Shown here: positions 1 to 64,000 of the stretch, piece after piece | How positions within the stretch are numbered: the stretch's first letter is position 1 | Layout of the letters: each line of letters begins with the position of its first letter | Assembly: GCF_036250755.1 (NCBI RefSeq) | Contig: NZ_CP109583.1 | Coordinates: 1,178,001-1,242,000 of the forward strand | DNA from: Streptomyces uncialis | Lineage (GTDB): Bacteria; Actinomycetota; Actinomycetes; Streptomycetales; Streptomycetaceae | Length of the DNA: 64,000 bases | Reading direction: 5' to 3' | Program-made: the position numbers and the translations under genes | Notes under the pieces: model-generated | Database searches by the model: none | Seen by the model: the letters and a program-made list of their open reading frames with translations, nothing else | Told to the model about the DNA's origin: nothing

Positions 1-375
1 CACACAGCCCTCACACAGGGCGGGCGGCTCAACGACCTGCTCGGCGTCTCCTACGCGGACCGCCGGCCAGGGACGAAAGTGCGGTACGTCCTGTTCCACC
101 CGGGAACGGTCAGCACCGGATTCTCCGGGGAGTACACCCCGGACACCCAGGCCCGGATCGCCGACATCCGCCGAACCGCCCAACCGGTGGAGGAAGCCGT
201 GCTCCCGATCATCCGCGTGCTCGACAGCCCACCCGACACCGCACTCAGCGCCTTCGTCCGGGACACCCCCCTCCTCCCCCAAGGCCCCGCATTCTCGGTC
301 GAGCAGGCCCGCCGACTGCGTCTGCGTACCGAGGGGATACTGGCGGACCACGCCACAGCCATGAAGAGCGACTGA
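1..375 (+). CDS. SDR-family NAD(P)-dependent oxidoreductase, C-terminal part
   Basis: The reading frame is open from base 1 to a TGA at 373-375, so the gene starts before the window; the GTG at 79 is internal. The visible 124 residues end a short-chain dehydrogenase-like protein. The stretch VRYVLFHPGTVSTGFSG matches the region after the catalytic Tyr-Lys of classical SDRs, where the Pro-Gly and following residues close over the nicotinamide. The Rossmann glycine motif and the catalytic residues lie outside the window, so substrate and cofactor cannot be stated. A strong hairpin follows about 170 bases downstream. Confidence 0.75.
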   Translation, partial: HTALTQGGRLNDLLGVSYADRRPGTKVRYVLFHPGTVSTGFSGEYTPDTQARIADIRRTAQPVEEAVLPIIRVLDSPPDTALSAFVRDTPLLPQGPAFSVEQARRLRLRTEGILADHATAMKSD

Positions 376-548
376 CACGGCCCACCGTGCGGGCGGCTTG
401 AGCGGCGGTCAGCCCTGCCGGTACGCCTCCAGCAGCAGCCGTGAATGGTCAGCCGGACCTGGTGGGACAGGCACCTCCGTGTGGTGAGGCCGGCGGCATT
501 CCGCAGTACGCGCTGTGCGGCCTGAGTCGCTGACGCTTCATCAATTCC

Positions 549-586
549 CAAGAGAGCCGGGCCACTTCGCGTGGTCCGGCCTCTTG
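549..586 (+). terminator. Hairpin terminator after the SDR gene
   Basis: Arms of about 15-16 bp (549-565 and 571-586), including one G-U pair and one bulged A, close over a 5-base loop. No U-tract follows, as is usual in high-GC actinomycetes. It separates the SDR gene from the chitinase. The rest of 376-666 holds no convincing gene. Confidence 0.6.
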
Positions 587-623
587 TGTGCACCCCCTGG
601 CATGGGCTAGATCTCTTCTCGCG

Positions 624-639
624 ATTGGTACAGACCATC
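624..639 (+). promoter_or_regulatory. DasR-like operator (dre) upstream of chitinase
   Basis: The sequence ATTGGTACAGACCATC contains the dyad TGGT-AC-AGACCA. It fits the DasR-responsive element consensus known from Streptomyces chitin and N-acetylglucosamine genes (core TGGTCTAGACCA), and also resembles the repeat of older chi promoters. It lies 27 bp before the chitinase start codon, so it probably overlaps the transcription start or early leader, as expected for repression relieved by glucosamine phosphates. The site call is by consensus match only. Confidence 0.65.
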
Positions 640-666
640 TGACCCCACTCAGACAAGGCCACCAGT

Positions 667-1989
667 ATGTTCAGACGCATCTCCGCGTTCCTGGCGACGG
701 CTCTGCTCGCCTCGCTCGTCGCGGTCCCCTCGACCGCTCACGCCGATGACGACGACAGCCGCCGGCTGCCCGGCCACCGCGTGGCCTACTTCACCGGGTG
801 GAGCGTCTACAGCGGCTTCTCCGCCAAGAAGGTCCAGGACTCGGGCCAGGCGGCGAAGCTGACCGTGATCAACTACGCCTTCGGCAACATCTCCCCCGAG
901 GGCACCTGCTTCGCGGACAACCTGGCCGACCAGGCCGACGCCTGGGCCGACTACCAGCGCCCGATCGGCGCGGCCGACTCGGTGGACGGCGTCGCCGACA
1001 CCTGGGACCAGCCGCTGAAAGGCAGCTTCAACCAGCTGCGGAAGCTGAAGGCGAAGAATCCCCACCTGAAGGCCGTCATCTCGATCGGCGGCTGGGGCTG
1101 GTCCAAGTACTTCTCGGACGTGGCCGCAACCGACGCCGCGCGCAAGAAGTTCGTGGCCTCCTGCGTCGACCTCTACATCAAGGGCAACCTGCCGCAGCTG
1201 GGCTCGCTGGAGGGCGGCCCGGGCAGCGGCGCGGGCGTCTTCGACGGCATCGACCTCGACTGGGAGCACCCGGGCGGCGACGGTCTGCCGGACAACTCGG
1301 TGCGTCCCGAGGACGGCCGCAACTTCACTCTGCTGCTGGCCGAGTTCCGGCGGCAGCTGGACGCGCTGGGCGGCGGCGGGCGGGGGCGCCACCTGCTGAC
1401 GGCGGCCGTCGCCGCCAACACCGACGTGGCGGACCGGCTGGAGCTGCGGAAGGTCGCCCGCCAGGTGGACTACCTGAACCTGATGACCTACACGATGCAC
1501 GGCTCCTGGGAGCCGCAGGGCCCGACCAACCACCAGGCGAACCTCTACACCGACCCGGCCGACCCCTCCGGCGTCGACCACAGCTACAGCGCGGACCGGG
1601 TGGTGCGGCACTACCTGGCCGGCGGCCTGCCGGCCCGCAAGGCGGTGCTCGGGGTGCCGTCCTGGGGCTACGGCTGGACGGGAGTACCCGCCGGGGCGAA
1701 GAACGGCCTCTACCAGCCCGCCACCGGCATGTCCCCGCGCGGCGGCGGCCAGCTGCCCTACAAAGCCGTCAAGGACCTGCCGGGCACCGTGCACACCGAC
1801 CGCGAGCACGGCGCGGCCTGGAAGTACGACGGCACCGAGTTCTGGACGTACGACACCCCGGCCACCGCCGCCCAGAAGGCCCGCTACACCCAGCGGAACG
1901 GTCTCGGCGGCGTGATGGTCTGGTCCCTGGACGGGGATGACGCCCAGGGTTCGCTGATCACCGCGCTGGACCGCGGTCTGCGGCACTGA
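667..1989 (+). CDS. Secreted GH18 chitinase (catalytic domain only)
   Basis: A 440-residue endochitinase-type enzyme that hydrolyses beta-1,4-GlcNAc bonds outside the cell. Residues 1-26 form a Sec signal peptide (MFRRIS, hydrophobic core, STAHA cleavage site). The GH18 barrel begins with RVAYFTGWSVYSGF. The signature FDGIDLDWE at 192-200 carries the DxDxE catalytic residues D196, D198 and E200. Later barrel motifs include LMTYTMHG and the SWGYGWTG segment typical of subfamily A. No carbohydrate-binding or fibronectin III domain is present, so it is a single-domain enzyme, shorter than many Streptomyces chitinases. An AAGG ribosome-binding site lies about 9 bases before ATG. A DasR-like operator upstream predicts induction by chitin breakdown products. 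Confidence 0.93.
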   Translation: MFRRISAFLATALLASLVAVPSTAHADDDDSRRLPGHRVAYFTGWSVYSGFSAKKVQDSGQAAKLTVINYAFGNISPEGTCFADNLADQADAWADYQRPIGAADSVDGVADTWDQPLKGSFNQLRKLKAKNPHLKAVISIGGWGWSKYFSDVAATDAARKKFVASCVDLYIKGNLPQLGSLEGGPGSGAGVFDGIDLDWEHPGGDGLPDNSVRPEDGRNFTLLLAEFRRQLDALGGGGRGRHLLTAAVAANTDVADRLELRKVARQVDYLNLMTYTMHGSWEPQGPTNHQANLYTDPADPSGVDHSYSADRVVRHYLAGGLPARKAVLGVPSWGYGWTGVPAGAKNGLYQPATGMSPRGGGQLPYKAVKDLPGTVHTDREHGAAWKYDGTEFWTYDTPATAAQKARYTQRNGLGGVMVWSLDGDDAQGSLITALDRGLRH

Positions 1990-2122
1990 CCCGCGGTCGC
2001 GACCCGGTGGCGGGCGGGGCGACCCGGCCGCCACCGGACGCGGCGGCCGAATACACAGACTCCCCACGGTCGCGGCGCTGGACGGCGCGCAGCTCCATCT
2101 GCGCGCCCCATGCCTCCATGGT

Positions 2123-2153
2123 GAGGCGGTTCTCGTCACACCAGAACCGCCTC
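2123..2153. terminator. Bidirectional hairpin between convergent genes
   Basis: A perfect 11-bp inverted repeat, GAGGCGGTTCT / AGAACCGCCTC, has a 9-base loop. It lies between the chitinase (+) and the disulfide oxidoreductase (-), which converge. The remainder of 1990-2319 shows no gene. Confidence 0.7.
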
Positions 2154-2319
2154 GGAGCACACAAGCAGGGTCCGGTGACATTCCGGTACTCCGCCGCCGA
2201 CTGCCGGCGATGACGCATTTCACGCAGCGACGCGGTGCGACCGTCACGGACGCCTCGGTCGATCGGTCGCACCCCTGCCGCACCACTCTCACCATCAGGT
2301 GTGGCTTCGACGGCGGTTC

Positions 2320-3744
2320 CTAACCCCGATACGCCTCCAGCAGCCGCAGCCACACCTCGCTGATCGTCGGATACGACGGGACCGCGTGCCAGAGGCGGTC
2401 GACCGGGACCTCCGCCGCGACGGCGATCGTGGCCGAGTGGATCAGTTCGCCGACGCCGGGGCCGACGAAGGTGACGCCCAGGACGATCTCGCGGTCGAGG
2501 TCGACCACCATGCGGGCGCGGCCGCGGTAGCCGTCGACGTAGAGGGACGCTCCCGCCACCGCCGCGATGTCGTGGTCGACGGCGCGTACGCGGTGGCCGG
2601 CGGCCTCCGCTTCGGCGAGGCTCAGGCCGACGGCCGCGGCCTCCGGGTCGGTGAAGACGACCTGGGGCACCGCCGCGTGGTCGGCGGTCGCCGCGTGGGC
2701 GCCCCAGCGGTCCGTCTCCAGGAGCGGTACGCCCTGGGCGCGGGCGGTGATCGCCGCCGCCGCGATCCGGGCCTGGTACTTGCCCTGGTGGGTGAGGAGC
2801 GCGCGGTGGTTGACGTCCCCGACGGCGTACAGCCAGGGGTGGCCCTCGACCCGCAGACTGTCGTCCACGGACAGCCAGCCACCGGGTTCCAGCCCGACCG
2901 TGCCGAGCCCGATGTCCTCGGTGCGCGGTGCCCGTCCGGTGGCGACGAGGATCTCGTCCGCCTCGATCCGTTCGCCGTTGTCGAGTTCGACCGTCACGGT
3001 CGGACCGTCGCGGCGCACCGAGGCGACCGAGGTGCCCGTACGGACATCGGCGCCCGCCGCACGCAGCGAGTCCGCGACCAGTTCGCCGACGAAGGGCTCC
3101 ATCCGGGGCAGCAGCCCGTCGCCGCGGACCAGCAGGGTGACCTGGGAGCCGAGGCCCTGCCAGGCGGTCGCCATCTCGACGCCGACGACACCCCCGCCGA
3201 CGACCACGAGCCGTCCGGGGGCGTGATCGGCGCTGGTCGCCTCGCGGCTCGTCCAGGGCCGGGCGTCGGCGAGCCCGGGCAGCGGAGGGACGATCGCGCG
3301 GCTGCCGGTGCACACCGCGACCGCGTGCCGCGCGGTGAGCGTACGGGTGACCCCGTCGGGGTCCGTCACCGTGACCCGGCGGGGTCCGTCGAGGCGGCCC
3401 TGGCCGCGGTAGAGGTCGGCGCCCGTCGAATCCACCCAGGCGACCTGGCCGTCGTCCTTCCAGTGGGACGTCATGTCGTCGCGGTGCGCCAGGACCGCGG
3501 CGGTGTCCAGCGGCCCGCCCACGGCGCCGTTCAGGCCCGGGGTGCGGCGGGCGTCCGCACGGGCGATCACCGGCCGCAGCAGTGCCTTGCTGGGCATGCA
3601 CGCCCAGTACGAGCACTCGCCGCCGACCAGTTCGCTCTCCACCACCGCCGTGCTCAGCCCCGCCGCACGGGTCCGGTCGGCGACGTTCTCCCCCACCGGG
3701 CCCGCGCCCAGCACCACCACGTCGTACTCGGTCGTTTCCGTCAT
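2320..3744 (-). CDS. FAD-dependent pyridine nucleotide-disulfide oxidoreductase
   Basis: A 474-residue flavoprotein of the dihydrolipoamide dehydrogenase/mercuric reductase class. The N-terminal FAD-binding motif is VVVLGAGPVGENVA (9-22). The redox-active disulfide is in GGECSYWACMPSK, with C44 and C49 in the CX4C spacing of class I enzymes. A second Rossmann motif, VVVGGGVVGVEMA, binds NAD(P)H, and a CTGSRAIVPPLPG stretch follows the first domain. At the C-terminus the usual His-Pro catalytic motif is present in altered form (HAVPSYPTISE). No 2-oxoacid dehydrogenase or mercury genes are nearby, so the disulfide substrate is unknown. It is divergent from a thioredoxin gene, which suggests but does not prove a thiol-redox role. 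Confidence 0.85.
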   Translation of the reverse strand: MTETTEYDVVVLGAGPVGENVADRTRAAGLSTAVVESELVGGECSYWACMPSKALLRPVIARADARRTPGLNGAVGGPLDTAAVLAHRDDMTSHWKDDGQVAWVDSTGADLYRGQGRLDGPRRVTVTDPDGVTRTLTARHAVAVCTGSRAIVPPLPGLADARPWTSREATSADHAPGRLVVVGGGVVGVEMATAWQGLGSQVTLLVRGDGLLPRMEPFVGELVADSLRAAGADVRTGTSVASVRRDGPTVTVELDNGERIEADEILVATGRAPRTEDIGLGTVGLEPGGWLSVDDSLRVEGHPWLYAVGDVNHRALLTHQGKYQARIAAAAITARAQGVPLLETDRWGAHAATADHAAVPQVVFTDPEAAAVGLSLAEAEAAGHRVRAVDHDIAAVAGASLYVDGYRGRARMVVDLDREIVLGVTFVGPGVGELIHSATIAVAAEVPVDRLWHAVPSYPTISEVWLRLLEAYRG

Positions 3745-3963
3745 GGGGCCAGTCTGGCCTCAGGTGTGGTCCGAAGCCACACGGGTACGCGGCCGATGGG
3801 CCGCCCCGGGGACACCGGCCGCCCGGTCACCGCGAGGGACCGGGTGACCGCCCGGAGCGACCATGACATCGGAATACGCCGGGGGCCGTCACCGTTGTGC
3901 CGAGCGGTGCCTACGGCCCCGTACCGTCACCCCGGCCCCCGTACCAGGAAGAAGGCAGTGGAC

Positions 3964-4359
3964 ATGACCAGCACCATGGAATTGACCAAGGAGAACTTCG
4001 ACCAGACCGTCTCCGAGAACTCGTTCGTGGTGATCGATTTCTGGGCGGAGTGGTGCGGGCCCTGCCGTCAGTTCGCACCGGTCTACGAGAAGACCGCCGA
4101 GGCCAACCCGGACCTGGTGTTCGCCAAGGTCGACACGGAGGCGCAGCCGGAGCTGGCGCAGGCCTTCGAGATCCAGTCGATCCCCACGCTGATGATCGTG
4201 CGTGACCAGGTCGCGGTGTTCGCACAGCCCGGCGCGCTGCCGGAGGCGGTGTTCACGGACGTGCTCCGTCAGGCGCGGGAGCTGGACATGGACGAGGTCC
4301 GCAAGTCCATCGCGGAGGAGAAGCAGGGCGAGAAGCAGGGCGGGGAGCAGTCGGTCTGA
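3964..4359 (+). CDS. Thioredoxin
   Basis: A 131-residue cytoplasmic thioredoxin that reduces protein disulfides. The active site is FWAEWCGPCRQ with C31 and C34, and the cis-proline is in SIPTLMIVRD. The thioredoxin fold ends near residue 110. A charged tail rich in Glu, Gln and Lys (EEKQGEKQGGEQSV) follows and is not part of the core. ATG at 3964 is preceded by GAAGG 8 bases upstream; a GTG two codons earlier is a possible alternative. An open frame running far upstream from 2299 is antisense to the oxidoreductase and is not coding. Thioredoxin reductase is not in the window. Confidence 0.92.
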   Translation: MTSTMELTKENFDQTVSENSFVVIDFWAEWCGPCRQFAPVYEKTAEANPDLVFAKVDTEAQPELAQAFEIQSIPTLMIVRDQVAVFAQPGALPEAVFTDVLRQARELDMDEVRKSIAEEKQGEKQGGEQSV

Positions 4360-4372
4360 TCCACGCGCGTCC

Positions 4373-4401
4373 ACGGCCGGTGTCCGACGGACACCGGCCG
4401 T
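4373..4401. terminator. Bidirectional hairpin after thioredoxin
   Basis: A perfect 13-bp inverted repeat, ACGGCCGGTGTCC / GGACACCGGCCGT, has a 3-base loop. It lies 14 bases after the thioredoxin stop, between convergent thioredoxin and aldehyde dehydrogenase genes. Confidence 0.75.
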
Positions 4402-4590
4402 ACGCATGCCCTGTCCGGGACCGGGGAGGCGGAGCGGTGCCCGGGCGGCGGATCAGGGGCGGCACCCGGTTCCGCCCGGACGGGTGACACCTGGCCGTGC
4501 CCCGCTCCGGAGCGGGCGGCGCCCGTCCGGGGCGCGCCCTCGATCGCACATGATCACCAACCGGTCAGATCACACATGCTCACCCCCCGG

Positions 4591-6027
4591 TCAGAACGGG
4601 TACCCCGGTACCGCACCGCGGACCGTCGTCCAGCGCAGCTCGGTGAAGGCGTCCGCGTTGGCGTCGCCGCCGAACCTGGCCCCGTTCCCCGACGCGCCGG
4701 TCCCGCCGAAGGGCGCCACCGCCTCGTCGCCGATCGTCTGGTCGTTGATGTGGGCGACCCCGCTCGGGACCCGTTCGGCGAACGCGAGACCCCGTGCGGT
4801 GTCCCGGGTGACCACGCCGAGGGACAGCCCGTACTCGCTCGCGGACGCGAGCGCCGCGGCCTCCTCCCAGCTGCCGAAGGCCCGGACCGGCGCCACCGGA
4901 CCGAAGACCTCGGCGGCGTACGCGGGGGTGCCGTCGTCCACGCCCGCGAGCACCGTGGGGCGGTAGAACAGGTCCTCGTACGTGCCGCCCGCCACGAGTT
5001 TCGCCCCGGCCGCGGTACTGGCCGTGACGAGTTCGTGGACCTTGTCGCGCTGACGCCGGTCGATGAGCGGGCCGAGATGGACCGGCGCGCGGAAGGGGTC
5101 CCCCACCGTCAGCGACTCGGCCTTGGCCGCGAGCCGTTCCACATACTCCCCGTACAGGGAGGTGTGCACGAGGTGACGGCCGGTCGTCATGCATATCTGG
5201 CCCTGGTGGAAGAACGAGCCCCAGGCCGCCGCGGAGATCACGGCGTCCAGGTCGGCGTCCTCCAGGACCACCAGCGCGGAGTTCCCGCCCAGTTCGAGGT
5301 GGGCCCGCTTGAGCAGCCGTCCGGCGCTCTCCCCGACCTCGCGGCCGGCGGCGGTGGACCCGGTGAACGAGATGACGGGGGTGCGGGGATCGGCGACCAG
5401 CGCGCGGCCGGTGTCCGGGCCGCCGGGCAGGACGTGCAGCAGGTCGTCGGGGAGTCCGGCGGCGGCGAGGACTGCGGCGAGCGCGAGTCCGCCGCAGACG
5501 GCAGTGCGCGCGTCGGGCTTGAGGACGACGGCGTTGCCCAGGGCGAGGGCGGGCGCGACGGAGCGGATGGACAGGATCAGCGGCGCGTTGAACGGCGCGA
5601 CGACCCCGACCACGCCGACGGGCACCCGGCGGCTGTACGAGAGCCGGTCGCTCCCGGTGGCGAGGACCTGGCCGGTGGGTCGGGAGGCCAGGGCGGCGGC
5701 CTCGTAGCACTCCTGCGCGGCGACGCGCAGCTCGAAGTCGGCCATGCCCGGTACGGCGCCGGCCTCCCGGACGAGCCAGTCCCGCAGCTCGTCGGTGTGG
5801 GCGGCGAACAGATCGCCCGCGCGGCGCAGGACGGCGGCCCGCCGGGTGTGGGGCGCCGCGGCCCAGCCGGGCTGTGCGGCGAGGGCCCGTGCCGTGGCGC
5901 CGGGCACGTCCCCGGGTGCGGCGAGCCGGAGTGTGGCCAGTGGGGCGCCGGTGGCCGGTTCGACGACCTGGTGGTCCGGACCGGTCAGGCGCGGGGACCG
6001 GGAGGCGAGCGGGTCGAGCGGGGTCAT
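4591..6027 (-). CDS. Aldehyde dehydrogenase (benzaldehyde/vanillin dehydrogenase-like)
   Basis: A 478-residue NAD(P)-dependent aldehyde dehydrogenase oxidising an aldehyde to the acid. Visible catalytic elements are N147 in APFNAPL, the general base E245 in LELGGNS and the nucleophile C279 in GQICMTTG. The cofactor loop is FTGSTAAGREVG. GQICMTTG and the shape of the substrate region resemble aromatic aldehyde dehydrogenases, but the substrate is inferred. The frame opens further upstream; the ATG at 6027 was chosen because family similarity starts there (MTPLDPLASR) and GGAAG lies about 10 bases before it. A LacI-type regulator lies upstream on the same strand but is separated by a strong hairpin, so the two are probably separate transcripts. 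Confidence 0.88.
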   Translation of the reverse strand: MTPLDPLASRSPRLTGPDHQVVEPATGAPLATLRLAAPGDVPGATARALAAQPGWAAAPHTRRAAVLRRAGDLFAAHTDELRDWLVREAGAVPGMADFELRVAAQECYEAAALASRPTGQVLATGSDRLSYSRRVPVGVVGVVAPFNAPLILSIRSVAPALALGNAVVLKPDARTAVCGGLALAAVLAAAGLPDDLLHVLPGGPDTGRALVADPRTPVISFTGSTAAGREVGESAGRLLKRAHLELGGNSALVVLEDADLDAVISAAAWGSFFHQGQICMTTGRHLVHTSLYGEYVERLAAKAESLTVGDPFRAPVHLGPLIDRRQRDKVHELVTASTAAGAKLVAGGTYEDLFYRPTVLAGVDDGTPAYAAEVFGPVAPVRAFGSWEEAAALASASEYGLSLGVVTRDTARGLAFAERVPSGVAHINDQTIGDEAVAPFGGTGASGNGARFGGDANADAFTELRWTTVRGAVPGYPF

Positions 6028-6098
6028 GTGTGTGTCGCTTCCGTCTCTTCGGTTCGGGGTGGACGCCCCGTCCCGGGTGGCGGGGCGGGGCGCGGGGG

Positions 6099-6127
6099 CG
6101 GCCGGACGGCGTTCGGCCGTCCGGCCG
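6099..6127 (-). terminator. Hairpin terminator after the LacI-family gene
   Basis: A perfect 12-bp inverted repeat, CGGCCGGACGGC / GCCGTCCGGCCG, has a 5-base loop. It lies about 55 bases past the LacI-family stop codon and before the aldehyde dehydrogenase start. Confidence 0.65.
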
Positions 6128-6180
6128 CCTCCGGTCACCGCGTCAGGACGGGGTGGCCACCGGGTGGAACGGGGGCGGGG

Positions 6181-7356
6181 TCATCCGCTCTCGCGCTCCA
6201 CCAGTTCCGCGCCGAGCAACTGCCGCGCGGGCGGTTCGGCGCTGGGGTCGCTGACCATCCGGTCGACCAGCTCGGCCAGTTCCTGGCCCGAGGGCAGTTC
6301 GACGCGCACCGTGCTGAGCCGGGGCCGCAGCAGCCGTCCCAGCATCAGATCGTCGGCACCCACCATCCCGGTGCCGTCGGGGACGGCGATGCCCTCGTCC
6401 TGGAGGGCCCGCATCAGCAGCATCGCGTACTCGTCGTTGTACGCGAAGACGCCGTCCAGTCCGAGGGAGCGCCAGCGTGCGGCGAGCCGCGCCGCCGCGC
6501 CCTCGTCGTAGGGGAGCGCCACCTCCACCACCTGGGCAGCGGTTCCCTCCGCACTCTCACGGACACCGTCGGCACGTGGCCGTGAGAAGGCTTCGAGGCC
6601 GGGCTCCTGGGGGATGATCACACCGATCCGGCGGCGGCCCCGGGCCAGCAGATGGGCGCCCGCGGCGCGGCCCACCGAGCGCTGGTCCATCAGCAGCGCG
6701 TGCGCGCCGTCGACCTGGTAGGGGCCGAAGGTGATGACGGCTCGCGCGCCGGAGCGTTTGAGCAGGGCGACGCCCTGCGGGCCCAGATCGTGGGCGCCGG
6801 GGGCGAGGACGGCGACGGGCCGCAGTTCGGCCCAGGCGCGGGCCGCCTCCTCACCGGTCAGTCCGACCCGGCCGTACTGGACGACCGTGTAGTCCAACCG
6901 GCTGAGGGACCACTGGAGTTCACTGAGGAAGCGGTTGTAGAGCGGTCCGACGGAGACCGCCGGGGTGGGCATGAGGACCATCCGGCTGTGCCCGGCGCGC
7001 AGACTGCGGGCCGCGGCGTGCGGGACGTAGCCGAGTTCCTTGGCGGCTTCATGGACGCGCCGCCGGGTGGGTTCGCTGATCCGCACGGCGTTGGTGTTGT
7101 TGAGGACATAGGAGACGGTGGCCCGGGAGACGCCCGCGAGGCGTGCCACATCGGCGCTGGTGGGCACTGCGCGGGTCAGGGGCCGTGGAGACGAACGGGA
7201 CTGCGGGACGACCTGGTCGGATGAGGACCTGGTGACATTGACGGACCTCGTCGGAGGGGAGTCCTGGCGGGAGGCAAGCGCACGCCGTGGAACGGGCTCC
7301 CGTGCGGCGGACTGTTCGGGTACACGCACTAAGGGCTGCTCGGGTATCTGCACCAT
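6181..7356 (-). CDS. LacI-family transcriptional regulator
   Basis: A 391-residue DNA-binding repressor of the LacI/GalR family. The helix-turn-helix is in SADVARLAGVSRATVSYVLN, followed by the hinge-helix region (HEAAKELGYVPHAAARSLR) and a periplasmic-binding-protein-like effector domain ending in the GADD-LSTVRVELPSG region. The HTH begins only about 68 residues in, so there is a long low-complexity N-terminal extension. Candidate starts are ATG 7368, ATG 7356 and GTG 7167; the last would give a standard 328-residue LacI protein. I used 7356 because GGAG and GGAAGG lie upstream. The effector sugar is unknown; the nearest target candidate is the downstream aldehyde dehydrogenase. Confidence 0.85.
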   Translation of the reverse strand: MVQIPEQPLVRVPEQSAAREPVPRRALASRQDSPPTRSVNVTRSSSDQVVPQSRSSPRPLTRAVPTSADVARLAGVSRATVSYVLNNTNAVRISEPTRRRVHEAAKELGYVPHAAARSLRAGHSRMVLMPTPAVSVGPLYNRFLSELQWSLSRLDYTVVQYGRVGLTGEEAARAWAELRPVAVLAPGAHDLGPQGVALLKRSGARAVITFGPYQVDGAHALLMDQRSVGRAAGAHLLARGRRRIGVIIPQEPGLEAFSRPRADGVRESAEGTAAQVVEVALPYDEGAAARLAARWRSLGLDGVFAYNDEYAMLLMRALQDEGIAVPDGTGMVGADDLMLGRLLRPRLSTVRVELPSGQELAELVDRMVSDPSAEPPARQLLGAELVERESG

Positions 7357-7368
7357 GACGCTCCGCAT

Positions 7369-7700
7369 CCTTCCATGGGTCCGAGCGATGATTTCGGCCT
7401 ACCCGGAACCAGCCAACTGCCCCTGCCCCCAAGGCATTCGGTGCATGACACACGCTCCGGTCCGCTCGCCGGGCGAGGGACACCGTCCCGCGCACGAGGA
7501 CCCCAGCTCACATGCGCGAGGACGCCCGTCGTGCGCACGAGGGCACCGTTCCCGTGTGCGAGGACCCGGCCCGCGCGAGGAGCGCCGTACGCCGCACACC
7601 ACCGCACCGCCACCCGGCCGGTGCCCCCGAAGCGGCACGCCCGCCCATGAGCCCGGCGCCCGGCGGACCCCGGGCGCCGCCAAGCCCTACCGTGGCCCTC
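7369..7700. other. Divergent intergenic region with imperfect short repeats
   Basis: This region lies between the LacI-family gene (-) and the MazF-like gene (+). No antitoxin-like ORF with a good start is visible. From about 7491 to 7582 the motif GTGCGCGAGGAC recurs in five degenerate copies (near 7491, 7512, 7531, 7554 and 7573), about 20 bp apart. Any promoters for both flanking genes would lie here. Confidence 0.45.
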
Positions 7701-8150
7701 ATGACCGCTCATCACGAGGACCCCGCGGCCCCGGGCCGCTCCGGCCCGCACGCCACCGCCGACGCCGCGCCCGACTCCGTGCGCCGGGTCCGTACCGAGT
7801 ACGCGCCCGACCACGACGGCGACCCGGACCCCGGGGAGATTGTGTGGACCTGGGTGCCGTACGAGGAGAACGACGGACGGGGCAAGGACCGTCCGGTGCT
7901 GGTCGTCGCCCGGGAGGCGGGCGGCACCCTGCTGGCCGTACCGCTGTCGAGCAGACGTCATGACCGGGACCGGGAGTGGGTGCCGATCGGCAGCGGGCCG
8001 TGGGACCGGGAGGGCCGGGACTCCTGGGCGGGTCTCGACCGGGTGCTGAGGGTCCACGAGGACGGGATGCGCCGTGAGGCGTGCGCGCTGGACCCGACAC
8101 TTTTCGGCCAGGTGGCCGCACGGCTGCGGGAGCGCTACGGCTGGTCCTGA
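7701..8150 (+). CDS. PemK/MazF-like toxin-family protein, no antitoxin seen
   Basis: A 149-residue protein whose core PGEIVWTWVPYEEND-GRGKDRPVLVV matches the first strands of the PemK/MazF fold (PGDVvwv-P-G-E-kxRPvlVv). Later features are LLAVPLSSRRHDRDREW and a C-terminal helix with DPTLFGQVAARLRERYGW. Family members are usually mRNA interferases paired with an upstream antitoxin. None is visible upstream or downstream, and the first 40 residues are a polar extension not found in classical MazF. In Streptomyces such solitary genes are common and may have no toxin role. ATG 7701 was chosen because upstream sequence in frame is low-complexity. Confidence 0.75.
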   Translation: MTAHHEDPAAPGRSGPHATADAAPDSVRRVRTEYAPDHDGDPDPGEIVWTWVPYEENDGRGKDRPVLVVAREAGGTLLAVPLSSRRHDRDREWVPIGSGPWDREGRDSWAGLDRVLRVHEDGMRREACALDPTLFGQVAARLRERYGWS

Positions 8151-8474
8151 GCGGCCCGCGGCGCCCGCCGGTGCCCTGACCGGGGCCCGATGGCGTCGGC
8201 GCGGGAGTTCCTCCCCGCGGCGGCGCCCGCGGTCGCGCGCTCCCGCGCGCTCACCCATGCTGGTGCTCGGTTCCCGCACCGGGGTCGCGCCCCGGCCGCA
8301 GGTTCATGGTGGACGGTCCGTGCACATATGTCCCGGGCACCATTGCCGCGGCCGAGGTGCGCTCTTGTGCGGGCGGCCTTGAGCGTCTTGGGTGGGACGA
8401 GTACCGCCGAACCGGGCCATCCCCGGCCCGGTCGGCCCATGGTTCTCCACCCGAGGATCTGGAGGGTCCCCAGC
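8151..8474 (+). other. Intergenic region upstream of the egt operon
   Basis: No gene is visible. The promoter of egtABCD should lie here, but I cannot identify clear -35 and -10 elements. The ribosome-binding site GGAGGG at 8461-8466 marks its downstream end. Confidence 0.5.
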
Positions 8475-9755
8475 ATGACCGAGGGAGACTGTACGCCGTC
8501 CGCCGTGCTGGTCGCGGACGCGGATGTCGAGGCGCTGGTGCGCGGCATCTGCTTCAAGACCGGCCCACCCCGCGCGATCGGGGTCGAACTGGAATGGCTG
8601 GTCCAACCGGCCGGACGACCGCACGAACCGGTAGCACCCGACCGTCTGGACGCCGCCTACGCGGCACTGCGCGACCTGTCCCTGAGTTCGGCGCTGACCG
8701 TCGAACCGGGCGGACAGCTGGAGCTGAGTTCCGCGCCCGCCCGTTCGCTCATGGAATGCGTGACGGCCGTCTCGGCCGACCTGGCCGCCGTCCGCGCGGC
8801 ACTGGGCCCCCTGGGCCTGGCTCTCGCCGGTATCGGCACGGACCCCTGGCGCAAGCCGACCCGCTGGCTGCGCCATCCCCGCTACGACGCGATGGAGACG
8901 TATCTCGACCGGACCGGGCCCGCCGGCCGGGCGATGATGTGCTCGTCCGCCTCGGTGCAGGTGTGTCTGGACGCCGGGTACGAGGAGCCGGGTCCGCTGG
9001 GGCTCGGCCGGCGCTGGCGGCTGGCCCATCTGCTGGGTCCGGTGCTGGTGGCCGTCTTCGCGAACTCGCCGCTGGCCGAGGGGCACCCGACGGGCTGGCG
9101 TTCCACCCGGCAGGCGATGTGGGCGGGCATCGAACCGGGACGTTCCGCCGCTCCCCCGCTGGACGCGGAGCCCCGTTCCGGCTGGGCGCGGCGGGTGCTG
9201 GACGCGCCGGTGATGTGTGTGCGCACCGACGACGGCCCCTGGCTGGTCCCCGACGCGCTGTCGTTCCGGGAGTGGATACGCGGCGGACTGCCGCGCCCGC
9301 CGACCCGCGCCGATCTCGACTACCACGTGAGCACACTGTTCCCGCCGGTCCGGCCGCGCGGTCATCTGGAGCTGCGGATGATCGACGCCCAGCCGGGTGA
9401 CGACGGGTGGATCGTGCCGCTCGCGGTGACGGCCGCCCTGTTCGACGACCCGCAGGCCGCGGAGACGGCGTACCGCTGTGTGAAGTCCCTCGCCGAGCGG
9501 ACGCGGGGGCTGCCCGCCCCGGGCAACGAGCTGTGGCTGACGGCAGCCCGGCGGGGTCTGGGTGATCCGGAGCTGCACGACGCCGCCCTGGTGTGTTTCG
9601 CCGCCGCGTGCGAGGCGCTGCCCCGGCTCGGCGCGTCCCCGGAGGTGATGCGGGCCGCGGCGGAGTACCGCGACCGGCACACGGCCCGGCGGCGCAGTCC
9701 GGCCGACGACCTGATCGACGGTTTCACCCAGCACGGGAAGGACCTGCTCGTATGA
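8475..9755 (+). CDS. egtA: Glutamate-cysteine ligase EgtA (ergothioneine biosynthesis)
   Basis: A 426-residue ATP-dependent ligase making gamma-glutamylcysteine, the sulfur donor for ergothioneine. The GCS2-type core begins with IGVELEWLVQP, where the glutamates bind metal and substrate. It continues through LELSSAPARSLMEC, GTDPWRKPTRWLRHPRYDAMETYL and the RPRGHLELRMIDAQP segment. ATG 8475 is preceded by GGAGGG with 8-base spacing. The stop overlaps the egtB start (ATGA), implying translational coupling. Identity rests on the sequence and on the complete egtABCD order. Confidence 0.93.
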   Translation: MTEGDCTPSAVLVADADVEALVRGICFKTGPPRAIGVELEWLVQPAGRPHEPVAPDRLDAAYAALRDLSLSSALTVEPGGQLELSSAPARSLMECVTAVSADLAAVRAALGPLGLALAGIGTDPWRKPTRWLRHPRYDAMETYLDRTGPAGRAMMCSSASVQVCLDAGYEEPGPLGLGRRWRLAHLLGPVLVAVFANSPLAEGHPTGWRSTRQAMWAGIEPGRSAAPPLDAEPRSGWARRVLDAPVMCVRTDDGPWLVPDALSFREWIRGGLPRPPTRADLDYHVSTLFPPVRPRGHLELRMIDAQPGDDGWIVPLAVTAALFDDPQAAETAYRCVKSLAERTRGLPAPGNELWLTAARRGLGDPELHDAALVCFAAACEALPRLGASPEVMRAAAEYRDRHTARRRSPADDLIDGFTQHGKDLLV

Positions 9756-11104
9756 CCGAGTCCGCCGGCCCCGTCGAGGACACCGGGGCGCTGAGGGAAC
9801 GCGCGCGGGACGCCCTGCTGGCCGCCCGGGACCGCACCGCGCGGCTCACGGACTGCGTCGAGGACGGGGAGCTGACCACGCAGGTGTCACCGCTGATGTC
9901 GCCCCTGGTGTGGGATCTCGCGCACATCGGCAACCAGGAGGAGCAGTGGCTGCTGCGGGCGGTGGCCGGTCGGGAGGCGATGCGCCCGGAGATCGACCCG
10001 CTGTACGACGCGTTCGAGCATCCCCGCGCGTCCCGGCCGGCGCTGCCGCTGCTGCCCCCGGCCGAGGCCCGTTCGTACGCGGCCGAAGTACGCGGCCGGG
10101 CGATGGACGTGCTGGACAGCGCGCCGCTGGCCGGTTCGCCGCTGACGGACGCGGGGTTCGCGTTCGGGATGATCGCGCAGCACGAACAGCAGCATGACGA
10201 GACGATGCTGATCACCCATCAGCTGCGCACCGGCCGACCGGTGCTGAGCGCGCCCGGCCCGGAGCCGGTGTCCGGCTTCACCGGTCCGGCCGAGGTGCTG
10301 GTGCCGGGCGGGCCGTTCACCATGGGGACGTCGACCGAGCCATGGGCTCTGGACAACGAACGGCCCGCGCATCACCGGCTGGTGCCGTCGTTCTTCCTGG
10401 ACACGACCCCGGTCACCAACGCGGCGTACCAGGTGTTCCTCGCGGACGGTGGTTACGACGACCCGCGCTGGTGGGACCCGCGCGGCTGGGAGCACATCCG
10501 CTCGCGGGCGATCGCGGCTCCGCTGTTCTGGCGCCGGGAGAGCGGTGGCTGGCTGCGCCGCCGGTTCGCGGTGACCGAGCCCGTCCCGCCGGACGAGCCG
10601 GTGCTGCACGTCAGCTGGTTCGAGGCCGACGCGTACGCGCGCTGGGCGGGACGGCGGCTGCCGACGGAGACGGAGTGGGAGAAGGCCGCCCGGCTCGACC
10701 CGGCGACCGGCCGCTCCCGCCGCTATCCGTGGGGCGACGACGATCCGGCGCCCGGGCACGCCAACCTCGGGCAGCGCCATCTGCGGCCCGCCCCCGCCGG
10801 TTCCTATCCGGCCGGACAGTCCCCGCTGGGTGTACGGCAGTTGATCGGGGACGTATGGGAGTGGACGTCGAGCGGGTTCCTGCCGTACCCGGGGTTCACC
10901 GCGTTCCCGTACCGGGAGTACTCGGAGGTGTTCTTCGGCGGTGACCACAAGGTGCTGCGCGGCGGCTCGTTCGCGGTGGGTCCGGTGGCGTGCCGGGGCA
11001 CCTTCCGCAACTGGGACCATCCGATACGGCGGCAGATCTTCTCCGGATTCCGCACCGCCCGCGATGTGACGCCCGCCGACGGTGTGCCCATGGGGGTCGG
11101 CTGA
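9752..11104 (+). CDS. egtB: Ergothioneine synthase EgtB (iron-dependent sulfoxide synthase)
   Basis: A 450-residue non-haem iron enzyme joining gamma-glutamylcysteine to hercynine with O2. The N-terminal DinB-like domain carries the iron facial triad: H58 (DLAHIGN) and H144/H148 (AQHEQQHDE). The C-terminal formylglycine-enzyme/C-lectin domain begins near FTMGTSTEPWALDNERPAH. It includes WAGRRLPTETEWEKAARL, GDVWEWTSS and VLRGGSFAV. The start overlaps egtA by four bases and the stop overlaps egtC by one base. Confidence 0.95.
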   Translation: MTESAGPVEDTGALRERARDALLAARDRTARLTDCVEDGELTTQVSPLMSPLVWDLAHIGNQEEQWLLRAVAGREAMRPEIDPLYDAFEHPRASRPALPLLPPAEARSYAAEVRGRAMDVLDSAPLAGSPLTDAGFAFGMIAQHEQQHDETMLITHQLRTGRPVLSAPGPEPVSGFTGPAEVLVPGGPFTMGTSTEPWALDNERPAHHRLVPSFFLDTTPVTNAAYQVFLADGGYDDPRWWDPRGWEHIRSRAIAAPLFWRRESGGWLRRRFAVTEPVPPDEPVLHVSWFEADAYARWAGRRLPTETEWEKAARLDPATGRSRRYPWGDDDPAPGHANLGQRHLRPAPAGSYPAGQSPLGVRQLIGDVWEWTSSGFLPYPGFTAFPYREYSEVFFGGDHKVLRGGSFAVGPVACRGTFRNWDHPIRRQIFSGFRTARDVTPADGVPMGVG

Positions 11105-11859
11105 TGTGCCGTCATGTGGCTTATCTGGGTGAACCGGTGGCGATGGGCGAGATCCTGCTGACCCCGCCGTACGCGCTGTACCGCCAGTCGTGGGCACCGC
11201 GCGAGCAGCGGCACGGCACGGTCAACGCGGACGGTTTCGGCGTCGGCTGGTACGCGGACGGCGATCCGGTGCCCGCGCGGTACCGGCGGGCCGGGCCGCT
11301 GTGGGGCGATCTGTCGTTCGCGGACCTCGCGCGGGTGGTGCGTTCCGCCGCGCTGCTCGGGGCGGTGCGTGACGCGACGGAGCCGGGCGCCGACGGGGAG
11401 GCCGCGGCGGCGCCGTTCGCGTCGGGGCCATGGCTGTTCAGCCACAACGGCGCGGTGAAGGGGTGGCCGCACTCCCTGGCGGGGCTCGCCGCCGGGCTGC
11501 CGCCCGCCGAGCTGCTGTCGCTGGAATCGCGCTGCGACTCGGCCCTGGTGTGGGCGCTGCTGCTGCGGCGCCTCACCTTCGGCGACCCGCCCGGCCAGGC
11601 CCTCGCCGACACGGTCGCGGAGGTCGCCGCGGCGGCCCCCGGGTCCCGGCTGAACCTGCTCCTCACCAGCGGCGACACGATCGCCGCGACCGCCTGGGGC
11701 GACACCCTGTACGTCCGGGCGGTCGCCGGGGGCGGTACGGTCGTCGCCTCCGAGCCGTACGACGACGACCCCCGCTGGCACCAGGTGCCCGATCGCACCC
11801 TGCTGACCGTCACCCGCACCGAAGTCCGGTCGACCCCGCTCAAGGAGCCCGTCGCGTGA
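11104..11859 (+). CDS. egtC: Gamma-glutamyl hercynylcysteine sulfoxide hydrolase EgtC
   Basis: A 251-residue class II glutamine amidotransferase-like N-terminal nucleophile hydrolase. It removes the gamma-glutamyl group from the EgtB product. The predicted nucleophile is Cys2 (MCRHVAYLG), exposed after Met removal. Other family elements are NADGFGVGWY and LFSHNGAVKGW, followed by the ESRCDSALVWALLLRRL helix. The start sits in TGATG with the egtB stop, and the stop sits in GTGA with the egtD start. Confidence 0.94.
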   Translation: MCRHVAYLGEPVAMGEILLTPPYALYRQSWAPREQRHGTVNADGFGVGWYADGDPVPARYRRAGPLWGDLSFADLARVVRSAALLGAVRDATEPGADGEAAAAPFASGPWLFSHNGAVKGWPHSLAGLAAGLPPAELLSLESRCDSALVWALLLRRLTFGDPPGQALADTVAEVAAAAPGSRLNLLLTSGDTIAATAWGDTLYVRAVAGGGTVVASEPYDDDPRWHQVPDRTLLTVTRTEVRSTPLKEPVA

Positions 11860-12818
11860 GCCCGTTCCGCGTCACCCGTACGCTGCCCGAGGACGCCGCA
11901 GGCGCCGCGCTGCGCGCCGATGTGCTGGCCGGTCTGACCGGCACCCCGAAGACGCTGCCGCCGAAGTGGTTCTACGACGCGCGGGGCAGTGAGCTGTTCG
12001 ACGAGATCACCACCCTGCCGGAGTACTACCCGACGCGCGCCGAGCGGGAGATCCTGCTGGAGCGATCGGCGGAGATCGCCGCGGCGACCGGCGCCCGGAC
12101 CCTGGTCGAACTGGGTTCCGGCTCGTCGGACAAGACCCGTCATCTGCTGGACGAGCTCACGGACCTCGCGGTGTACGTCCCGGTGGACGTCAGCGCGAGC
12201 GCCCTGGAACAGGCGGGGGCGGCGCTGCTCGCGGAGCGTCCCGGACTGGACGTGCACGCCCTGATCGCGGACTTCACCCGCCCGGTGGCCCTGCCGCGGA
12301 CCCCGGGTCCCCGGCTGGTCGCGTTCCTCGGCGGCACCATCGGCAATCTGCTCCCCGGGGAGCGGGCCGCCTTCCTGGCGTCGGTACGGTCCCTGATGTC
12401 CCCGGGGGACGCGCTGCTGCTCGGCACCGATCTGGTGAAGGACGAGCGGACGCTGGTGGCGGCCTACGACGACGCGGCGGGGGTGACGGCGGCGTTCGAC
12501 AAGAACGTGCTGTCCGTCGTCAACCGTGAGCTGGGCGCCGACTTCGACCTGGACCGCTTCGACCATGTGGCGCACTGGGACCGCGAGCGGGAGTGGATCG
12601 AGATGCGGCTGCGGGCGCGGACCGCGATGACGGTGAAGGTCCCCGCGCTGGACCTCGCCGTCCACTTCGCGGCCGGTGAGGAGCTGCGGACCGAGGTGTC
12701 GGCGAAGTTCCGTGCGGCGGGTGTGCGCGAGGAACTGGCGGCGGCGGGACTGGAACGCACCCACTGGTGGACGGACGGGGGTGACCGGTTCGCGCTGTCG
12801 TTGAGCGTGGCGCGCTGA
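11856..12818 (+). CDS. egtD: L-histidine N-alpha-methyltransferase EgtD
   Basis: A 320-residue SAM-dependent enzyme that trimethylates histidine to hercynine, the first committed step. SAM-binding elements are LVELGSGSSDKTRHLLD and VDVSASALEQAG, and AFLGGTIGNLLPGE follows. Substrate-binding hallmarks are PPKWFYDARGSELFDEIT and the tyrosines of LPEYYPTRAE. The GTG start at 11856 overlaps egtC. No egtE (sulfoxide lyase) follows; I recall that other Streptomyces also lack a linked egtE, with the last step done by an unlinked PLP enzyme. Confidence 0.95.
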   Translation: MSPFRVTRTLPEDAAGAALRADVLAGLTGTPKTLPPKWFYDARGSELFDEITTLPEYYPTRAEREILLERSAEIAAATGARTLVELGSGSSDKTRHLLDELTDLAVYVPVDVSASALEQAGAALLAERPGLDVHALIADFTRPVALPRTPGPRLVAFLGGTIGNLLPGERAAFLASVRSLMSPGDALLLGTDLVKDERTLVAAYDDAAGVTAAFDKNVLSVVNRELGADFDLDRFDHVAHWDREREWIEMRLRARTAMTVKVPALDLAVHFAAGEELRTEVSAKFRAAGVREELAAAGLERTHWWTDGGDRFALSLSVAR

Positions 12819-13004
12819 GCCCGGCGCGCAGATACGTGACGCGCGCTGAGCCTGACGCGCGCTGAGCTCTCGGCGGCGTCCGCCCGGGTGGGTGGGCGCC
12901 GCCCGCGGACCGCGCCCCCGCCCCGGGACCCCCGGGCGTACCTCGGCGGCCCCCGGAGCCGATGGCCGGGCGCCCTCCGGGGTACCGCGAGGGATCAGGC
13001 GGGA
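12819..13004. other. Convergent intergenic region after egtD
   Basis: The motif GCGCGCTGAGC occurs three times (near 12810, 12842 and 12857), the first spanning the egtD stop codon. An imperfect GC-rich hairpin around 12872-12903 could terminate both egtD (+) and the binding-protein gene (-). Confidence 0.4.
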
Positions 13005-14264
13005 TCAGGTGAGCGCGCGGGTGATCCGCTCGGACGCCTTGCGTGCCTCGGTCTCCATGTCGCGGCCGTTGAGCACCGCCGACATGTACTCCTTGATCGG
13101 GTTGTCGGCCTCGACGTTCGCCCAGTCGGGCGAGTTCGGGGTGGCCCGGCCGCGCGCGGCGCCCTCGGCCATCGCGGCGACACCCGGCTCCCCCGCGACG
13201 ACCCGGGCGAGGGTGGTCTTGTTGGGCACGTAGTCCATGGTCCGGGCGAGCTCGGTCTGCCATTCCTCGCCCGCGAGGGCCTTGATGACGGCGAGGGCGG
13301 AGCGGCGGTCCGGGGTGCTGTCGGGGACGACGAGGACGGAGCCGCCGGTGAAGACGGCGGCGCGGCGGCTCGCCAGCTTGCCCGGTATGGCGAAGTAGCC
13401 GAGCTTGTCCACGATCGCGGGGTTGGCCTTCTCGATGGCGCGGGCGGCGCCGGGGACCGCGACGATCTGCGCGATGTTCCCCTTGGCGAACTCGTCCGCC
13501 TGCGGCGGGTGCTCCTCGTCGGCGTTCTTCGGACCCTTGCCGAGGGCCTGGAGCTCCGCGTAGAACTCCATCGCGCGCATGGCCTCGGCGGAGTGCAGGG
13601 TGCCTTCCCAGCCACCGGAGCGGTCGCTCGCGAGCTCGCCGCCCTCGTCCCAGACGAATCCGGAGAAGGTGTACCAGTCCTGACCGGCGAGGTAGATGCC
13701 CTGCTTGTTGTCGCTGTTGAGCGTCTGGGTCATCGACAGCCACTCCGCGCGGGTCCGCGGTGTCTTCTTGAGACCGGCGTCGGCCCAGATCTCCTTGTTG
13801 TAGATCACGACACGGTTGGCGGCGTACCAGGGGATGCCGTACTGACGGTTGTTGAACCGCCCCGGCTCGGCGAGACCGGGAACCCAGTCGTCCATCCCGA
13901 GGTCGCGGGCCGACTCCAGGGTGAGCTCCATCAGCCCGCCCTGGTCGACGTACTGGGCGACCTGGGTGTTGCCGACCTCGATGACATCGGGGCTGTTGCC
14001 GTCGTTCGCGCCGAGGACGTTCATGACCTTCTCGCCGATCCCGACCCATTCCTGGATCTGGATGTCGAGCTCGATGTCGTCGTGCTCCTTGCCGAAGGCG
14101 TCGGAGAACTTCTTGATGAACGCGTCGGACGCGCTGTCCTTCATCAGCCACACGGTGACCTTGCGGCGATCCGCGGTCCGGCCCGGCAGCACGCTGCAAC
14201 CCGCGGCGAGGGCCGCGGTGGATGAGGCCAGGGCCAAGGACAGGACGGTACGTCGGCGGGGCAT
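13005..14264 (-). CDS. Sugar ABC transporter substrate-binding lipoprotein, orphan
   Basis: A 419-residue extracytoplasmic solute-binding protein. A lipoprotein signal with arginines (MPRRRTVLSL) ends at lipobox LAAGC, with C23 as the lipidated residue. The mature part begins KVTVWLMKDSASDAF and shows family 1 binding-protein features (SPDVIEVGNTQVAQYVDQGGL, GIPWYAANRVVIYNKEIW, GGSVLVVPDSTPDRRSA). This resembles binding proteins for oligosaccharides. No permease or ATPase genes are adjacent, so it must use a distant transporter or act as a sensor. An ATG with weak upstream signal fits the signal peptide. Confidence 0.88.
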   Translation of the reverse strand: MPRRRTVLSLALASSTAALAAGCSVLPGRTADRRKVTVWLMKDSASDAFIKKFSDAFGKEHDDIELDIQIQEWVGIGEKVMNVLGANDGNSPDVIEVGNTQVAQYVDQGGLMELTLESARDLGMDDWVPGLAEPGRFNNRQYGIPWYAANRVVIYNKEIWADAGLKKTPRTRAEWLSMTQTLNSDNKQGIYLAGQDWYTFSGFVWDEGGELASDRSGGWEGTLHSAEAMRAMEFYAELQALGKGPKNADEEHPPQADEFAKGNIAQIVAVPGAARAIEKANPAIVDKLGYFAIPGKLASRRAAVFTGGSVLVVPDSTPDRRSALAVIKALAGEEWQTELARTMDYVPNKTTLARVVAGEPGVAAMAEGAARGRATPNSPDWANVEADNPIKEYMSAVLNGRDMETEARKASERITRALT

Positions 14265-14446
14265 CGCGTGTGTCGCTTTCTTCCAACATCAGGGGGAACG
14301 TGAACCCGATGTGGGGGAAGAGCTTAAAGCTCATACGGGTGCGACCGAAGTTTGGTATGCGTCAAGACGCAGGTCAAGAGGCTGAGCCAGGTCTCTGAGT
14401 TTACCGTGAGGAAGGACATCAAAATGAGGCGAAGAGGAGAACTCCC

Positions 14447-14656
14447 ATGTCGGACCACACCTACCGCGTCACCGAGATCGTCGGCACCTCGCACGAGGGC
14501 ATCGACCAAGCGATCCGCAACGGCGTAGGGCGGGCCTCACAGACCTTGCGCAACCTGGACTGGTTCGAGGTCACACAGGTACGTGGCCAGATCGAGGACG
14601 GTCAGGTGGCGCATTACCAGGTGGGACTGAAGGTGGGCTTCCGTATCGAGGAATGA
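14447..14656 (+). CDS. Dodecin-family flavin-binding protein
   Basis: A 69-residue protein matching dodecin over its full length (YRVTEIVGTSHEGIDQAIRNGV, then LDWFEVTQVRG and VAHYQVGLKVGFRI). Dodecins form hollow dodecamers that store or buffer flavins. The tryptophan in LDWFEV is the residue that stacks on the flavin in the family. GAGGAG precedes ATG by about 8 bases. It is monocistronic between two minus-strand genes. Confidence 0.93.
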   Translation: MSDHTYRVTEIVGTSHEGIDQAIRNGVGRASQTLRNLDWFEVTQVRGQIEDGQVAHYQVGLKVGFRIEE

Positions 14657-14783
14657 CCGGCTCCTCTTCGGTGTGCGCGGCCACCGGGCACTCCCCAGGC
14701 CGGAACTCGATGAGGGAAGTCTCACGGAACGCAACCCCCGTGCGGCGGCGGCCCCCGGCGGGCGGGAAGCGCGGCATGCTCCC

Positions 14784-14804
14784 GGTGGCCGGTGGCCGGT
14801 GGCC
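14784..14804. repeat. Three tandem copies of a heptamer
   Basis: GGTGGCC is repeated three times in the short spacer between convergent dodecin and HAD-phosphatase genes. It can fold on itself and may act as a weak terminator, but it is mainly a slippage-type repeat. Confidence 0.5.
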
Positions 14805-14812
14805 GGACCCGG

Positions 14813-15301
14813 TCAGGTGCGTCCCGTCCGCCCCTGCGCGTCACGCAGTGCCGCCGGGGTCACCGCCCAGCCCGCCCGCACCACCCGGATGCCCGCGCGC
14901 CGCGCGGCGTCGCACACGAGTTCGTCGTCGTCCACGAACACCCGGATGTCCCGGGTGCGCCTCAGCCGCTCCAGTGCCTCCAGCTTGGTGCGCCGCGCCG
15001 GGCGGCGGTCGTCGTTGCGGCGCATCAGCAACCGGCCGTCGGGGAGTCCCTGCGCGGCGAGCCAGTCCACGGTGTCCCGTCTGCACCGCTCGGGACGGCC
15101 CGTGAGATACAGCACCTCGCACTCGTCGGCGCTCTCACGGGCCAGTGCCACGCCCTCCGCGAGCGGCGGATCGTCGGGGGCCGCGGCGAAGAAGGCGGAC
15201 CAGTCCCGGGGACGGCTCTCCAGGAAGTGTGCCCGGTGGGCGGTGTCCGCGAGGGTTCCATCGAGGTCGAAGACGGCCAGAGGCCTGCTGTGTTCCCGCA
15301 T
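14813..15301 (-). CDS. HAD-superfamily phosphatase (polynucleotide-phosphatase-like)
   Basis: A 162-residue HAD hydrolase. Motif I is VFDLDGTLADT with the nucleophile and acid/base aspartates D12 and D14. Motif II is YLTGRPERCR, the lysine of motif III is in RRTKLEAL, and motif IV is FVDDDELV. The short cap and the TGRPE motif resemble the phosphatase domain of phage-type polynucleotide kinases and acid-phosphatase-like HADs. No kinase domain is present. Substrate is unknown. Confidence 0.82.
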   Translation of the reverse strand: MREHSRPLAVFDLDGTLADTAHRAHFLESRPRDWSAFFAAAPDDPPLAEGVALARESADECEVLYLTGRPERCRRDTVDWLAAQGLPDGRLLMRRNDDRRPARRTKLEALERLRRTRDIRVFVDDDELVCDAARRAGIRVVRAGWAVTPAALRDAQGRTGRT

Positions 15302-15421
15302 CCCCCCACCGTAGGGCCCGGCGTCCGGTGGCGCGGCGAGCGCGGGGCGGGGGCCGCGGGACGCGCGGGGACCGGCCGGGCCCGGTGGGAATCATGAGGC
15401 CGCCGGTGCGTTGAACAGGGT

Positions 15422-16435
15422 GTGAGTTCCGTACTGGCGTCCACCCGATTCTCCGTCCTCGACCGCTCGCGCATCCGCGAGGGGGAGGACGCTCCGCAGG
15501 CGTTGCGCGACACGGTCGCGTTCGCGCGGGAGGCCGAGCGGCTCGGCTACCACCGCTTCTGGGTGTCCGAGCACCACGGGGTGCCCGGGGTCGCGGGGTC
15601 CGCGCCGACCGTGCTCGCCGCGGCCGTCGCCGCCGCGACGGCGACCATCCGGGTGGGGACCGGTGGGGTGATGCTCCCCAACCATCAGCCGCTGGTCGTC
15701 GCGGAGCAGTTCGGGGTGCTGGAGTCCCTCTTCCCCGGCCGGATCGACATGGGCCTCGGCCGTTCGGTCGGCTTCACCGACGGGGTGCGCAAGGCACTCG
15801 GCCGGGACAAGGACGCGGCCGGGTCGGACGATTTCGCCGGACAGCTCGCCGAGCTCCTCGGCTGGTTCGCGGGCACCTCCCCCACCGGGGTACGGGCCCG
15901 GCCGGCCGAGGGGCTGCGGGTGCCGCCGTTCGTCCTCGCCATGGGTGAGGGCGCCGATATCGCCGCCGCCGCGGGACTGCCCCTGGTGATCGGTGATCTG
16001 CGGGACGCCGAGCGGATGCTCCGGGGCGTGGAGCGGTACCGGGCCGCGTTCCGTCCGTCGGTGTGGTCGCCCGAGCCGTACGTCGTCATCTCGGGTGCGG
16101 TGGCCGTCGCCGCCACGGAGCGCGAGGCGCGGCGGCTGCTGGTCCCGGAGGCGTGGGCGATGGCGTACTCGCGCACCCATGGGAGCTTTCCGCCGCTGGC
16201 GCCCGTGGAGCGGATCGAAGCCCGGACGATGACCGCGCGGGAGCGCGGATTCCATGACGCGGCTCTCGCGGGCCGGCTCCACGGGACCCCGGAGCGGGTC
16301 GCGGCGGAGCTGGAGTCGCTGGTCGTGCGCAGTGGCGCGCAGGAGGTGCTGGTGACGACGAGCGGCTACGACCGTGTGGCGATGCTGGACTCCTACCGGG
16401 AGCTGGCCCGGCTGGCGGGACTGGGCACCGCCTAG
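15422..16435 (+). CDS. Luciferase-like (LLM class) flavin-dependent monooxygenase
   Basis: A 337-residue member of the bacterial luciferase superfamily that uses reduced FMN or F420. Typical elements are AREAERLGYHRFWVSEHHG, the VGTGGVMLPNHQPL strand-turn and VVAEQFGVLESLFPGRIDMGLGR. The MsnO8-like subgroup is suggested by FTDGVRKALG. GTG 15422 begins similarity (SVLASTRFSVLDRS). It is followed at 55 bases by the UvrA-like gene on the same strand, possibly co-transcribed. Substrate is unknown. Confidence 0.87.
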   Translation: MSSVLASTRFSVLDRSRIREGEDAPQALRDTVAFAREAERLGYHRFWVSEHHGVPGVAGSAPTVLAAAVAAATATIRVGTGGVMLPNHQPLVVAEQFGVLESLFPGRIDMGLGRSVGFTDGVRKALGRDKDAAGSDDFAGQLAELLGWFAGTSPTGVRARPAEGLRVPPFVLAMGEGADIAAAAGLPLVIGDLRDAERMLRGVERYRAAFRPSVWSPEPYVVISGAVAVAATEREARRLLVPEAWAMAYSRTHGSFPPLAPVERIEARTMTARERGFHDAALAGRLHGTPERVAAELESLVVRSGAQEVLVTTSGYDRVAMLDSYRELARLAGLGTA

Positions 16436-16490
16436 CATCGTGGGGCCGACCCCTGTCCTGCCTTGTCCCACCTCGTACGGAGATACCGCG

Positions 16491-18851
16491 ATGTCCCACC
16501 CCCACGATCCGTATGTCCGTGTCCGGGGCGCCGGTGAGCACAATCTGCGCGGGGTGGACGTGGACATCCCGCGCGAGGTGCTGGTGGTGTTCACCGGGGT
16601 GTCGGGGTCGGGCAAGTCGTCGCTGGCGTTCGGGACGGTCTACGCGGAGGCCCAGCGCCGGTACTTCGAATCGGTCGCGCCGTACGCGCGGCGGCTGATC
16701 CATCAGGTCGGGGCGCCGCGGGTCACGGAGATCACGGGGCTGCCGCCGGCCGTCTCGCTCCAGCAGCGGCGTTCCACCCCGACCGCCCGGTCGTCGGTGG
16801 GCACGGTGACGACCCTGTCGAACTCGCTGCGGATGCTGCTGTCCCGCGCGGGGACCTATCCGCCGGGTGCCGCCCGGCTCGACTCGGACGCCTTCTCCCC
16901 GAACACGGCCGCCGGGGCCTGCCCCGAGTGCCATGGGCTGGGCCGGGTCCACCGCACCACCGAGGAACTGCTCGTCCCGGACGGCTCGCTGTCGATCCGG
17001 GAGGGCGCGATCGCCGGCTGGCCGGGCGCCTGGCAGGGCAAGAACCTGCGGGACGTCCTGGACGCGCTCGGCCATGACGTCGACCGTCCGTGGCGGGAGC
17101 TGCCCGCGCGGGAGCGGGACTGGATCCTGTTCACGGACGAGCAGCCCGTGGTGACGGTGCATCCGGTACGGGACGCGGACCGTATCCAACGTCCGTACCA
17201 GGGGACGTACATGAGTGCCCGGCGCTATGTGCTGAAGACGTTCGCGGACTCCAGGAGCGCCACCCTGCGGGCGAAGGCGGAACGCTTCCTGGAGAGCGCG
17301 CCCTGTCCGGTGTGCCGGGGCGGGCGGCTGCGGGCCGAGTCGCTGGCGGTGACGTTCGCGGGGCGTACCGTCGCGGAGCTGGCGGCGCTCGCCCTCACCG
17401 AGCTGGCGCCGGTCCTGGCCGCGCACCGCGACGACTCACCGACCGCGCGGGTCCTGACCGATGATCTGCTGGCTCGCATCGCGCCCGTCGTGGAGCTGGG
17501 TCTGGGCTATCTGAGCACCGACCGGGCCGCGCCGTCCCTGTCCCCGGGGGAGCTCCAGCGGCTGCGGCTGGCGACGCAGTTGCGGTCGGGTCTGTTCGGG
17601 GTGGTGTACGTGCTGGACGAGCCGTCGGCCGGGCTGCATCCCGCGGACACGGAGGCGCTGCTCGGGGTGCTCGACCGGCTGAAGGCGGCGGGGAACTCGG
17701 TGTTCGTGGTGGAGCACCATCTGGATGTGGTCCGGCACGCGGACTGGCTGGTGGAGGTGGGTCCGGGCGCGGGCGAGCACGGGGGCCGGGTGCTGCACAG
17801 CGGGCCGGTCGCGGAGCTGGCGTCGGTCCCGGACTCGGCGACCGGCCGTTTCCTGTTCGGTGCGGGCGGTTCCGGGACGCGGGAGCGGGGGTCCGTCCTG
17901 GTGCCCGGGGCACGGGGGTGGGTCGAGGTCGGTCCGGTCACCCGGCACAATCTGCGCGGGGCGGTGGCGCGGGTGCCGGTGGGGGCGTTCACGGCGGTCA
18001 CCGGGGTGTCGGGGTCGGGGAAGTCGACGTTCATCGGCGCGATCACCGACGAACTCGGCGGTGTGGGACGGCTCGTGAGTGTCGATCAGAAACCGATCGG
18101 CCGTACTCCGCGCTCCAACCTGGCGACGTACACCGGCCTGTTCGACACGGTACGCAAGGTGTTCGCGGGGACGGAGGAGGCGGGCAGGCTCGGTTACGGG
18201 GTCGGGCGGTTCTCCTTCAACGTGCCGGGCGGGAGGTGCGAGACCTGCCAGGGCGAGGGGTTCGTCTCGGTGGAGCTGCTGTTCCTGCCGAGTACGTACG
18301 CGCCCTGCCCCGACTGCGGCGGCGCCCGCTACAACCCGGGCACCCTCGGGGTGCGGTACCGGGGGCGGAACATCGCCGAGGTGCTGGACCTCACGGTGGA
18401 GTCGGCCGCCGCGTTCTTCGCGGACACCCCGCCCGTGCTGCGCAGTCTCACGACGCTGCTCGACGTGGGCCTCGGCTATCTGCGGCTCGGGCAGCCCGCG
18501 ACGGAGCTGTCGGGGGGCGAGGCGCAGCGCATCAAGCTCGCCTCGGAGCTCCAGCGGGTGCGGCGCGGGCACACCCTGTATCTGCTGGACGAGCCGACGA
18601 CCGGGTTGCACCCCGCAGATGTGGAGGTGCTGATGCGGCAGTTGCGGTCGCTCGTCGGCGCGGGGCATTCGGTGGTGGTCGTCGAGCACGACATGACGGT
18701 GGTGGCGGACGCCGACTGGGTGATCGATCTGGGTCCGGGCGGCGGAGCCGAGGGCGGGCGGATCGTCGCGGCGGGAGCGCCGGGCGAGGTGGCGCGGGCG
18801 GCGGGCAGCCGTACCGGCCCGTATCTCGCGCGGGCCCTCGGGGAGCGCTGA
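16491..18851 (+). CDS. UvrA-like ABC ATPase (short UvrA paralogue)
   Basis: A 786-residue twin-ATPase protein related to excinuclease subunit A but about 170 residues shorter, like the UvrA2/DrrC-type paralogues. The first Walker A is GVSGSGKSS at 36-44; a second GVSGSGKST is near residue 505. ABC signatures are LSPGELQRLRLA and LSGGEAQRIKLA, and Walker B motifs end in LDEPSAGLHP and LDEPTTGLHP. Zinc-finger cysteines are visible in CPECHG, CPVCRGG, CETCQGEG and CPDCGG. In related organisms these proteins often accompany resistance to DNA-binding drugs; no biosynthetic cluster is seen here. GGAG precedes ATG by 8 bases. Confidence 0.9.
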   Translation: MSHPHDPYVRVRGAGEHNLRGVDVDIPREVLVVFTGVSGSGKSSLAFGTVYAEAQRRYFESVAPYARRLIHQVGAPRVTEITGLPPAVSLQQRRSTPTARSSVGTVTTLSNSLRMLLSRAGTYPPGAARLDSDAFSPNTAAGACPECHGLGRVHRTTEELLVPDGSLSIREGAIAGWPGAWQGKNLRDVLDALGHDVDRPWRELPARERDWILFTDEQPVVTVHPVRDADRIQRPYQGTYMSARRYVLKTFADSRSATLRAKAERFLESAPCPVCRGGRLRAESLAVTFAGRTVAELAALALTELAPVLAAHRDDSPTARVLTDDLLARIAPVVELGLGYLSTDRAAPSLSPGELQRLRLATQLRSGLFGVVYVLDEPSAGLHPADTEALLGVLDRLKAAGNSVFVVEHHLDVVRHADWLVEVGPGAGEHGGRVLHSGPVAELASVPDSATGRFLFGAGGSGTRERGSVLVPGARGWVEVGPVTRHNLRGAVARVPVGAFTAVTGVSGSGKSTFIGAITDELGGVGRLVSVDQKPIGRTPRSNLATYTGLFDTVRKVFAGTEEAGRLGYGVGRFSFNVPGGRCETCQGEGFVSVELLFLPSTYAPCPDCGGARYNPGTLGVRYRGRNIAEVLDLTVESAAAFFADTPPVLRSLTTLLDVGLGYLRLGQPATELSGGEAQRIKLASELQRVRRGHTLYLLDEPTTGLHPADVEVLMRQLRSLVGAGHSVVVVEHDMTVVADADWVIDLGPGGGAEGGRIVAAGAPGEVARAAGSRTGPYLARALGER

Positions 18852-18919
18852 CGCGCGGCGGGCTCGGCGCGGCGGCGGGTCGACATCCTGCGGCTCGGCG
18901 GGTGTTCGGGGTCGAGGCT

Positions 18920-18956
18920 GACGGGGCCGGGGATGAGCACCACTCCCGGCCCCGTC
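18920..18956. terminator. Bidirectional hairpin between uvrA-like gene and sdhB
   Basis: A perfect 12-bp inverted repeat, GACGGGGCCGGG / CCCGGCCCCGTC, has a 13-base loop. It separates two convergent transcription units. Confidence 0.75.
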
Positions 18957-18996
18957 CGTTCGCGTAGGGGGCGAACGGTCCTCGGGGGGCGAACGC

Positions 18997-19742
18997 TCAG
19001 CGCTTGCCGGACTTGCGGGTGGCGCGCAGCCACTCGCGGTTCATGCTGGTGATCGACACCAGGGGGATGCCCTTGGGGCACGCGGTCGCGCACTCACCGG
19101 CCAGGGTGCAGCCGCCGAAGCCCTCCGAGTCCATCTGGGCGACCATGTCGAGGACCCGGGTCTCCCGTTCGGGCGCGCCCTGCGGGAGCACACCGAGATG
19201 GTTGACCTTGGCCGAGGTGAACAGCATCGCCGCGCCGTTGGGGCAGGCGGCGACGCACGCGCCGCAGCCGATGCACTCGGCGTGCTCGAAGGCGAAGTCG
19301 GCGTCGGGCTTCGGGACGGGGGTCGCGTGGGCCTCGGGCGCGGCGCCGGTGGGGACGCTGATGTAGCCGCCGGCCTGGATGATCCGGTCGAACGCGGAGC
19401 GGTCCACGACCAGGTCCTTGACCACGGGGAACGCGGCTGCCCGCCAGGGTTCGATGTCGATGGTGTCGCCGTCCTGGAAGGACCGCATATGGAGCTGGCA
19501 GGTGGTGGTCCGCTCGGGTCCGTGGGCGTCGCCGTTGATGACGAGGCTGCACGCGCCGCAGATGCCCTCGCGGCAGTCGTGGTCGAAGGCGACGGGGTCG
19601 TCGCCCGCGAGGATGAGTTCCTCGTTGAGGGTGTCGAGCATCTCCAGGAACGACATGTCGGCGGAGATCCCGTCCACCTCGTAGGTGGACATGGCGCCTT
19701 CGGCCCCGGTGTTCTTCTGGCGCCAGACGCGCAGGGTGAGCC

Positions 19743-19746
<4 letters not shown>
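18997..19746 (-). CDS. sdhB: Succinate dehydrogenase/fumarate reductase iron-sulfur subunit
   Basis: A 249-residue electron-transfer subunit of the membrane complex linking succinate oxidation or fumarate reduction to quinone. The ferredoxin-like domain binds [2Fe-2S] through C58, C63 and C66 ([11 protein letters not shown]) and C83 (TTTCQLH). The helical domain binds [4Fe-4S] through [12 protein letters not shown] and a second cluster through [16 protein letters not shown]. The start overlaps the flavoprotein stop by four bases. It is the last gene of sdhCAB. Confidence 0.94.
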
Positions 19747-21731
<1,985 letters not shown>

Positions 21732-21734
21732 GGT

Positions 21735-22442
21735 TCAGCTCACCAATCCGGTCATGACACCGACGGGTACGGCGGCGAAGCCCGCGGTCAGCAGCAGCGC
21801 GAGGGCGTTCGCGGTGGTCTTCAGGAAGCGGTCCCGGGCCCTGCTGCCCGCGCCGAGGGTCTGCGCGGCGCTCCAGAACCCGTGCCGGACATGCATCCCG
21901 AGGGCGAGCACGGCCGCGAGATAGATGACGTTGCCGTACCAGGTGGAGAAGGTGTCCACGACGTTCTGGTACGGGCGGCCCTGCTCGAATCCGCCGGGGT
22001 GGGCGTGGCCGGTGGTCAGGTCGAGGATGTGCCAGACGATGAAGAGGAGCAGGATGACCCCGCCCCAGCGCATGGTCCGGGTGGCGTAGCTGGCGCGCGG
22101 CTTCTTGTGGACGTACTTGCTGGGCCGGGCCCTGAGGTCGAGGCGGCTGAGCTGGTAGGCGCAGACCGCGTGCGCGACGACGGCGGCGAGCAGCACGATC
22201 CGTACGATCCACAGCGCCCACTCGTAGTGCAGGATCGGCTCGCCGAGGGTCCGCAGCCAGTGCGCGTACTCGTTGAAGGAAGTCGTACCGAAGAAGATCT
22301 TCAGATTGCCGACCATATGGGCCACCAGATAGCCCAGCATGATCAGACCGCTCACGGCCATCACGGTCTTCTTGCCGACGGTCGAGTCCCAGATCGTGCG
22401 CGTCATGGACGGCCGTCGGCCCGTCCGTGTTGCCAGAGCCAT
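21735..22442 (-). CDS. sdhC: Succinate dehydrogenase cytochrome b subunit
   Basis: A 235-residue membrane anchor with five predicted helices, for example GKKTVMAVSGLIMLGYLVAHMVG, the segment around IVRIVLLAAVVAHAV, and VILLLFIVWHILDL. Histidines in LVAHMVGN, VVAHAV, IVWHILD and MHVRHGFW are candidate ligands for two haems, as in the B. subtilis type. It anchors SdhA and SdhB and reduces or oxidises menaquinone. ATG 22442 (MALATRTGRR) was preferred over an upstream in-frame ATG at 22481. It is only 3 bases from sdhA and divergent from a LysR-type gene. Confidence 0.9.
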   Translation of the reverse strand: MALATRTGRRPSMTRTIWDSTVGKKTVMAVSGLIMLGYLVAHMVGNLKIFFGTTSFNEYAHWLRTLGEPILHYEWALWIVRIVLLAAVVAHAVCAYQLSRLDLRARPSKYVHKKPRASYATRTMRWGGVILLLFIVWHILDLTTGHAHPGGFEQGRPYQNVVDTFSTWYGNVIYLAAVLALGMHVRHGFWSAAQTLGAGSRARDRFLKTTANALALLLTAGFAAVPVGVMTGLVS

Positions 22443-22500
22443 GTCACGGAACGTTAAACCCGGGACCCCTGATCGGTCCAAGACATGGAGCAGCTCATTT

Positions 22501-22519
22501 CGATAGTCATCACCTATCG
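22501..22519. promoter_or_regulatory. LysR-type T-N11-A operator in the sdhC/lysR divergent region
   Basis: CGATAG-N7-CTATCG is a perfect dyad containing ATAG-N7-CTAT, which satisfies the LysR T-N11-A rule (T at 22504, A at 22516). It is centred between sdhC and the LysR gene. It covers the expected -35 region of the LysR promoter, so autorepression plus control of sdhCAB is the simplest reading. Confidence 0.65.
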
Positions 22520-22525
22520 TCGCTC

Positions 22526-22531
22526 TACACT
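22526..22531 (+). promoter_or_regulatory. Probable -10 element of the LysR gene (leaderless transcript)
   Basis: TACACT lies 6 bases before the ATG at 22538. A start site at the usual distance would fall on or next to the A of the start codon, which implies a leaderless mRNA. No ribosome-binding site is visible, which agrees. The -35 region is overlapped by the dyad. Confidence 0.5.
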
Positions 22532-22537
22532 GGGCCC

Positions 22538-23422
22538 ATGCAGTTGCAGCAGCTCCACTACTTCGTCACCGTCGCCGAGACCCGGCACTTCACCCGGGCC
22601 GCCGAGCTGGCGCATGTCGCCCAGCCCTCGCTGTCCCAGCAGATCCGCGCCCTGGAGCGGGAGCTGGGCGCCGATCTGTTCCAGCGGGCCCGGGGCAACA
22701 TCACCCTCACCGACGCCGGTGAGGCGCTGCTCCCGCTGGCCCGCCGCATCCTCGCCGACGCCGACACCGCACGTCAGGAGGTGCAGGAGCTGGCGCAGCT
22801 GCGGCGGGGCCGGGTCCGGCTGGGCGCCACCCCGAGCCTGTGCACCGGACTGCTGCCCGATGTGCTGCGCGCCTTCCACGACCACTATCCGGGCATCCGG
22901 CTCCATATCGAGGAGAGCGGGTCCCATGACCTGGTGCGCGAGCTGGCGCGCGGCGCGCTCGACCTCGCCCTCGTGGTGCTCCCGCTGCCGTCGCCGTCCC
23001 CGGCGCTGACCACGGTCGAGGTGCTGCGGGAGGATCTGGTCGTGGTCTCGTCGCCGGACGGCCCGGCCCCCGGGCGGGACGGCACGGTCAGTGTCGCCGA
23101 GCTGGCGGGCGAGCCCCTGGTGATGTTCCGGCACGGCTACGACCTGCGGGAACTCACGGTCGCCGCGTGCCGTGCGGAGGGGTTCGAGCCGGACTTCGCG
23201 GTCGAGGGCGGTGAGCTGGACGCCGTGCTCGGTTTCGTCCGCGCGGGGCTCGGTATCGCCGTGGTGCCCCGGATGGTCGCGACCCGCGCGGGCCTGGACC
23301 TGCGGGTCACCCCGCTGGCCCGGCCGGGGCTGCACCGGGTGATCGCGCTCGCCCACCGCAGCGATGTCGCCCCGCCCCGGGCGGCCCGTGAGCTCCAGCG
23401 GATGCTGCTGGGCCGCGTCTGA
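22538..23422 (+). CDS. LysR-family transcriptional regulator
   Basis: A 294-residue regulator. The winged HTH is at the N-terminus (LHYFVTVAETRHFTRAAEL, AQPSLSQQIRALERELG, LFQR). The effector-binding domain starts near GRVRLGATPSLCTGLLP and includes LDLALVVLPLP and GAGIAVVPRMVA-like segments (here AGLGIAVVPRMVA). It is divergent from sdhCAB with a T-N11-A dyad between, suggesting it controls that operon and itself. The ligand is unknown. Confidence 0.9.
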   Translation: MQLQQLHYFVTVAETRHFTRAAELAHVAQPSLSQQIRALERELGADLFQRARGNITLTDAGEALLPLARRILADADTARQEVQELAQLRRGRVRLGATPSLCTGLLPDVLRAFHDHYPGIRLHIEESGSHDLVRELARGALDLALVVLPLPSPSPALTTVEVLREDLVVVSSPDGPAPGRDGTVSVAELAGEPLVMFRHGYDLRELTVAACRAEGFEPDFAVEGGELDAVLGFVRAGLGIAVVPRMVATRAGLDLRVTPLARPGLHRVIALAHRSDVAPPRAARELQRMLLGRV

Positions 23423-23603
23423 CGAATCCCGCCCGTCCGACGGCTCCCCTGAAGCCCACTGCTCCCGTGAGGCCGAATGCTCCCACCGGTCCGGCGATTC
23501 CCGCCGGTCGGCGCGCGGCATCGGACATGGCGCGAAGCGTCGGACACGGCCCGGAGCGTGCGGCGAGCGCGAGCGTGAAGCGGCCCGGCGGGGTGCCGGG
23601 CGC

Positions 23604-23647
23604 GGCCGTCAGCTCGTGGCGTCCTCGGCCGTCAGCTCGTGGCGTCC
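23604..23647. repeat. 23-bp tandem duplication spanning the rmdA stop codon
   Basis: GGCCGTCAGCTCGTGGCGTCC followed by TC is repeated immediately as GGCCGTCAGCTCGTGGCGTCC. The second copy carries the codons Asp-Ala-Thr-Ser-stop of rmdA; the first repeats them past the stop. See the similar case at 48923-49060. Confidence 0.7.
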
Positions 23648-25773
23648 GCGAGCGCCAGATCGTGGAGCCGGTCCGGCGGTCCCGGCCGGGCATAGTACCA
23701 GCCCTGGGCCGTGTCGCAGCCGAGTTCCCGCAGCTGCTCGGCCTGGACGCCCGTCTCGACGCCTTCGACGGTGACCGCCAGATCGAGGCTGTGGGCCAGG
23801 GAGACGATGCCCTCGACGATCTTCAGGTCGACGGGGTCCGCCGGGAACTGCTGCATGCCCTGGGTGAAGGAACGGTCGAGCTTGAGGACGCTGACGGGCA
23901 GCCGCCGGAGGTTGGCGAGGTTGGAGTAGCCGGTGCCGAAGTCGTCCAGGGCGATGTCGACGCCCATCTCGGCGAGCCGCCGCAGCGGCTTGAGCAGATC
24001 GTCGTCGGCGCCGATCAGCGCGGACTCCGTGACCTCCAGGCAGAGGGCGGCCGGCGCGAGCCCGGCGCGCTCCAGGATCTCCACGGTGTCGGACACCAGA
24101 CCGGGGTGGGTCAGCTGGCACGGGGAGAGATTGACGTTGATCCGCAGCGGGACCGTCGTGTCACCGGCGTTGCGCTCCTGCCACCGGCACGCCTGGCGCA
24201 CGGACTCCTCCAGCACCCAGCGGCCGAGCGGCACGATGAGCCCGGTGCGTTCGGCGAGCTGGATGAAGCGGTCGGGTCCCAGTACGCCGTGCTGCGGGTG
24301 GGACCAGCGGACCAGCGCCTCCGCGCCGCTGACGCTGCCGTCGCCGAGGTGCACCAGCGGCTGGTACTCGATGAAGAACTCGCCGCGCTCCAGGGCGGCG
24401 GGCAGTGCGGTGGTCAGCCCGTGGCGGGTGATGGCACGGGCGTCGGCCTCCTCGTCGGCCATCTCGTAACGGTTGCCGCCCGCCGACTTGGCCCGGTACA
24501 TGGTGATGTCGGCGCTGCGCAGCACCTCGGCGGGGCCGCGTTCCCCGGCGGGCCCCTCCACGATGCCGATGCTGCCGCGTACGGACAGCTCCCGGCCGTC
24601 GACGAGGATCGGCGTGGACAGGGCGCCGAGGATACGGCCCGCGAGTTCGTCGACCTCGGCCTGGGTGTCGGGGCCGGTGGTGAGGGCCACGAACTCGTCG
24701 CCGCCGAGCCGGGCCACCATCTCGCCGGGCGCGGTGGCGCATGCCTGGAGCCGGTCGGCGACCTCCACCAGCAGCCGGTCACCGGCCGCGTGCCCGAGGC
24801 TGTCGTTGATGATCTTGAAGCCGTCGAGGTCGAGATAGCAGAGCCCGAAGCGCTGGCCCTCGCCCGCCGACAGGGCCTTCTCCAGCCGTTCGAAGAAGAG
24901 GGTGCGGTTGGGCAGTCCGGTGAGGGCGTCGTGCGTGGCCTCGTAGCGCAACCGGAGGTTGAGCAGCCGGCGCTCGGTGGTGTCCTCCATCAGCGCGAGC
25001 TGGTACTGCGGCTGGCCGTCGGCGTCCCGCAGCAGGGAGACGGTGAGATTGGTCCACAGGGCCGTGCCGTCGGGGCGGTGGAACGCCTTCTCCACCCGGT
25101 AGTGCTCACGGTCGCCGCGGATCAGCTCGGTGTAGAGCTGCCAGACCTGCGGCGGGTCGTCGGGGTGCGTCCACTCCGTCAGGGGGCGTCCGCGCAGCTG
25201 CCGTTCACCGCTGCCGAACATCCGCACCAGCGCGTCGTTGACCTCCAGGACCATGCCGTCCAGGTCCGCGATGCAGATACCTATCGCGGCACCTTCGAAC
25301 ACCGCCCGGAACCGGGCCTCGCTGTCGTGCAGGGCCTCGGCGACCGCGGCGCGGGCGGCGAGCGCGGCCCGCGAGATGGCTTCCTGCTCACTCAGGGTGC
25401 GCTCGCGCAGCGCCAGGGCGAAACCGGCCGCCGCCGCGTGCTGGAGCCGCGCGGACCGCGCCTGGAGCTCCTCCTGCGGGCCGTCGCCGCCGCAGTACAG
25501 CACCAGGTACGCCTCGACCACGTCCAGGGTGCGGCTGAGCACCTCGGGGTCGGTGCAGTGGGCGTCGACCAGGGCCGCGCCGACCGCCTTGCCCTCGCCC
25601 GCGTCGAAGGTGCGGGCCAGCAGCCCGTCCCGCAAACGCCGGGCGAGGGGCAGCAGTTCCCCCTCGAACTCGACGCGGGTGCGCGAGGTGGCCGTCACCG
25701 GGTAGATGGTGCGGCTCCAGATGGTGGCGAACCTGCGCGCTCTGTCCTCCGGCCCGTCCGGCTCCGCGCTCAC
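23632..25773 (-). CDS. rmdA: PAS-GGDEF-EAL cyclic di-GMP enzyme, RmdA type
   Basis: A 713-residue soluble protein. A helical N-terminal region (1-145) is followed by PAS/PAC (about 150-270; FRAVFEGAAIGICIADLDG), GGDEF (motif RLGGDEF at 357-361) and EAL (motif GAEALVRW, EAL near 485). Both active sites look intact: EAL-domain residues NLSPCQL, LEVTES, DDFGTGYSNL, KLDRSF and EGVET are all present. The inhibitory I-site RxxD is replaced by APGE, so product inhibition should be absent. No transmembrane helix is seen, which matches RmdA, known in S. coelicolor to affect development. GTG 25773 overlaps the upstream methyltransferase stop (GTGA). Symbol assigned from architecture and gene neighbourhood. 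Confidence 0.85.
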   Translation of the reverse strand: MSAEPDGPEDRARRFATIWSRTIYPVTATSRTRVEFEGELLPLARRLRDGLLARTFDAGEGKAVGAALVDAHCTDPEVLSRTLDVVEAYLVLYCGGDGPQEELQARSARLQHAAAAGFALALRERTLSEQEAISRAALAARAAVAEALHDSEARFRAVFEGAAIGICIADLDGMVLEVNDALVRMFGSGERQLRGRPLTEWTHPDDPPQVWQLYTELIRGDREHYRVEKAFHRPDGTALWTNLTVSLLRDADGQPQYQLALMEDTTERRLLNLRLRYEATHDALTGLPNRTLFFERLEKALSAGEGQRFGLCYLDLDGFKIINDSLGHAAGDRLLVEVADRLQACATAPGEMVARLGGDEFVALTTGPDTQAEVDELAGRILGALSTPILVDGRELSVRGSIGIVEGPAGERGPAEVLRSADITMYRAKSAGGNRYEMADEEADARAITRHGLTTALPAALERGEFFIEYQPLVHLGDGSVSGAEALVRWSHPQHGVLGPDRFIQLAERTGLIVPLGRWVLEESVRQACRWQERNAGDTTVPLRINVNLSPCQLTHPGLVSDTVEILERAGLAPAALCLEVTESALIGADDDLLKPLRRLAEMGVDIALDDFGTGYSNLANLRRLPVSVLKLDRSFTQGMQQFPADPVDLKIVEGIVSLAHSLDLAVTVEGVETGVQAEQLRELGCDTAQGWYYARPGPPDRLHDLALADATS

Positions 25774-26582
25774 GCCTTGCGTCCCACCCCGACGAACCCA
25801 CCGAACAATGACGGGTCCGCCTCCTTCGGATCGGTTTCGGGCCGCCACGACGGCAATGGCACGAGCCCCGGTTCCACCATGTCGTATCCCTCGAAGAACC
25901 GCGCGATCTCGTCGCGAGAGCGCATGATCAGTGGGTTGCGTGTGTTCTTGTAGACACCGACGGTGCCTTCCGCGCGTTCCGCGGGGATCTGCATCCCTTC
26001 GTACGATCCATGAGTGAGGGTCAGCAGGCTGCCGGGAGCGAGTGCGTCCCGCAGCTCCGCGACGGCGGTGTGCGGGGCGTCGGCGTCCTGCACGAAGTGG
26101 AGCACGGAGACGAGGAGCAGCGCCACCGGCCGGTCGAGATCGAGCAATCTCCCCACGGCTTCGGAGGCGAGGATCTCACGGGGGCGGCGAAGATCCGCAC
26201 CGACGACATCCGCCTGCGCGTTATCGGCCAGTACCGCCTGACTGTGCGCGACGGCCACCGGGTCGTGATCCACGTAGACGACCCGGGCCGCGGGATCGGC
26301 CCTCTGGGCGATCTCGTGGACATTGCCGAAGGTGGGGATGCCGGAGCCGATGTCGAGGAACTGGGTGACGCCCTCGGCGACGGCCAGTTCGATCGCCCGG
26401 CGCATGAAGGCACGATTCGCCTGGGCCACTTTGGGGATGGCGGGAATGAACTGCATGGCCTGCCGGGCCGCTTCCCGGTCGACCTCGAAGTTGTGTGATC
26501 CTCCGAGGTAGTAGTCGTAGATGCGGGACACGCTCGGCACCGAGATGTCGATTCCCTGGGGTGCCCAGGAGGGTCGTTCCAT
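25770..26582 (-). CDS. DUF574-type SAM-dependent methyltransferase
   Basis: A 270-residue protein of the actinomycete DUF574 (Methyltransf_19) family. It begins with the family signature IDISVPSVSRIYDYYLGGSHNFEVDREAA. The SAM-binding loop is QFLDIGSGIPTFGNVHE, the acidic strand is RVVYVDHDPVAVAHS, and LLLVSVLHFVQDAD follows. Substrates of this family are generally unknown. Its stop overlaps the rmdA start, implying coupled translation and a possible functional link with cyclic di-GMP signalling. Confidence 0.88.
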   Translation of the reverse strand: MERPSWAPQGIDISVPSVSRIYDYYLGGSHNFEVDREAARQAMQFIPAIPKVAQANRAFMRRAIELAVAEGVTQFLDIGSGIPTFGNVHEIAQRADPAARVVYVDHDPVAVAHSQAVLADNAQADVVGADLRRPREILASEAVGRLLDLDRPVALLLVSVLHFVQDADAPHTAVAELRDALAPGSLLTLTHGSYEGMQIPAERAEGTVGVYKNTRNPLIMRSRDEIARFFEGYDMVEPGLVPLPSWRPETDPKEADPSLFGGFVGVGRKA

Positions 26583-26713
26583 CGCAGTCTCCTACGCGTA
26601 GTCGGCGGGCCGGTGTTCGAGCTGAGGCTACTGATCAGCCGCCAAAGGAGCGAGTCAAAACGGAAATTGGCGGTCCGTTCTCGGTCACTGCCAGAGGCAC
26701 GTGCCGATTGATC

Positions 26714-26729
26714 GTTGTACGAATACAAC
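26714..26729. promoter_or_regulatory. Operator-like palindrome GTTGTA-CGAA-TACAAC
   Basis: A perfect 6-bp dyad with a 4-base centre, A/T-rich in a G+C-rich setting, lies about 130 bp upstream of the methyltransferase start. It looks like a dimeric repressor site; the regulator is unknown. Confidence 0.4.
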
Positions 26730-26779
26730 CGGACACCACCCGAAGGCAAGCGCACGGAAGTGAAGGGATGCGAAACGAA

Positions 26780-26822
26780 CCGGTCCGCTTCCCCCGCGGC
26801 GGTGCGGGAGGAAGCGGACCGG
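26780..26822 (-). terminator. Hairpin downstream of the two-repeat lipoprotein gene
   Basis: A perfect 13-bp inverted repeat, CCGGTCCGCTTCC / GGAAGCGGACCGG, has a 17-base loop. It lies about 140 bases beyond the lipoprotein stop on the minus strand. Confidence 0.6.
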
Positions 26823-26959
26823 CTCGGTCCGTGCGCCCTGTGTCGATGTGGTTCGCCCCTCCCGTACCGGCCGGTACGCCCCGGCCGGCCGGACCTGCCG
26901 GCGGCGCCCGGAACGGGCTCCGCCCGTCCTCCGCTTCTGCGCCGCCGGGCCCCGGGCCG

Positions 26960-27925
26960 TTACAGCTTGACGGGCTTTCCGTCGGGCTTGACCGCGAACC
27001 AGGTGCCGCCGACGCCCTGGCCCTTGGTGTCACCGGGGACCTGGTCGGCCGCGAAGGTGTAGAGCGGCCAGCAGTCGATGGTCTGCTGGTCGATGCCGTC
27101 GGGGCGGCCGAAGGTGACGTACCCCTTGAGCTTGATCCCCTTGGTCTGCGCCTTGTCCACCGGGGCGACGACCGGCCACTTCTCCAGGCATTCACCGATA
27201 CAGGCCGTCCGCATCGGCCAGGCCGAGTCCTTGGTGAAGCGGTAGACCGTCATCCCGTCCTTGTCGACGACGATCTCCCCGAGCTTCGGGTCGACCCGGG
27301 TCGACAGACCGGGGCGCCCGGCGGCATCCGAACCGCCCCCGGCGGGCGCCGCCTTCTTCCCGTCGGGCGCCGCGGCGAACCATACGCCGCCGACCCCCTG
27401 GCCCTTGGCGTCCCCGGCCCGCCCGTCCTTCACGTAGCGGTACATGGGCCAGCCGTCGAGCGTCAGCTGCCTGACGCCGTCGGCGCGGACGACCTCGCCG
27501 AGCAGGCCCGCGTCGACACCGGTCGGGGCCGTCGCACCGTCGGCGGGGACGGGCGGCCAGGCGACGGCGCACTCACCGGCGCAGTCGGACCTGGGCGGCT
27601 TCGCGGTGTCCTTGTCGAAGCGGTACAGGGTGAGCCCGGCGCTGTCCGTGACGACCCTGCCGAGTTCCTTGCTGTCCCAGACCGCGAGCCTGCCCGCGGC
27701 CCTGGCCCGGCCGCTCGCGGCGGCCGCGTCACCGGAGCCGTACCCGTCACCGCCCGCCGCCGTTCCCGCGCCGGGGCTCGCTCCCGCCCCGCCGCCCGCG
27801 GGGGCCACCGCGCCGACGTTCTGACCGGTCGCCGCCTGCTCCGGGCTGTCCTGACCGCACGCCGTCGTCAGCGCCAGCAGGACCGCAGCGCACGCTACGA
27901 ATGAGGCGCTCCGCCAGGTCTTCAT
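26960..27925 (-). CDS. Secreted two-repeat lipoprotein (SCO0930-type)
   Basis: A 321-residue lipoprotein with signal peptide ending LALTTACG (lipidated Cys in TTACGQ). A Gly/Ala-rich linker leads to two tandem domains of the COG4315/Lipoprotein_15 type. Each has a 'LG-VV-D--G-T-YRF-KD' strand pair, a C-G-C pair (SDCAGECAVAWPP and TACIGECLEKWPV) and the ending GDAKGQGVGGVWFA or GDTKGQGVGGTWFA. Function of the family is unknown; in S. coelicolor the homologue sits near rmdA. ATG 27925 is preceded by GGGAG 7 bases away; an in-frame TTG two codons upstream is unlikely to be used. Confidence 0.87.
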   Translation of the reverse strand: MKTWRSASFVACAAVLLALTTACGQDSPEQAATGQNVGAVAPAGGGAGASPGAGTAAGGDGYGSGDAAAASGRARAAGRLAVWDSKELGRVVTDSAGLTLYRFDKDTAKPPRSDCAGECAVAWPPVPADGATAPTGVDAGLLGEVVRADGVRQLTLDGWPMYRYVKDGRAGDAKGQGVGGVWFAAAPDGKKAAPAGGGSDAAGRPGLSTRVDPKLGEIVVDKDGMTVYRFTKDSAWPMRTACIGECLEKWPVVAPVDKAQTKGIKLKGYVTFGRPDGIDQQTIDCWPLYTFAADQVPGDTKGQGVGGTWFAVKPDGKPVKL

Positions 27926-28253
27926 TGTCAACTCCCGTGATGTGCTTGGCAGTTGATCGGCACCAGGCGATGCCGCTCATGGCTCTAGTTACGGGCGCGG
28001 ACCGGCGATGCGTTCAACGGCACGGGAAATCTCCGCGCGCCGGACCGGCGGCCGGACCGGCGCCACCCGCGCCGAGCGCACGCCCGCGCCCCTCCACCGC
28101 GCACCCCCACCTCGCACCCCCACCTCGCACTTCCCGTTCCGAACATCCGTCCACATCGGTACTGTTCGAATTTTCGTAAACCTGTCGGCCCCGAAAACCG
28201 CCCGTTCGGAGCATTCAGGCCCCGAGTGCGCTTGACGGCGCCACCGCCCGCCC
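27926..28253. other. Divergent intergenic region with a 13-bp tandem repeat
   Basis: GCACCCCCACCTC occurs twice in tandem at 28101-28126. An A/T-rich patch near 28160-28180 (TTCGAATTTTCGTAAAC) is a likely promoter region for the downstream surface-protein gene. No gene is seen. Confidence 0.45.
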
Positions 28254-29009
<756 letters not shown>

Positions 29010-29028
29010 TCACCCGGAGGAACACCCG

Positions 29029-29793
29029 ATGCCGGAATGGCTTGTTCTCACCCTCGCGATGGGTGCCGCGTGCGCCGTCGTACTCGCCGTAACGCTTCTT
29101 CAGCACCGCAGGATCGGTGTCGACGACGATCCGAGCGAGACCCCGGACGTGATCGAGTACATCACCATGATGATCGGCGTGGTCTACGCGATCGTCCTGG
29201 GACTGGCCATCGCGGGCGTCTGGGAGGCCCGCAACGCGGCTCAGGACCACGTACAGGCCGAAGCGCAGGCGCTGCACGAGATCAGTGAGCGGGTACGCGT
29301 CTACCCGCCCGAAGTACGCGACCGCATCCGGGCGGACGTCAACGCGTATGTCGGCCACGTGGTCGACGTCGAGTGGAAGCGGATGGCGGAGTCCGGCGAG
29401 CTGACCGACCGGGGCACCGAACTGCTGGCGCGCCTGCGGCACGACGTGGCCGACCACCGTCCGAAGTCGGACTTCGAGGCGCAGGCGTACCAGCCGCTCC
29501 AGGACCATGTGACCGCGGCGGACCTGGCCCGCACCGAGCGCGGGAGCTCCGCGGAGCCGACGATGCCCGGCGTGGTGTGGTTCGGGCTGATCATCGGGGC
29601 GCTGGTCACGATCGGCATGGTGTTCGCGCTCCAGATCAGAAGGACCCCCCGCGAACTGCTGCTCGCGGGACTGTTCTCGGCGCTGATCGCCTTCCTGCTG
29701 TTCCTGGTGTGGGACTTCGACATGCCGTACAGCCGGGGTATCGCGGCGGGCGCCGATCCGTTCCTCAAGCTGTTCCCGGGCGCAGGGGACTGA
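29029..29793 (+). CDS. DUF4239-family membrane protein
   Basis: A 254-residue integral membrane protein. Two N-terminal helices (LVLTLAMGAACAVVLAVTLL; the MIGVVYAIVLGLAIAGVW segment) and two C-terminal helices (VVWFGLIIGALVTIGMVFAL; LLLAGLFSALIAFLLFLVW) flank a soluble helical region of about 110 residues. This is the DUF4239 layout, distantly related to bestrophin-like channels. Function is unknown. GGAGGA lies 8 bases upstream of ATG. The gene is coupled with the Pro/Thr-rich protein. Confidence 0.82.
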   Translation: MPEWLVLTLAMGAACAVVLAVTLLQHRRIGVDDDPSETPDVIEYITMMIGVVYAIVLGLAIAGVWEARNAAQDHVQAEAQALHEISERVRVYPPEVRDRIRADVNAYVGHVVDVEWKRMAESGELTDRGTELLARLRHDVADHRPKSDFEAQAYQPLQDHVTAADLARTERGSSAEPTMPGVVWFGLIIGALVTIGMVFALQIRRTPRELLLAGLFSALIAFLLFLVWDFDMPYSRGIAAGADPFLKLFPGAGD

Positions 29794-30016
29794 CCGCGTC
29801 CGTGCGGCGGCGCGCCGGTCGGGTCCCCCGGACGCGGTACCCGGGTTCCGCCGGCCGCCGCGGCGGGGTCCCCCGTGCGGCCCACACACGTGCCCCATTC
29901 GCCCGGCACCGATCGCGGGCCGTCGCGGGCGTACCTAGCGTGGCGCTCATCGAGGCGCATGACCGATGTGTGCGGAAGAGGTCCGCGGCTGCTCCTCGGG
30001 ACCGGAGGAACTGCCC

Positions 30017-30589
30017 ATGCGCGCGATACGCCTCGCTTCGGCGACCGTGCTGACGCTGACCGCCCTCGCCGCGACGGCCCTCGTGGCGTCCGCCGAGGAC
30101 CGCGGCTCCGAGGAGGAGCGGGGGTCGGGGCACGGCAGGTTCGAGGTCGACGCCACCCCGTCGACGATCGCGGCGGGCGGACGGATCACGCTCCACGCGG
30201 ACGGCTGCGACGGCGAGACCAGGGTCTCCTCGGGCGTCTTCGACACCGTGCACATCCGCAAGGGCGACCGGTCGCGGTCGGCCACCGTCGACTGGGACGC
30301 CCGGCACGGCGCGGTGTACACGGTGACGTTCACCTGTGAGCGGGAGTCCAGCCGGACCGTGGAGCTGACCATCGCGGGCGGCGGCTCCGGGGGAGACCAC
30401 GAGCGTGAGCCGGGGCACGACCGCGAGCCCGGCGACGAGCAGGCGCGGCGCGGGGTGCGGGCGGGGCTCGGCGGAACACTGGCCGGCTTCGACATGGAGA
30501 AGGTCGGGCTGGGCGCCGCGCTGGTCGCGGGCGCGATCGGTACGGCGTACTACCGGACCCGGCGGCGGACGGGGGACGACGGGGCCTGA
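30017..30589 (+). CDS. Secreted Ig-like protein with C-terminal GLGG anchor (paralogue 1)
   Basis: A 190-residue secreted protein. The signal peptide (MRAIRLASATV...ALVASAED) is about 25 residues. A beta-rich domain begins TPSTIAAGGRITLHADGCDG, followed by a charged linker (GGDHEREPGHDREPGDEQ). The end has the motif GVRAGLGG, a hydrophobic helix (GLGAALVAGAIGTAYY) and a basic tail (RTRRR). The same three-part end and a homologous core are found in the protein at 30707-31303, which is convergent with it. A class F sortase is nearby. Function unknown. GGAGGAA lies 7 bases before ATG. Confidence 0.78.
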   Translation: MRAIRLASATVLTLTALAATALVASAEDRGSEEERGSGHGRFEVDATPSTIAAGGRITLHADGCDGETRVSSGVFDTVHIRKGDRSRSATVDWDARHGAVYTVTFTCERESSRTVELTIAGGGSGGDHEREPGHDREPGDEQARRGVRAGLGGTLAGFDMEKVGLGAALVAGAIGTAYYRTRRRTGDDGA

Positions 30590-30620
30590 GGACCGGTGAT
30601 CGGCGATGCCGGACCCGCGC

Positions 30621-30665
30621 ACAGCCCTCCGCCCCGGACCGATGGGTCCGGGGTCGGAGGGCTGT
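30621..30665. terminator. Long bidirectional hairpin between the two anchored-protein genes
   Basis: A stem of about 20 bp (ACAGCCCTCCG-C-CCCGGACC against its complement, one bulged T) has a 4-base loop. It lies between convergent paralogues at 30017-30589 and 30707-31303. Confidence 0.75.
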
Positions 30666-30706
30666 TCCGTGCGGTCCGGGGGACGGGACGCGGAGGAGGG
30701 GGCGGT

Positions 30707-31303
30707 TCAGGCGCGGTTCTCGGCGCGGCGGCGCATCCAGAAGAGTCCGCCGCCGATGGCCGCGGCCGCGACGAGTCCGCCGCCGATCGCCATGTCGGTG
30801 GTGGTCGCGCCGGTCTCGCTGCTGCCGCCGAGTCCGCCGCGCACCCCGCCGATGATGGTGAAGGCGTGCGGACGGGTGATCCGTCGGCCGTCGCACTCGG
30901 CGGTGATCTCGTGCGATCCGGCGGAGGCGAAGCGGTGGACGGTGACGGTCGCCGTCGCGGAGCCCCGCCCACCGCCCCGGTCGTCGCGGCCGAGGCCGCT
31001 GAGCCGGGTGCGTTCGAAGGCGGGTGACTCCACGAAGCCGTTCTCGCAGGAGCGGCCGTCGACGGTGATGGTGAGCCTGCCGCCCGAGGCGATCACGCTC
31101 GGCATCGCGACGATGTTGCCCGGCTGGTCGCCGTTGCCACCGCCGAAGTTGTTGTTTCCGTTGTTGTTGCCGTTGTTGTTGCCACCACTGTTGTTGCCGT
31201 TGTTGTTGTGGTTGTTGTCGTTCCCGGCCGTCGCGGTGGGGGCGACGACCCCTACCGCGGCCACCACGACGGCCGAGACCGCCAGGGCACGAATTCTGCG
31301 CAT
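30707..31303 (-). CDS. Secreted Ig-like protein with Asn-rich linker and GLGG anchor (paralogue 2)
   Basis: A 198-residue secreted protein paralogous to the one at 30017. Signal peptide 1-26 (MRRIRALAV...PTATA) is followed by a striking Asn/Gly-rich stretch (about 27-62: NNHNNNGNNSGGNNNGNNN and so on), coded by AAC repeats. The domain MPSVIASGGRLTITVDGRSC matches TPSTIAAGGRITLHADGC of the paralogue. The end carries GVRGGLGGSSETGA, a hydrophobic helix (IGGGLVAAAAIGGGLFWM) and RRR. No classical sorting motif is present, although SETGA vaguely resembles one. It is divergent from the sortase gene. Confidence 0.8.
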   Translation of the reverse strand: MRRIRALAVSAVVVAAVGVVAPTATAGNDNNHNNNGNNSGGNNNGNNNGNNNFGGGNGDQPGNIVAMPSVIASGGRLTITVDGRSCENGFVESPAFERTRLSGLGRDDRGGGRGSATATVTVHRFASAGSHEITAECDGRRITRPHAFTIIGGVRGGLGGSSETGATTTDMAIGGGLVAAAAIGGGLFWMRRRAENRA

Positions 31304-31640
31304 GGGAATCCTCCGCTGGCAGGCGCCCCGGGGTACGGTCCCCGGTCGGTCGGCGAGAGCGCCTGTCGCAACCGACCCTCAGTTGGCGGGCCCGGGGGCG
31401 CATGTCGGGGCTCGTCCGTCCTGGTGAGCGACACGCCGGGGGAACGCCCGGCGCGCCGCAATCGCCGCAGGTCACGGACCGTCAGAAATTTCCTGCCCGG
31501 GGCGACTCGGATGGCGCACGGCGGTGCGGCCCCGCCACCCGTTCGCGCCCGCTCTGTCGCAGGCCGGGCGCGCGCGGCTTAGTTTGCTCGTAGGCACCGA
31601 GGACGTGATCCGCCGGGTCGTGTCGAGAGGGGATGGGCTG
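31304..31640. other. Divergent promoter region between anchored protein and sortase
   Basis: No gene is visible. It should hold promoters for both the Asn-rich protein (-) and the sortase (+), but I cannot assign -35 and -10 boxes with confidence. GAGAGGGGA at 31625-31633 is the sortase ribosome-binding region. Confidence 0.4.
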
Positions 31641-32306
31641 ATGTCTTCGTCCCAGCCGTTCGAGGCGGAACGGCCCAGGAAGCGCGCGCCGTGGGGCGTG
31701 ATAGCGCTGGTCCTGCTGACCGGTCTCGCGCTGATACGGAATGGATCGGGTGAGTTCGACACGGGTCCGCCGCAGCCCGCGTCGGCCGCGGCGGCGGACG
31801 GCCGGACGCCACGGACCGCCCCGGTGCCGGACAAGGAACTGGCGGCGCTGCCGTTCGCGCGCGCCGAGCGGGTCGCCATCCCGGCGATCCGGGTGGACGC
31901 GCCGATGATGCCGGTGCAGCTGGACGCGGAGGGGTGGGTGGACGCGCCACCGGCGGAGGACCCGAACCTGGCGGGCTGGTTCTCCGGCGCGGTCTCGCCC
32001 GGTGAGAAGGGCACCGCGGTCGTGGTCGGTCATGTGGACAACCAGCAGGGGCCGGCGGTCTTCTACGGTCTGGGGGCGCTGGAGAAGGGGAACAAGGTCG
32101 AGATCCAGCGGGCCGACGGGAAGACCGCGGTGTTCGAGATCTACGGGATCGAGGTCTACCGGAAGCAGGACTTCCCCGGGGAGCAGGTGTACGGCGGTAC
32201 GGGGTATCCGGAGGTCCGGGTGATCACCTGCGGTGGGGGCTTCTCCAAGCAGAGCGGGTACGACGGGAACGTGGTGGTGTTCGCGCGGATGACCGACATC
32301 CGCTGA
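31641..32306 (+). CDS. srtF: Class F sortase
   Basis: A 221-residue membrane-bound transpeptidase. A basic N-terminus (RPRKR) and one helix (18-33) anchor it. The catalytic domain starts near RVAIPAIRVDAPMMPV. Catalytic residues are H131 (VVGHVDN), C197 (VITCGGG) and R216 (VVFARM). The TC-GG context and short size fit the actinobacterial class F group. Class F enzymes have few defined substrates. Here two anchor-bearing secreted proteins sit immediately beside it and lack LPxTG, so they are candidate partners. ATG 31641 follows GAGAGGGGA. Confidence 0.88.
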   Translation: MSSSQPFEAERPRKRAPWGVIALVLLTGLALIRNGSGEFDTGPPQPASAAAADGRTPRTAPVPDKELAALPFARAERVAIPAIRVDAPMMPVQLDAEGWVDAPPAEDPNLAGWFSGAVSPGEKGTAVVVGHVDNQQGPAVFYGLGALEKGNKVEIQRADGKTAVFEIYGIEVYRKQDFPGEQVYGGTGYPEVRVITCGGGFSKQSGYDGNVVVFARMTDIR

Positions 32307-32486
32307 GGCCTCACGGGGTGCGGGTCGCCTTCGCTTGCGCCCCTGGGTGTCCTGTGCCGGGCGTACTTGTCCCCGCACAGGTCACCCCGCGCCCCTGGGT
32401 CAGCCCGGGTGAACGTCACCCCGTCCCGGCACGCACTCGGTGGGTGCGCGGTTCCCCGTCCGGCTGCGGACGGCCCTCGGTTGCTC
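32307..32486. other. Spacer between sortase stop and the repeat array
   Basis: No gene. It contains partial matches to the array core (CCGCGCCCCT at 32387-32396 and GCGCGGTTCCCC at 32446-32457), probably decayed or truncated units that do not keep the array spacing. Confidence 0.5.
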
Positions 32487-33217
32487 GCGCAGTTCCCCGC
32501 GCCCCTGGATGCTGCCCCTTCGAGCCGTCCGTCCGGTGCGGGCCGGCCCTCGCCTTTTGCGCAGTTCCCCGCGCCCCTGAAGTCGCGCCCCTTGCGCCAC
32601 CCGTTCGACTGCGGACGGCCCTCGGCTGCTCGCGCAGTTCCCCGCGCCCCTGAGATCGCGCCCCTTGCGCCACCCGTTCGACTGCGGACGGCCCTCGGCT
32701 GCTCGCGCAGTTCCCCGCGCCCCTGGATGCTGCCCCTTCAGGCCGTCCGTCCAGTGCGGGTCGGCCCTCGTCTTTTGCGCAGTTCCCCGCGCCCCTTTGG
32801 GGTCCTTGGCTGCTACGGGTGCTTCACTGCGGGCGGGGGCGCCCCGATAGGGGCGCGGGGAACTGCGCGAGCAACCACGAGCCACCCGCACACACACGAA
32901 CACAGCAAGGGCGCCCGAAGGGGCGCGGGGAACTGCGCATCCCACGAACGACCCGCACCCGACGAAGTACGGACAGCGGTACGGACCCAGGGGCGCGAGG
33001 AACCGCGCACCCACGGGACACCCGCACGGACGTAAGTACGCCCACCCGGGCAGACCCAAGGGGCGCGAGGAACTGCGCACCCACGGGATACCCGCAGGGA
33101 CGCAGGTACGCCCAGCCGGGCGGACCCAAGGGGCGCGGGGAACTGCGCACCCGCGAACGACCCGCACCCGACGGAGTACCGCCAGGGCACGGGCACCGGA
33201 ACGCGAGAACCGCTGGG
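32487..33217. repeat. Mirror-organised 70-73 bp tandem array (10-11 units)
   Basis: The 20-mer GCGCAGTTCCCCGCGCCCCT occurs on the plus strand at 32487, 32559, 32632, 32705 and 32777. It then occurs on the minus strand at 32849, 32919, 32989, 33059 and 33129, with a decayed copy at about 33198. Spacing is 72, 73, 73, 72, then 72 across the flip, then exactly 70 four times. Spacers in the left half are of two kinds ordered A-B-B-A; those in the right half are related to each other but not to the left half. The period is not a multiple of 3 and no frame shows protein-like sequence. The array fills the gap between the convergent sortase and deacetylase genes, and each half reads sense 3' of its own gene. 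Confidence 0.9.
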
Positions 33218-34111
33218 TCACACCCTTTCGCGTTCCGGGAGTGTCATCGTGTAGCCCTCCGCGAGGAGACCCGGGAGCCACGTCCGCAGCGCCCGGACCG
33301 TCTGCGAACGATCGCCCCCCGCGTCATGGGAGAGCACCACCACCCCGGGCCCCGCCCCCTCCCGCACGGCCCGGTTGATCGCGGTCGTACCGGGCGTCTC
33401 CCAGTCGACGGTGTCCACCGTCCACGCGAGCGGCTCCATCCCCAACTCCGCGCCGATCTCGAAGACCGCCCGGTTCCACGCCCCGTACGGCGCGCGGAAC
33501 CACAGCGGCGGCTCGCCGACGGTGCGTTCGATCATGTCGCTCGTGCGCTTCATCTCGGAGCGGATCGCGGCCCGCGACAGCGAGGGCAGCAGGGGATGGC
33601 TCCAGGTGTGGTTGCCGATCACATGTCCCTCGTCGGCCATCCTGCGCAGCAGGTGCTTGTTCCAGGGGATCTGCTCCCCGCAGACGAAGAACACCGCGGG
33701 CGTGTCGTGCGCGCGCAGCACCCGCAGGATGTCGGGCGTGTACGCGGGGTCGGGTCCGTCGTCGAAGGTGAGGACCATGGTGCGGCGGCCGCAGCTGTCC
33801 ACCCGCAGGATGGGGGCGCGGCGCACGGCGGGCCGGACGAGGGCACGGGTACGGGGGCGGGCCGGGGTGCCGTGCCCGGTGAGCGGCTGGAGCCGGTACG
33901 TGGAGGGCTTCATGGGCGCGATGGCCTGTGGTCCCGGCGCGGGACCACCGGTCGCTCCGGCCGCCGTACCCGTCGCGGCCGTACCGCTCGCGGCCCCGGC
34001 GGGCGGCCGGGCCCGGTCGGTTCCGAAGCAGCCCGCGGTGGCGGCGATTCCGAGGACCGCGGCGCCGCGCAACAGCGCCCTGCGGGCGGGGGTCGTCCGA
34101 TCGTCTTTCAT
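33218..34111 (-). CDS. Polysaccharide deacetylase (NodB family) lipoprotein
   Basis: A 297-residue exported deacetylase acting on N-acetylated glycans such as peptidoglycan or chitin oligomers (CE4). The signal (PARRALLRGAAVLGIAATAGC) combines a twin-arginine-like motif with a lipobox, lipidated at C28. Metal and catalytic residues are D117/D118 (LTFDDGPD) and H168/H172 (GNHTWSHP); RAPYG, DTVDW and VVLSHDAGG complete the NodB motifs. A Gly/Ala/Thr-rich linker (31-60) joins membrane and enzyme. The decayed last unit of the repeat array lies directly past its stop codon. Confidence 0.92.
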   Translation of the reverse strand: MKDDRTTPARRALLRGAAVLGIAATAGCFGTDRARPPAGAASGTAATGTAAGATGGPAPGPQAIAPMKPSTYRLQPLTGHGTPARPRTRALVRPAVRRAPILRVDSCGRRTMVLTFDDGPDPAYTPDILRVLRAHDTPAVFFVCGEQIPWNKHLLRRMADEGHVIGNHTWSHPLLPSLSRAAIRSEMKRTSDMIERTVGEPPLWFRAPYGAWNRAVFEIGAELGMEPLAWTVDTVDWETPGTTAINRAVREGAGPGVVVLSHDAGGDRSQTVRALRTWLPGLLAEGYTMTLPERERV

Positions 34112-34509
34112 GACTAATCCGTCGCACGGCGGAACCGTTCACCGGTTCACCAACACCGGAGCGGCGCGCGAATGCACCCGATGGGAGCAAGGGGCCCGCG
34201 TGGAGGGTGTGCCGACAGGGCGCGTGGCCGTCGCCCGCGCGCCGCCGCGACCGTCCGTGCGGGGGTGCGCAGTCTTTCACGCGTCCGCCGGGCGGCGGAG
34301 GGGACGCGCCGGTGCCCACGCGTCGCCCGCCGGTGCGCCGGTGCGCGCCGACGCACCGATCGCGCGCCCTCCGACCACCCCGGACCGTGGGCTTCCGGCC
34401 GCGCCCGACCGTGAACTGCCCGCCCCCGGGAATGGGGAGCTCCCGGCGACCCGGGCCGAGGAGTCCCCGCTACCCCCGCCGGGGATCTCCGGTCGCCCGG
34501 AAACCGGGG
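34112..34509 (-). other. Intergenic region upstream of the deacetylase
   Basis: No supported gene. GAACCG-TTCAC-CGGTTC at 34132-34148 is a perfect 6-bp dyad about 20 bp upstream of the deacetylase start and may be an operator. The rest is low-complexity, G+C-rich sequence. Confidence 0.4.
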
Positions 34510-35844
34510 TCAGCGGCCCAGGGTCAGGCCGTCGGCGGCGGCGCCGCGGCTGAGGACGATCTCCTTGATGCGGTCGCGGACATCGGCGGGCCCCGTACCG
34601 TCGGCGACCGCGTCGGCGTTCAGGTTCACGACCCGGCCGCTCCCGGTGTCGATCCACTGCGGCAGGAACTCGGCCTTGCTCACCCGCCAGCGCTCACCGG
34701 GGCGGGCCGGGGGCGCGAAGGTGAAGCGTCCGATGCTGCTCTCGTTGCCGCGGGCGTCCCAGTCGCCCTCGTGGTTGACCATCCGACCGGCGATCTGGTC
34801 GCCCATGCCGTAGACGATCCAGGTGCCGTTGACCTTCTCGTAGGCCTGCGGGACATGGGCGTGCGTACCGATGATCAGATCGATGGCGGGCAGGTCGCCG
34901 CTGCGGGCCGCGGTCAGCTGCTCGCCGACGGCCAGTTGGTCCTCGTCCGGCTCGTCCTGCCATTCGGTGCCCCAGTGCAGGGAGGTGACGACCACGTCGG
35001 CGCCCGCCTCCCGGGCGGCGCGGGCGTCCTCCAGGATCAGTTCCGGTTCCATCGGGCTGACGGCCCACGGTCTGTCCTCGGGCAGCGGCTTGTTGGTGCC
35101 GTAGGTGTAGGAGAGGTGGGCGACCTTGGCACCACCGGCGCGCAGCCAGGCCGGGGTACGGGCCTCGGTCGCGGTGCGGGCGGTGCCGGAGTGCCGTACG
35201 CCCGCCTTGTCCAGGGCGTCGAGGGTGCGGTCGATGCCCTCGGGCCCGTCGTCCAGGGAGTGGTTGGTGGCGGTCGAGCAGGAGTCGTAGCCCGTGGCGG
35301 CGAGCGCGGCGGCGATCTCGGGCGGTGACCGGAAGTCCGGGTAGCCGGTGTAGTCGCCGTCGGCGCCGTACACCGTCTCCGCGTGGCAGATCGCCAGGTC
35401 CGCGCCGGAGATCACCGGGCGGACCCCGGCGAGCATCGGGCGGAAGTCGTAGCCGTCGCCGCCGGAGTCGGACTGCGCGCGGCGGATGATCGAGTCGTGC
35501 GGGAGGACGTCCCCGGTGGCGGCGAGGGTGAAGCCGCGGGCGCCGCCGCCCGGCGTGCCCGAGGCGCCCGCGCTGCCCGAGGCGCCCGCACCGGCCGACG
35601 TACCCGCGCTGCCGGGGGCGCCCGACTTCCCGGCGGCACCCGACTTCCCGGGGCGGGCGGACCCGTCGGCGGTGGTGTCCGGTCGCCGGTCCCGGTCCGG
35701 GCCCTGGCCGGGCGCGGTGTCCCCGCCCGCGCAGGCCGTGGCGGTGGCGCCGAGCAGCAGCACGGCGAGGACAGTGAGCGTCCGTCCGGAGGGGACGGGA
35801 CGTGGACGCCCGGGACACGGGCATGGAGGTTGGTGCGAGGTCAT
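34510..35844 (-). CDS. CapA-family (poly-gamma-glutamate synthesis-like) lipoprotein
   Basis: A 444-residue exported protein with a metallophosphatase-like CapA fold. The lipoprotein signal ends ATATACAGG (C38). A low-complexity Gly/Ala/Ser/Pro linker (about 55-105, GSAGTSAGAGASGSAG type) follows. The domain shows FTLAATGDVLPHDSII, ICHAETVYG, GYDSCSTATNHSLDDGPEG, VVVTSLHWGTEW and LIIGTHAHVPQ, with Asp, Asn and His metal ligands. No capBC genes are present, so polyglutamate synthesis is not implied; it probably modifies wall or surface polymers. ATG 35844 has GGGGAG 9 bases upstream. Confidence 0.9.
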   Translation of the reverse strand: MTSHQPPCPCPGRPRPVPSGRTLTVLAVLLLGATATACAGGDTAPGQGPDRDRRPDTTADGSARPGKSGAAGKSGAPGSAGTSAGAGASGSAGASGTPGGGARGFTLAATGDVLPHDSIIRRAQSDSGGDGYDFRPMLAGVRPVISGADLAICHAETVYGADGDYTGYPDFRSPPEIAAALAATGYDSCSTATNHSLDDGPEGIDRTLDALDKAGVRHSGTARTATEARTPAWLRAGGAKVAHLSYTYGTNKPLPEDRPWAVSPMEPELILEDARAAREAGADVVVTSLHWGTEWQDEPDEDQLAVGEQLTAARSGDLPAIDLIIGTHAHVPQAYEKVNGTWIVYGMGDQIAGRMVNHEGDWDARGNESSIGRFTFAPPARPGERWRVSKAEFLPQWIDTGSGRVVNLNADAVADGTGPADVRDRIKEIVLSRGAAADGLTLGR

Positions 35845-36167
35845 GGAACCGGCTCCCCGTCGCTGCGCATGTCGCCGAGAGGTCGGGGGAGGCGCGGTAC
35901 GCGGGTGCGGTGCGCGCCTCCGCACACTCGGCGTTCGTCATATGGTCGGACGGGACGACTCCATAGCGGAACGGTGAGGGCCACAAGCGGCCACGCCGTG
36001 GCGGTCACCCGTTAGGCGCGTCCCAGCACCCCCATCCGTCACCGAGCGTTACGGGTGCCACCTCTCCCCCACCCCCGCCCAGGGCCACTCCAGCCACCCC
36101 GCAACCGGCGCGCGCGGCCCCTCTCCAGGTGCTCTCCCGGCCTTCCCGGGTCGATTCCGAGCCACTT

Positions 36168-36181
36168 GTGACACATCTCAC
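36168..36181. promoter_or_regulatory. Crp-like dyad GTGACACATCTCAC
   Basis: GTGA-N6-TCAC matches the core of the Crp/Fnr recognition site, and Streptomyces Crp uses a similar motif. It sits in a large non-coding region, about 500 bp before the next plus-strand gene and 320 bp upstream of the CapA-like gene on the other strand. Confidence 0.4.
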
Positions 36182-36514
36182 GTTTCACGCATCACTCTTT
36201 CGGTGCGTGACGATCACCGCACCCACGACCCCCGCATGTGCCCAAGGCGCGACGCAGAGTAGCGGAATTGACCATTCCGTTGCGCCTGATGCGACAGGAG
36301 AGCCCAACTGCGGCCCCCGGGACGGCCCTGGGAGCAAGAAAGCGCGTGCACTCCCCCGCATCCGCGGTACCCCACCCCCGCGCACACCCGGTGCGCGGCG
36401 GAGCTCTTCCCGATTCACCGTCACATTCCGCCACCGGCGGCCGTAATGTGAGGGCTCGGCCGATCGGACGCCGGGACTCCCCCGCCCCGCGCGTCACCCC
36501 TGTGCCCTGCCGTC

Positions 36515-36534
36515 CCAGGGATGCGCATCCCTGG
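36515..36534. promoter_or_regulatory. Perfect 20-bp palindrome
   Basis: CCAGGGATGCGCATCCCTGG is a perfect palindrome, framed by further symmetry (CCTGCC at 36506 and GGCAGG at 36533). It lies about 130 bp upstream of the gene at 36667. It may be an operator for a dimeric regulator. Confidence 0.5.
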
Positions 36535-36666
36535 CAGGTCATATGCGAAAGCACGGAGTCGACTTGAGTGGAGTCGGGCCCGGCAACGTGTCTCACCATG
36601 AAGGCCCTTCGCCACGACCGGCGCGGGGTTGCGCGGGGGCGCGTAGGTCCGAGAGAAGGTGGAACG

Positions 36667-37176
36667 GTGCTGCCCGACAAGACGAACGGCACGAGTGGCG
36701 ACGAACTCGTGATCCCCATGGCCTGGCTGTACGCGGAGTACATCGCGGACGAGGTGCTCCGCACAGGTGACCTCGTCCCGTCCAGCACGCTCGAATTCCG
36801 GGCCGGGCGGCAGACGCTCGCCCTCACCGCCTATCTGTCCGACCTCAACGACGAACTGTCCGGTATCCGGGTCGTCTCGCAGTTCGACGAGTGGCTCTCC
36901 CTCACCGCGTACGGCAACCCCTGGCAGGAGTGGGTGCGTGACCGACTCGCGTGCCTCGGCGCCCAGGAGCGCGCCCGGGGCCGCGCCAACCCCGATCTGC
37001 GGCTGGCCGAGGCCGCCTGGCGATGGCTGGAGCGGACCGAACTCCTCGCCCCTGACCTGGACACGGGCCTGAACTGGCCCCGCGGCGGATTCCCGGTCGA
37101 CGAGAACGAACAGGTGTGGACGCCCGCGTGGCAGCTCGGGGTGCCGCTCGGACATCTCGCCATCCATCTGTTCTGA
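36667..37176 (+). CDS. Hypothetical actinomycete protein
   Basis: I do not recognise this 169-residue protein. It is soluble, acidic and rich in Trp and Leu, with no signal peptide or membrane helix. Segments such as IPMAWLYAEYIADEVLR, LALTAYLSDLNDELSGIRVV and PWQEWVRDRLACLGAQERARG suggest an all-helical fold. The C-terminus ends LGVPLGHLAIHLF. GTG 36667 was chosen over the upstream ATG 36568 because GAAGGTGGA lies just before it and the upstream residues are Arg/Gly-rich. It is followed 140 bases later by an anti-sigma-like gene. Confidence 0.7.
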   Translation: MLPDKTNGTSGDELVIPMAWLYAEYIADEVLRTGDLVPSSTLEFRAGRQTLALTAYLSDLNDELSGIRVVSQFDEWLSLTAYGNPWQEWVRDRLACLGAQERARGRANPDLRLAEAAWRWLERTELLAPDLDTGLNWPRGGFPVDENEQVWTPAWQLGVPLGHLAIHLF

Positions 37177-37316
37177 TCCGCGTCCGGCGGGCCACCGGCG
37201 GACGGCCGGGGCGCCGCCGGTCCCCCTTCTTGTCGTTTTTCCCATGGGTTTGAGCAAAAGCGGAAGAAGTTCCGTACTTCAGGGCGGCACACCGACCCCG
37301 TACCCGAGGACCGCCC

Positions 37317-38030
37317 ATGAGCCCGCAAGCGCGGCACCAGGACGTCGCCGCCTACGCTCTCGGCGTCCTGGAACCGGCCGACGCCATCCGCTTCGAGGAA
37401 CACCTCGACGAGTGCGTGGCGTGCATGGTCCGGCTCGGTGACCTGTCCCGGGTGGTCACGCTCCTGGCGCCGTTCGAAGGGCCCCGGGCCGAGGAACGGC
37501 CGCCCCTGGAACGGCCTTCCGGGGAACTCCTCGACCGGCTGCTGACCGAGGTGGGCGCCCGGCAGACCCGACGCCGGACCCTGCGGATGCGGCTGATCGG
37601 AGCCGCCGCCGCGCTGGTCCTCGGCGCGCCCCTCGCCGCGTACACGCTCGGCGGCCACGGGCCGGACGCACCGCACCCGCCGGTGGCCGGCGCCCCGGCC
37701 GTCCAGAGTCTGCGCGGGACCGATCCGCTCAGCGGGGCCAGGGCCTCCGTACGGCTGACGGACCGCCGCTGGGGCACCGAGGTGGCGCTCAGCCTGGCCC
37801 GGGTCCAGGGCCCGCTGGTCTGCGCGCTGATCGCGGTGGGCCGCGACGGCACCCGGCAGACCGTGGCCACCTGGGCGGTACCGGCACCCGGCGGACGTGA
37901 TGTCCTGGGGGCCGTGGACCGGCGCGAAGCCCCGGTGATCTCGGGCGGCACCGCGCTCCCCCGCGCGGACATCGCCCGGTTCGAGATCCGGACCAGGGAC
38001 GGACGGCTGCTGATGACGGTGAATCCCTGA
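37317..38030 (+). CDS. Zinc-binding anti-sigma factor-like membrane protein, orphan
   Basis: A 237-residue single-pass membrane protein. The N-terminus is a zinc anti-sigma domain: HQDVAAYALGVLEPADAIRFEEHLDEC with the Hx3Cx2C motif H29, C33 and C36. One transmembrane helix lies at about 92-109. The external C-terminal domain (130-237) begins LSGARASVRLTDRRWGTEVALSL and is of the RskA type. Such proteins hold ECF sigma factors inactive until an envelope signal. No sigma-factor gene is adjacent, so the partner is unlinked or it is a decoy regulator. GAGGA precedes ATG by 6 bases. Confidence 0.85.
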   Translation: MSPQARHQDVAAYALGVLEPADAIRFEEHLDECVACMVRLGDLSRVVTLLAPFEGPRAEERPPLERPSGELLDRLLTEVGARQTRRRTLRMRLIGAAAALVLGAPLAAYTLGGHGPDAPHPPVAGAPAVQSLRGTDPLSGARASVRLTDRRWGTEVALSLARVQGPLVCALIAVGRDGTRQTVATWAVPAPGGRDVLGAVDRREAPVISGGTALPRADIARFEIRTRDGRLLMTVNP

Positions 38031-38074
38031 GCCCGGTACGGTCAGCTGCTCACCGGCCGCCCGCCGTCCGGGCC

Positions 38075-38764
38075 TCAGCGGGGCGGTGACACCAGCCCCA
38101 GCTCGTACGCCGTGATGACGAGCTGGACCCGGTCGCGGGCCGCGAGCTTGGTGAACAGCCGCCCCACATGCGCCTTGGCGGTGGCCGGGCTGATGACGAG
38201 CCGTTCGGCGATCTCCGCGTTGGACAGCCCGCCGCCGACCAGGGTGAGCACCTCCCGCTCCCGGTGGGTGATACCTCCGATCACCGGCCGGGGCGGCACG
38301 GGCTCGGGCCGTGCCGCGAACTCCGCGATCAGACGGCCCGTCACCCGGGGCGCGAGCAGGGCGTCGCCCCGGGCCACCACCCGCACGGCGGCCAGGATCT
38401 CGTCCAGGTCCATGTCCTTGACCAGGAAGCCGCCGGCGCCCGCGCGCAGCGCCCCGTACACATACGCGTCGTCGTCGAACGTGGTGAGGACGAGGACGCG
38501 CGCCCGGCCGGGGCCCGTGGTGATCAGCCGGGTGGCCTCGATCCCGTCCATACCGGGCATCCGGATGTCCATCACGACCACGTCCGGGGCGAGTTCCCGG
38601 GTCAGCCGGACCGCTTCCGCGCCGTCGCCCGCCTCCCCGACGACCCGCAGCCCGGGGCTGCCGGACATCAGGACCCGCAGCCCGGCGCGGACCAGCGGCT
38701 GGTCGTCGACGAGCAGTACCCCGACCGTGGGATCGCGGTCCCCGGGAGCGGTGGGGCCGGTCAT
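38075..38764 (-). CDS. NarL/LuxR-type response regulator
   Basis: A 229-residue response regulator. The receiver domain has the acidic pair in LLVDDQPLVRAG, the phospho-acceptor D66 (VVVMDIRMPGMDG) and the conserved Lys in GGFLVKDMDL. The LuxR HTH is THREREVLTLVGGGLSNAEIAERL with VISPATAKAHVGRLFTKL. Its start overlaps the kinase stop by four bases, so both are made together. It is adjacent and divergent to an ABC-2 exporter, the probable target, as in many actinomycete export systems. Confidence 0.93.
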   Translation of the reverse strand: MTGPTAPGDRDPTVGVLLVDDQPLVRAGLRVLMSGSPGLRVVGEAGDGAEAVRLTRELAPDVVVMDIRMPGMDGIEATRLITTGPGRARVLVLTTFDDDAYVYGALRAGAGGFLVKDMDLDEILAAVRVVARGDALLAPRVTGRLIAEFAARPEPVPPRPVIGGITHREREVLTLVGGGLSNAEIAERLVISPATAKAHVGRLFTKLAARDRVQLVITAYELGLVSPPR

Positions 38765-39960
38765 CGCGCGGCCACCGGGACCGGCAGCCGGGCGGCCACC
38801 TCGAAGCCGCCGCCGGGGCGGGGCCCCGCGGTGCAGCGGCCACGCAGCAGCGCCGCGCGTTCGCGCATCCCGGTGATGCCGTAGCCATGGCCCGGGGTCC
38901 GGCGGCCCCGGCCGTCGTCGGTGACGGTGAGGGACAGCGCGCCGTCCCCGTAGTCGACGACCACCCGGCAGCGGGGCGTCGCGGCATGGCGTATCACGTT
39001 GGTGATCGACTCCTGGACGATACGGAACCCGGCCGCCTCCAGATCGGCGGGGAGCGGGCGCCGTTGACCGCGGAACTCGATGTCGACGTGGACGCCCGCG
39101 TCCCGCGCGGTGGCGACCAGCCGGCCGAGGTCCGCGAGGGTGGGCGCGGGGTCCAGCGGCGGCGCCTGGGGGTCGGTGTGCCGAAGCGCCCCGAGCATGT
39201 GCCGCAGTCCGGCGAGGGTGTCCCTGCTGGTGGTCTCGATGGCGGCGAGCGCGGCCTTCGCCTCGTCCGGATGGCCGGCGATGACCCGGCGGCCCACCCC
39301 GGCCTGGATGGCGATGGCGCCGATGCTGTGGGCGACCATGTCGTGCAGTTCGCGGGCGATACGCAGCCGTTCGGCGGTGACGGCGTGGGCCGCCGCCTCG
39401 GCCCGTACCGTCTCGGCGTGCTCGCGGCGCTCATGGATCAGATGGGCGGTGGTCCAGGTGGCGGCGAGCCCGAGGACCAGGAACATCACGGAGGAGAGGT
39501 GGTTGTCCGCACCGGTGCGGTAGTGGCCGACGAGGGCGACATGGGTGCCGAGCGCGAGCACGGCGGCCGTCGCGGTGCGCGCCGTGCCCCCCTGCCCGGC
39601 GGCGATCCGGCCGACGACCGCGTAGGACAGCAGGGCCTGGAGGGTGGCGAGCTGCCAGCCAGGGCCCTCGAACCCGGGCATGAACGGCTGGCGCGCGGCG
39701 GCCGAGGCGAAGGTGACGACGGCGGGGAACGAGCCCGCGAGGATCAGCAGCAGGGCGGGCAGCGGCCGTCGGCGCACCAGGGGCAGCGTCAGGACGGCGA
39801 GCGCGGCGAACGGCAGGAGCCGTACCCCGGTCGGCTCGCGTTCGTCCATCGCCGTGACGCACAGCAGCACGGGATAGGCGAGGGCCCCGGTCCAGGCCAG
39901 GAACTCCGTCGCGGCCGGGGGCAGTCGCCTCGGACCGCGCTCACGCGGCGCGATGTTCAT
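38761..39960 (-). CDS. Sensor histidine kinase (HisKA_3 family)
   Basis: A 399-residue membrane kinase. Several hydrophobic helices fill residues 18-175, with short external loops. The phospho-acceptor is H206 in RIARELHDMVAHSIGAI, and the ATPase domain has SITNVIRHA (N-box) and GHGYGITGMRERAALL (G-box). It pairs with the response regulator downstream (ATGA overlap). With almost no extracytoplasmic domain it probably senses within the membrane. ATG 39960 was chosen because the upstream 9 codons run into the promoter region. Confidence 0.92.
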   Translation of the reverse strand: MNIAPRERGPRRLPPAATEFLAWTGALAYPVLLCVTAMDEREPTGVRLLPFAALAVLTLPLVRRRPLPALLLILAGSFPAVVTFASAAARQPFMPGFEGPGWQLATLQALLSYAVVGRIAAGQGGTARTATAAVLALGTHVALVGHYRTGADNHLSSVMFLVLGLAATWTTAHLIHERREHAETVRAEAAAHAVTAERLRIARELHDMVAHSIGAIAIQAGVGRRVIAGHPDEAKAALAAIETTSRDTLAGLRHMLGALRHTDPQAPPLDPAPTLADLGRLVATARDAGVHVDIEFRGQRRPLPADLEAAGFRIVQESITNVIRHAATPRCRVVVDYGDGALSLTVTDDGRGRRTPGHGYGITGMRERAALLRGRCTAGPRPGGGFEVAARLPVPVAAR

Positions 39961-40091
39961 GGGCCGATGATAGGGACGGCGTCCCACCGGGGCATCGGCC
40001 CGTGGGCGTACGCCCGGGGGCCACCCCCGGGTCCCGGAGTGCGGCCGGTCGCCCGATGACCGGGCGGGCCGGTGCGCGGGACCGTGGCGGC

Positions 40092-41003
40092 ATGATCGAA
40101 GTCGACGATGTCACCAAGCGGTACGGCCGCACGACCGCCGTGCACGGCCTGTCCTTCACCGTGGCCCCCGGCCAGGTCACCGGATTCCTCGGGCCCAACG
40201 GCGCCGGGAAGTCCACCACGTTGCGGATGGTCCTCGGGCTGACCTCGCCCACCAGCGGTACCGTCACCGTCGGCGGGCGGCGCTTTCGCGGGCTGCCACG
40301 CGGGCTGCGCGAGGTGGGGGCGCTGCTCGACGCGGGCGACGCGCACGGCGGACGGACGGCCCGCGCCCATCTGGCGGCGCTGGCGCGCGGCAACGGACTG
40401 CCCCGGCGCCGGGTGGACGAGGTCCTCGCGCGGACGGGTCTCACGTCGGTGGCCGGGCGCCGGGTCGGCGGGTTCTCGCTGGGGATGCGGCAGCGGCTGG
40501 GGATCGCCGGGGCGCTGCTCGGTGATCCGCCGGTGCTGCTGTTCGACGAGCCCCTGAACGGCCTCGACCCGGAGGGCATCCGCTGGGTGCGGGGGCTCTT
40601 CCGGCGGCTGGCGGACGAGGGCCGTACCGTCCTGGTGTCCAGTCATCTGATGCGGGAGATGGAGCACACCGCGCAGCGGCTGATCGTCATCGGCCGGGGC
40701 GAGCTCATCGCCACCGGGACCCTCGCGGAGTTCGCGGCGGCGGACACCACGACGGATGTGTCGGTACGGACCCCGGACCCGGCGGCGCTCGCCACGGCGC
40801 TGGGCGGCCCGGGGGTGGAGGTCCGGGTGGAGGACGACGGCTCGTGCGCGGTGACCGGGCTGACGGCCCGGCGGATCGGTGATCTGGCGCTGCTCCACCG
40901 GATACCCCTGCACGGGCTGACACCCCGGCGGGCCTCGTTGGAGGAGACGTTCATGGGACTGACCTCCGACAGTGTCGAGTACGGATCGGGGAACGCGCGA
41001 TGA
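40092..41003 (+). CDS. ABC transporter ATP-binding protein
   Basis: A 303-residue ATPase of the DrrA/ABC-2 export type. Walker A is GPNGAGKSTT (about 36-45), the signature is FSLGMRQRL, Walker B is VLLFDEPLNGLDP and the H-loop is VLVSSH. A C-terminal extension of about 90 residues (TDVSVRTPDPAALATALG onward) follows the family pattern. ATG 40092 lacks a strong ribosome-binding site. The stop overlaps the permease start (ATGA). It is divergent from the two-component system by 131 bases. Confidence 0.92.
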   Translation: MIEVDDVTKRYGRTTAVHGLSFTVAPGQVTGFLGPNGAGKSTTLRMVLGLTSPTSGTVTVGGRRFRGLPRGLREVGALLDAGDAHGGRTARAHLAALARGNGLPRRRVDEVLARTGLTSVAGRRVGGFSLGMRQRLGIAGALLGDPPVLLFDEPLNGLDPEGIRWVRGLFRRLADEGRTVLVSSHLMREMEHTAQRLIVIGRGELIATGTLAEFAAADTTTDVSVRTPDPAALATALGGPGVEVRVEDDGSCAVTGLTARRIGDLALLHRIPLHGLTPRRASLEETFMGLTSDSVEYGSGNAR

Positions 41004-41878
41004 CGTCCCCGAGCGGATCGGCCTCCCCGGCGTACCGGAGCCGGTCGGCGCCCCGGGTCCGGTTCACGGATCTGACGGCCGCCGAGTGGCTGAAGCTGTG
41101 GTCGCTGCGTTCGACGTGCTGGGTGCTCGGGGTGTGCGCGGTCGTGGTGACCGGTATCAACGCGAACTCCGCGCGGTCCAACGCGGACCGGCTGGCCGGT
41201 CAGGCCGTGTCGCCGCCGTATCCGCCGCCCGGCGGCGTCGACCGGCCGTTCCTGTTCGATCCGCTGGCGACCGCGTTCACGGAACCGGCCTGGCAGATCC
41301 TGATGGCGGTCGCGGGGGCGGTCGGGGCCGCGGTGCTCTCCGGTGAGTACGCGACGGGACTTGTCCGGACGACCTTCGCGGCGGTGCCCGACCGGCGGTC
41401 CCTGCTGGCCGCGAAGACCCTGGTGGTGACGGTCGCCCTGCTGGGTTTCGGGGCCGTCGTGTCGGGGGCCTCCTTCGGGCTGACGCAAGCGCTGCTGCGG
41501 GACCACGGAGGGCTGTCCCTCACCGGTCCCGGGGCGCTGCGGGCGGTGGTGGGTTCGGCGCTGCTCGCCCCGCTGTGCGGGCTGGTCGGGATGGCGACGG
41601 CCGCCGTGGTGCGGCACGCGGCGGGCAGCGCGGTGGGGACCGCCGGGCTGCTCCTGCTGGTGCCCGCGCTGTTCCGGGGCGACACCTACCGCTGGGTGGC
41701 GGAGATCGGCAACAGCATGCCGTTCAGCGCGTGGGAAGCGCTGGTCCAGAACCCGGAGCGCGACCACGGCGTCGCGAAGTACCCGGTCGGGGTCGCCGAG
41801 GCCTGGCTGGTGTACGGGACCTGGTCGGTCGCGGCGGTCGTCGTCGCCGTGGTGGTGACCGACCGCCGGGACGTGTGA
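41000..41878 (+). CDS. ABC-2 type transporter permease
   Basis: A 292-residue membrane protein with about six helices, beginning with a cytoplasmic segment FTDLTAAEWLKLWSLRS typical of ABC-2 permeases. Membrane segments include CWVLGVCAVVVTGI, WQILMAVAGAVGAAVLSGEYATGL, KTLVVTVALLGFGAVVSGASF and WSVAAVVVAVVVT at the end. It forms the exporter with the preceding ATPase. The exported molecule is unknown; self-protection against a peptide or drug is common in this arrangement. Confidence 0.9.
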   Translation: MTSPSGSASPAYRSRSAPRVRFTDLTAAEWLKLWSLRSTCWVLGVCAVVVTGINANSARSNADRLAGQAVSPPYPPPGGVDRPFLFDPLATAFTEPAWQILMAVAGAVGAAVLSGEYATGLVRTTFAAVPDRRSLLAAKTLVVTVALLGFGAVVSGASFGLTQALLRDHGGLSLTGPGALRAVVGSALLAPLCGLVGMATAAVVRHAAGSAVGTAGLLLLVPALFRGDTYRWVAEIGNSMPFSAWEALVQNPERDHGVAKYPVGVAEAWLVYGTWSVAAVVVAVVVTDRRDV

Positions 41879-41892
41879 GGCAGGGGCCCGGG

Positions 41893-42756
41893 TCACTTGA
41901 GGAAGCGGGACATCCGGCGGTCGGCGAGGGGACGGCCGCCGGTCTGGCAGGTGGGGCAGTACTGGAGCGAGGAGTCGCTGAAGGACACCTCGCGGATGGT
42001 GTCACCGCAGACGGGGCACGCCTCGCCGGTACGGCCGTGCACCCGCAGCCCGCTCTTCTTCTCCGCCTTCAGCCGCCCGGCGGCGAGCCCCCGGGAGCGC
42101 TCGACGGCTTCGGTGAGCGTCGAGCGGGTCGCCTCGTGGAGGATGTGGATGTCCTCGGCGGTCAGATCGGCGGCCAGCTTGTACGGGGACATCTTCGCGG
42201 CGTGCAGGATCTCGTCGCTGTAGGCGTTGCCGATCCCGGCGATCAGACCCTGGTCGCGCAGCGCGCCCTTGATCCGGCGGCGTTCCCCGTCGAGCAGCCG
42301 GGTCAGGGCCGCCTCGTCGAAGGAGTCCGCGAGCGGGTCGGGGCCGAGCCGGGCGATACCGGGGACCGTCAAGGGGTCGCCGACGACATGGACGGCGAGC
42401 CGTTTCTGGGTGCCCGCCTCGGTGAGGTCGAAGCCCTGGCCGTTCGCCAGCGCGACCCGCAGCGCGAGCGGGCCCTTGCCGGGACGCGGGAGTCCGTCCG
42501 GGAGCGGATCCCGCCAGCGGAGCCAGCCGGCACGCGCCAGATGCGTCACCAGCCAGGGGCCGTCGCGGGTGGCCAGGGCGAGGAACTTGCCGTACCGGCC
42601 GACGGAGACGACCTCGCGGCCTTCGAGCGCGGTCAGGGGCGGGTCGTACGTCTTCAGGACACTGATCGCCACCGGCAGCACCCGGACGATCTCGTGCCCC
42701 ACCAGATGCTCGCCGAGGAAGTCCCTCAGCGCCTCCACCTCGGGCAGTTCGGGCAT
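41893..42756 (-). CDS. Fpg/Nei-family DNA glycosylase
   Basis: A 287-residue base-excision repair enzyme removing oxidised bases. Catalytic P2 and E3 are in MPELPEVEAL, the beta-region lysine K57 is in GRYGKFLAL, and the helix-two-turn-helix with IAGIGNAYSDEILH is intact. The C-terminal zinc finger carries CPVCGDTIREV and YCPTC, followed by RMSRFLK. The zinc-finger linker (EKKSGLRVHGRTGEACP) and sequence ILHAAKMSPYK suggest the actinobacterial Nei-like branch rather than canonical MutM. The gene is only 14 bases from the convergent permease gene. Confidence 0.9.
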   Translation of the reverse strand: MPELPEVEALRDFLGEHLVGHEIVRVLPVAISVLKTYDPPLTALEGREVVSVGRYGKFLALATRDGPWLVTHLARAGWLRWRDPLPDGLPRPGKGPLALRVALANGQGFDLTEAGTQKRLAVHVVGDPLTVPGIARLGPDPLADSFDEAALTRLLDGERRRIKGALRDQGLIAGIGNAYSDEILHAAKMSPYKLAADLTAEDIHILHEATRSTLTEAVERSRGLAAGRLKAEKKSGLRVHGRTGEACPVCGDTIREVSFSDSSLQYCPTCQTGGRPLADRRMSRFLK

Positions 42757-42923
42757 GGCTCCAGCGTCACACGAGGCCGGAGCCGACGCCTCGCGGAGGC
42801 CCGGGGACACCGCGTGGGACGGCCGGGGCGCGCGGGACGGGCCAGGAGTCGGACGGGGTGGGCCCGGTGCGGGCGGGTCGGATGCGGGGTGGGCCGGGTG
42901 CGGGGCAGGTCGTGCGAGGTGCG

Positions 42924-44996
42924 TCAGGTACGGGGTGGGACGACGAACTCGCTCCATACGCATTTGCCGCTGCCGCGCGCCTCCACGCCCCACACGTCCG
43001 CCAGCTGGTCGACCAGCAGCAGTCCGCGCCCCGAGACCCCGGAGTCCCCCGCGTCGCGGCGGCGGGGCAGCGCGCTGGAGGGGTCCTCGACATCGACCCG
43101 CAGACGGCGTTCCGTACCGGCGAGGACGCGCAGGGTGACGACGGCGGGGCCGTCGGTGTGGACGAGCGCGTTGGTGATCATCTCGTCGGCGACGAGTTCG
43201 ATGTCGTCCGCGCGGTCCCGGGCGCCCCAGGCCGCGACGGCGGAGCGGATCATCCGGCGCGCGTCGCGCAGCGCCCGGGGGTCCCCGGCGGTCACCCGGT
43301 GCTGGAGACGGCCGCCGGACTGCGGGGCGCCCACCCCGAGGCGGCGCAGCAGCAGCAGGGCGACGTCGTCGTCGCCGCCGCGTTCGTCGGCCGCCGCGCA
43401 GAGCCGGTCCGCGAGGCGCTGGAGGTCGCGGGGGCCGTCCTCGACCAGGGCGGTCAGCGCCAGCAGCCCGTCGTCGAGGTCGGCGCCGGGCTGCTCGACC
43501 AGGCCGTCGGTGCACAGCAGCAGGGTCTGGCCGGGGTCGAGCTCGATGGTCGTGACGGGGTAGTCGAGCCGGCCGAACTCGGCGGAGAGCCCGAGCGGCA
43601 TCCCTCCTTCGACGGGCTGGCGGCGGCAGGTGCCGTCGGTGTGCCGGACCAGCGGGTCGAGGTGTCCGGCGCGGACGAGCTGGACGACACCGGTGGACAG
43701 GTCGGCCTCGGCGTAGAGGCAGGTCGCGAAGCGCGCCGTGTCGAGTTCATGGAGGAAGACGGAGGCACGCGCCATCACGGTGGCGGGGGTGTGGCCCTCG
43801 GCCGCGTAGGCGCGCAGCACGATCCGGAGCTGACCCATGACGGCGGCGGCGTGGGTGTCATGGCCCTGGACGTCGCCGATCATGGCGCCGACCCGGCCGC
43901 CGGGCAGCGGAATCACGTCGTACCAGTCGCCGCCGACGTCCCGGCCGAGGGACGCCGAGCGGTAGCGGACGGCGAGGTCGGCGCCGGGGACGGCCGGGAT
44001 GGTGCGGGGCAGCATGGCTTTCTGGAGGCCGGTGGCGAGGTCCTTCTCCTGTTCGTAGAACATCGCGCGGCGCAGCCCCTGGGCGATGCTGCTGCCGAGG
44101 GCGACGAGGACGTCGCGTTCCTCCTCGGAGAAGCCGTACCGGTCGTGGTAGAGCAGTCCGAGGGCGCCGATCGGCCGGGCCTGCGCGATCAGCGGGAGGT
44201 AGGCGGCCGAGGTGATCCGCAGATCGGTGAGGTGCGGCCACAGCACCGGGTACGACTCGGCGAACTCCTCCGGCGACTCGATGAAGCGGGGTGCCAGCGT
44301 CCGTACGACCTCGCTCATCGGGTAGGGCTCGTCGATCCGGGTGACCCGGGTGCCCGGTACGAAGCTCCCGGCCGGGCCCTCGGCGACCAGCCGGATACGC
44401 CCGGCCTCGACCAGCCCGAGGACGAGGCTCTTCGCCCCGAGATGGGTCAGGCCCCGGGAGTCCTTGAGCACGTCGATGATGTCCTGGACGGTCCGGGCGT
44501 GGGCGAGCGACTCGGTGGCGACCTGCACGACGCTGGTCCGGCGGCCGACCGCCTCCGGTCCGGTGGGCCGGGCCCGTACGGCGCGGTCGTTCAGCTCGAA
44601 GGTGGCGTCCCGCACGATGCCGACGATGCGCCGGGGCCGCCCGGACGCGTCCCGCCGGACATGGGCCTGGGTGTGCGTCCAGCGCGGGGTGCCGTCCCGG
44701 CGGCGTACCCGGAAGTAGCTGCCGTAGTCGGTGCTGCCGCTCTTCATGGCCTCGGCGACCCGCGCGTCCAGCCGCTGGGCGTCGATCCGGGGGACGCGTG
44801 AGGCGAGGCTCGCGGGCAGCCCGTCGAACTCGCCGGGTGTGAGGTCGAACAGCTCGTGGGCCGTCCGGTCCAGATGCAGGCGTCCGGTGTCGAGGTCCCA
44901 GTCGAAACTGCCCATGCGGTTGAACGACAGGATCGCTTCCGGGTCGGCGGGCCAGTCGTCCGGGAGTGACAGGTCCCCCGCGCCCCGTTCAACCAT
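42924..44996 (-). CDS. PAS-GAF-SpoIIE phosphatase with C-terminal anti-sigma kinase-like domain
   Basis: A 690-residue soluble signalling protein. PAS spans about 25-135 (GSFDWDLDTGRLHLD; FRVRRRDGTPRWTHTQAHVRRD), GAF about 155-310 (PIGALGLLYHDRYGFSEEE) and the SpoIIE/PP2C phosphatase about 325-545. Its metal motifs are RDVGGDWYDVI, VGAMIGDVQGHD and LLLCTDGLVE. A HATPase_c domain of the RsbW type (about 560-690) has ELVADEMITNALVHTDG and GRGLLLVDQLADVWG. Having phosphatase and switch kinase in one chain suggests control of an anti-anti-sigma factor elsewhere. It is divergent from the LMF-like gene. Confidence 0.92.
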   Translation of the reverse strand: MVERGAGDLSLPDDWPADPEAILSFNRMGSFDWDLDTGRLHLDRTAHELFDLTPGEFDGLPASLASRVPRIDAQRLDARVAEAMKSGSTDYGSYFRVRRRDGTPRWTHTQAHVRRDASGRPRRIVGIVRDATFELNDRAVRARPTGPEAVGRRTSVVQVATESLAHARTVQDIIDVLKDSRGLTHLGAKSLVLGLVEAGRIRLVAEGPAGSFVPGTRVTRIDEPYPMSEVVRTLAPRFIESPEEFAESYPVLWPHLTDLRITSAAYLPLIAQARPIGALGLLYHDRYGFSEEERDVLVALGSSIAQGLRRAMFYEQEKDLATGLQKAMLPRTIPAVPGADLAVRYRSASLGRDVGGDWYDVIPLPGGRVGAMIGDVQGHDTHAAAVMGQLRIVLRAYAAEGHTPATVMARASVFLHELDTARFATCLYAEADLSTGVVQLVRAGHLDPLVRHTDGTCRRQPVEGGMPLGLSAEFGRLDYPVTTIELDPGQTLLLCTDGLVEQPGADLDDGLLALTALVEDGPRDLQRLADRLCAAADERGGDDDVALLLLRRLGVGAPQSGGRLQHRVTAGDPRALRDARRMIRSAVAAWGARDRADDIELVADEMITNALVHTDGPAVVTLRVLAGTERRLRVDVEDPSSALPRRRDAGDSGVSGRGLLLVDQLADVWGVEARGSGKCVWSEFVVPPRT

Positions 44997-45157
44997 GGGG
45001 CCACCTTGCCACTACTTGTCCGATTGTTCGACTCGTCGGCGGCGGATTTCCGTCCGCCGCTGCCACCAGCGCTGCCGCCGGGACGGGAACGGGGAGCGGA
45101 CCGGCGTGTCCTGCCACGGGGAGCCCGCCCCGGGTCACCGAACGTCACAATGGGCGG

Positions 45158-46582
45158 GTGCGGTGGTTCACGGAGCCCGACTACTGGCTCGCCCGGCTGA
45201 TCTTCCAGCGCACCCTGGCCGCCGTCTATCTGACCGCGTTCCTCGGGGCCGCGCTCCAGTTCCGAGCGCTGCTGGGCGAACACGGCATGCTCCCGGTGCG
45301 CCGGTACGTGGCGCGGACCCCGTTCCGTCGGGCGCCGAGCGTCTTCCACCTCCGCTCCGACGACCGGTTCCTCGCCTGCTGGGCCTGGACGGGCTGCGCG
45401 GTGTCGGCCGCGCTGCTGGCCGGGGCCGACGCGCTGCTCCCGCTGTGGGCCGGGATGCTGCTGTGGGCGGTGCCCTGGGTGATGTACCTGTCGGTCGTGA
45501 ACGTCGGGCAGACCTGGTACGGCTTCGGCTGGGAGTCCCTGCTGCTGGAGACCGGGTTCCTCGCGGTGTTCCTCGGCAACGACGAGGTGGCGCCGCCGGT
45601 GCTGGTCCTGTTGCTGCTGCGCTGGGTGCTGTTCCGGGTGGAGTTCGGCGCCGGACTGATCAAGATCCGGGGTGACGAGTGCTGGCGGAAGCTGACCTGT
45701 CTCGACCATCACCATGAGACCCAGCCGATGCCGGGCCCGCTGAGCCGGTTCTTCCATCACCTCCCGAAGCCGGTGCACCGGGTGGAGGTGGCGGCGAACC
45801 ACGTCACGCAGCTCGCGCTGCCGCCGCTGCTGTTCACCCCGCAGCCGGTCGCGGGCTGGGCGGCGGCGCTGATGATCGTCACCCAGCTGTGGCTGGTCCT
45901 CTCGGGCAACTTCGCCTGGCTGAACTGGCTGACGATCGCGCTCGCCGCCTCCGCCCTGGACCTCTCCGGGCCGGCGGGTCCCCGGGAGTTCCCCCCGGCC
46001 CCGGTCTGGTACGAGGCGGTGGTGATCGCCGTGACGGTACTGGTCGCCGTCCTCAGCTACCGCCCGGCCCGCAATCTGCTGTCCCGGCGGCAGGTCATGA
46101 ACCGTTCCTTCGACCCGCTGCACCTGGTCAACACCTACGGCGCCTTCGGCAGCGTCAGCCGGGTCCGGTACGAGATCGTCGTCGAGGGCACCGCCGAGCG
46201 CACCCCCCGGACGGACACGGGATGGCGGGTGTACGAGTTCCCGGGCAAGCCGACGGACGTCCGGCGGCGGCCGGGGCAGTTCGCGCCGTACCATCTGCGG
46301 CTCGACTGGATGATGTGGTTCGCGGCCCTCTCCCCCGCGTACGCCCGCCCCTGGTTCGGCGCGTTCGTGGAACGTCTGCTGTCGGGTGACCGCGACACCC
46401 TGCGGCTGCTGCGCCACTCCCCCTTCCCACCGGACGCGCCACCCCGGTACGTACGGGCACGGCTGTTCCGCTACCGGTTCACGTCCCGGGCGCACCGGCG
46501 CGAGACCGGGGCGTACTGGGAGCGGACCTATGTACGGGACTTCCTGCCGCCGACCCGGCTGGACCCGGACGACGACCGGTGA
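45158..46582 (+). CDS. Lipase maturation factor (LMF)-family membrane protein
   Basis: A 474-residue multi-pass membrane protein related to eukaryotic LMF1/LMF2. It begins EPDYWLARLIFQRTLAAVYL and has about eight helices. Family motifs include WYGFGWESLLLETGFLAVF, RWVLFRVEFGAGLIKIRGD, CWRKLTCLDHHHETQPMPGPLSRFFHHLP and HLRLDWMMWFAAL. The C-terminal soluble part (from NTYGAFGSVSRVRYEIVVEG) resembles the LMF beta domain. Bacterial function is not established. GTG 45158 lies 6 bases after CACAAT, so transcripts may be leaderless; no clear ribosome-binding site is seen. Confidence 0.87.
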   Translation: MRWFTEPDYWLARLIFQRTLAAVYLTAFLGAALQFRALLGEHGMLPVRRYVARTPFRRAPSVFHLRSDDRFLACWAWTGCAVSAALLAGADALLPLWAGMLLWAVPWVMYLSVVNVGQTWYGFGWESLLLETGFLAVFLGNDEVAPPVLVLLLLRWVLFRVEFGAGLIKIRGDECWRKLTCLDHHHETQPMPGPLSRFFHHLPKPVHRVEVAANHVTQLALPPLLFTPQPVAGWAAALMIVTQLWLVLSGNFAWLNWLTIALAASALDLSGPAGPREFPPAPVWYEAVVIAVTVLVAVLSYRPARNLLSRRQVMNRSFDPLHLVNTYGAFGSVSRVRYEIVVEGTAERTPRTDTGWRVYEFPGKPTDVRRRPGQFAPYHLRLDWMMWFAALSPAYARPWFGAFVERLLSGDRDTLRLLRHSPFPPDAPPRYVRARLFRYRFTSRAHRRETGAYWERTYVRDFLPPTRLDPDDDR

Positions 46583-46681
46583 CCCACGACCGGCCGGGCG
46601 CACGGCATGCGGCATACGGCCCGGCGCACGGACCAGTGCCCGCGCCCGCGCCCGCTCCGATCCCGGCGTCCCGGTGTCCGC

Positions 46682-47935
46682 TCAGGTCCCCACGTCCGCC
46701 GGGGTGACGACCTCGCGGATGCCGCGTGCCGCGAGATGCGCGGTGTCCCCGGCGCGACCGGCCAGCACCAGGGCGGGCCGCACCCCTTCGGCGCTGAGCC
46801 GGGCGAACGCCTCGGACACCGGGCCGCCCGGCGCGCAGACGGAACGCCGGGGCGCGTCCTCCTCGTCGCCCGCGTCGACGGCGAGAGCGATCCCGCGCGG
46901 GGCGGGCCGGTGCGGCGCCTCCCGCTGTTCGCGGGCGATCCGGGCGACCTCCTCGCCCGCGGGCTTGACCCGGCGGTCCTCCGTCAGCAGTCCCAGGCTG
47001 TACTCCAGCTCGGGGAAGTCGGCGAGCGAACGGGACACGTCGTGCGAGCACCACCAGGTGATCCCCCAGAGGTCCTCGCAGTCCAGCGCGGCGTCGACCG
47101 TGGCGCGGGTGAACGCGGCGGCGTGCTCGGCCGGGATCAGCGGCGCGGGCGCGCCGACCTCCTGGAGCCAGACCGGGCGGTGCGGGTCGTCGGCCCAGGC
47201 CTTGGACAGCTCCACCAGGTACGCCGCGTGCTGTTCGGTGGCCGTCCCGGTGCGTCCGTGGCGCTGCGCGGTCCCGTTGAACACCCAGGAGTGCACGGCG
47301 GTGACCGCGCCGAGCCGGGCGGCCTGGGCCGGGGTGAAGGGCTGGTCGTCCTGGTACCAGGTGGCGTCGTACTCGGCGTGCAGATGGGTCCTGCCGGGCG
47401 CGCCCTCCTCGCAGGCGGCGAGCAGCCGCCGCAGCCAGCGTCCGGCCTCGTCGGTGGTGGCCGGGTCGGGGTCGGGGTGGGGCCCGGCGGCGAACTGGTT
47501 GATCTCGTTGCCGATGGTCATACCGATGAAGTTGGGCCGGTCGGCGAGCGCGGCGGCGAGGGTCCGCAGATAGTCGGCCTGGCCGGACACGACGTCCGGG
47601 TCGGTGAAGAGGTTGCGGCGGTGCCAGGTCCGGGTCCAGGAGGGCACGAAGTCGAAGCTCGACAGATGCCCTTGGAGACCGTCGACATTGACGTCCAGAC
47701 CGCGCTCGGCCGCCGCGTCCGCGAGCTGGACGAGCTGCTCCACGGCGCGCGGACGGATCAGGGAACGATTCGGCTGGAAATAGGGCCAGATCGGGAAGAC
47801 CCTGATGTGGTCGAGACCGAGGGCGGCGATGGAGTCGAGATCGGCGCGGACGGCGTCGATCTCGAAGTCCAGCCAGTGGTGGAACCATCCCTGGCTGGGG
47901 GTGTAGTTGACGCCGAAACGGACTGCGGAGGGCAT
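46682..47935 (-). CDS. GH5-like glycoside hydrolase, cytoplasmic
   Basis: A 417-residue (beta/alpha)8-barrel hydrolase of clan A. The start FGVNYTPSQGWFHHWLDF and LGLDHIRVFPIWPYFQPN are typical of GH5-type mannanases. The acid/base Glu is in MTIGNEINQF and the nucleophile Glu is probably in VWLQEVGAP, preceded by AVHSWVFNG and followed by WGITWWCSHDVS. There is no signal peptide, unlike secreted cellulases, so it should act on imported oligosaccharides. A small ORF with a strong ribosome-binding site lies directly upstream on the same strand (48141-48314). Confidence 0.84.
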   Translation of the reverse strand: MPSAVRFGVNYTPSQGWFHHWLDFEIDAVRADLDSIAALGLDHIRVFPIWPYFQPNRSLIRPRAVEQLVQLADAAAERGLDVNVDGLQGHLSSFDFVPSWTRTWHRRNLFTDPDVVSGQADYLRTLAAALADRPNFIGMTIGNEINQFAAGPHPDPDPATTDEAGRWLRRLLAACEEGAPGRTHLHAEYDATWYQDDQPFTPAQAARLGAVTAVHSWVFNGTAQRHGRTGTATEQHAAYLVELSKAWADDPHRPVWLQEVGAPAPLIPAEHAAAFTRATVDAALDCEDLWGITWWCSHDVSRSLADFPELEYSLGLLTEDRRVKPAGEEVARIAREQREAPHRPAPRGIALAVDAGDEEDAPRRSVCAPGGPVSEAFARLSAEGVRPALVLAGRAGDTAHLAARGIREVVTPADVGT

Positions 47936-48140
47936 AGGGGTCCCGGTGCTCGGATCTCCAGGGGAACGAACTCCTGGACGATCTTTCCCGCGGAGTCCTC
48001 CGATGTCCAGGTTCTTCCCGCCCCCGGAGCGGGACCCCGGAAGCCGGGTCCGGAGGGGGGTGCCCCCCCGGACCCACGGCCTCCGCTCCGGCCAGGAACA
48101 TGGAGCGGACCCCGCCGCACGGGGCGGCGGCGGACCGGTG

Positions 48141-48314
48141 TCAGTCCACGCTGGGCAGGATGTGCGGCTCGGCGAGGTCGTCCTCGTAACCAGCGAGCCG
48201 GATGGGGGCGGACCGCGACCACACCTCCAGGCTGCCGAGGGCTTCGGCCTTGCGACGGGTGGTCCGGTCGCCGGTGTCGACGGGTTGTTCGCTGGTGGTC
48301 TTCTCTGGTGTCAC
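48141..48314 (-). CDS. Small 57-residue protein of unknown function upstream of GH5-like gene
   Basis: GTG at 48312-48314 is preceded by AGAAGGAG at ideal spacing, and third positions are about 85% G or C, both supporting translation. The protein starts VTPEKTTSEQPVDTGDRTTR and ends RLAGYEDDLAEPHILPSVD, with the middle RKAEALGSLEVWSRSAPI. It is hydrophilic, without Cys, signal peptide or membrane helix. The polar N-terminus and short distinctive C-terminus resemble a ribosomal peptide precursor, but no modifying enzyme lies near, so this is only a possibility. The GH5-like gene follows 205 bases downstream. I do not recognise the family. Confidence 0.65.
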   Translation of the reverse strand: MTPEKTTSEQPVDTGDRTTRRKAEALGSLEVWSRSAPIRLAGYEDDLAEPHILPSVD

Positions 48315-49043
48315 CGCGCACTCCTTCTGTGTCGGGTCACCCTCCGGGCGTCCTGGCCCACCGTGTCAGCGGGCGCCTGACGCCCGATCGGGCGTGGATA
48401 GAGGCAGTTCGGACGCGGTGGCGCCGGCAACTCGCTGGGAGCGGACCGTGTGAGCGGTTCGCCCCGGGACGGACCATGGGGACGGGTAGGCCCCCTTGGT
48501 GCTGTCCGTCCGGTACAGACTAACCATCTGAGCGGGCCAGCGCTCTATAGGGCTGACAAGAAGTGCGACCCTTCACGGTCGCATGGTGTTCATTCGGCCA
48601 TGATCCGCCGGACGGCGCACCCGCTCGGACCGGCCGGACGGCCCGGACGGGCAACGCCGCACGTCAGCCCGCTCCGTGCGGGGCCCCGGAAGGGCGGGGG
48701 GACAGGTGGAGGGACGGCCCGGACGCGGGCCCCCCGCACGGCTGCTCCGTCCGGGTGAGGACGGTCACGGCGGTCACGGCGGCCATGGCGGCGGCCGGGC
48801 GGGCGGGGCGGACGGCCAGGGCAAGGGCAAGGGCAAGGGACGGGGGCAGAGGAGGGCGCCCGAGGAGTGAGCTCGGGAAAGGCGGGAAGGGCGGCGCGGC
48901 TCAGGGCAGCGAGGCTCCCGCCCGTTCGCCGCTCGCCGGGACCCGTTCACCATTGGCCGGGGTCGTTCACCGCTCGCCGGGGTCCGTTCACCGTTGGCCC
49001 GGGACCTGCTCGCCAGGTCCCCTTCACCCCTCGCCGGAGCCGT
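48315..49043. other. Gene-poor region with dyad and low-complexity repeats
   Basis: No supported gene in 729 bases. TGCGACC-CTTCAC-GGTCGCA at 48564-48583 is a 7-bp dyad near A/T-richer sequence (CTATAGGG at 48545), so a promoter for the small ORF on the minus strand may be here. From about 48770 to 48860 there are short GGTCACGGC and GGGCAA tandem repeats, then the 20-21 bp repeats listed separately. Confidence 0.45.
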
Positions 49044-49060
49044 TCACCACTTGCCGGGCG
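48923..49060. repeat. 20-21 bp degenerate tandem repeats copying the end of the SDR gene
   Basis: CGTTCACC-type units recur at 48923, 48944, 48964, 48985, 49021 and 49041, about 20-21 bp apart. On the minus strand each reads CCCGGC-A/G-AG-TGG-TGAACG, which matches the last codons Pro-Gly-Lys-Trp-stop of the SDR gene (stop at 49044-49046). The gene end has therefore been multiplied downstream in degenerate form. Confidence 0.7.
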
Positions 49061-50507
49061 CGTAGTCCTTCATGAAGACGCCGTACAGGTCCTCGCCCGC
49101 CTCACCGCGCACGATCGGGTCGTACACCCGGGCCGCGCCGTCGATGAGGTCCAGCGGGGCGTGGAATCCGGCGTCGGCGAGCCGCATCTTGTCGGGGTGC
49201 GGGCGCTCGTCGGTGATCCAGCCCGTGTCGACGGCGGTCATCAGGATGCGGTCCTGGTCGTACATCTCCTGCGCGCTGGTGCGGGTGAGCATGTTGAGCG
49301 CGGCCTTGGCCATGTTGGTGTGCGGGTGGCCGGCGCCCTTGTAGCCGCGGTTGAAGACGCCCTCCATCGCGGACACGTTGACGATGTAGGCGCGGCGGGC
49401 CCCGGCGGCGACGGCGGCGGTCATGGCCGGGCGCAGTCGGCTGATGAGGATGAACGGGGCGGTCGAGTTGCAGAGCTGCACCTCAAGGAGCTCGACGGGG
49501 TCGACCTCGTCGACGGTCTGCACCCAGCTGTTGCTGGCGTGCAGATCGGGTACGAGGCCGCCCGCGTCGATCGCGGTACCGGCGGCGATGCGCTCCAGGG
49601 AGGCCGAGCCGGAGACCAGGGCCAGCTCGGTGATGTCCTGGGCGGAGAGTCCTCCGGTGCGGGCGGCGGGCAGCGCGGCGACCGCGCCGGAGCCGAAGGT
49701 GCCGATGACCTCGGCGGCGGGCAGTTCACCGGCGGGTACCGGCGCGGACTCGGCGGCGAGCAGTTCGCTGTACGCCTGCGGGGAGCGGCGTACGGTCTGG
49801 GCGGCGTTGTTGATGAGGATGTCGAGGGGTCCGGCCGCGCTCACGGAGTCCGCGAGGGCGACGACCTGCGCCGGGTCACGCAGATCGATGCCGACGACCT
49901 TCAGCCGGTGCATCCAGTCGGGGCTGTCGGGCATCGCCTTGAAGCGGCGGACGGCGTCGTTGGGGAACCGGGTGGTGATCGTGGTGTGCGCGCCGTCGCG
50001 GAGCAGCCGCAGCGCGATGTACATGCCGATCTTGGCGCGTCCGCCGGTGAGCAGGGCCCGCTTGCCGGTGAGGTCGGCCCCGGCGTCGCGCCTGGTCCGG
50101 TTGGTGGCGGCGCAGTCCCGGCAGAGCTGGTGGTAGAACGCGTCGACCTCGACGTAGCGCGCCTTGCAGGTGTAGCAGGACCGGGGCCGCTGGAGTATCC
50201 CGGCGAGTTCCCCGGCTGCGGTGCCGGAGGGCAGGAGGCCCTGGGTCTCGTCGTCGATGCGCTCGGCGGAGCCGGTGGCGGTCGCCTCGGTGACGGCCTT
50301 GTCGTGGGCGGTCTTCGAGGCCCGGCGCTCCTGGCGGCGGCGCTGCTTCACCGTCCGGTAGATCCCGGCGGTGGCGCGCCGCACGGCGATCGCGTCGGGG
50401 TGGTCCACCTCCAGCTTGTCGAGCTCTTCGAGCACGCCCAGACAGACGGCGAGACGTTCCGGGTCGATGCCCGGACCGTACGTGGGGATGTCCTCGATCG
50501 CCGTCAT
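49044..50507 (-). CDS. SDR-family protein with N-terminal zinc ribbon and altered active site
   Basis: A 487-residue protein. Residues 1-105 are helical and charged. A zinc-ribbon-like motif follows, CX2C-X14-CX2C with C111, C114, C129 and C132 (CYTCKARYV, CRDCAATN). An SDR domain starts at GKRALLTGGRAKIGMYIA (Rossmann motif 154-161), with LDILINNAAQT and a Ser in VNVSAMEG. The position of the catalytic Tyr in YxxxK is Thr (HTNMAKAAL), so classical dehydrogenase chemistry is doubtful. The ribbon may bind nucleic acid or a partner protein. ATG 50507 has GAGGAA 7 bases upstream. Confidence 0.83.
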   Translation of the reverse strand: MTAIEDIPTYGPGIDPERLAVCLGVLEELDKLEVDHPDAIAVRRATAGIYRTVKQRRRQERRASKTAHDKAVTEATATGSAERIDDETQGLLPSGTAAGELAGILQRPRSCYTCKARYVEVDAFYHQLCRDCAATNRTRRDAGADLTGKRALLTGGRAKIGMYIALRLLRDGAHTTITTRFPNDAVRRFKAMPDSPDWMHRLKVVGIDLRDPAQVVALADSVSAAGPLDILINNAAQTVRRSPQAYSELLAAESAPVPAGELPAAEVIGTFGSGAVAALPAARTGGLSAQDITELALVSGSASLERIAAGTAIDAGGLVPDLHASNSWVQTVDEVDPVELLEVQLCNSTAPFILISRLRPAMTAAVAAGARRAYIVNVSAMEGVFNRGYKGAGHPHTNMAKAALNMLTRTSAQEMYDQDRILMTAVDTGWITDERPHPDKMRLADAGFHAPLDLIDGAARVYDPIVRGEAGEDLYGVFMKDYAPGKW

Positions 50508-50699
50508 GCCGTTCCTCGTGCCGCTCGTACCGCCGCTGTCCCCGGGCACGGCCGGTGGGCCGGGTGCCGTGGGTCCTCTGAAAGCGGAACTTTACGGGAG
50601 GTACGAGTCCCGGCGCCAAACAGCGCGCTGTCCGGTCGGACACACCCCCGCCGCGGGGTGCGGGAGGCCCCTGCCGGACAGGGTTGCCCGGGTCGCGGG

Positions 50700-52034
50700 T
50701 CAGCCGTCGGTGGCCGCGGCGAGGGCCGCCAGTTCGGTGGTCAGGGCCCGGGCCAGCGCGTCGAGGTCGGGGACGGCGACGGCGTCGGCGACCAGCCCGA
50801 AGTGCACCCGCCCCCGGTAGGTGGAGACGGCGACCGCGAGGGACTGGCCGTGGGCGAGGGGGGCGAGCGGGTAGACCTCGGTGAGCGGGCAGCCGCCGAG
50901 GCGCAGGCCCAGGCTGGGCAGCGGGACGCTGGTGACGAGGATGTCGAAGAGGAGCCGTGCCGCCTGCGCGACCACGGGTCCGCTGACCCGGTGGCCGAGC
51001 GCGGGCACATGGTCCGCGAGCAGGGCGATCGCTCCGGCGCCCCGGTGCGGGCCCGCGTCCTTGTTGCGGTCCATGGCGGCGCGGACGGAGCGCAGCCTGG
51101 CCAGCGGGTCGGGTTCGCCGACCGGGAGCCGGACGAGATAGCCGGAGAGCCGGTTGCCCTGGGGGTGGGCGGTGCGGGGGCGGCGCCGGGAGACGGGGAT
51201 CAGGGCCCTCGGCGCGACCCCTTCGCTGGACTCGCCGCGGCCCTCCAGCCAGCGCCGCAGCGCTCCGGCGACCAGGGCGATCAGGACGTCGTTGACGGTG
51301 CCGCCCGCGGACTTGCGGACCCGGTGCACATCGTCCAGATCGAGGACGACGCCCGCGGTGCGGCGGGTGCCGGTGGGGCGGGAGGTGAGGGCGGGGGTGG
51401 AGCGCACGTCCCAGGTGGCGCGGGCCACGGCTGCGCCGATGTCGAGGGCCCGGGTGAGGTCGGCGACGGTCCCGAGCAGCCGTCCGGACAGCGGCCGGGG
51501 AGCGGCCCGGTCGGGGGCACGCCGCCCGGGCGGCGAGGCGGAGGCCGGGACGGACGGGGGACGGCCCGGGAGTCCGCCGGGGTCCATGATCGCGGCGCCG
51601 AGGGTCAGGGCGCGCAGACCGTCCGCGAGGGCGTGATGGAACTTGAACAGCACGGCGAACGAGGTGCCGTCGCCCTCGGCGGGCAGGACGACTGCCTCCC
51701 ACGGGGGTTTCGCGCGGTCCAGGGGGTGCCCCATGGCGGTGGCGGCCGCCGCGTGGAAGTCGGCCACGGGTTCGGCGAGCCGGACGTGTTCCAGGGGGTC
51801 GAAGTCGGCTGCCGGTACCCGGGCGGCGCCGCCGACGGGCACCGTGACGTCCCTGATCCGCATCCGCAGTCCGGGTACGGCGGCGGCCCGGGTGGCGAGC
51901 AGTTCGGCGGCGTGCCGGGCGGCTCCGGGCGCGTCGGCGGTGAAGACGCCGAGTGCCGCGAGGTGCATGGGGTGCCCGGCCGACTCCATGTTCCAGAAGG
52001 CCAGGTCGAGGGGGGCCAGCGGCTGGGTGCCCAT
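50700..52034 (-). CDS. Wax ester synthase/diacylglycerol acyltransferase (WS/DGAT)
   Basis: A 444-residue enzyme transferring acyl-CoA to diacylglycerol (or a fatty alcohol) for storage lipid. The catalytic HHxxxDG motif is FHHALADG with H133, H134 and D138. It opens with PLAPLDLAFWNMES, typical of the family (PLSPLDxxFL). Other elements are PPWEAVVLP, GTVNDVLIALVAGALRRWL and the C-terminal VSVPLPSLGLR-like region (TSVPLPSLGLRLGG). It closely fits the S. coelicolor WS/DGAT Sco0958, known to make triacylglycerol. ATG 52034 follows a low-complexity upstream region with no strong ribosome-binding site. Confidence 0.92.
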   Translation of the reverse strand: MGTQPLAPLDLAFWNMESAGHPMHLAALGVFTADAPGAARHAAELLATRAAAVPGLRMRIRDVTVPVGGAARVPAADFDPLEHVRLAEPVADFHAAAATAMGHPLDRAKPPWEAVVLPAEGDGTSFAVLFKFHHALADGLRALTLGAAIMDPGGLPGRPPSVPASASPPGRRAPDRAAPRPLSGRLLGTVADLTRALDIGAAVARATWDVRSTPALTSRPTGTRRTAGVVLDLDDVHRVRKSAGGTVNDVLIALVAGALRRWLEGRGESSEGVAPRALIPVSRRRPRTAHPQGNRLSGYLVRLPVGEPDPLARLRSVRAAMDRNKDAGPHRGAGAIALLADHVPALGHRVSGPVVAQAARLLFDILVTSVPLPSLGLRLGGCPLTEVYPLAPLAHGQSLAVAVSTYRGRVHFGLVADAVAVPDLDALARALTTELAALAAATDG

Positions 52035-52253
52035 GCTCTGCTCTCGCGTCGGGTGCTTCGGATGCTGCGGGACGGGGTGGGCGGCGGAATCGGCGGCACG
52101 GGTCGGTGCCGCGGAAGGGGCGGGTGCGACGGGACGGTGCGGGGGTGCGATGGGTACGCAGTCAATCCCCGGGGGCGGCCATGGTCAAGCACCCCGGTGC
52201 TACGCACAGTTAACAACGCGTGAAGTCCCCGTCCCGGCCGCCCCGTCCCGCCC

Positions 52254-52310
52254 GGCAAGGCATCCGTACCCGGCCGGGCACACCGTCGCGCCGGGTACGG
52301 ATGCCCTGCC
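52254..52310 (-). terminator. Long hairpin terminator after the GH92 gene
   Basis: Arms of 21 bp (52254-52274 and 52290-52310, GGCA-GGCATCCGTACCCGGC against its complement with one mismatch) have a 15-base loop. It starts 8 bases after the GH92 stop codon on the minus strand. Confidence 0.78.
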
Positions 52311-52317
52311 GGCCCGC

Positions 52318-54708
52318 TCAGGGGCGGTCGGCGGCGGTGTGCAGGGCGGGCATCGCCGCGGCCGGCCGGGTGCCCCAGGCAGAGGGTGCCTCACCGACGG
52401 TGAACGCCAGTTCCCGCAGTCCTCGCAGCTCGCCGGAGGTCAGATACGTACGGGGATGGTCGGTGCCGTCGGTGCGCACCCGCTGGATGTAGCGCCGGTC
52501 GGACGTGGTGCCGGGTGCCCGGAGGGTGAGGCCGCCGCGTGGGTGGTGGCGGCGGTCGAGGGTGAGGTCGACCCGGTCGAACACCGGTGTGGACAGGCCC
52601 CATACGGCGCTGCCCGGCCGGATCGGATACAGCCCCAGCGCGGACAGCACATGCCAGGCCGACATGGTGCCGAGGTCGTCGTTGCCGGTCATCCCCGTGG
52701 GCGTGTCGGTGTAGAGGGTGAGGGCGGCGTGCACCACGTCGGTGGTGGCCCAGGGCTTGCCGGTCGACAGATAGGTGTAGGGGGCGATGAGGTCGGGTTC
52801 GTTCTGCGGGTTGTACTTGTCCGCGTTGTAGTACTCGTACGGTCCGTCGACCCAGACCTCCCGGGCCGTGCGGGCGGGGTCGGCGAGCAGCCGGTCGTAG
52901 GCGAAGAAGGTGTCGAGACGCGCGTTGGTGGCGTCCGGCCCGCCGAGCAGCCCGATCAGGCCCGGCAGGTCCTGGGGGACGAGCCACTGGTACTGCCAGG
53001 CGGTGCCCTCGTGGAAGCCCGAACCGCGGGCCGGGTCGGCGGGGCCTGTGAACGCCCCGTCGCCGTCCCGGGGTCGGAAGAAGCCGGTGTCCGGGTCGAA
53101 CACCGAGCGGTAGTTGCGGGCGCGGGCCGCGTAGCGGCGGGCGTCGGCGTGGTGGCCGAGGTCGCGGGCCATCTCGCCCAGGGCCGCGTCGGCGAGCGCG
53201 TACTCCAGGGTGGCGGAGCCCCCGTGGTCGTGGTCGGAGTCGCCGGGCTTGGTGTGCGGGCGGCCTTCCAGATGGGGTACGTACCCGCGTTCCAGATAGG
53301 CGGCGTTGGCCTCGCGGCCGACGGCCGGTGAGCCGGGCGGCGGTACCCCGTCGGCGTTGCGGCGCAGCGCGCGGTACGCCCGCTGTTCATGGCCGCGCAG
53401 CAGGCCCTGCTGATAGGCGTTGGTGAGGAAGGGGGTGACCGGGTCGCCGGTCATGATGTTCGTCTCGACCGTGCCGTAGCCCCATTTGGGCAGCCAGCCG
53501 CCCTCCTCGCCCACGCGCAGCACCGACAGCGCCATGTCCCGTGACTCGCGGGGGGCCAGCAGGGCGAGGAGCTGCGCCTGGGTGCGGTAGGTGTCCCACA
53601 GGGACCAGTTCTGGTAGTAGGTGAAGCCCCGGGCGCGGTGCACCCGTCCGTCCCAGCCCCGGTAGCGGCCGTCGGTGTCGCTGCCGGTGTTGGGGGCGAG
53701 GAAGGACCGGTACAGCGAGGAGTAGAAGGTCCGGCGCAGGGTCCGGTCGCCGCCGTGGGCGCGGACGTCGTGGAGCCGGTCCTCCCACGCGGCGCGCGCG
53801 GCCTGCCGCACCCGGCTGAAGGAACGGCCGCCCTCGGCGCGCAGATTGCGGGCGGCGCCCCGGGCGTCGACGTAGGACAGGGCGGTAGTGGCCTCGACGG
53901 TCCGGTCGCCCCGGGTGTCGAAGCGGACCCAGGCGCCGCTCCGGCCGGTGGTCGCGGCGGCGCGGGTGCTCCCGTCGGTGACGGTCGCGCCCTGCCAGGT
54001 GCCGTACGCGGTGAAGGGCCGGTCGAAGCGGGTGAGGGTGTGGACGGTGTAGGGCTCGGTGGCCTGGCAGAAGCCGCTGCCGGTGATGCTGGTGCGGATG
54101 GTGCGGTCGTCGAGGATCTCGACGGCGCTGGCACGGTTGCGGTGCAGCGCCTGGCCCGCGTTGAGCAGGACGTTGGCACGGTCGGTGGCGGGGAAGGTGT
54201 AGCGCTGGACGCCGGTGCGGCGGGACGCGGTGAGTTCGGCGCGTACGCCGTTGCCGAGGCCCACCCGGTAGTAGCCGGGCCCGGCGGCCTCGTCGGTGTG
54301 CCGGAAGGGGACGGCGTAGCGGGCGTTGTCGGTGGCCGTGATGTCACCGGTGGTCGGCAGCACGGGCAGGTCACCGCCGATCCGGCAGCCGACACCGGAG
54401 AGATGGACGGCGGAGAAGCCGCGGATACGGGTGTCGGCGTGGTCGTAGCCGGTGTTGTGCCCGGTGTCCGGCGAGAGCTGGACCATGCCGAACGGCACGG
54501 CGGCGCCGGGGTAGGTGTTGCCTTCGTTGGCGGTGCCGATGAACGGGTTCACCAGATCGGTGAGCCGCTCGGTCCGGGCGGTGGCGTCGTACGGCGCGAC
54601 CGCGTCGGCGGCGGGGGCGGCGAGCGCGCCGCCGAGCAGGGCCAGTGCCGTGACCGCGCCGGCCGAGCGCGGGTGCGGGCGCCGGGTCCATCGCCGGGTC
54701 CATCGCAT
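52318..54708 (-). CDS. Secreted GH92 alpha-mannosidase
   Basis: A 796-residue exo-alpha-mannosidase family protein that trims mannose from glycans outside the cell. The signal peptide is within 1-36 (SAGAVTALALLGGALAAPAADA). The N-terminal beta domain starts DLVNPFIGTANEGNTYPGAAVPFGMVQLSPDTG, with GYDH and FSAVHLSGVGCRIGGDLPVLP. The helical domain carries the hallmark TGNDDLGTMSAW near the end, which holds the Asp residues and calcium ligands of the inverting mechanism. GGAGGA lies 8 bases before ATG 54708. The frame extends another 123 codons upstream, but that sequence is Arg/Pro-rich and not protein-like. The linkage cleaved (1,2 most often) is inferred. Confidence 0.92.
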   Translation of the reverse strand: MRWTRRWTRRPHPRSAGAVTALALLGGALAAPAADAVAPYDATARTERLTDLVNPFIGTANEGNTYPGAAVPFGMVQLSPDTGHNTGYDHADTRIRGFSAVHLSGVGCRIGGDLPVLPTTGDITATDNARYAVPFRHTDEAAGPGYYRVGLGNGVRAELTASRRTGVQRYTFPATDRANVLLNAGQALHRNRASAVEILDDRTIRTSITGSGFCQATEPYTVHTLTRFDRPFTAYGTWQGATVTDGSTRAAATTGRSGAWVRFDTRGDRTVEATTALSYVDARGAARNLRAEGGRSFSRVRQAARAAWEDRLHDVRAHGGDRTLRRTFYSSLYRSFLAPNTGSDTDGRYRGWDGRVHRARGFTYYQNWSLWDTYRTQAQLLALLAPRESRDMALSVLRVGEEGGWLPKWGYGTVETNIMTGDPVTPFLTNAYQQGLLRGHEQRAYRALRRNADGVPPPGSPAVGREANAAYLERGYVPHLEGRPHTKPGDSDHDHGGSATLEYALADAALGEMARDLGHHADARRYAARARNYRSVFDPDTGFFRPRDGDGAFTGPADPARGSGFHEGTAWQYQWLVPQDLPGLIGLLGGPDATNARLDTFFAYDRLLADPARTAREVWVDGPYEYYNADKYNPQNEPDLIAPYTYLSTGKPWATTDVVHAALTLYTDTPTGMTGNDDLGTMSAWHVLSALGLYPIRPGSAVWGLSTPVFDRVDLTLDRRHHPRGGLTLRAPGTTSDRRYIQRVRTDGTDHPRTYLTSGELRGLRELAFTVGEAPSAWGTRPAAAMPALHTAADRP

Positions 54709-55406
54709 GGGGAAGTCCTCCGGGAGGGGGGTGACATCGTCGCCGGGCCGCGCCGGACGCGGGTGTGACCGGGCGCGGCGGGGGTGGGCGCGCGCCGGGC
54801 CGAGGGGGCGTCGGAAGAGGTGCCCGGCGGGGGCGGAGGCGGGGGGCGGAAGGGGACCGGGCGGGGACGGCATGGTCGGTGCGGCGTGCCGCCCGTGGTG
54901 CCCGAGTCGGCCGCGATGTCGGGGAGGCTCATTCTTGGAGCCCCCGGCGGGAGCGTCAAGGAGCCGGGCGGGGCGCCCGCGCCACTCCCCCGTACGGCCG
55001 TCATCACCGGTGTCCGGTGATGGAACGGACTCCCTTGTCCGGCGGAGGGGTTGGGCGACCGCCGTACGAGGCAACATCCAGGTACCCGGTACGGGTGCCG
55101 CTCCCGGTACGTGGACGGCGGGACGGGCGCCGGGCGGCGCCGGGACGCGTCCGGCGGTGACCGGCCCACCGGTCGGCGGACCGCCGCAGGGCCGACTTCC
55201 GGGGTAGCACGCGCGTCCACCCAGGGGACGACTCCCGTAGGTGATCCCTAGGGGGTCTACTCCATCGGTAGTAGGACGGAATGCGTGCTCAGGTACGACG
55301 ACGTGGCGGCTCAGGAGAGGGATCGTAGGAACATGACATCCGACCCCCCGCGGCGCCTGACGCGCCGCACCCCGCGCACGGCCGGCCGCACCCCCGGGAG
55401 ATCCGC
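54709..55406. other. Divergent intergenic region with two dyads
   Basis: 698 bases between GH92 (-) and the DMT transporter (+). It holds no supported gene. CATCACCGG-TGT-CCGGTGATG (55002-55022) is a perfect 9-bp dyad. CTACT-N7-AGTAG (55258-55274) lies about 135 bp before the transporter start next to CCCTAGGGG, and could be a regulator site. Promoters for both genes should lie here. Confidence 0.45.
55002..55022. promoter_or_regulatory. Operator-like dyad CATCACCGG-TGT-CCGGTGATG
   Basis: Perfect 9-bp arms with a 3-base centre lie about 295 bp upstream of the GH92 start. It may be a regulator site or a structured leader element of the GH92 transcript. Confidence 0.4.
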
Positions 55407-56534
55407 ATGAGCGGCTTCGTGTTCGCGGTGGCGCTCTGCCTCGTCTCCGCGGTGGCGTACGCGGGCGGGGCGATCGTCCAGGAGCGGGTCGCGGTGTCCA
55501 CCCCGGGACGTACCGCTGTGCCGGTTCGCCGTCCCCTGTGGTGGGGAGCGGTCGGGCTGAACGGCCTGGGCGCGGTCCTGCATGTGCTGGCGCTGGCGTA
55601 CGGACCGCTGAGTCTGGTGCAGCCGCTCGGCGCGCTGACCATAGTGTTCGCGCTGCCGATGGCCGCGTTCCTGGTGCGCCGGCGGGCGGGTGCCACGGCG
55701 TGGCGCGGTGCGTTGATGGCGACGATCGGTCTGGCCGGTCTGCTGTCGCTGACGAGCAGCGCGGGCGAGCAGTCGATGAACGGCGCGGAGCGGCTGGTGC
55801 TGGCGCTGGTGACCGCGGGCGCGCTGGTGACGCTGACGGTGGCCGCGCAGGCGGCGCACCGGCATCCGGCGGTGCGCAGTGTGCTGCTGGCGAGCGCGGC
55901 GGGTGTCGCGTTCGGCATCGGGTCGGTGTTCACGAAGGCCGTGGCCCTGGACTGGACCGAGCAGTCGGCGACGCTCGACATCCCGAGCCTCGCGGTGATC
56001 GCCGCGCTGGCCACGGCGGGCATGTTCCTGTCCCAGTCGGCGTACCGGGGCGCCGGTCTGGCGGCCCCGCTGTCGACGGTGACCGTGGTGAATCCGGTGG
56101 TCGCCGCGGCCGTCGGGCTCACGCTGCTCGGGGAGAGCTTCCGGTACGGCTCGGCGGGCACGGTGCTCGCGCTGGGCTGCGGCGTGGTCGCGGCGGGCGG
56201 GCTGATCCTGCTGACGACCGAGCGGATCGGGCGTGAGCAGCAGGAGAGCGCGGCGCTCCTCGGCGAGGCCGTGGAGCTGACGGGCGGCACGGCGGCGGCC
56301 GGTGAGGACTCCGCTACGGGGACGGACCGTCCGGTGGCCGCCGAGATCGCCGACGGGGCCGGTGGGCCGTCCCTGGCGTTCCCGGTGGACGAGCGGGCCA
56401 CGATGCCGCATCAGCGCGGCATCCTGGAGCTGCGCCGGGAGCCCGGACGCCGGGGCGCGCACCCGGGGCTGCCGTCCGTGCAGGATCTGGCGCACCCGTG
56501 TGCGTTCCGGCCGCGCACCCGGGTCAAGTCGTAG
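55407..56534 (+). CDS. DMT-superfamily (EamA-like) membrane transporter
   Basis: A 375-residue membrane protein with about nine or ten helices, starting FVFAVALCLVSAVAYAGGAI and including VLHVLALAYGPLSLVQPLGALTI, which is typical of actinobacterial DMT proteins. The second half repeats the fold (AAPLSTVTVVNPVVAAAVGLTLLGESF). A hydrophilic C-terminal tail of about 85 residues follows the last helix, longer than usual, and ends with RFRTRV-like basic residues (FRPRTRVKS). Substrate unknown. GGGAGAT precedes ATG by about 6 bases. Confidence 0.85.
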   Translation: MSGFVFAVALCLVSAVAYAGGAIVQERVAVSTPGRTAVPVRRPLWWGAVGLNGLGAVLHVLALAYGPLSLVQPLGALTIVFALPMAAFLVRRRAGATAWRGALMATIGLAGLLSLTSSAGEQSMNGAERLVLALVTAGALVTLTVAAQAAHRHPAVRSVLLASAAGVAFGIGSVFTKAVALDWTEQSATLDIPSLAVIAALATAGMFLSQSAYRGAGLAAPLSTVTVVNPVVAAAVGLTLLGESFRYGSAGTVLALGCGVVAAGGLILLTTERIGREQQESAALLGEAVELTGGTAAAGEDSATGTDRPVAAEIADGAGGPSLAFPVDERATMPHQRGILELRREPGRRGAHPGLPSVQDLAHPCAFRPRTRVKS

Positions 56535-56542
56535 GGCGGGGT

Positions 56543-56596
56543 ACGGGTGAGGGCCGTTGCCCGCCGTGTCGACGGCGGGCAACGGCCCTCACCCGT
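56543..56596. terminator. Perfect 25-bp hairpin between convergent genes
   Basis: Arms 56543-56567 and 56572-56596 are exact complements over 25 bp with a 4-base loop GTCG. It occupies nearly the whole gap between the DMT gene and rpfD and must terminate both. Confidence 0.85.
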
Positions 56597-56607
56597 GTGC
56601 CGGTGGG

Positions 56608-58041
<1,434 letters not shown>

Positions 58042-58153
58042 TCAGGATTGGCAAAACTATGTGCTGCGAACCGGCCAGACAAGAGGGTAACCGGTCGCTT
58101 ACTCAGCGCGCCGGACGTCGATTTGTACCAGGACGTCCGGCACGCCGCGCCGG

Positions 58154-59128
58154 TCAGCCGTTCAAGTACTGAGGAAGCCAGCGGAGTTGGACGCCCTTCT
58201 GATAAAAGCCCCCGCCCTCATGACCGTTGAAGCGGTAGACCTCCATGGCACGCTCACGGCCGGAGTAGGCGTTGAACGCCGCGAACACCGTGGACGGCGG
58301 ACACGTCTGGTCCTCCAGGGCCGTCGAGAACAGCGCGGGCGCGCGTCCCCGGGCCGCGAAGTGGACCCCGTCGAAGTAGGACAGCGTCCGGAAGGTCCGG
58401 TCCTCATGGCCGCGCCGCGCCTTCAGATAGAAGGCGATCTCACGGTACGGAAGCTTGTCGGTGAGGGTGGCCCCGCGCGGGAAGTCGCACAGGAACGGCA
58501 CGTCGGAGACGATGGCGACCAGGTCCGGCACCAGTCCGCCCACGGCGAGGGTGATGCCGCCGCCCTGGCTCTCCCCGATCGCGGCGACCCGGCCCGCGTC
58601 GATCAGCGGATGGGAGCGGGCGGCCTCGACGGCCCGCACCGCGTCGGTGAAGACCCGCCGGTAGTAGTAGTCGTGCGGGTCCTCGACGCCCCGGGTCATG
58701 AAGCCGGGGGCCGAGGGTCCGGAACCGACCGGATCGGCGGTGTCGCCCTGGGCGTCCGCGTTGCTGCCCTGGCCGCGGGTGTCCATCACGAAGTGCGCGT
58801 AGCCCGCGGTCGCCCACAGCAGATGCATGTGCGGCAGCCCGCGGCCGTGTCCGTAGCCGATGTATTCGACAACGGCCGGAATCGGCTCGGTCGTTCCCGC
58901 CGGGAGGACGAGCCAGCCCTTGACGGGGTGCCCGCCGAAGCCCGCGAACGTCACATCGAAGACGTCCACACCGGCGAGCGGTACGTCCACCGGGACGAAT
59001 CGGGCGGCTATGTCGTGCCGGCGGGCCTCCGTGAGGGTCTTCGCCCAGAACTCGTCGAAGTCGTCCGGCTCCGGCAGATCGGGACGGTAGGTGCGCAGTT
59101 CGTCGAGAGGCAGATCGAAATGAGGCAC
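58154..59128 (-). CDS. CE7 acetylxylan esterase/cephalosporin-C deacetylase-like
   Basis: A 324-residue alpha/beta hydrolase removing acetyl groups from small or oligomeric sugars. It begins PHFDLPLDELRTYRPDLPEPDDFDEFW, the CE7 signature. The oxyanion/Tyr region is EYIGYGHGRG, followed by MDTRGQGS. The nucleophile is S187 in GESQGGG; Asp in ALEDQTCPP and His in FNGHEGGG complete the triad. No signal peptide, as usual for CE7. GTG 59128 is preceded by AAGGGAA; the frame runs 13 codons further upstream to ATG 59167, but similarity starts at the GTG. It is divergent from gnd. Confidence 0.9.
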   Translation of the reverse strand: MPHFDLPLDELRTYRPDLPEPDDFDEFWAKTLTEARRHDIAARFVPVDVPLAGVDVFDVTFAGFGGHPVKGWLVLPAGTTEPIPAVVEYIGYGHGRGLPHMHLLWATAGYAHFVMDTRGQGSNADAQGDTADPVGSGPSAPGFMTRGVEDPHDYYYRRVFTDAVRAVEAARSHPLIDAGRVAAIGESQGGGITLAVGGLVPDLVAIVSDVPFLCDFPRGATLTDKLPYREIAFYLKARRGHEDRTFRTLSYFDGVHFAARGRAPALFSTALEDQTCPPSTVFAAFNAYSGRERAMEVYRFNGHEGGGFYQKGVQLRWLPQYLNG

Positions 59129-59227
59129 AGATGATTCCCTTTTCGTACAAGTGTCGGCACTCCACACTACGTGGGAGCGTGATACTGACGATCACTACCT
59201 GCACGTCCGATTCCAGGAGCCACAGGC

Positions 59228-60667
59228 ATGACCACCACAGCTCAGATCGGTGTCACGGGCCTCGCCGTGATGGGGCGCAATCTGGCCCGCAACTTCGCCC
59301 GCAACGGCTACGCCGTCGCCCTGCACAACCGCACCGCCGCGCGTACCCACGACCTGGTCGCCGAGTTCGGCGAGGAGGGCGTGTTCGTCCCCACCGAGAC
59401 CGCCAAGGAGTTCGTCGCCGCGCTGGAACGGCCCCGCCGGCTGGTCGTCATGGTGAAGGCCGGGGATCCGACGGACGCGGTGATCCAGGAGTTCGCACCG
59501 CTGCTCGAACCCGGGGACATGATCATCGACGGCGGCAACGCGCATTTCGCCGACACCCGGCGCCGTGAGCGGGAACTGCGCGAGCAGGGCATCCACTTCG
59601 TCGGCGCCGGGGTGTCGGGCGGCGAGGAGGGCGCGCTGCGCGGGCCGAGCATCATGCCCGGCGGCTCCGAGGAGTCCTACGCGGCGCTCGGCCCGATGCT
59701 GGAGAAGATCTCCGCGAAGGCCGAGGACGGGGCGCCCTGTGTCACCCATGTCGGTCCGGACGGCGCCGGACACTTCGTGAAGATGGTGCACAACGGCATC
59801 GAGTACGCCGACATGCAGCTCATCGCGGAGGCGTACCACCTGCTGCGGGACGTCGCCGGGTACTCCCCCGCGCAGATCGCCGACATCTTCCGCACCTGGA
59901 ACACCGGGCGGCTCGACTCGTATCTCATCGAGATCACCGCCGAGGTGCTGTCGCACGTCGACGCCGCGACCGGGAAGCCGTTCGTGGACGTCGTCCAGGA
60001 CCGCGCCGAGCAGAAGGGCACGGGACGCTGGACCGTGCAGATCGCCCTCGACCTCGGTGTGCCGGTCTCCGGCATCGCGGAGGCGGTGTTCGCCCGCGCC
60101 GTCTCGGGCCACGCCGAGCTGCGGGAGGCGTCCCGTGAACTGGCCGGGCCGTCGGCCCGGCCGCTCGACGATGCCGCGGCCGCGGCCTTCGCCGACCAGG
60201 TCGAGCAGGCGCTGTACGCGTCGAAGATCGTGTCGTACACCCAGGGCTTCCAGCAGATCGCCGCCGGGAGCGAGGAGTACGGGTGGGACATCGATCTGGG
60301 CGCGGTCGCCTCGATCTGGCGCGGCGGGTGCATCATCCGGGCCGCGTTCCTGGACCGTATCCGGGCGGCGTACGACACCCGGCCCGATCTGCCGGGGCTG
60401 CTGTCCGACGGGGACTTCGCCCGGGAGATCGGTGAGGCTCAGGACGACTGGCGGGCGGTGCTGGTCCAGGCGACGCGGCAGGGTGTTCCGGCGCCGGGGT
60501 TCTCGGCGGCTCTCGCGTACTACGACGCGTTGCGCTCCGCGCGGCTTCCGGCGGCGTTGACGCAGGGGCAGCGGGACTTCTTCGGGGCGCACACGTATCG
60601 GCGGGTCGACCGTGAGGGGTCGTTCCACACGCTGTGGGGCGGGGATCGGTCGGAGGTCGAGGCGTAG
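59228..60667 (+). CDS. gnd: 6-phosphogluconate dehydrogenase (decarboxylating)
   Basis: A 479-residue pentose-phosphate enzyme converting 6-phosphogluconate to ribulose 5-phosphate with NADPH formation. The N-terminal Rossmann motif is GVTGLAVMGRNLARNFARNGY. Catalytic and substrate motifs are IDGGNAHFADT, GAGVSGGEEGALRGPSIMPGG, HFVKMVHNGIEYADMQ and the C-terminal ARDYFGAHTYRR-like end (QRDFFGAHTYRRVDR). Length is that of the long, dimeric class. CAGGAG lies 9 bases before ATG. The downstream region is occupied by a tandem repeat array. Confidence 0.96.
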   Translation: MTTTAQIGVTGLAVMGRNLARNFARNGYAVALHNRTAARTHDLVAEFGEEGVFVPTETAKEFVAALERPRRLVVMVKAGDPTDAVIQEFAPLLEPGDMIIDGGNAHFADTRRRERELREQGIHFVGAGVSGGEEGALRGPSIMPGGSEESYAALGPMLEKISAKAEDGAPCVTHVGPDGAGHFVKMVHNGIEYADMQLIAEAYHLLRDVAGYSPAQIADIFRTWNTGRLDSYLIEITAEVLSHVDAATGKPFVDVVQDRAEQKGTGRWTVQIALDLGVPVSGIAEAVFARAVSGHAELREASRELAGPSARPLDDAAAAAFADQVEQALYASKIVSYTQGFQQIAAGSEEYGWDIDLGAVASIWRGGCIIRAAFLDRIRAAYDTRPDLPGLLSDGDFAREIGEAQDDWRAVLVQATRQGVPAPGFSAALAYYDALRSARLPAALTQGQRDFFGAHTYRRVDREGSFHTLWGGDRSEVEA

Positions 60668-60775
60668 CCCTTGCCGGGCGGGGGGCGGGCACCCTCCGGG
60701 GTGGCGGTGGGGTGCTGGCCCACCACCACCCCTGGTTTCGGGGCGACGTGGGTGTGGTTGCGGTGGGTTTCCGGC

Positions 60776-61325
60776 TCACCGTCGCCAGGGCTTCGCGCCC
60801 CTTTCGGGGCGGGCCCGCCGGGTTGCGATGAGTAATCGGGTCACCGTCGGTCGGATTCGCGCCTCTTTCGGGGCGGCCCGGTTGTGGTTGCGGTGGGTTC
60901 CCGGGTCACCGTTGCCGGTCTTTCGCGCAGTTCCCCGCGCCCCTTTGGGGCACCCCTGTGGGGTTGCGGTGCCATTTCGGGTCACCGTTGCCGGTTTTTT
61001 GCGCAGTTCCCCGCGCCCCTGTCGGGGCACCCGATTGTGGTCGGGGTGCGTTCTCGGGTCACCGTTGTTGGGCTTTCGCGCAGTTCCCCGCGCCCCTTTG
61101 GGGCACCCCCGTGAGGTTGCGGTGGGTTCCCGGGTCACCGTTGCCGGTCTTTCGCGCAGTTCCCCGCGCCCCTTTGGGGCACCCCCGTGGGGTTGCGGTG
61201 CCATTTCGGGTCACCGTTGCCGGTTCTTTGCACAGTTCCCCGCGCCCCTGTCGGGGCACCCCCGTGGGGTGCGGTGGATGGTTGGCTCACCGTTGCCGGG
61301 CTATTGCTCAGTTTCCCGTGGCGCT
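60776..61325 (+). repeat. 65-77 bp tandem array (8 units) downstream of gnd
   Basis: Unit heads (TCACCGTTGCCGG) are at 60776, 60841, 60906, 60982, 61059, 61135, 61211 and 61287. Spacing is 65, 65, then 76, 77, 76, 76, 76. The core GCGCAGTTCCCCGCGCCCCT is intact at 60925, 61001, 61078 and 61154, has one change at 61230, and is decayed at 61306. The two leading 65-bp units lack about 11 bases of the core. After the core, TTTGGGGCACCCC allows a short GCCCC-TTT-GGGGC hairpin. No frame is coding. The same 20-mer forms the array at 32487, with different spacers. Bases 60668-60775 hold no gene. Confidence 0.9.
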
Positions 61326-61361
61326 GTCGGGGCGCTTCGGTGGGGCGGGGGTGCTTGGGGG

Positions 61362-61550
61362 TCAGGGGACGGGGTTCGGTTGGGGGATGGGGTCCGGGGG
61401 CGGAGGGTTCGGGGTGGGGGGCGCAGGGGGGACCGGGTCGGGGGGCGGGGGGTGTACCGGGTCCAGGGGCGGGGGCTTGGGGTGGTCGGGGAGCGGGAGC
61501 GGGCCGGGGGTCGGGCCGGGAGGTACGGGGTCGGGGTACGGGTGGGTCAT
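61362..61550 (-). CDS. Small proline-rich protein (62 residues)
   Basis: The predicted protein, MTHPYPDPVPPGPTPGPLPL onward, is more than half proline with Asp, Thr and Gly in PDPVPP-type repeats. ATG 61550 has GGAG 7 bases upstream, which favours real translation. There is no signal peptide. The gene lies antisense to the tail of the gnd-side array; its transcript would read into that array. The alternative is that biased composition alone keeps the frame open. Function unknown. Confidence 0.5.
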   Translation of the reverse strand: MTHPYPDPVPPGPTPGPLPLPDHPKPPPLDPVHPPPPDPVPPAPPTPNPPPPDPIPQPNPVP

Positions 61551-62032
61551 GGCGGTCTCCGATCGGTGTGAGGGACTGCTTCTCTTGTGGACTTGTCCCC
61601 CGCGTACCCGGTGCTCTCGCCCTCACTCACCCCCACGGGTGACACCCGCGCCCCGGCGCTGACCGGCCGGGCGGCACGTCGGGCGTCGTCCCCGTGCGGT
61701 GCGCGGGGTGGCGGACCCGGAATTTCATCGGAGGAACTGGGCCCGTTCCGGGCCGCTTCGGTCACACATGATCACGAAGTCGCCGGTTCACGGCGCGAAA
61801 CAGTCGGGGAACCGTCGGATTCGGGCAGCCCGGAAGCGAACACAGGAATTACGTTCCACTGTGTGCCCGCTTTCCTGGTTCCGGCTCACTCCGATAGCGG
61901 AGGCTTCTGAGGCCACGCTAGGGTCACGCCGAAGAATCGGATGATGAATCGGCCCCCGGTCCAGGCTGCCACCTGTACGGACCGGGGGTCCTGCTACTCC
62001 GGCGAAAATCCGCGCTATCCGAAAGGACCGCG
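61551..62032. other. Intergenic region with a leader hairpin
   Basis: No supported gene in 482 bases. CCCCCGGTCC / GGACCGGGGG (61953-61962 and 61979-61988) is a perfect 10-bp stem with a 16-base loop, ending about 45 bases before a possible small ORF. A/T-richer sequence near 61840-61950 probably holds the promoter for the downstream regulator genes. Confidence 0.45.
61953..61988 (+). terminator. Leader hairpin or attenuator-like stem
   Basis: A 10-bp perfect stem lies upstream of the zinc-finger/HTH regulator gene. With no gene ending just before it on the plus strand, it could be a leader structure rather than a terminator of gnd, which is 1.3 kb away. Confidence 0.4.
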
Positions 62033-62203
62033 ATGGCTCCCCCGTCGTACCTCCGGAACGCCTCGGCGCCCCGGCCCGGTCGGGACCGTAGCAACGGGCT
62101 CCGGCACCGCGCACCGTCACGTGCCTGGCTTGTCACGCGGGACGGGGACCCGACGAGCACCATAGGCCGGGGCTCTCCCGTACCGTCCGGCCGGCGGCTG
62201 TGA
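62033..62203 (+). CDS. Possible 56-residue leader ORF
   Basis: ATG 62033 follows AAAGGA at 6 bases and the frame ends in TGA that overlaps a GTG (62200) in frame with the next gene. Start MAPPSYLRNASAPRPGRDRS and an Arg-rich rest give no recognisable features. Third-position G+C is only about 78%, weak for this genome, so coding is doubtful. If translated it would couple to the downstream regulator. Confidence 0.3.
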   Translation: MAPPSYLRNASAPRPGRDRSNGLRHRAPSRAWLVTRDGDPTSTIGRGSPVPSGRRL

Positions 62204-62358
62204 CGGGTCAGCCGGTCCAGCGGCGGCCCCGGGACACCTCCCGGACGCTGCCCGCCGGGACCAGACCCGTGGGTCGGGAGGTGCGCCGGGTGCCGGGGCC
62301 GTCGGCGGGGTCCCGCCCGTCCTCCGCCGGATTTCCCGACAGCAAGGGTGATGACGCT

Positions 62359-63519
62359 GTGCTGAGCCGATCCTTGGACACCGAAGCGTGCCCGGTGTGC
62401 GGGGCGCCCTTGCTGCGCGGCACCGGCGCGGGGCGCCGCAGGAGGTATTGCGGGACCGCGTGCCGGAGCAAGGCGCAGCGGCTGCGGCAGGCGGGCGGCC
62501 GGGCCCAGGAGCCGGTCGCCCAGGGTCCGCTCGGACGTCAGCTCGCCGGTGAGGTGCAGCGGCTCGGGCAGCAGCTGCTGGACGGTGAGCTGGCCGGGGA
62601 GGACCTGGCGACGCTGCTGGACCGGGCGTCGGCCGTGCGCAAGGAGGTGGACCTGTATGTCGCGGCGGCAGTGCAGGACGCCCGGCATCGCGGTGAGAAA
62701 TGGGAGGAGATCGCGAAGGCCGCGCACATCGCGCCGGACACCGCCCGGACCCGCTGGCGGGAGGACCGGGTCTGCCGGATGCTGGAGCTGCACGCCAACG
62801 ACAAGGGTGCCGCTCCCGTGCGGCTGCGGCCCGCGGGGCTCGCCGGTGAGCCCGAGGGGGACCCGGCGGGCACCGAGGACGGCGGCGACGGCGGCGACAC
62901 GGCCGCCCAGGCGCGCCAGTCGCGGTCCACCGCCTCCCTGGGGCGGCTCGCGTCGGCCCTGTCCGCGCTGCACACGGCGAGCGGGCTGAGCATCCGGGAG
63001 GTCGCGGACTCGACGCGGCTGTCCCCGTCGTACATCTCGCGCATCCTGTCCGGGGACCGCTATCCGACCTGGGACCTGGTGTGCGCGCTCGCCCTGCTCT
63101 TCCATGGGGACCCCGCCGAGCTGCGGGTGCTTTTCGAGGCGGCGCACGGTCTGACCGCTCCGCCGCGGCAGTCGGCCCGGCAGGGGATCGCCCGGCTGCA
63201 CGCGGCACTCAGGGGGCTGCATCTGGCGGCCCGCTCCCCCGGTCCCCGGGAGATCGCCCGCAGAAGCGGCAACACCGTCAGCGCCTCGATGGCGCAGCAC
63301 ACCCTCGACGGGCTGGACATCCCCGAATGGGAGGTGCTGGCGGCGCTCGTACGGGCCCTCGGCGGTCGTCCGGCGGACATCAAACCGCTGTGGGAGTCGG
63401 TGCATTACGTGTTCCTGATGTGCGACGACCCCCGCGAGGGCACGCCGGACGCGCCGACCGCCCGGCTGCCCGCCCAGCGCGGCGCGACGGATGGACCGTC
63501 GTATGGCCGAAGCGTCTGA
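62359..63519 (+). CDS. Zinc-finger and double helix-turn-helix (XRE-like) regulator
   Basis: A 386-residue protein from GTG 62359 (AAGGGTG upstream); GTG 62200 would add 53 low-complexity residues. The N-terminus has a zinc finger (CPVCGAPLL, YCGTACRSKAQRLRQ). A helical middle (about 50-130) contains HRGEKWEEIAKAAHIAPDTARTRW, itself HTH-like. An XRE-type HTH follows (ALSALHTASGLSIREVADSTR, SPSYISRILSGDRYPTWD). A second related unit lies near the C-terminus (LHAALRGLHLAARSPGPREIARRSGNT, ASMAQHTLDGLDIPEWEVLAAL). Likely a DNA-binding regulator. Its end overlaps the sigma-like gene. Confidence 0.78.
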   Translation: MLSRSLDTEACPVCGAPLLRGTGAGRRRRYCGTACRSKAQRLRQAGGRAQEPVAQGPLGRQLAGEVQRLGQQLLDGELAGEDLATLLDRASAVRKEVDLYVAAAVQDARHRGEKWEEIAKAAHIAPDTARTRWREDRVCRMLELHANDKGAAPVRLRPAGLAGEPEGDPAGTEDGGDGGDTAAQARQSRSTASLGRLASALSALHTASGLSIREVADSTRLSPSYISRILSGDRYPTWDLVCALALLFHGDPAELRVLFEAAHGLTAPPRQSARQGIARLHAALRGLHLAARSPGPREIARRSGNTVSASMAQHTLDGLDIPEWEVLAALVRALGGRPADIKPLWESVHYVFLMCDDPREGTPDAPTARLPAQRGATDGPSYGRSV

Positions 63520-63997
63520 CGCCCCCCGGTCGGGACCGGCGCGTCCCGCGTCCGGCGGGGTGAACCGTGAACAGCGCGCGCACGCCACGTCGGTGGCCGC
63601 GTACCAGGCGTTCCGGGCGCGGAACCACCGGCCGTACGTGGTGTACGCGTCGATCCGGCTGGGTGCGGACGGGATGGCGGAGTCGGTGGTGGCGGAGGTC
63701 TTCACCGATCTGGCGATCTCCTGGCGCGCGGCGCTGGCGAGCGCGGAACCGGCGGCGGTCGCCTGGCAGATCCTCGGCCGTCATGTGGACGACCAGCTCG
63801 GTCGCCCCCGGCGGCCGGTGCGGGGGCGGGTCCGGGGTATCGCGGCGGCGCGTGAGGACGCGCTGCTGCTGCGCAACCGGATGCGGCTCAGCTCCGAACG
63901 CGCCGCCGAGGTCATGGGGTTGTCGACGGCGGACTTCCAGGTGCTGGTGTCCCGGGAGAGGAGGGCGGGTCCCGTCACGGCGTCGGCTCCGGGGTGA
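63503..63997 (+). CDS. Sigma-70-like small regulatory protein
   Basis: A 164-residue protein resembling an ECF sigma factor reduced to its two DNA-contacting parts. NHRPYVVYASIRLGADGMAESVVAEVFTDL aligns with region 2 helices. EDALLLRNRMRLSSERAAEVMGLSTADFQVLVSRERR aligns with the region 4 HTH. Region 2.4 is not clearly conserved, so promoter recognition is uncertain. ATG 63503 (or 63491) lies inside the end of the preceding regulator gene, so translation is coupled. The gene is complete and ends three bases before the window edge. Confidence 0.65.
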   Translation: MAEASDAPRSGPARPASGGVNREQRAHATSVAAYQAFRARNHRPYVVYASIRLGADGMAESVVAEVFTDLAISWRAALASAEPAAVAWQILGRHVDDQLGRPRRPVRGRVRGIAAAREDALLLRNRMRLSSERAAEVMGLSTADFQVLVSRERRAGPVTASAPG

Positions 63998-64000
63998 GAC

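Follow-up and report, generated by a model that had tools for sequence, protein, structure and literature searches.

REP sequences, together with BIMEs and REPINs, are the nearest known kind of element to the repeat family described here. REPs are short, high-copy extragenic sequences that are found mainly in convergent and co-directional gaps, form hairpins and occur as inverted pairs (PMC3733652, PMC4681348). In BIMEs the REPs alternate in orientation (PMC2817692). REPINs have two inverted arms around a spacer and form dispersed populations of near-identical copies (PMC8049555). Streptomyces is not mentioned in the passages of PMC3733652 that deal with end tags, with dimers of inverted units and with location past gene ends. 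A search of open-licence papers by string and by topic, in which the topic results were judged largely from listings, found no description of the present family.

The locus under study is an array of a 20-mer in a 64 kb stretch of the Streptomyces uncialis chromosome (hereafter the window). Like REPs and REPINs, its family is high-copy and extragenic (1,380 copies; 4 of 90 clusters in called genes) and prefers gaps past gene ends. Each REP or REPIN unit is a palindrome of 20-40 bp, whereas the 20-mer is one arm and only an inverted pair forms a long stem; it also lacks the GTAG or CGTC end tag reported in the relevant part of PMC3733652. In contrast to the alternation in BIMEs, one plus block is followed by one minus block, and unlike REPs and BIMEs the family usually has one long core between the blocks. 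The REPIN plan of two inverted arms around a spacer in a dispersed, near-identical population is shared, but the core is ~160-300 bp, the arms are tandem-expanded and no Y1 transposase was found in the richest genome.

Other known systems resemble the family in part. Like MITEs, including minisatellite-bearing ones in the cases covered by PMC4596501, it is non-coding, with terminal inverted sequence and internal repeat expansion; unlike MITEs, it showed no target-site duplication in 18 elements. As in VNTRs, close genomes differ in the number of units (here ~57-90 bp), but one family accounts for an estimated ~340 sites, and each site has two opposed arrays. The GC-rich hairpin without a U tract is like the U-poor Streptomyces transcript ends, which are not presented as a repeat family in the part of PMC8269248 concerned with them.

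The array between the sortase and deacetylase genes

The array lies between two convergent ORFs, a sortase gene on the plus strand (31641..32306; Pfam PF04203, E 1.1e-22) and a polysaccharide deacetylase gene on the minus strand (33218..34111; PF01522, E 2.5e-38). Further left, an ORF with long proline-threonine runs is present at 28254-29009. Five exact plus-strand copies of the 20-mer are located at 32487..32506, 32559..32578, 32632..32651, 32705..32724 and 32777..32796 (the innermost plus arm). They are followed by five minus-strand copies at 32849..32868 (the innermost minus arm, exact), 32919..32938 (exact), 32989..33008 (two mismatches), 33059..33078 (one mismatch) and 33129..33148 (exact). 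All ten had been reported in the initial annotation, and its pitches were correct on measurement: 72, 73, 73 and 72 bp, then 72 bp across the flip and 70 bp four times. The A-B-B-A order that it gave for the left spacers was borne out (A/A 0.90, B/B 0.96, A/B ~0.6), and spacer comparison confirmed that the right spacers form a separate family. The window holds 15 matches at ≤3 mismatches against 0.11 expected. A second array, with five plus copies only and a pitch of 76-77 bp, was found by the 20-mer search at 60925..61249.

The element extends further left than the first reported copy. A truncated plus-strand copy is seen in the sequence at ~32446..32458, where S. uncialis DCA2648 has a full-length copy. 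A plus-strand stretch resembling outer module B (GGCGTACTTGTCCCCGCACAGGTC, 32360..32383) was read by comparison with element flanks, and a match to outer module A (GGTCGCCTTCGCTTGCGC, 32323..32340, plus strand) forms the left edge. The decayed minus-strand copy reported on the right (33197..33216) is plausible only when a gap is allowed; the ungapped match at 33199 has 12 mismatches. The regular pitch across the flip had been taken as spacing kept through an inversion. This is not the case: the 72 bp is a chance value, because the plus-to-minus distance ranges from 64 to 336 bp in 63 two-sided clusters of the same genome (72 bp in one, 60-80 bp in two).

A convergent deacetylase gene is present at 75 of 78 sortase loci found by a sortase search. 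The DCA2648 sortase is 100% identical in protein sequence to that of the window, and the surrounding 8.7 kb is 96.2% identical, array included; the DCA2648 gap measures 877 bp and holds copies in both orientations (six plus, four minus). The remaining 74 sortase-deacetylase gaps (one genome per species) are 18-217 bp long and all lack a 20-mer copy at ≤3 mismatches. The initial annotation had named missing conservation of arrays at orthologous loci in one of its refuting conditions, and conservation failed at all 74 of these loci. Because the 74 other gaps have no array, the one in the window is a lineage-specific insertion or growth. The 205 bp gap of Streptomyces ruber has one 20-mer match with four mismatches, perhaps a lone decayed arm.

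A dispersed Streptomyces repeat family

At ≤1 mismatch the 20-mer occurs 1,380 times in the 9.26 Mb genome (706 and 674 per strand), and a reversed-pattern control gave no match in the same genome. The window array is one member of a scattered Streptomyces repeat family and is not unique. In a draw of 150 genomes of the genus, the own genome among them, this threshold gives one or more matches in 90 and none in 60; counts range from 0 to 1,380, the own genome being highest. Two others, G109 and G059, carry 980 and 861 copies, the DCA2648 genome has 1,387, and G255, from an order-level draw, has 1,243. Exact copies in G255 and G109 (472 and 310) are far fewer than those at ≤1 mismatch, which suggests a species-specific 20-mer variant. 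Outside the genus, a single match with one mismatch was found in one of 15 genomes.

The 20-mer is common to the genus, while between species the spacers differ, the inner sequence is unrelated and the pitch varies (57 in G059, 84 in G095). The core query gave two partial matches only in the 149 other genus genomes. Module A has 513 copies at ≤1 mismatch in the own genome; of 120 other genomes of the genus, seven have one match each, with one mismatch. Since both are nearly absent elsewhere, core and outer module appear lineage-specific and the 20-mer genus-wide. A plasmid or phage origin was rejected: blastn with the left array found no plasmid or phage match at E 1e-5 (simple-repeat filter on), and viral contigs contained no exact 20-mer and no exact core 22-mer.

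Copy density in the own genome is 20-30 per 100 kb at 2-8 Mb vs 2.9 and 5.8 in the terminal bins. Among the sampled blocks, the seven that lie below 1 Mb contain 4 copies and the six beyond 8 Mb contain 7, compared with 76 in the fifteen between 2 and 4 Mb.

Element architecture

Element structure was read in a 1.624 Mb sample of the own genome, which combined the window with 58 20-kb blocks and a 400 kb stretch picked from a copy-dense part of the genome. Two blocks (L044 and L064) that overlap the 400 kb stretch were omitted from the module, order and gap-type analyses. The sample holds 408 copies at ≤3 mismatches in 90 clusters; 305 of the 408 are exact, and variation is frequent at two positions only (A to G at position 5, 46 copies; C to T at position 11, 62 copies). 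Read outside-in, the module order is A, B and C (the 20-mer), usually a core, and then C, B and A inverted, so the modules on the two sides are terminal inverted repeats of the kind expected of a MITE. Exactly one core was found in 57 clusters and none in 32 (window array included); one has an extra decayed match. The core occurs in either orientation. In the window array the arms are expanded and the core is lacking. With 1,380 copies at about four per cluster, the family is estimated to occupy ~340 sites.

The initial annotation had proposed a genome-wide check of orientation, and the result was a strong order: the plus block precedes the minus block in 63 of 63 two-sided clusters. The same order was read in 20 of 20 two-sided clusters of other species apart from G195 (6 plus 14, the 14 picked as two-sided from match lists). 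In G195 the order is reversed, with the minus arm ahead of the plus arm and 74-96 bp from it, in all five pairs read. In the own genome, 45 of 57 elements have more 20-mers 3' of the core than 5' of it, four have fewer and eight have equal numbers. The copy numbers of the two arms are uncorrelated (rho 0.01, 57 elements), and joint mirrored growth of the arms was rejected.

Exact copies make up 114 of 126 innermost arms but 153 of 203 outer arms in the same clusters (p 0.00075); in one-sided clusters they number 38 of 79. Two deviations are common to paired arms vs 0.11 expected (p 0.019), which lends weak support to the pairing of arms. Target-site duplications were absent in 18 elements (mean 2.61 vs 2.85 shuffled), the element ends perhaps being inexactly placed.

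The core and its variable tract

Alignment of 56 of the 57 cores (the other runs over the edge of a stretch; in one aligned row the core is deleted) shows a near-invariant scaffold with a variable tract, of which 49 distinct versions occur among the 57. In a separate alignment of centres, 6 of 36 plus-to-minus centres were left out as core-less. Among the cores of blocks L214-L233 and L033-L087, two linked scaffold variants are found, TGTCGGATC in 32 copies and CGTTGGAGC in 20, and some tracts are mosaic. Linked variants and mosaic tracts suggest shuffling within the core.

The core is predicted to fold into a hairpin that carries the variable tract near its tip. The hairpin stands as a prediction only, because none of 29 predicted pairs has changed on both sides, and a covarying RNA structure was rejected. 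A guide-like match of the tract to its own flanks was rejected as well: the mean match was 7.74 vs 7.95 for shuffled tracts, and 194 of 200 shuffles scored at least as high.

Change at fixed sites between two S. uncialis genomes

By their two flanks, 26 clusters were mapped to S. uncialis DCA2648; the flanks average 99.46% identity. Copies are present in both genomes at 25 sites, and the 26th is a lone copy whose equal-length DCA2648 counterpart falls below the cut-off. At 21 of the 26 sites the two interval lengths are more than 2 bp apart (9 longer in DCA2648, 12 longer in the window genome), and the sign pattern differs at 18. Direct units are thus length-polymorphic between close strains, the property of a minisatellite or VNTR, with the caution that DCA2648 is a draft in which repeats could be misjoined. 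This is the main caution for all length and tract differences; the text consulted in PMC8210675 gives no sequencing method for DCA2648. The concern is eased because the 260 kb of DCA2648 sequence compared contains no N and the length differences go both ways.

Alignment of 20 core pairs revealed 98 substitutions over 2,348 positions; one pair has a 69-column deletion. Among 19 orthologous tracts, five are identical, three are one base apart and 11 differ by at least three bases or in length. Four of the 11 changed tracts recur exactly at a different locus in the sampled set of 57, which fits exchange between dispersed copies.

Placement at gene ends and predicted folding

Four of the 90 clusters are inside called genes, seven are at block edges and 79 were assigned to gaps. 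Convergent gaps hold 33, co-directional gaps 44 and divergent gaps two, vs 15.7, 46.9 and 16.4 expected (p 1.2e-7; expectation by gap number, with genes from a home-made caller). Both clusters in divergent gaps sit in gaps longer than 1 kb. The median distance to gene 3' ends is 133.5 bp (n=110). The initial annotation had each half of the window array oriented in sense with its own convergent gene. The array is indeed 3' of both genes, but an orientation set by them is not supported, because the plus-then-minus order is also found in co-directional gaps (44 of the 79 clusters).

The central pair (32777..32868), core-less here and without any core match, was said to be able to form a large stem, and the prediction supports this: the RNA fold is -74.7 kcal/mol (z -7.8) on the plus strand and -57.8 kcal/mol (z -5.5) on the minus strand. 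Single array units fold no better than shuffles on the left (z -0.40) and modestly on the right (z -2.1); the whole plus half is unremarkable (z -1.07). Because of this poor or modest structure, it is the innermost inverted pair and not the array that would have to carry any RNA role. An intrinsic terminator with a U tract was rejected, with no T-tailed candidate on 32200-33320 (shuffles 0.4). Rfam 15 gave no match at gathering score in the 64 kb window, where the core is absent, and chance-level matches only on 31000-34500; a known RNA family was rejected for the window array.

Discussion

The elements lie past gene ends, have one polarity and at most one clear core, and change fast in copy number and tract. 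The window array is probably a copy of an interspersed, non-coding, REP/BIME-like inverted-repeat family whose arms grow independently and whose copies exchange sequence. The founding unit in this lineage is [A-B-C] core [C'-B'-A'], with the 20-mer as C. Each arm may grow or shrink on its own by slippage or unequal exchange between direct units of ~70 bp. Neither process can make a second flip, and the outcome would therefore always be a plus block followed by a minus block. Dispersed copies would swap sequence by gene conversion, and the window copy would either have been without a core from the start or have lost it. The innermost pair could act as a bidirectional 3'-end hairpin, at which transcripts end or are protected from exonuclease, the outer copies being mostly by-products. 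Several results weigh against this explanation: the reversed order in the five G195 pairs, the missing target-site duplication and known transposase, and the fact that no empty site was found within the species among the mapped sites. The absence of covariation among the predicted core pairs and of a T-tailed terminator, the small number (two) of deviations that paired arms have in common, the draft state of DCA2648 and the home-made gene calls count on that side too. Against exchange in particular, only 4 of the 11 replaced tracts had an exact donor among the 57 sampled.

A second explanation, possible but clearly weaker, is that the elements are kept by host need as 3'-end RNA elements, i.e., bidirectional hairpin terminators or 3' protectors of the U-poor structured class. 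The bias against divergent gaps, the short distance to gene 3' ends, the strong inner hairpin on both strands and the better conservation of innermost arms all agree with it. Precedents exist in the U-poor structured 3' ends of Streptomyces, in the sections that describe them (PMC8269248, PMC12207403), and in the abundant S. coelicolor short RNAs of palindromic origin, many of which are in 3' UTRs according to the relevant portion of PMC4681348. However, avoidance of promoters alone would yield the same gap bias, a U tract is missing and the array units are not clearly structured. The genes do without the element: none of the 74 other loci carries it at these gene ends, and 60 of the 150 genomes of the genus lack the family at ≤1 mismatch. 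In both explanations the likely working part is the inverted pair and not the array, probably as a two-way 3'-end hairpin.

A further reading, unlikely in our estimate, is a self-shuffling repeat population without a RAYT. The core, in ~200 copies, would then be a hairpin-forming RNA or DNA scaffold whose tract moves between sites so quickly that most orthologous sites of two genomes 99.5% alike differ. Some recombination or retro-copying process would replace cores at fixed sites and also lengthen the arms, mainly on one side of the core.

We give rather little credence to a protein-binding array, in which the 20-mer at ~70 bp pitch would be the site of a putative nucleoid or chromosome-organising protein. 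Its near-invariance in the genome, its spread through the genus despite different spacers and the denser mid-chromosome copies would be expected of such a site. The strands show no bias, however, the pitch is not the same in other species, two near-identical genomes vary freely in copy number, and 60 of the 150 genus genomes have no match.

Mobilisation as a REPIN by a RAYT (Y1 tyrosine transposase) is very unlikely. The high copy number, the intergenic placement at gene ends and the paired inverted arms, found in both orders across species, recall such elements, but PF01797 finds nothing in the own genome, the richest in copies of the 150, and a RAYT-driven REPIN is largely refuted there (the search control was found in 5 of 14). 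The domain is found in 46 of 150 genus genomes but not in G109 or G059 with their 980 and 861 copies, and the 20-mer has neither tag. The least credible explanation is targeted diversification, a core scaffold with an actively varied tract like a guide or diversity-generating element: 49 distinct tracts in a near-invariant scaffold and 11 of 19 orthologous tracts changed between 99.46% identical flanks would suit it, but 4 of the 11 recur at other loci, as exchange predicts, and the tracts match their own flanks no better than shuffles do.

For practical purposes the element sites are useful in strain typing, act as assembly traps and may mark transcript ends. Polarity, one-sided arm growth and fast exchange provide testable handles on how short repeats expand and are homogenised in bacteria. 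Streptomyces genomes seem to hold their own large REP-like population, for which the richest genome lacks a known mobiliser. Conservation of the 20-mer throughout the genus, amid surroundings that change, points to something that recognises it.
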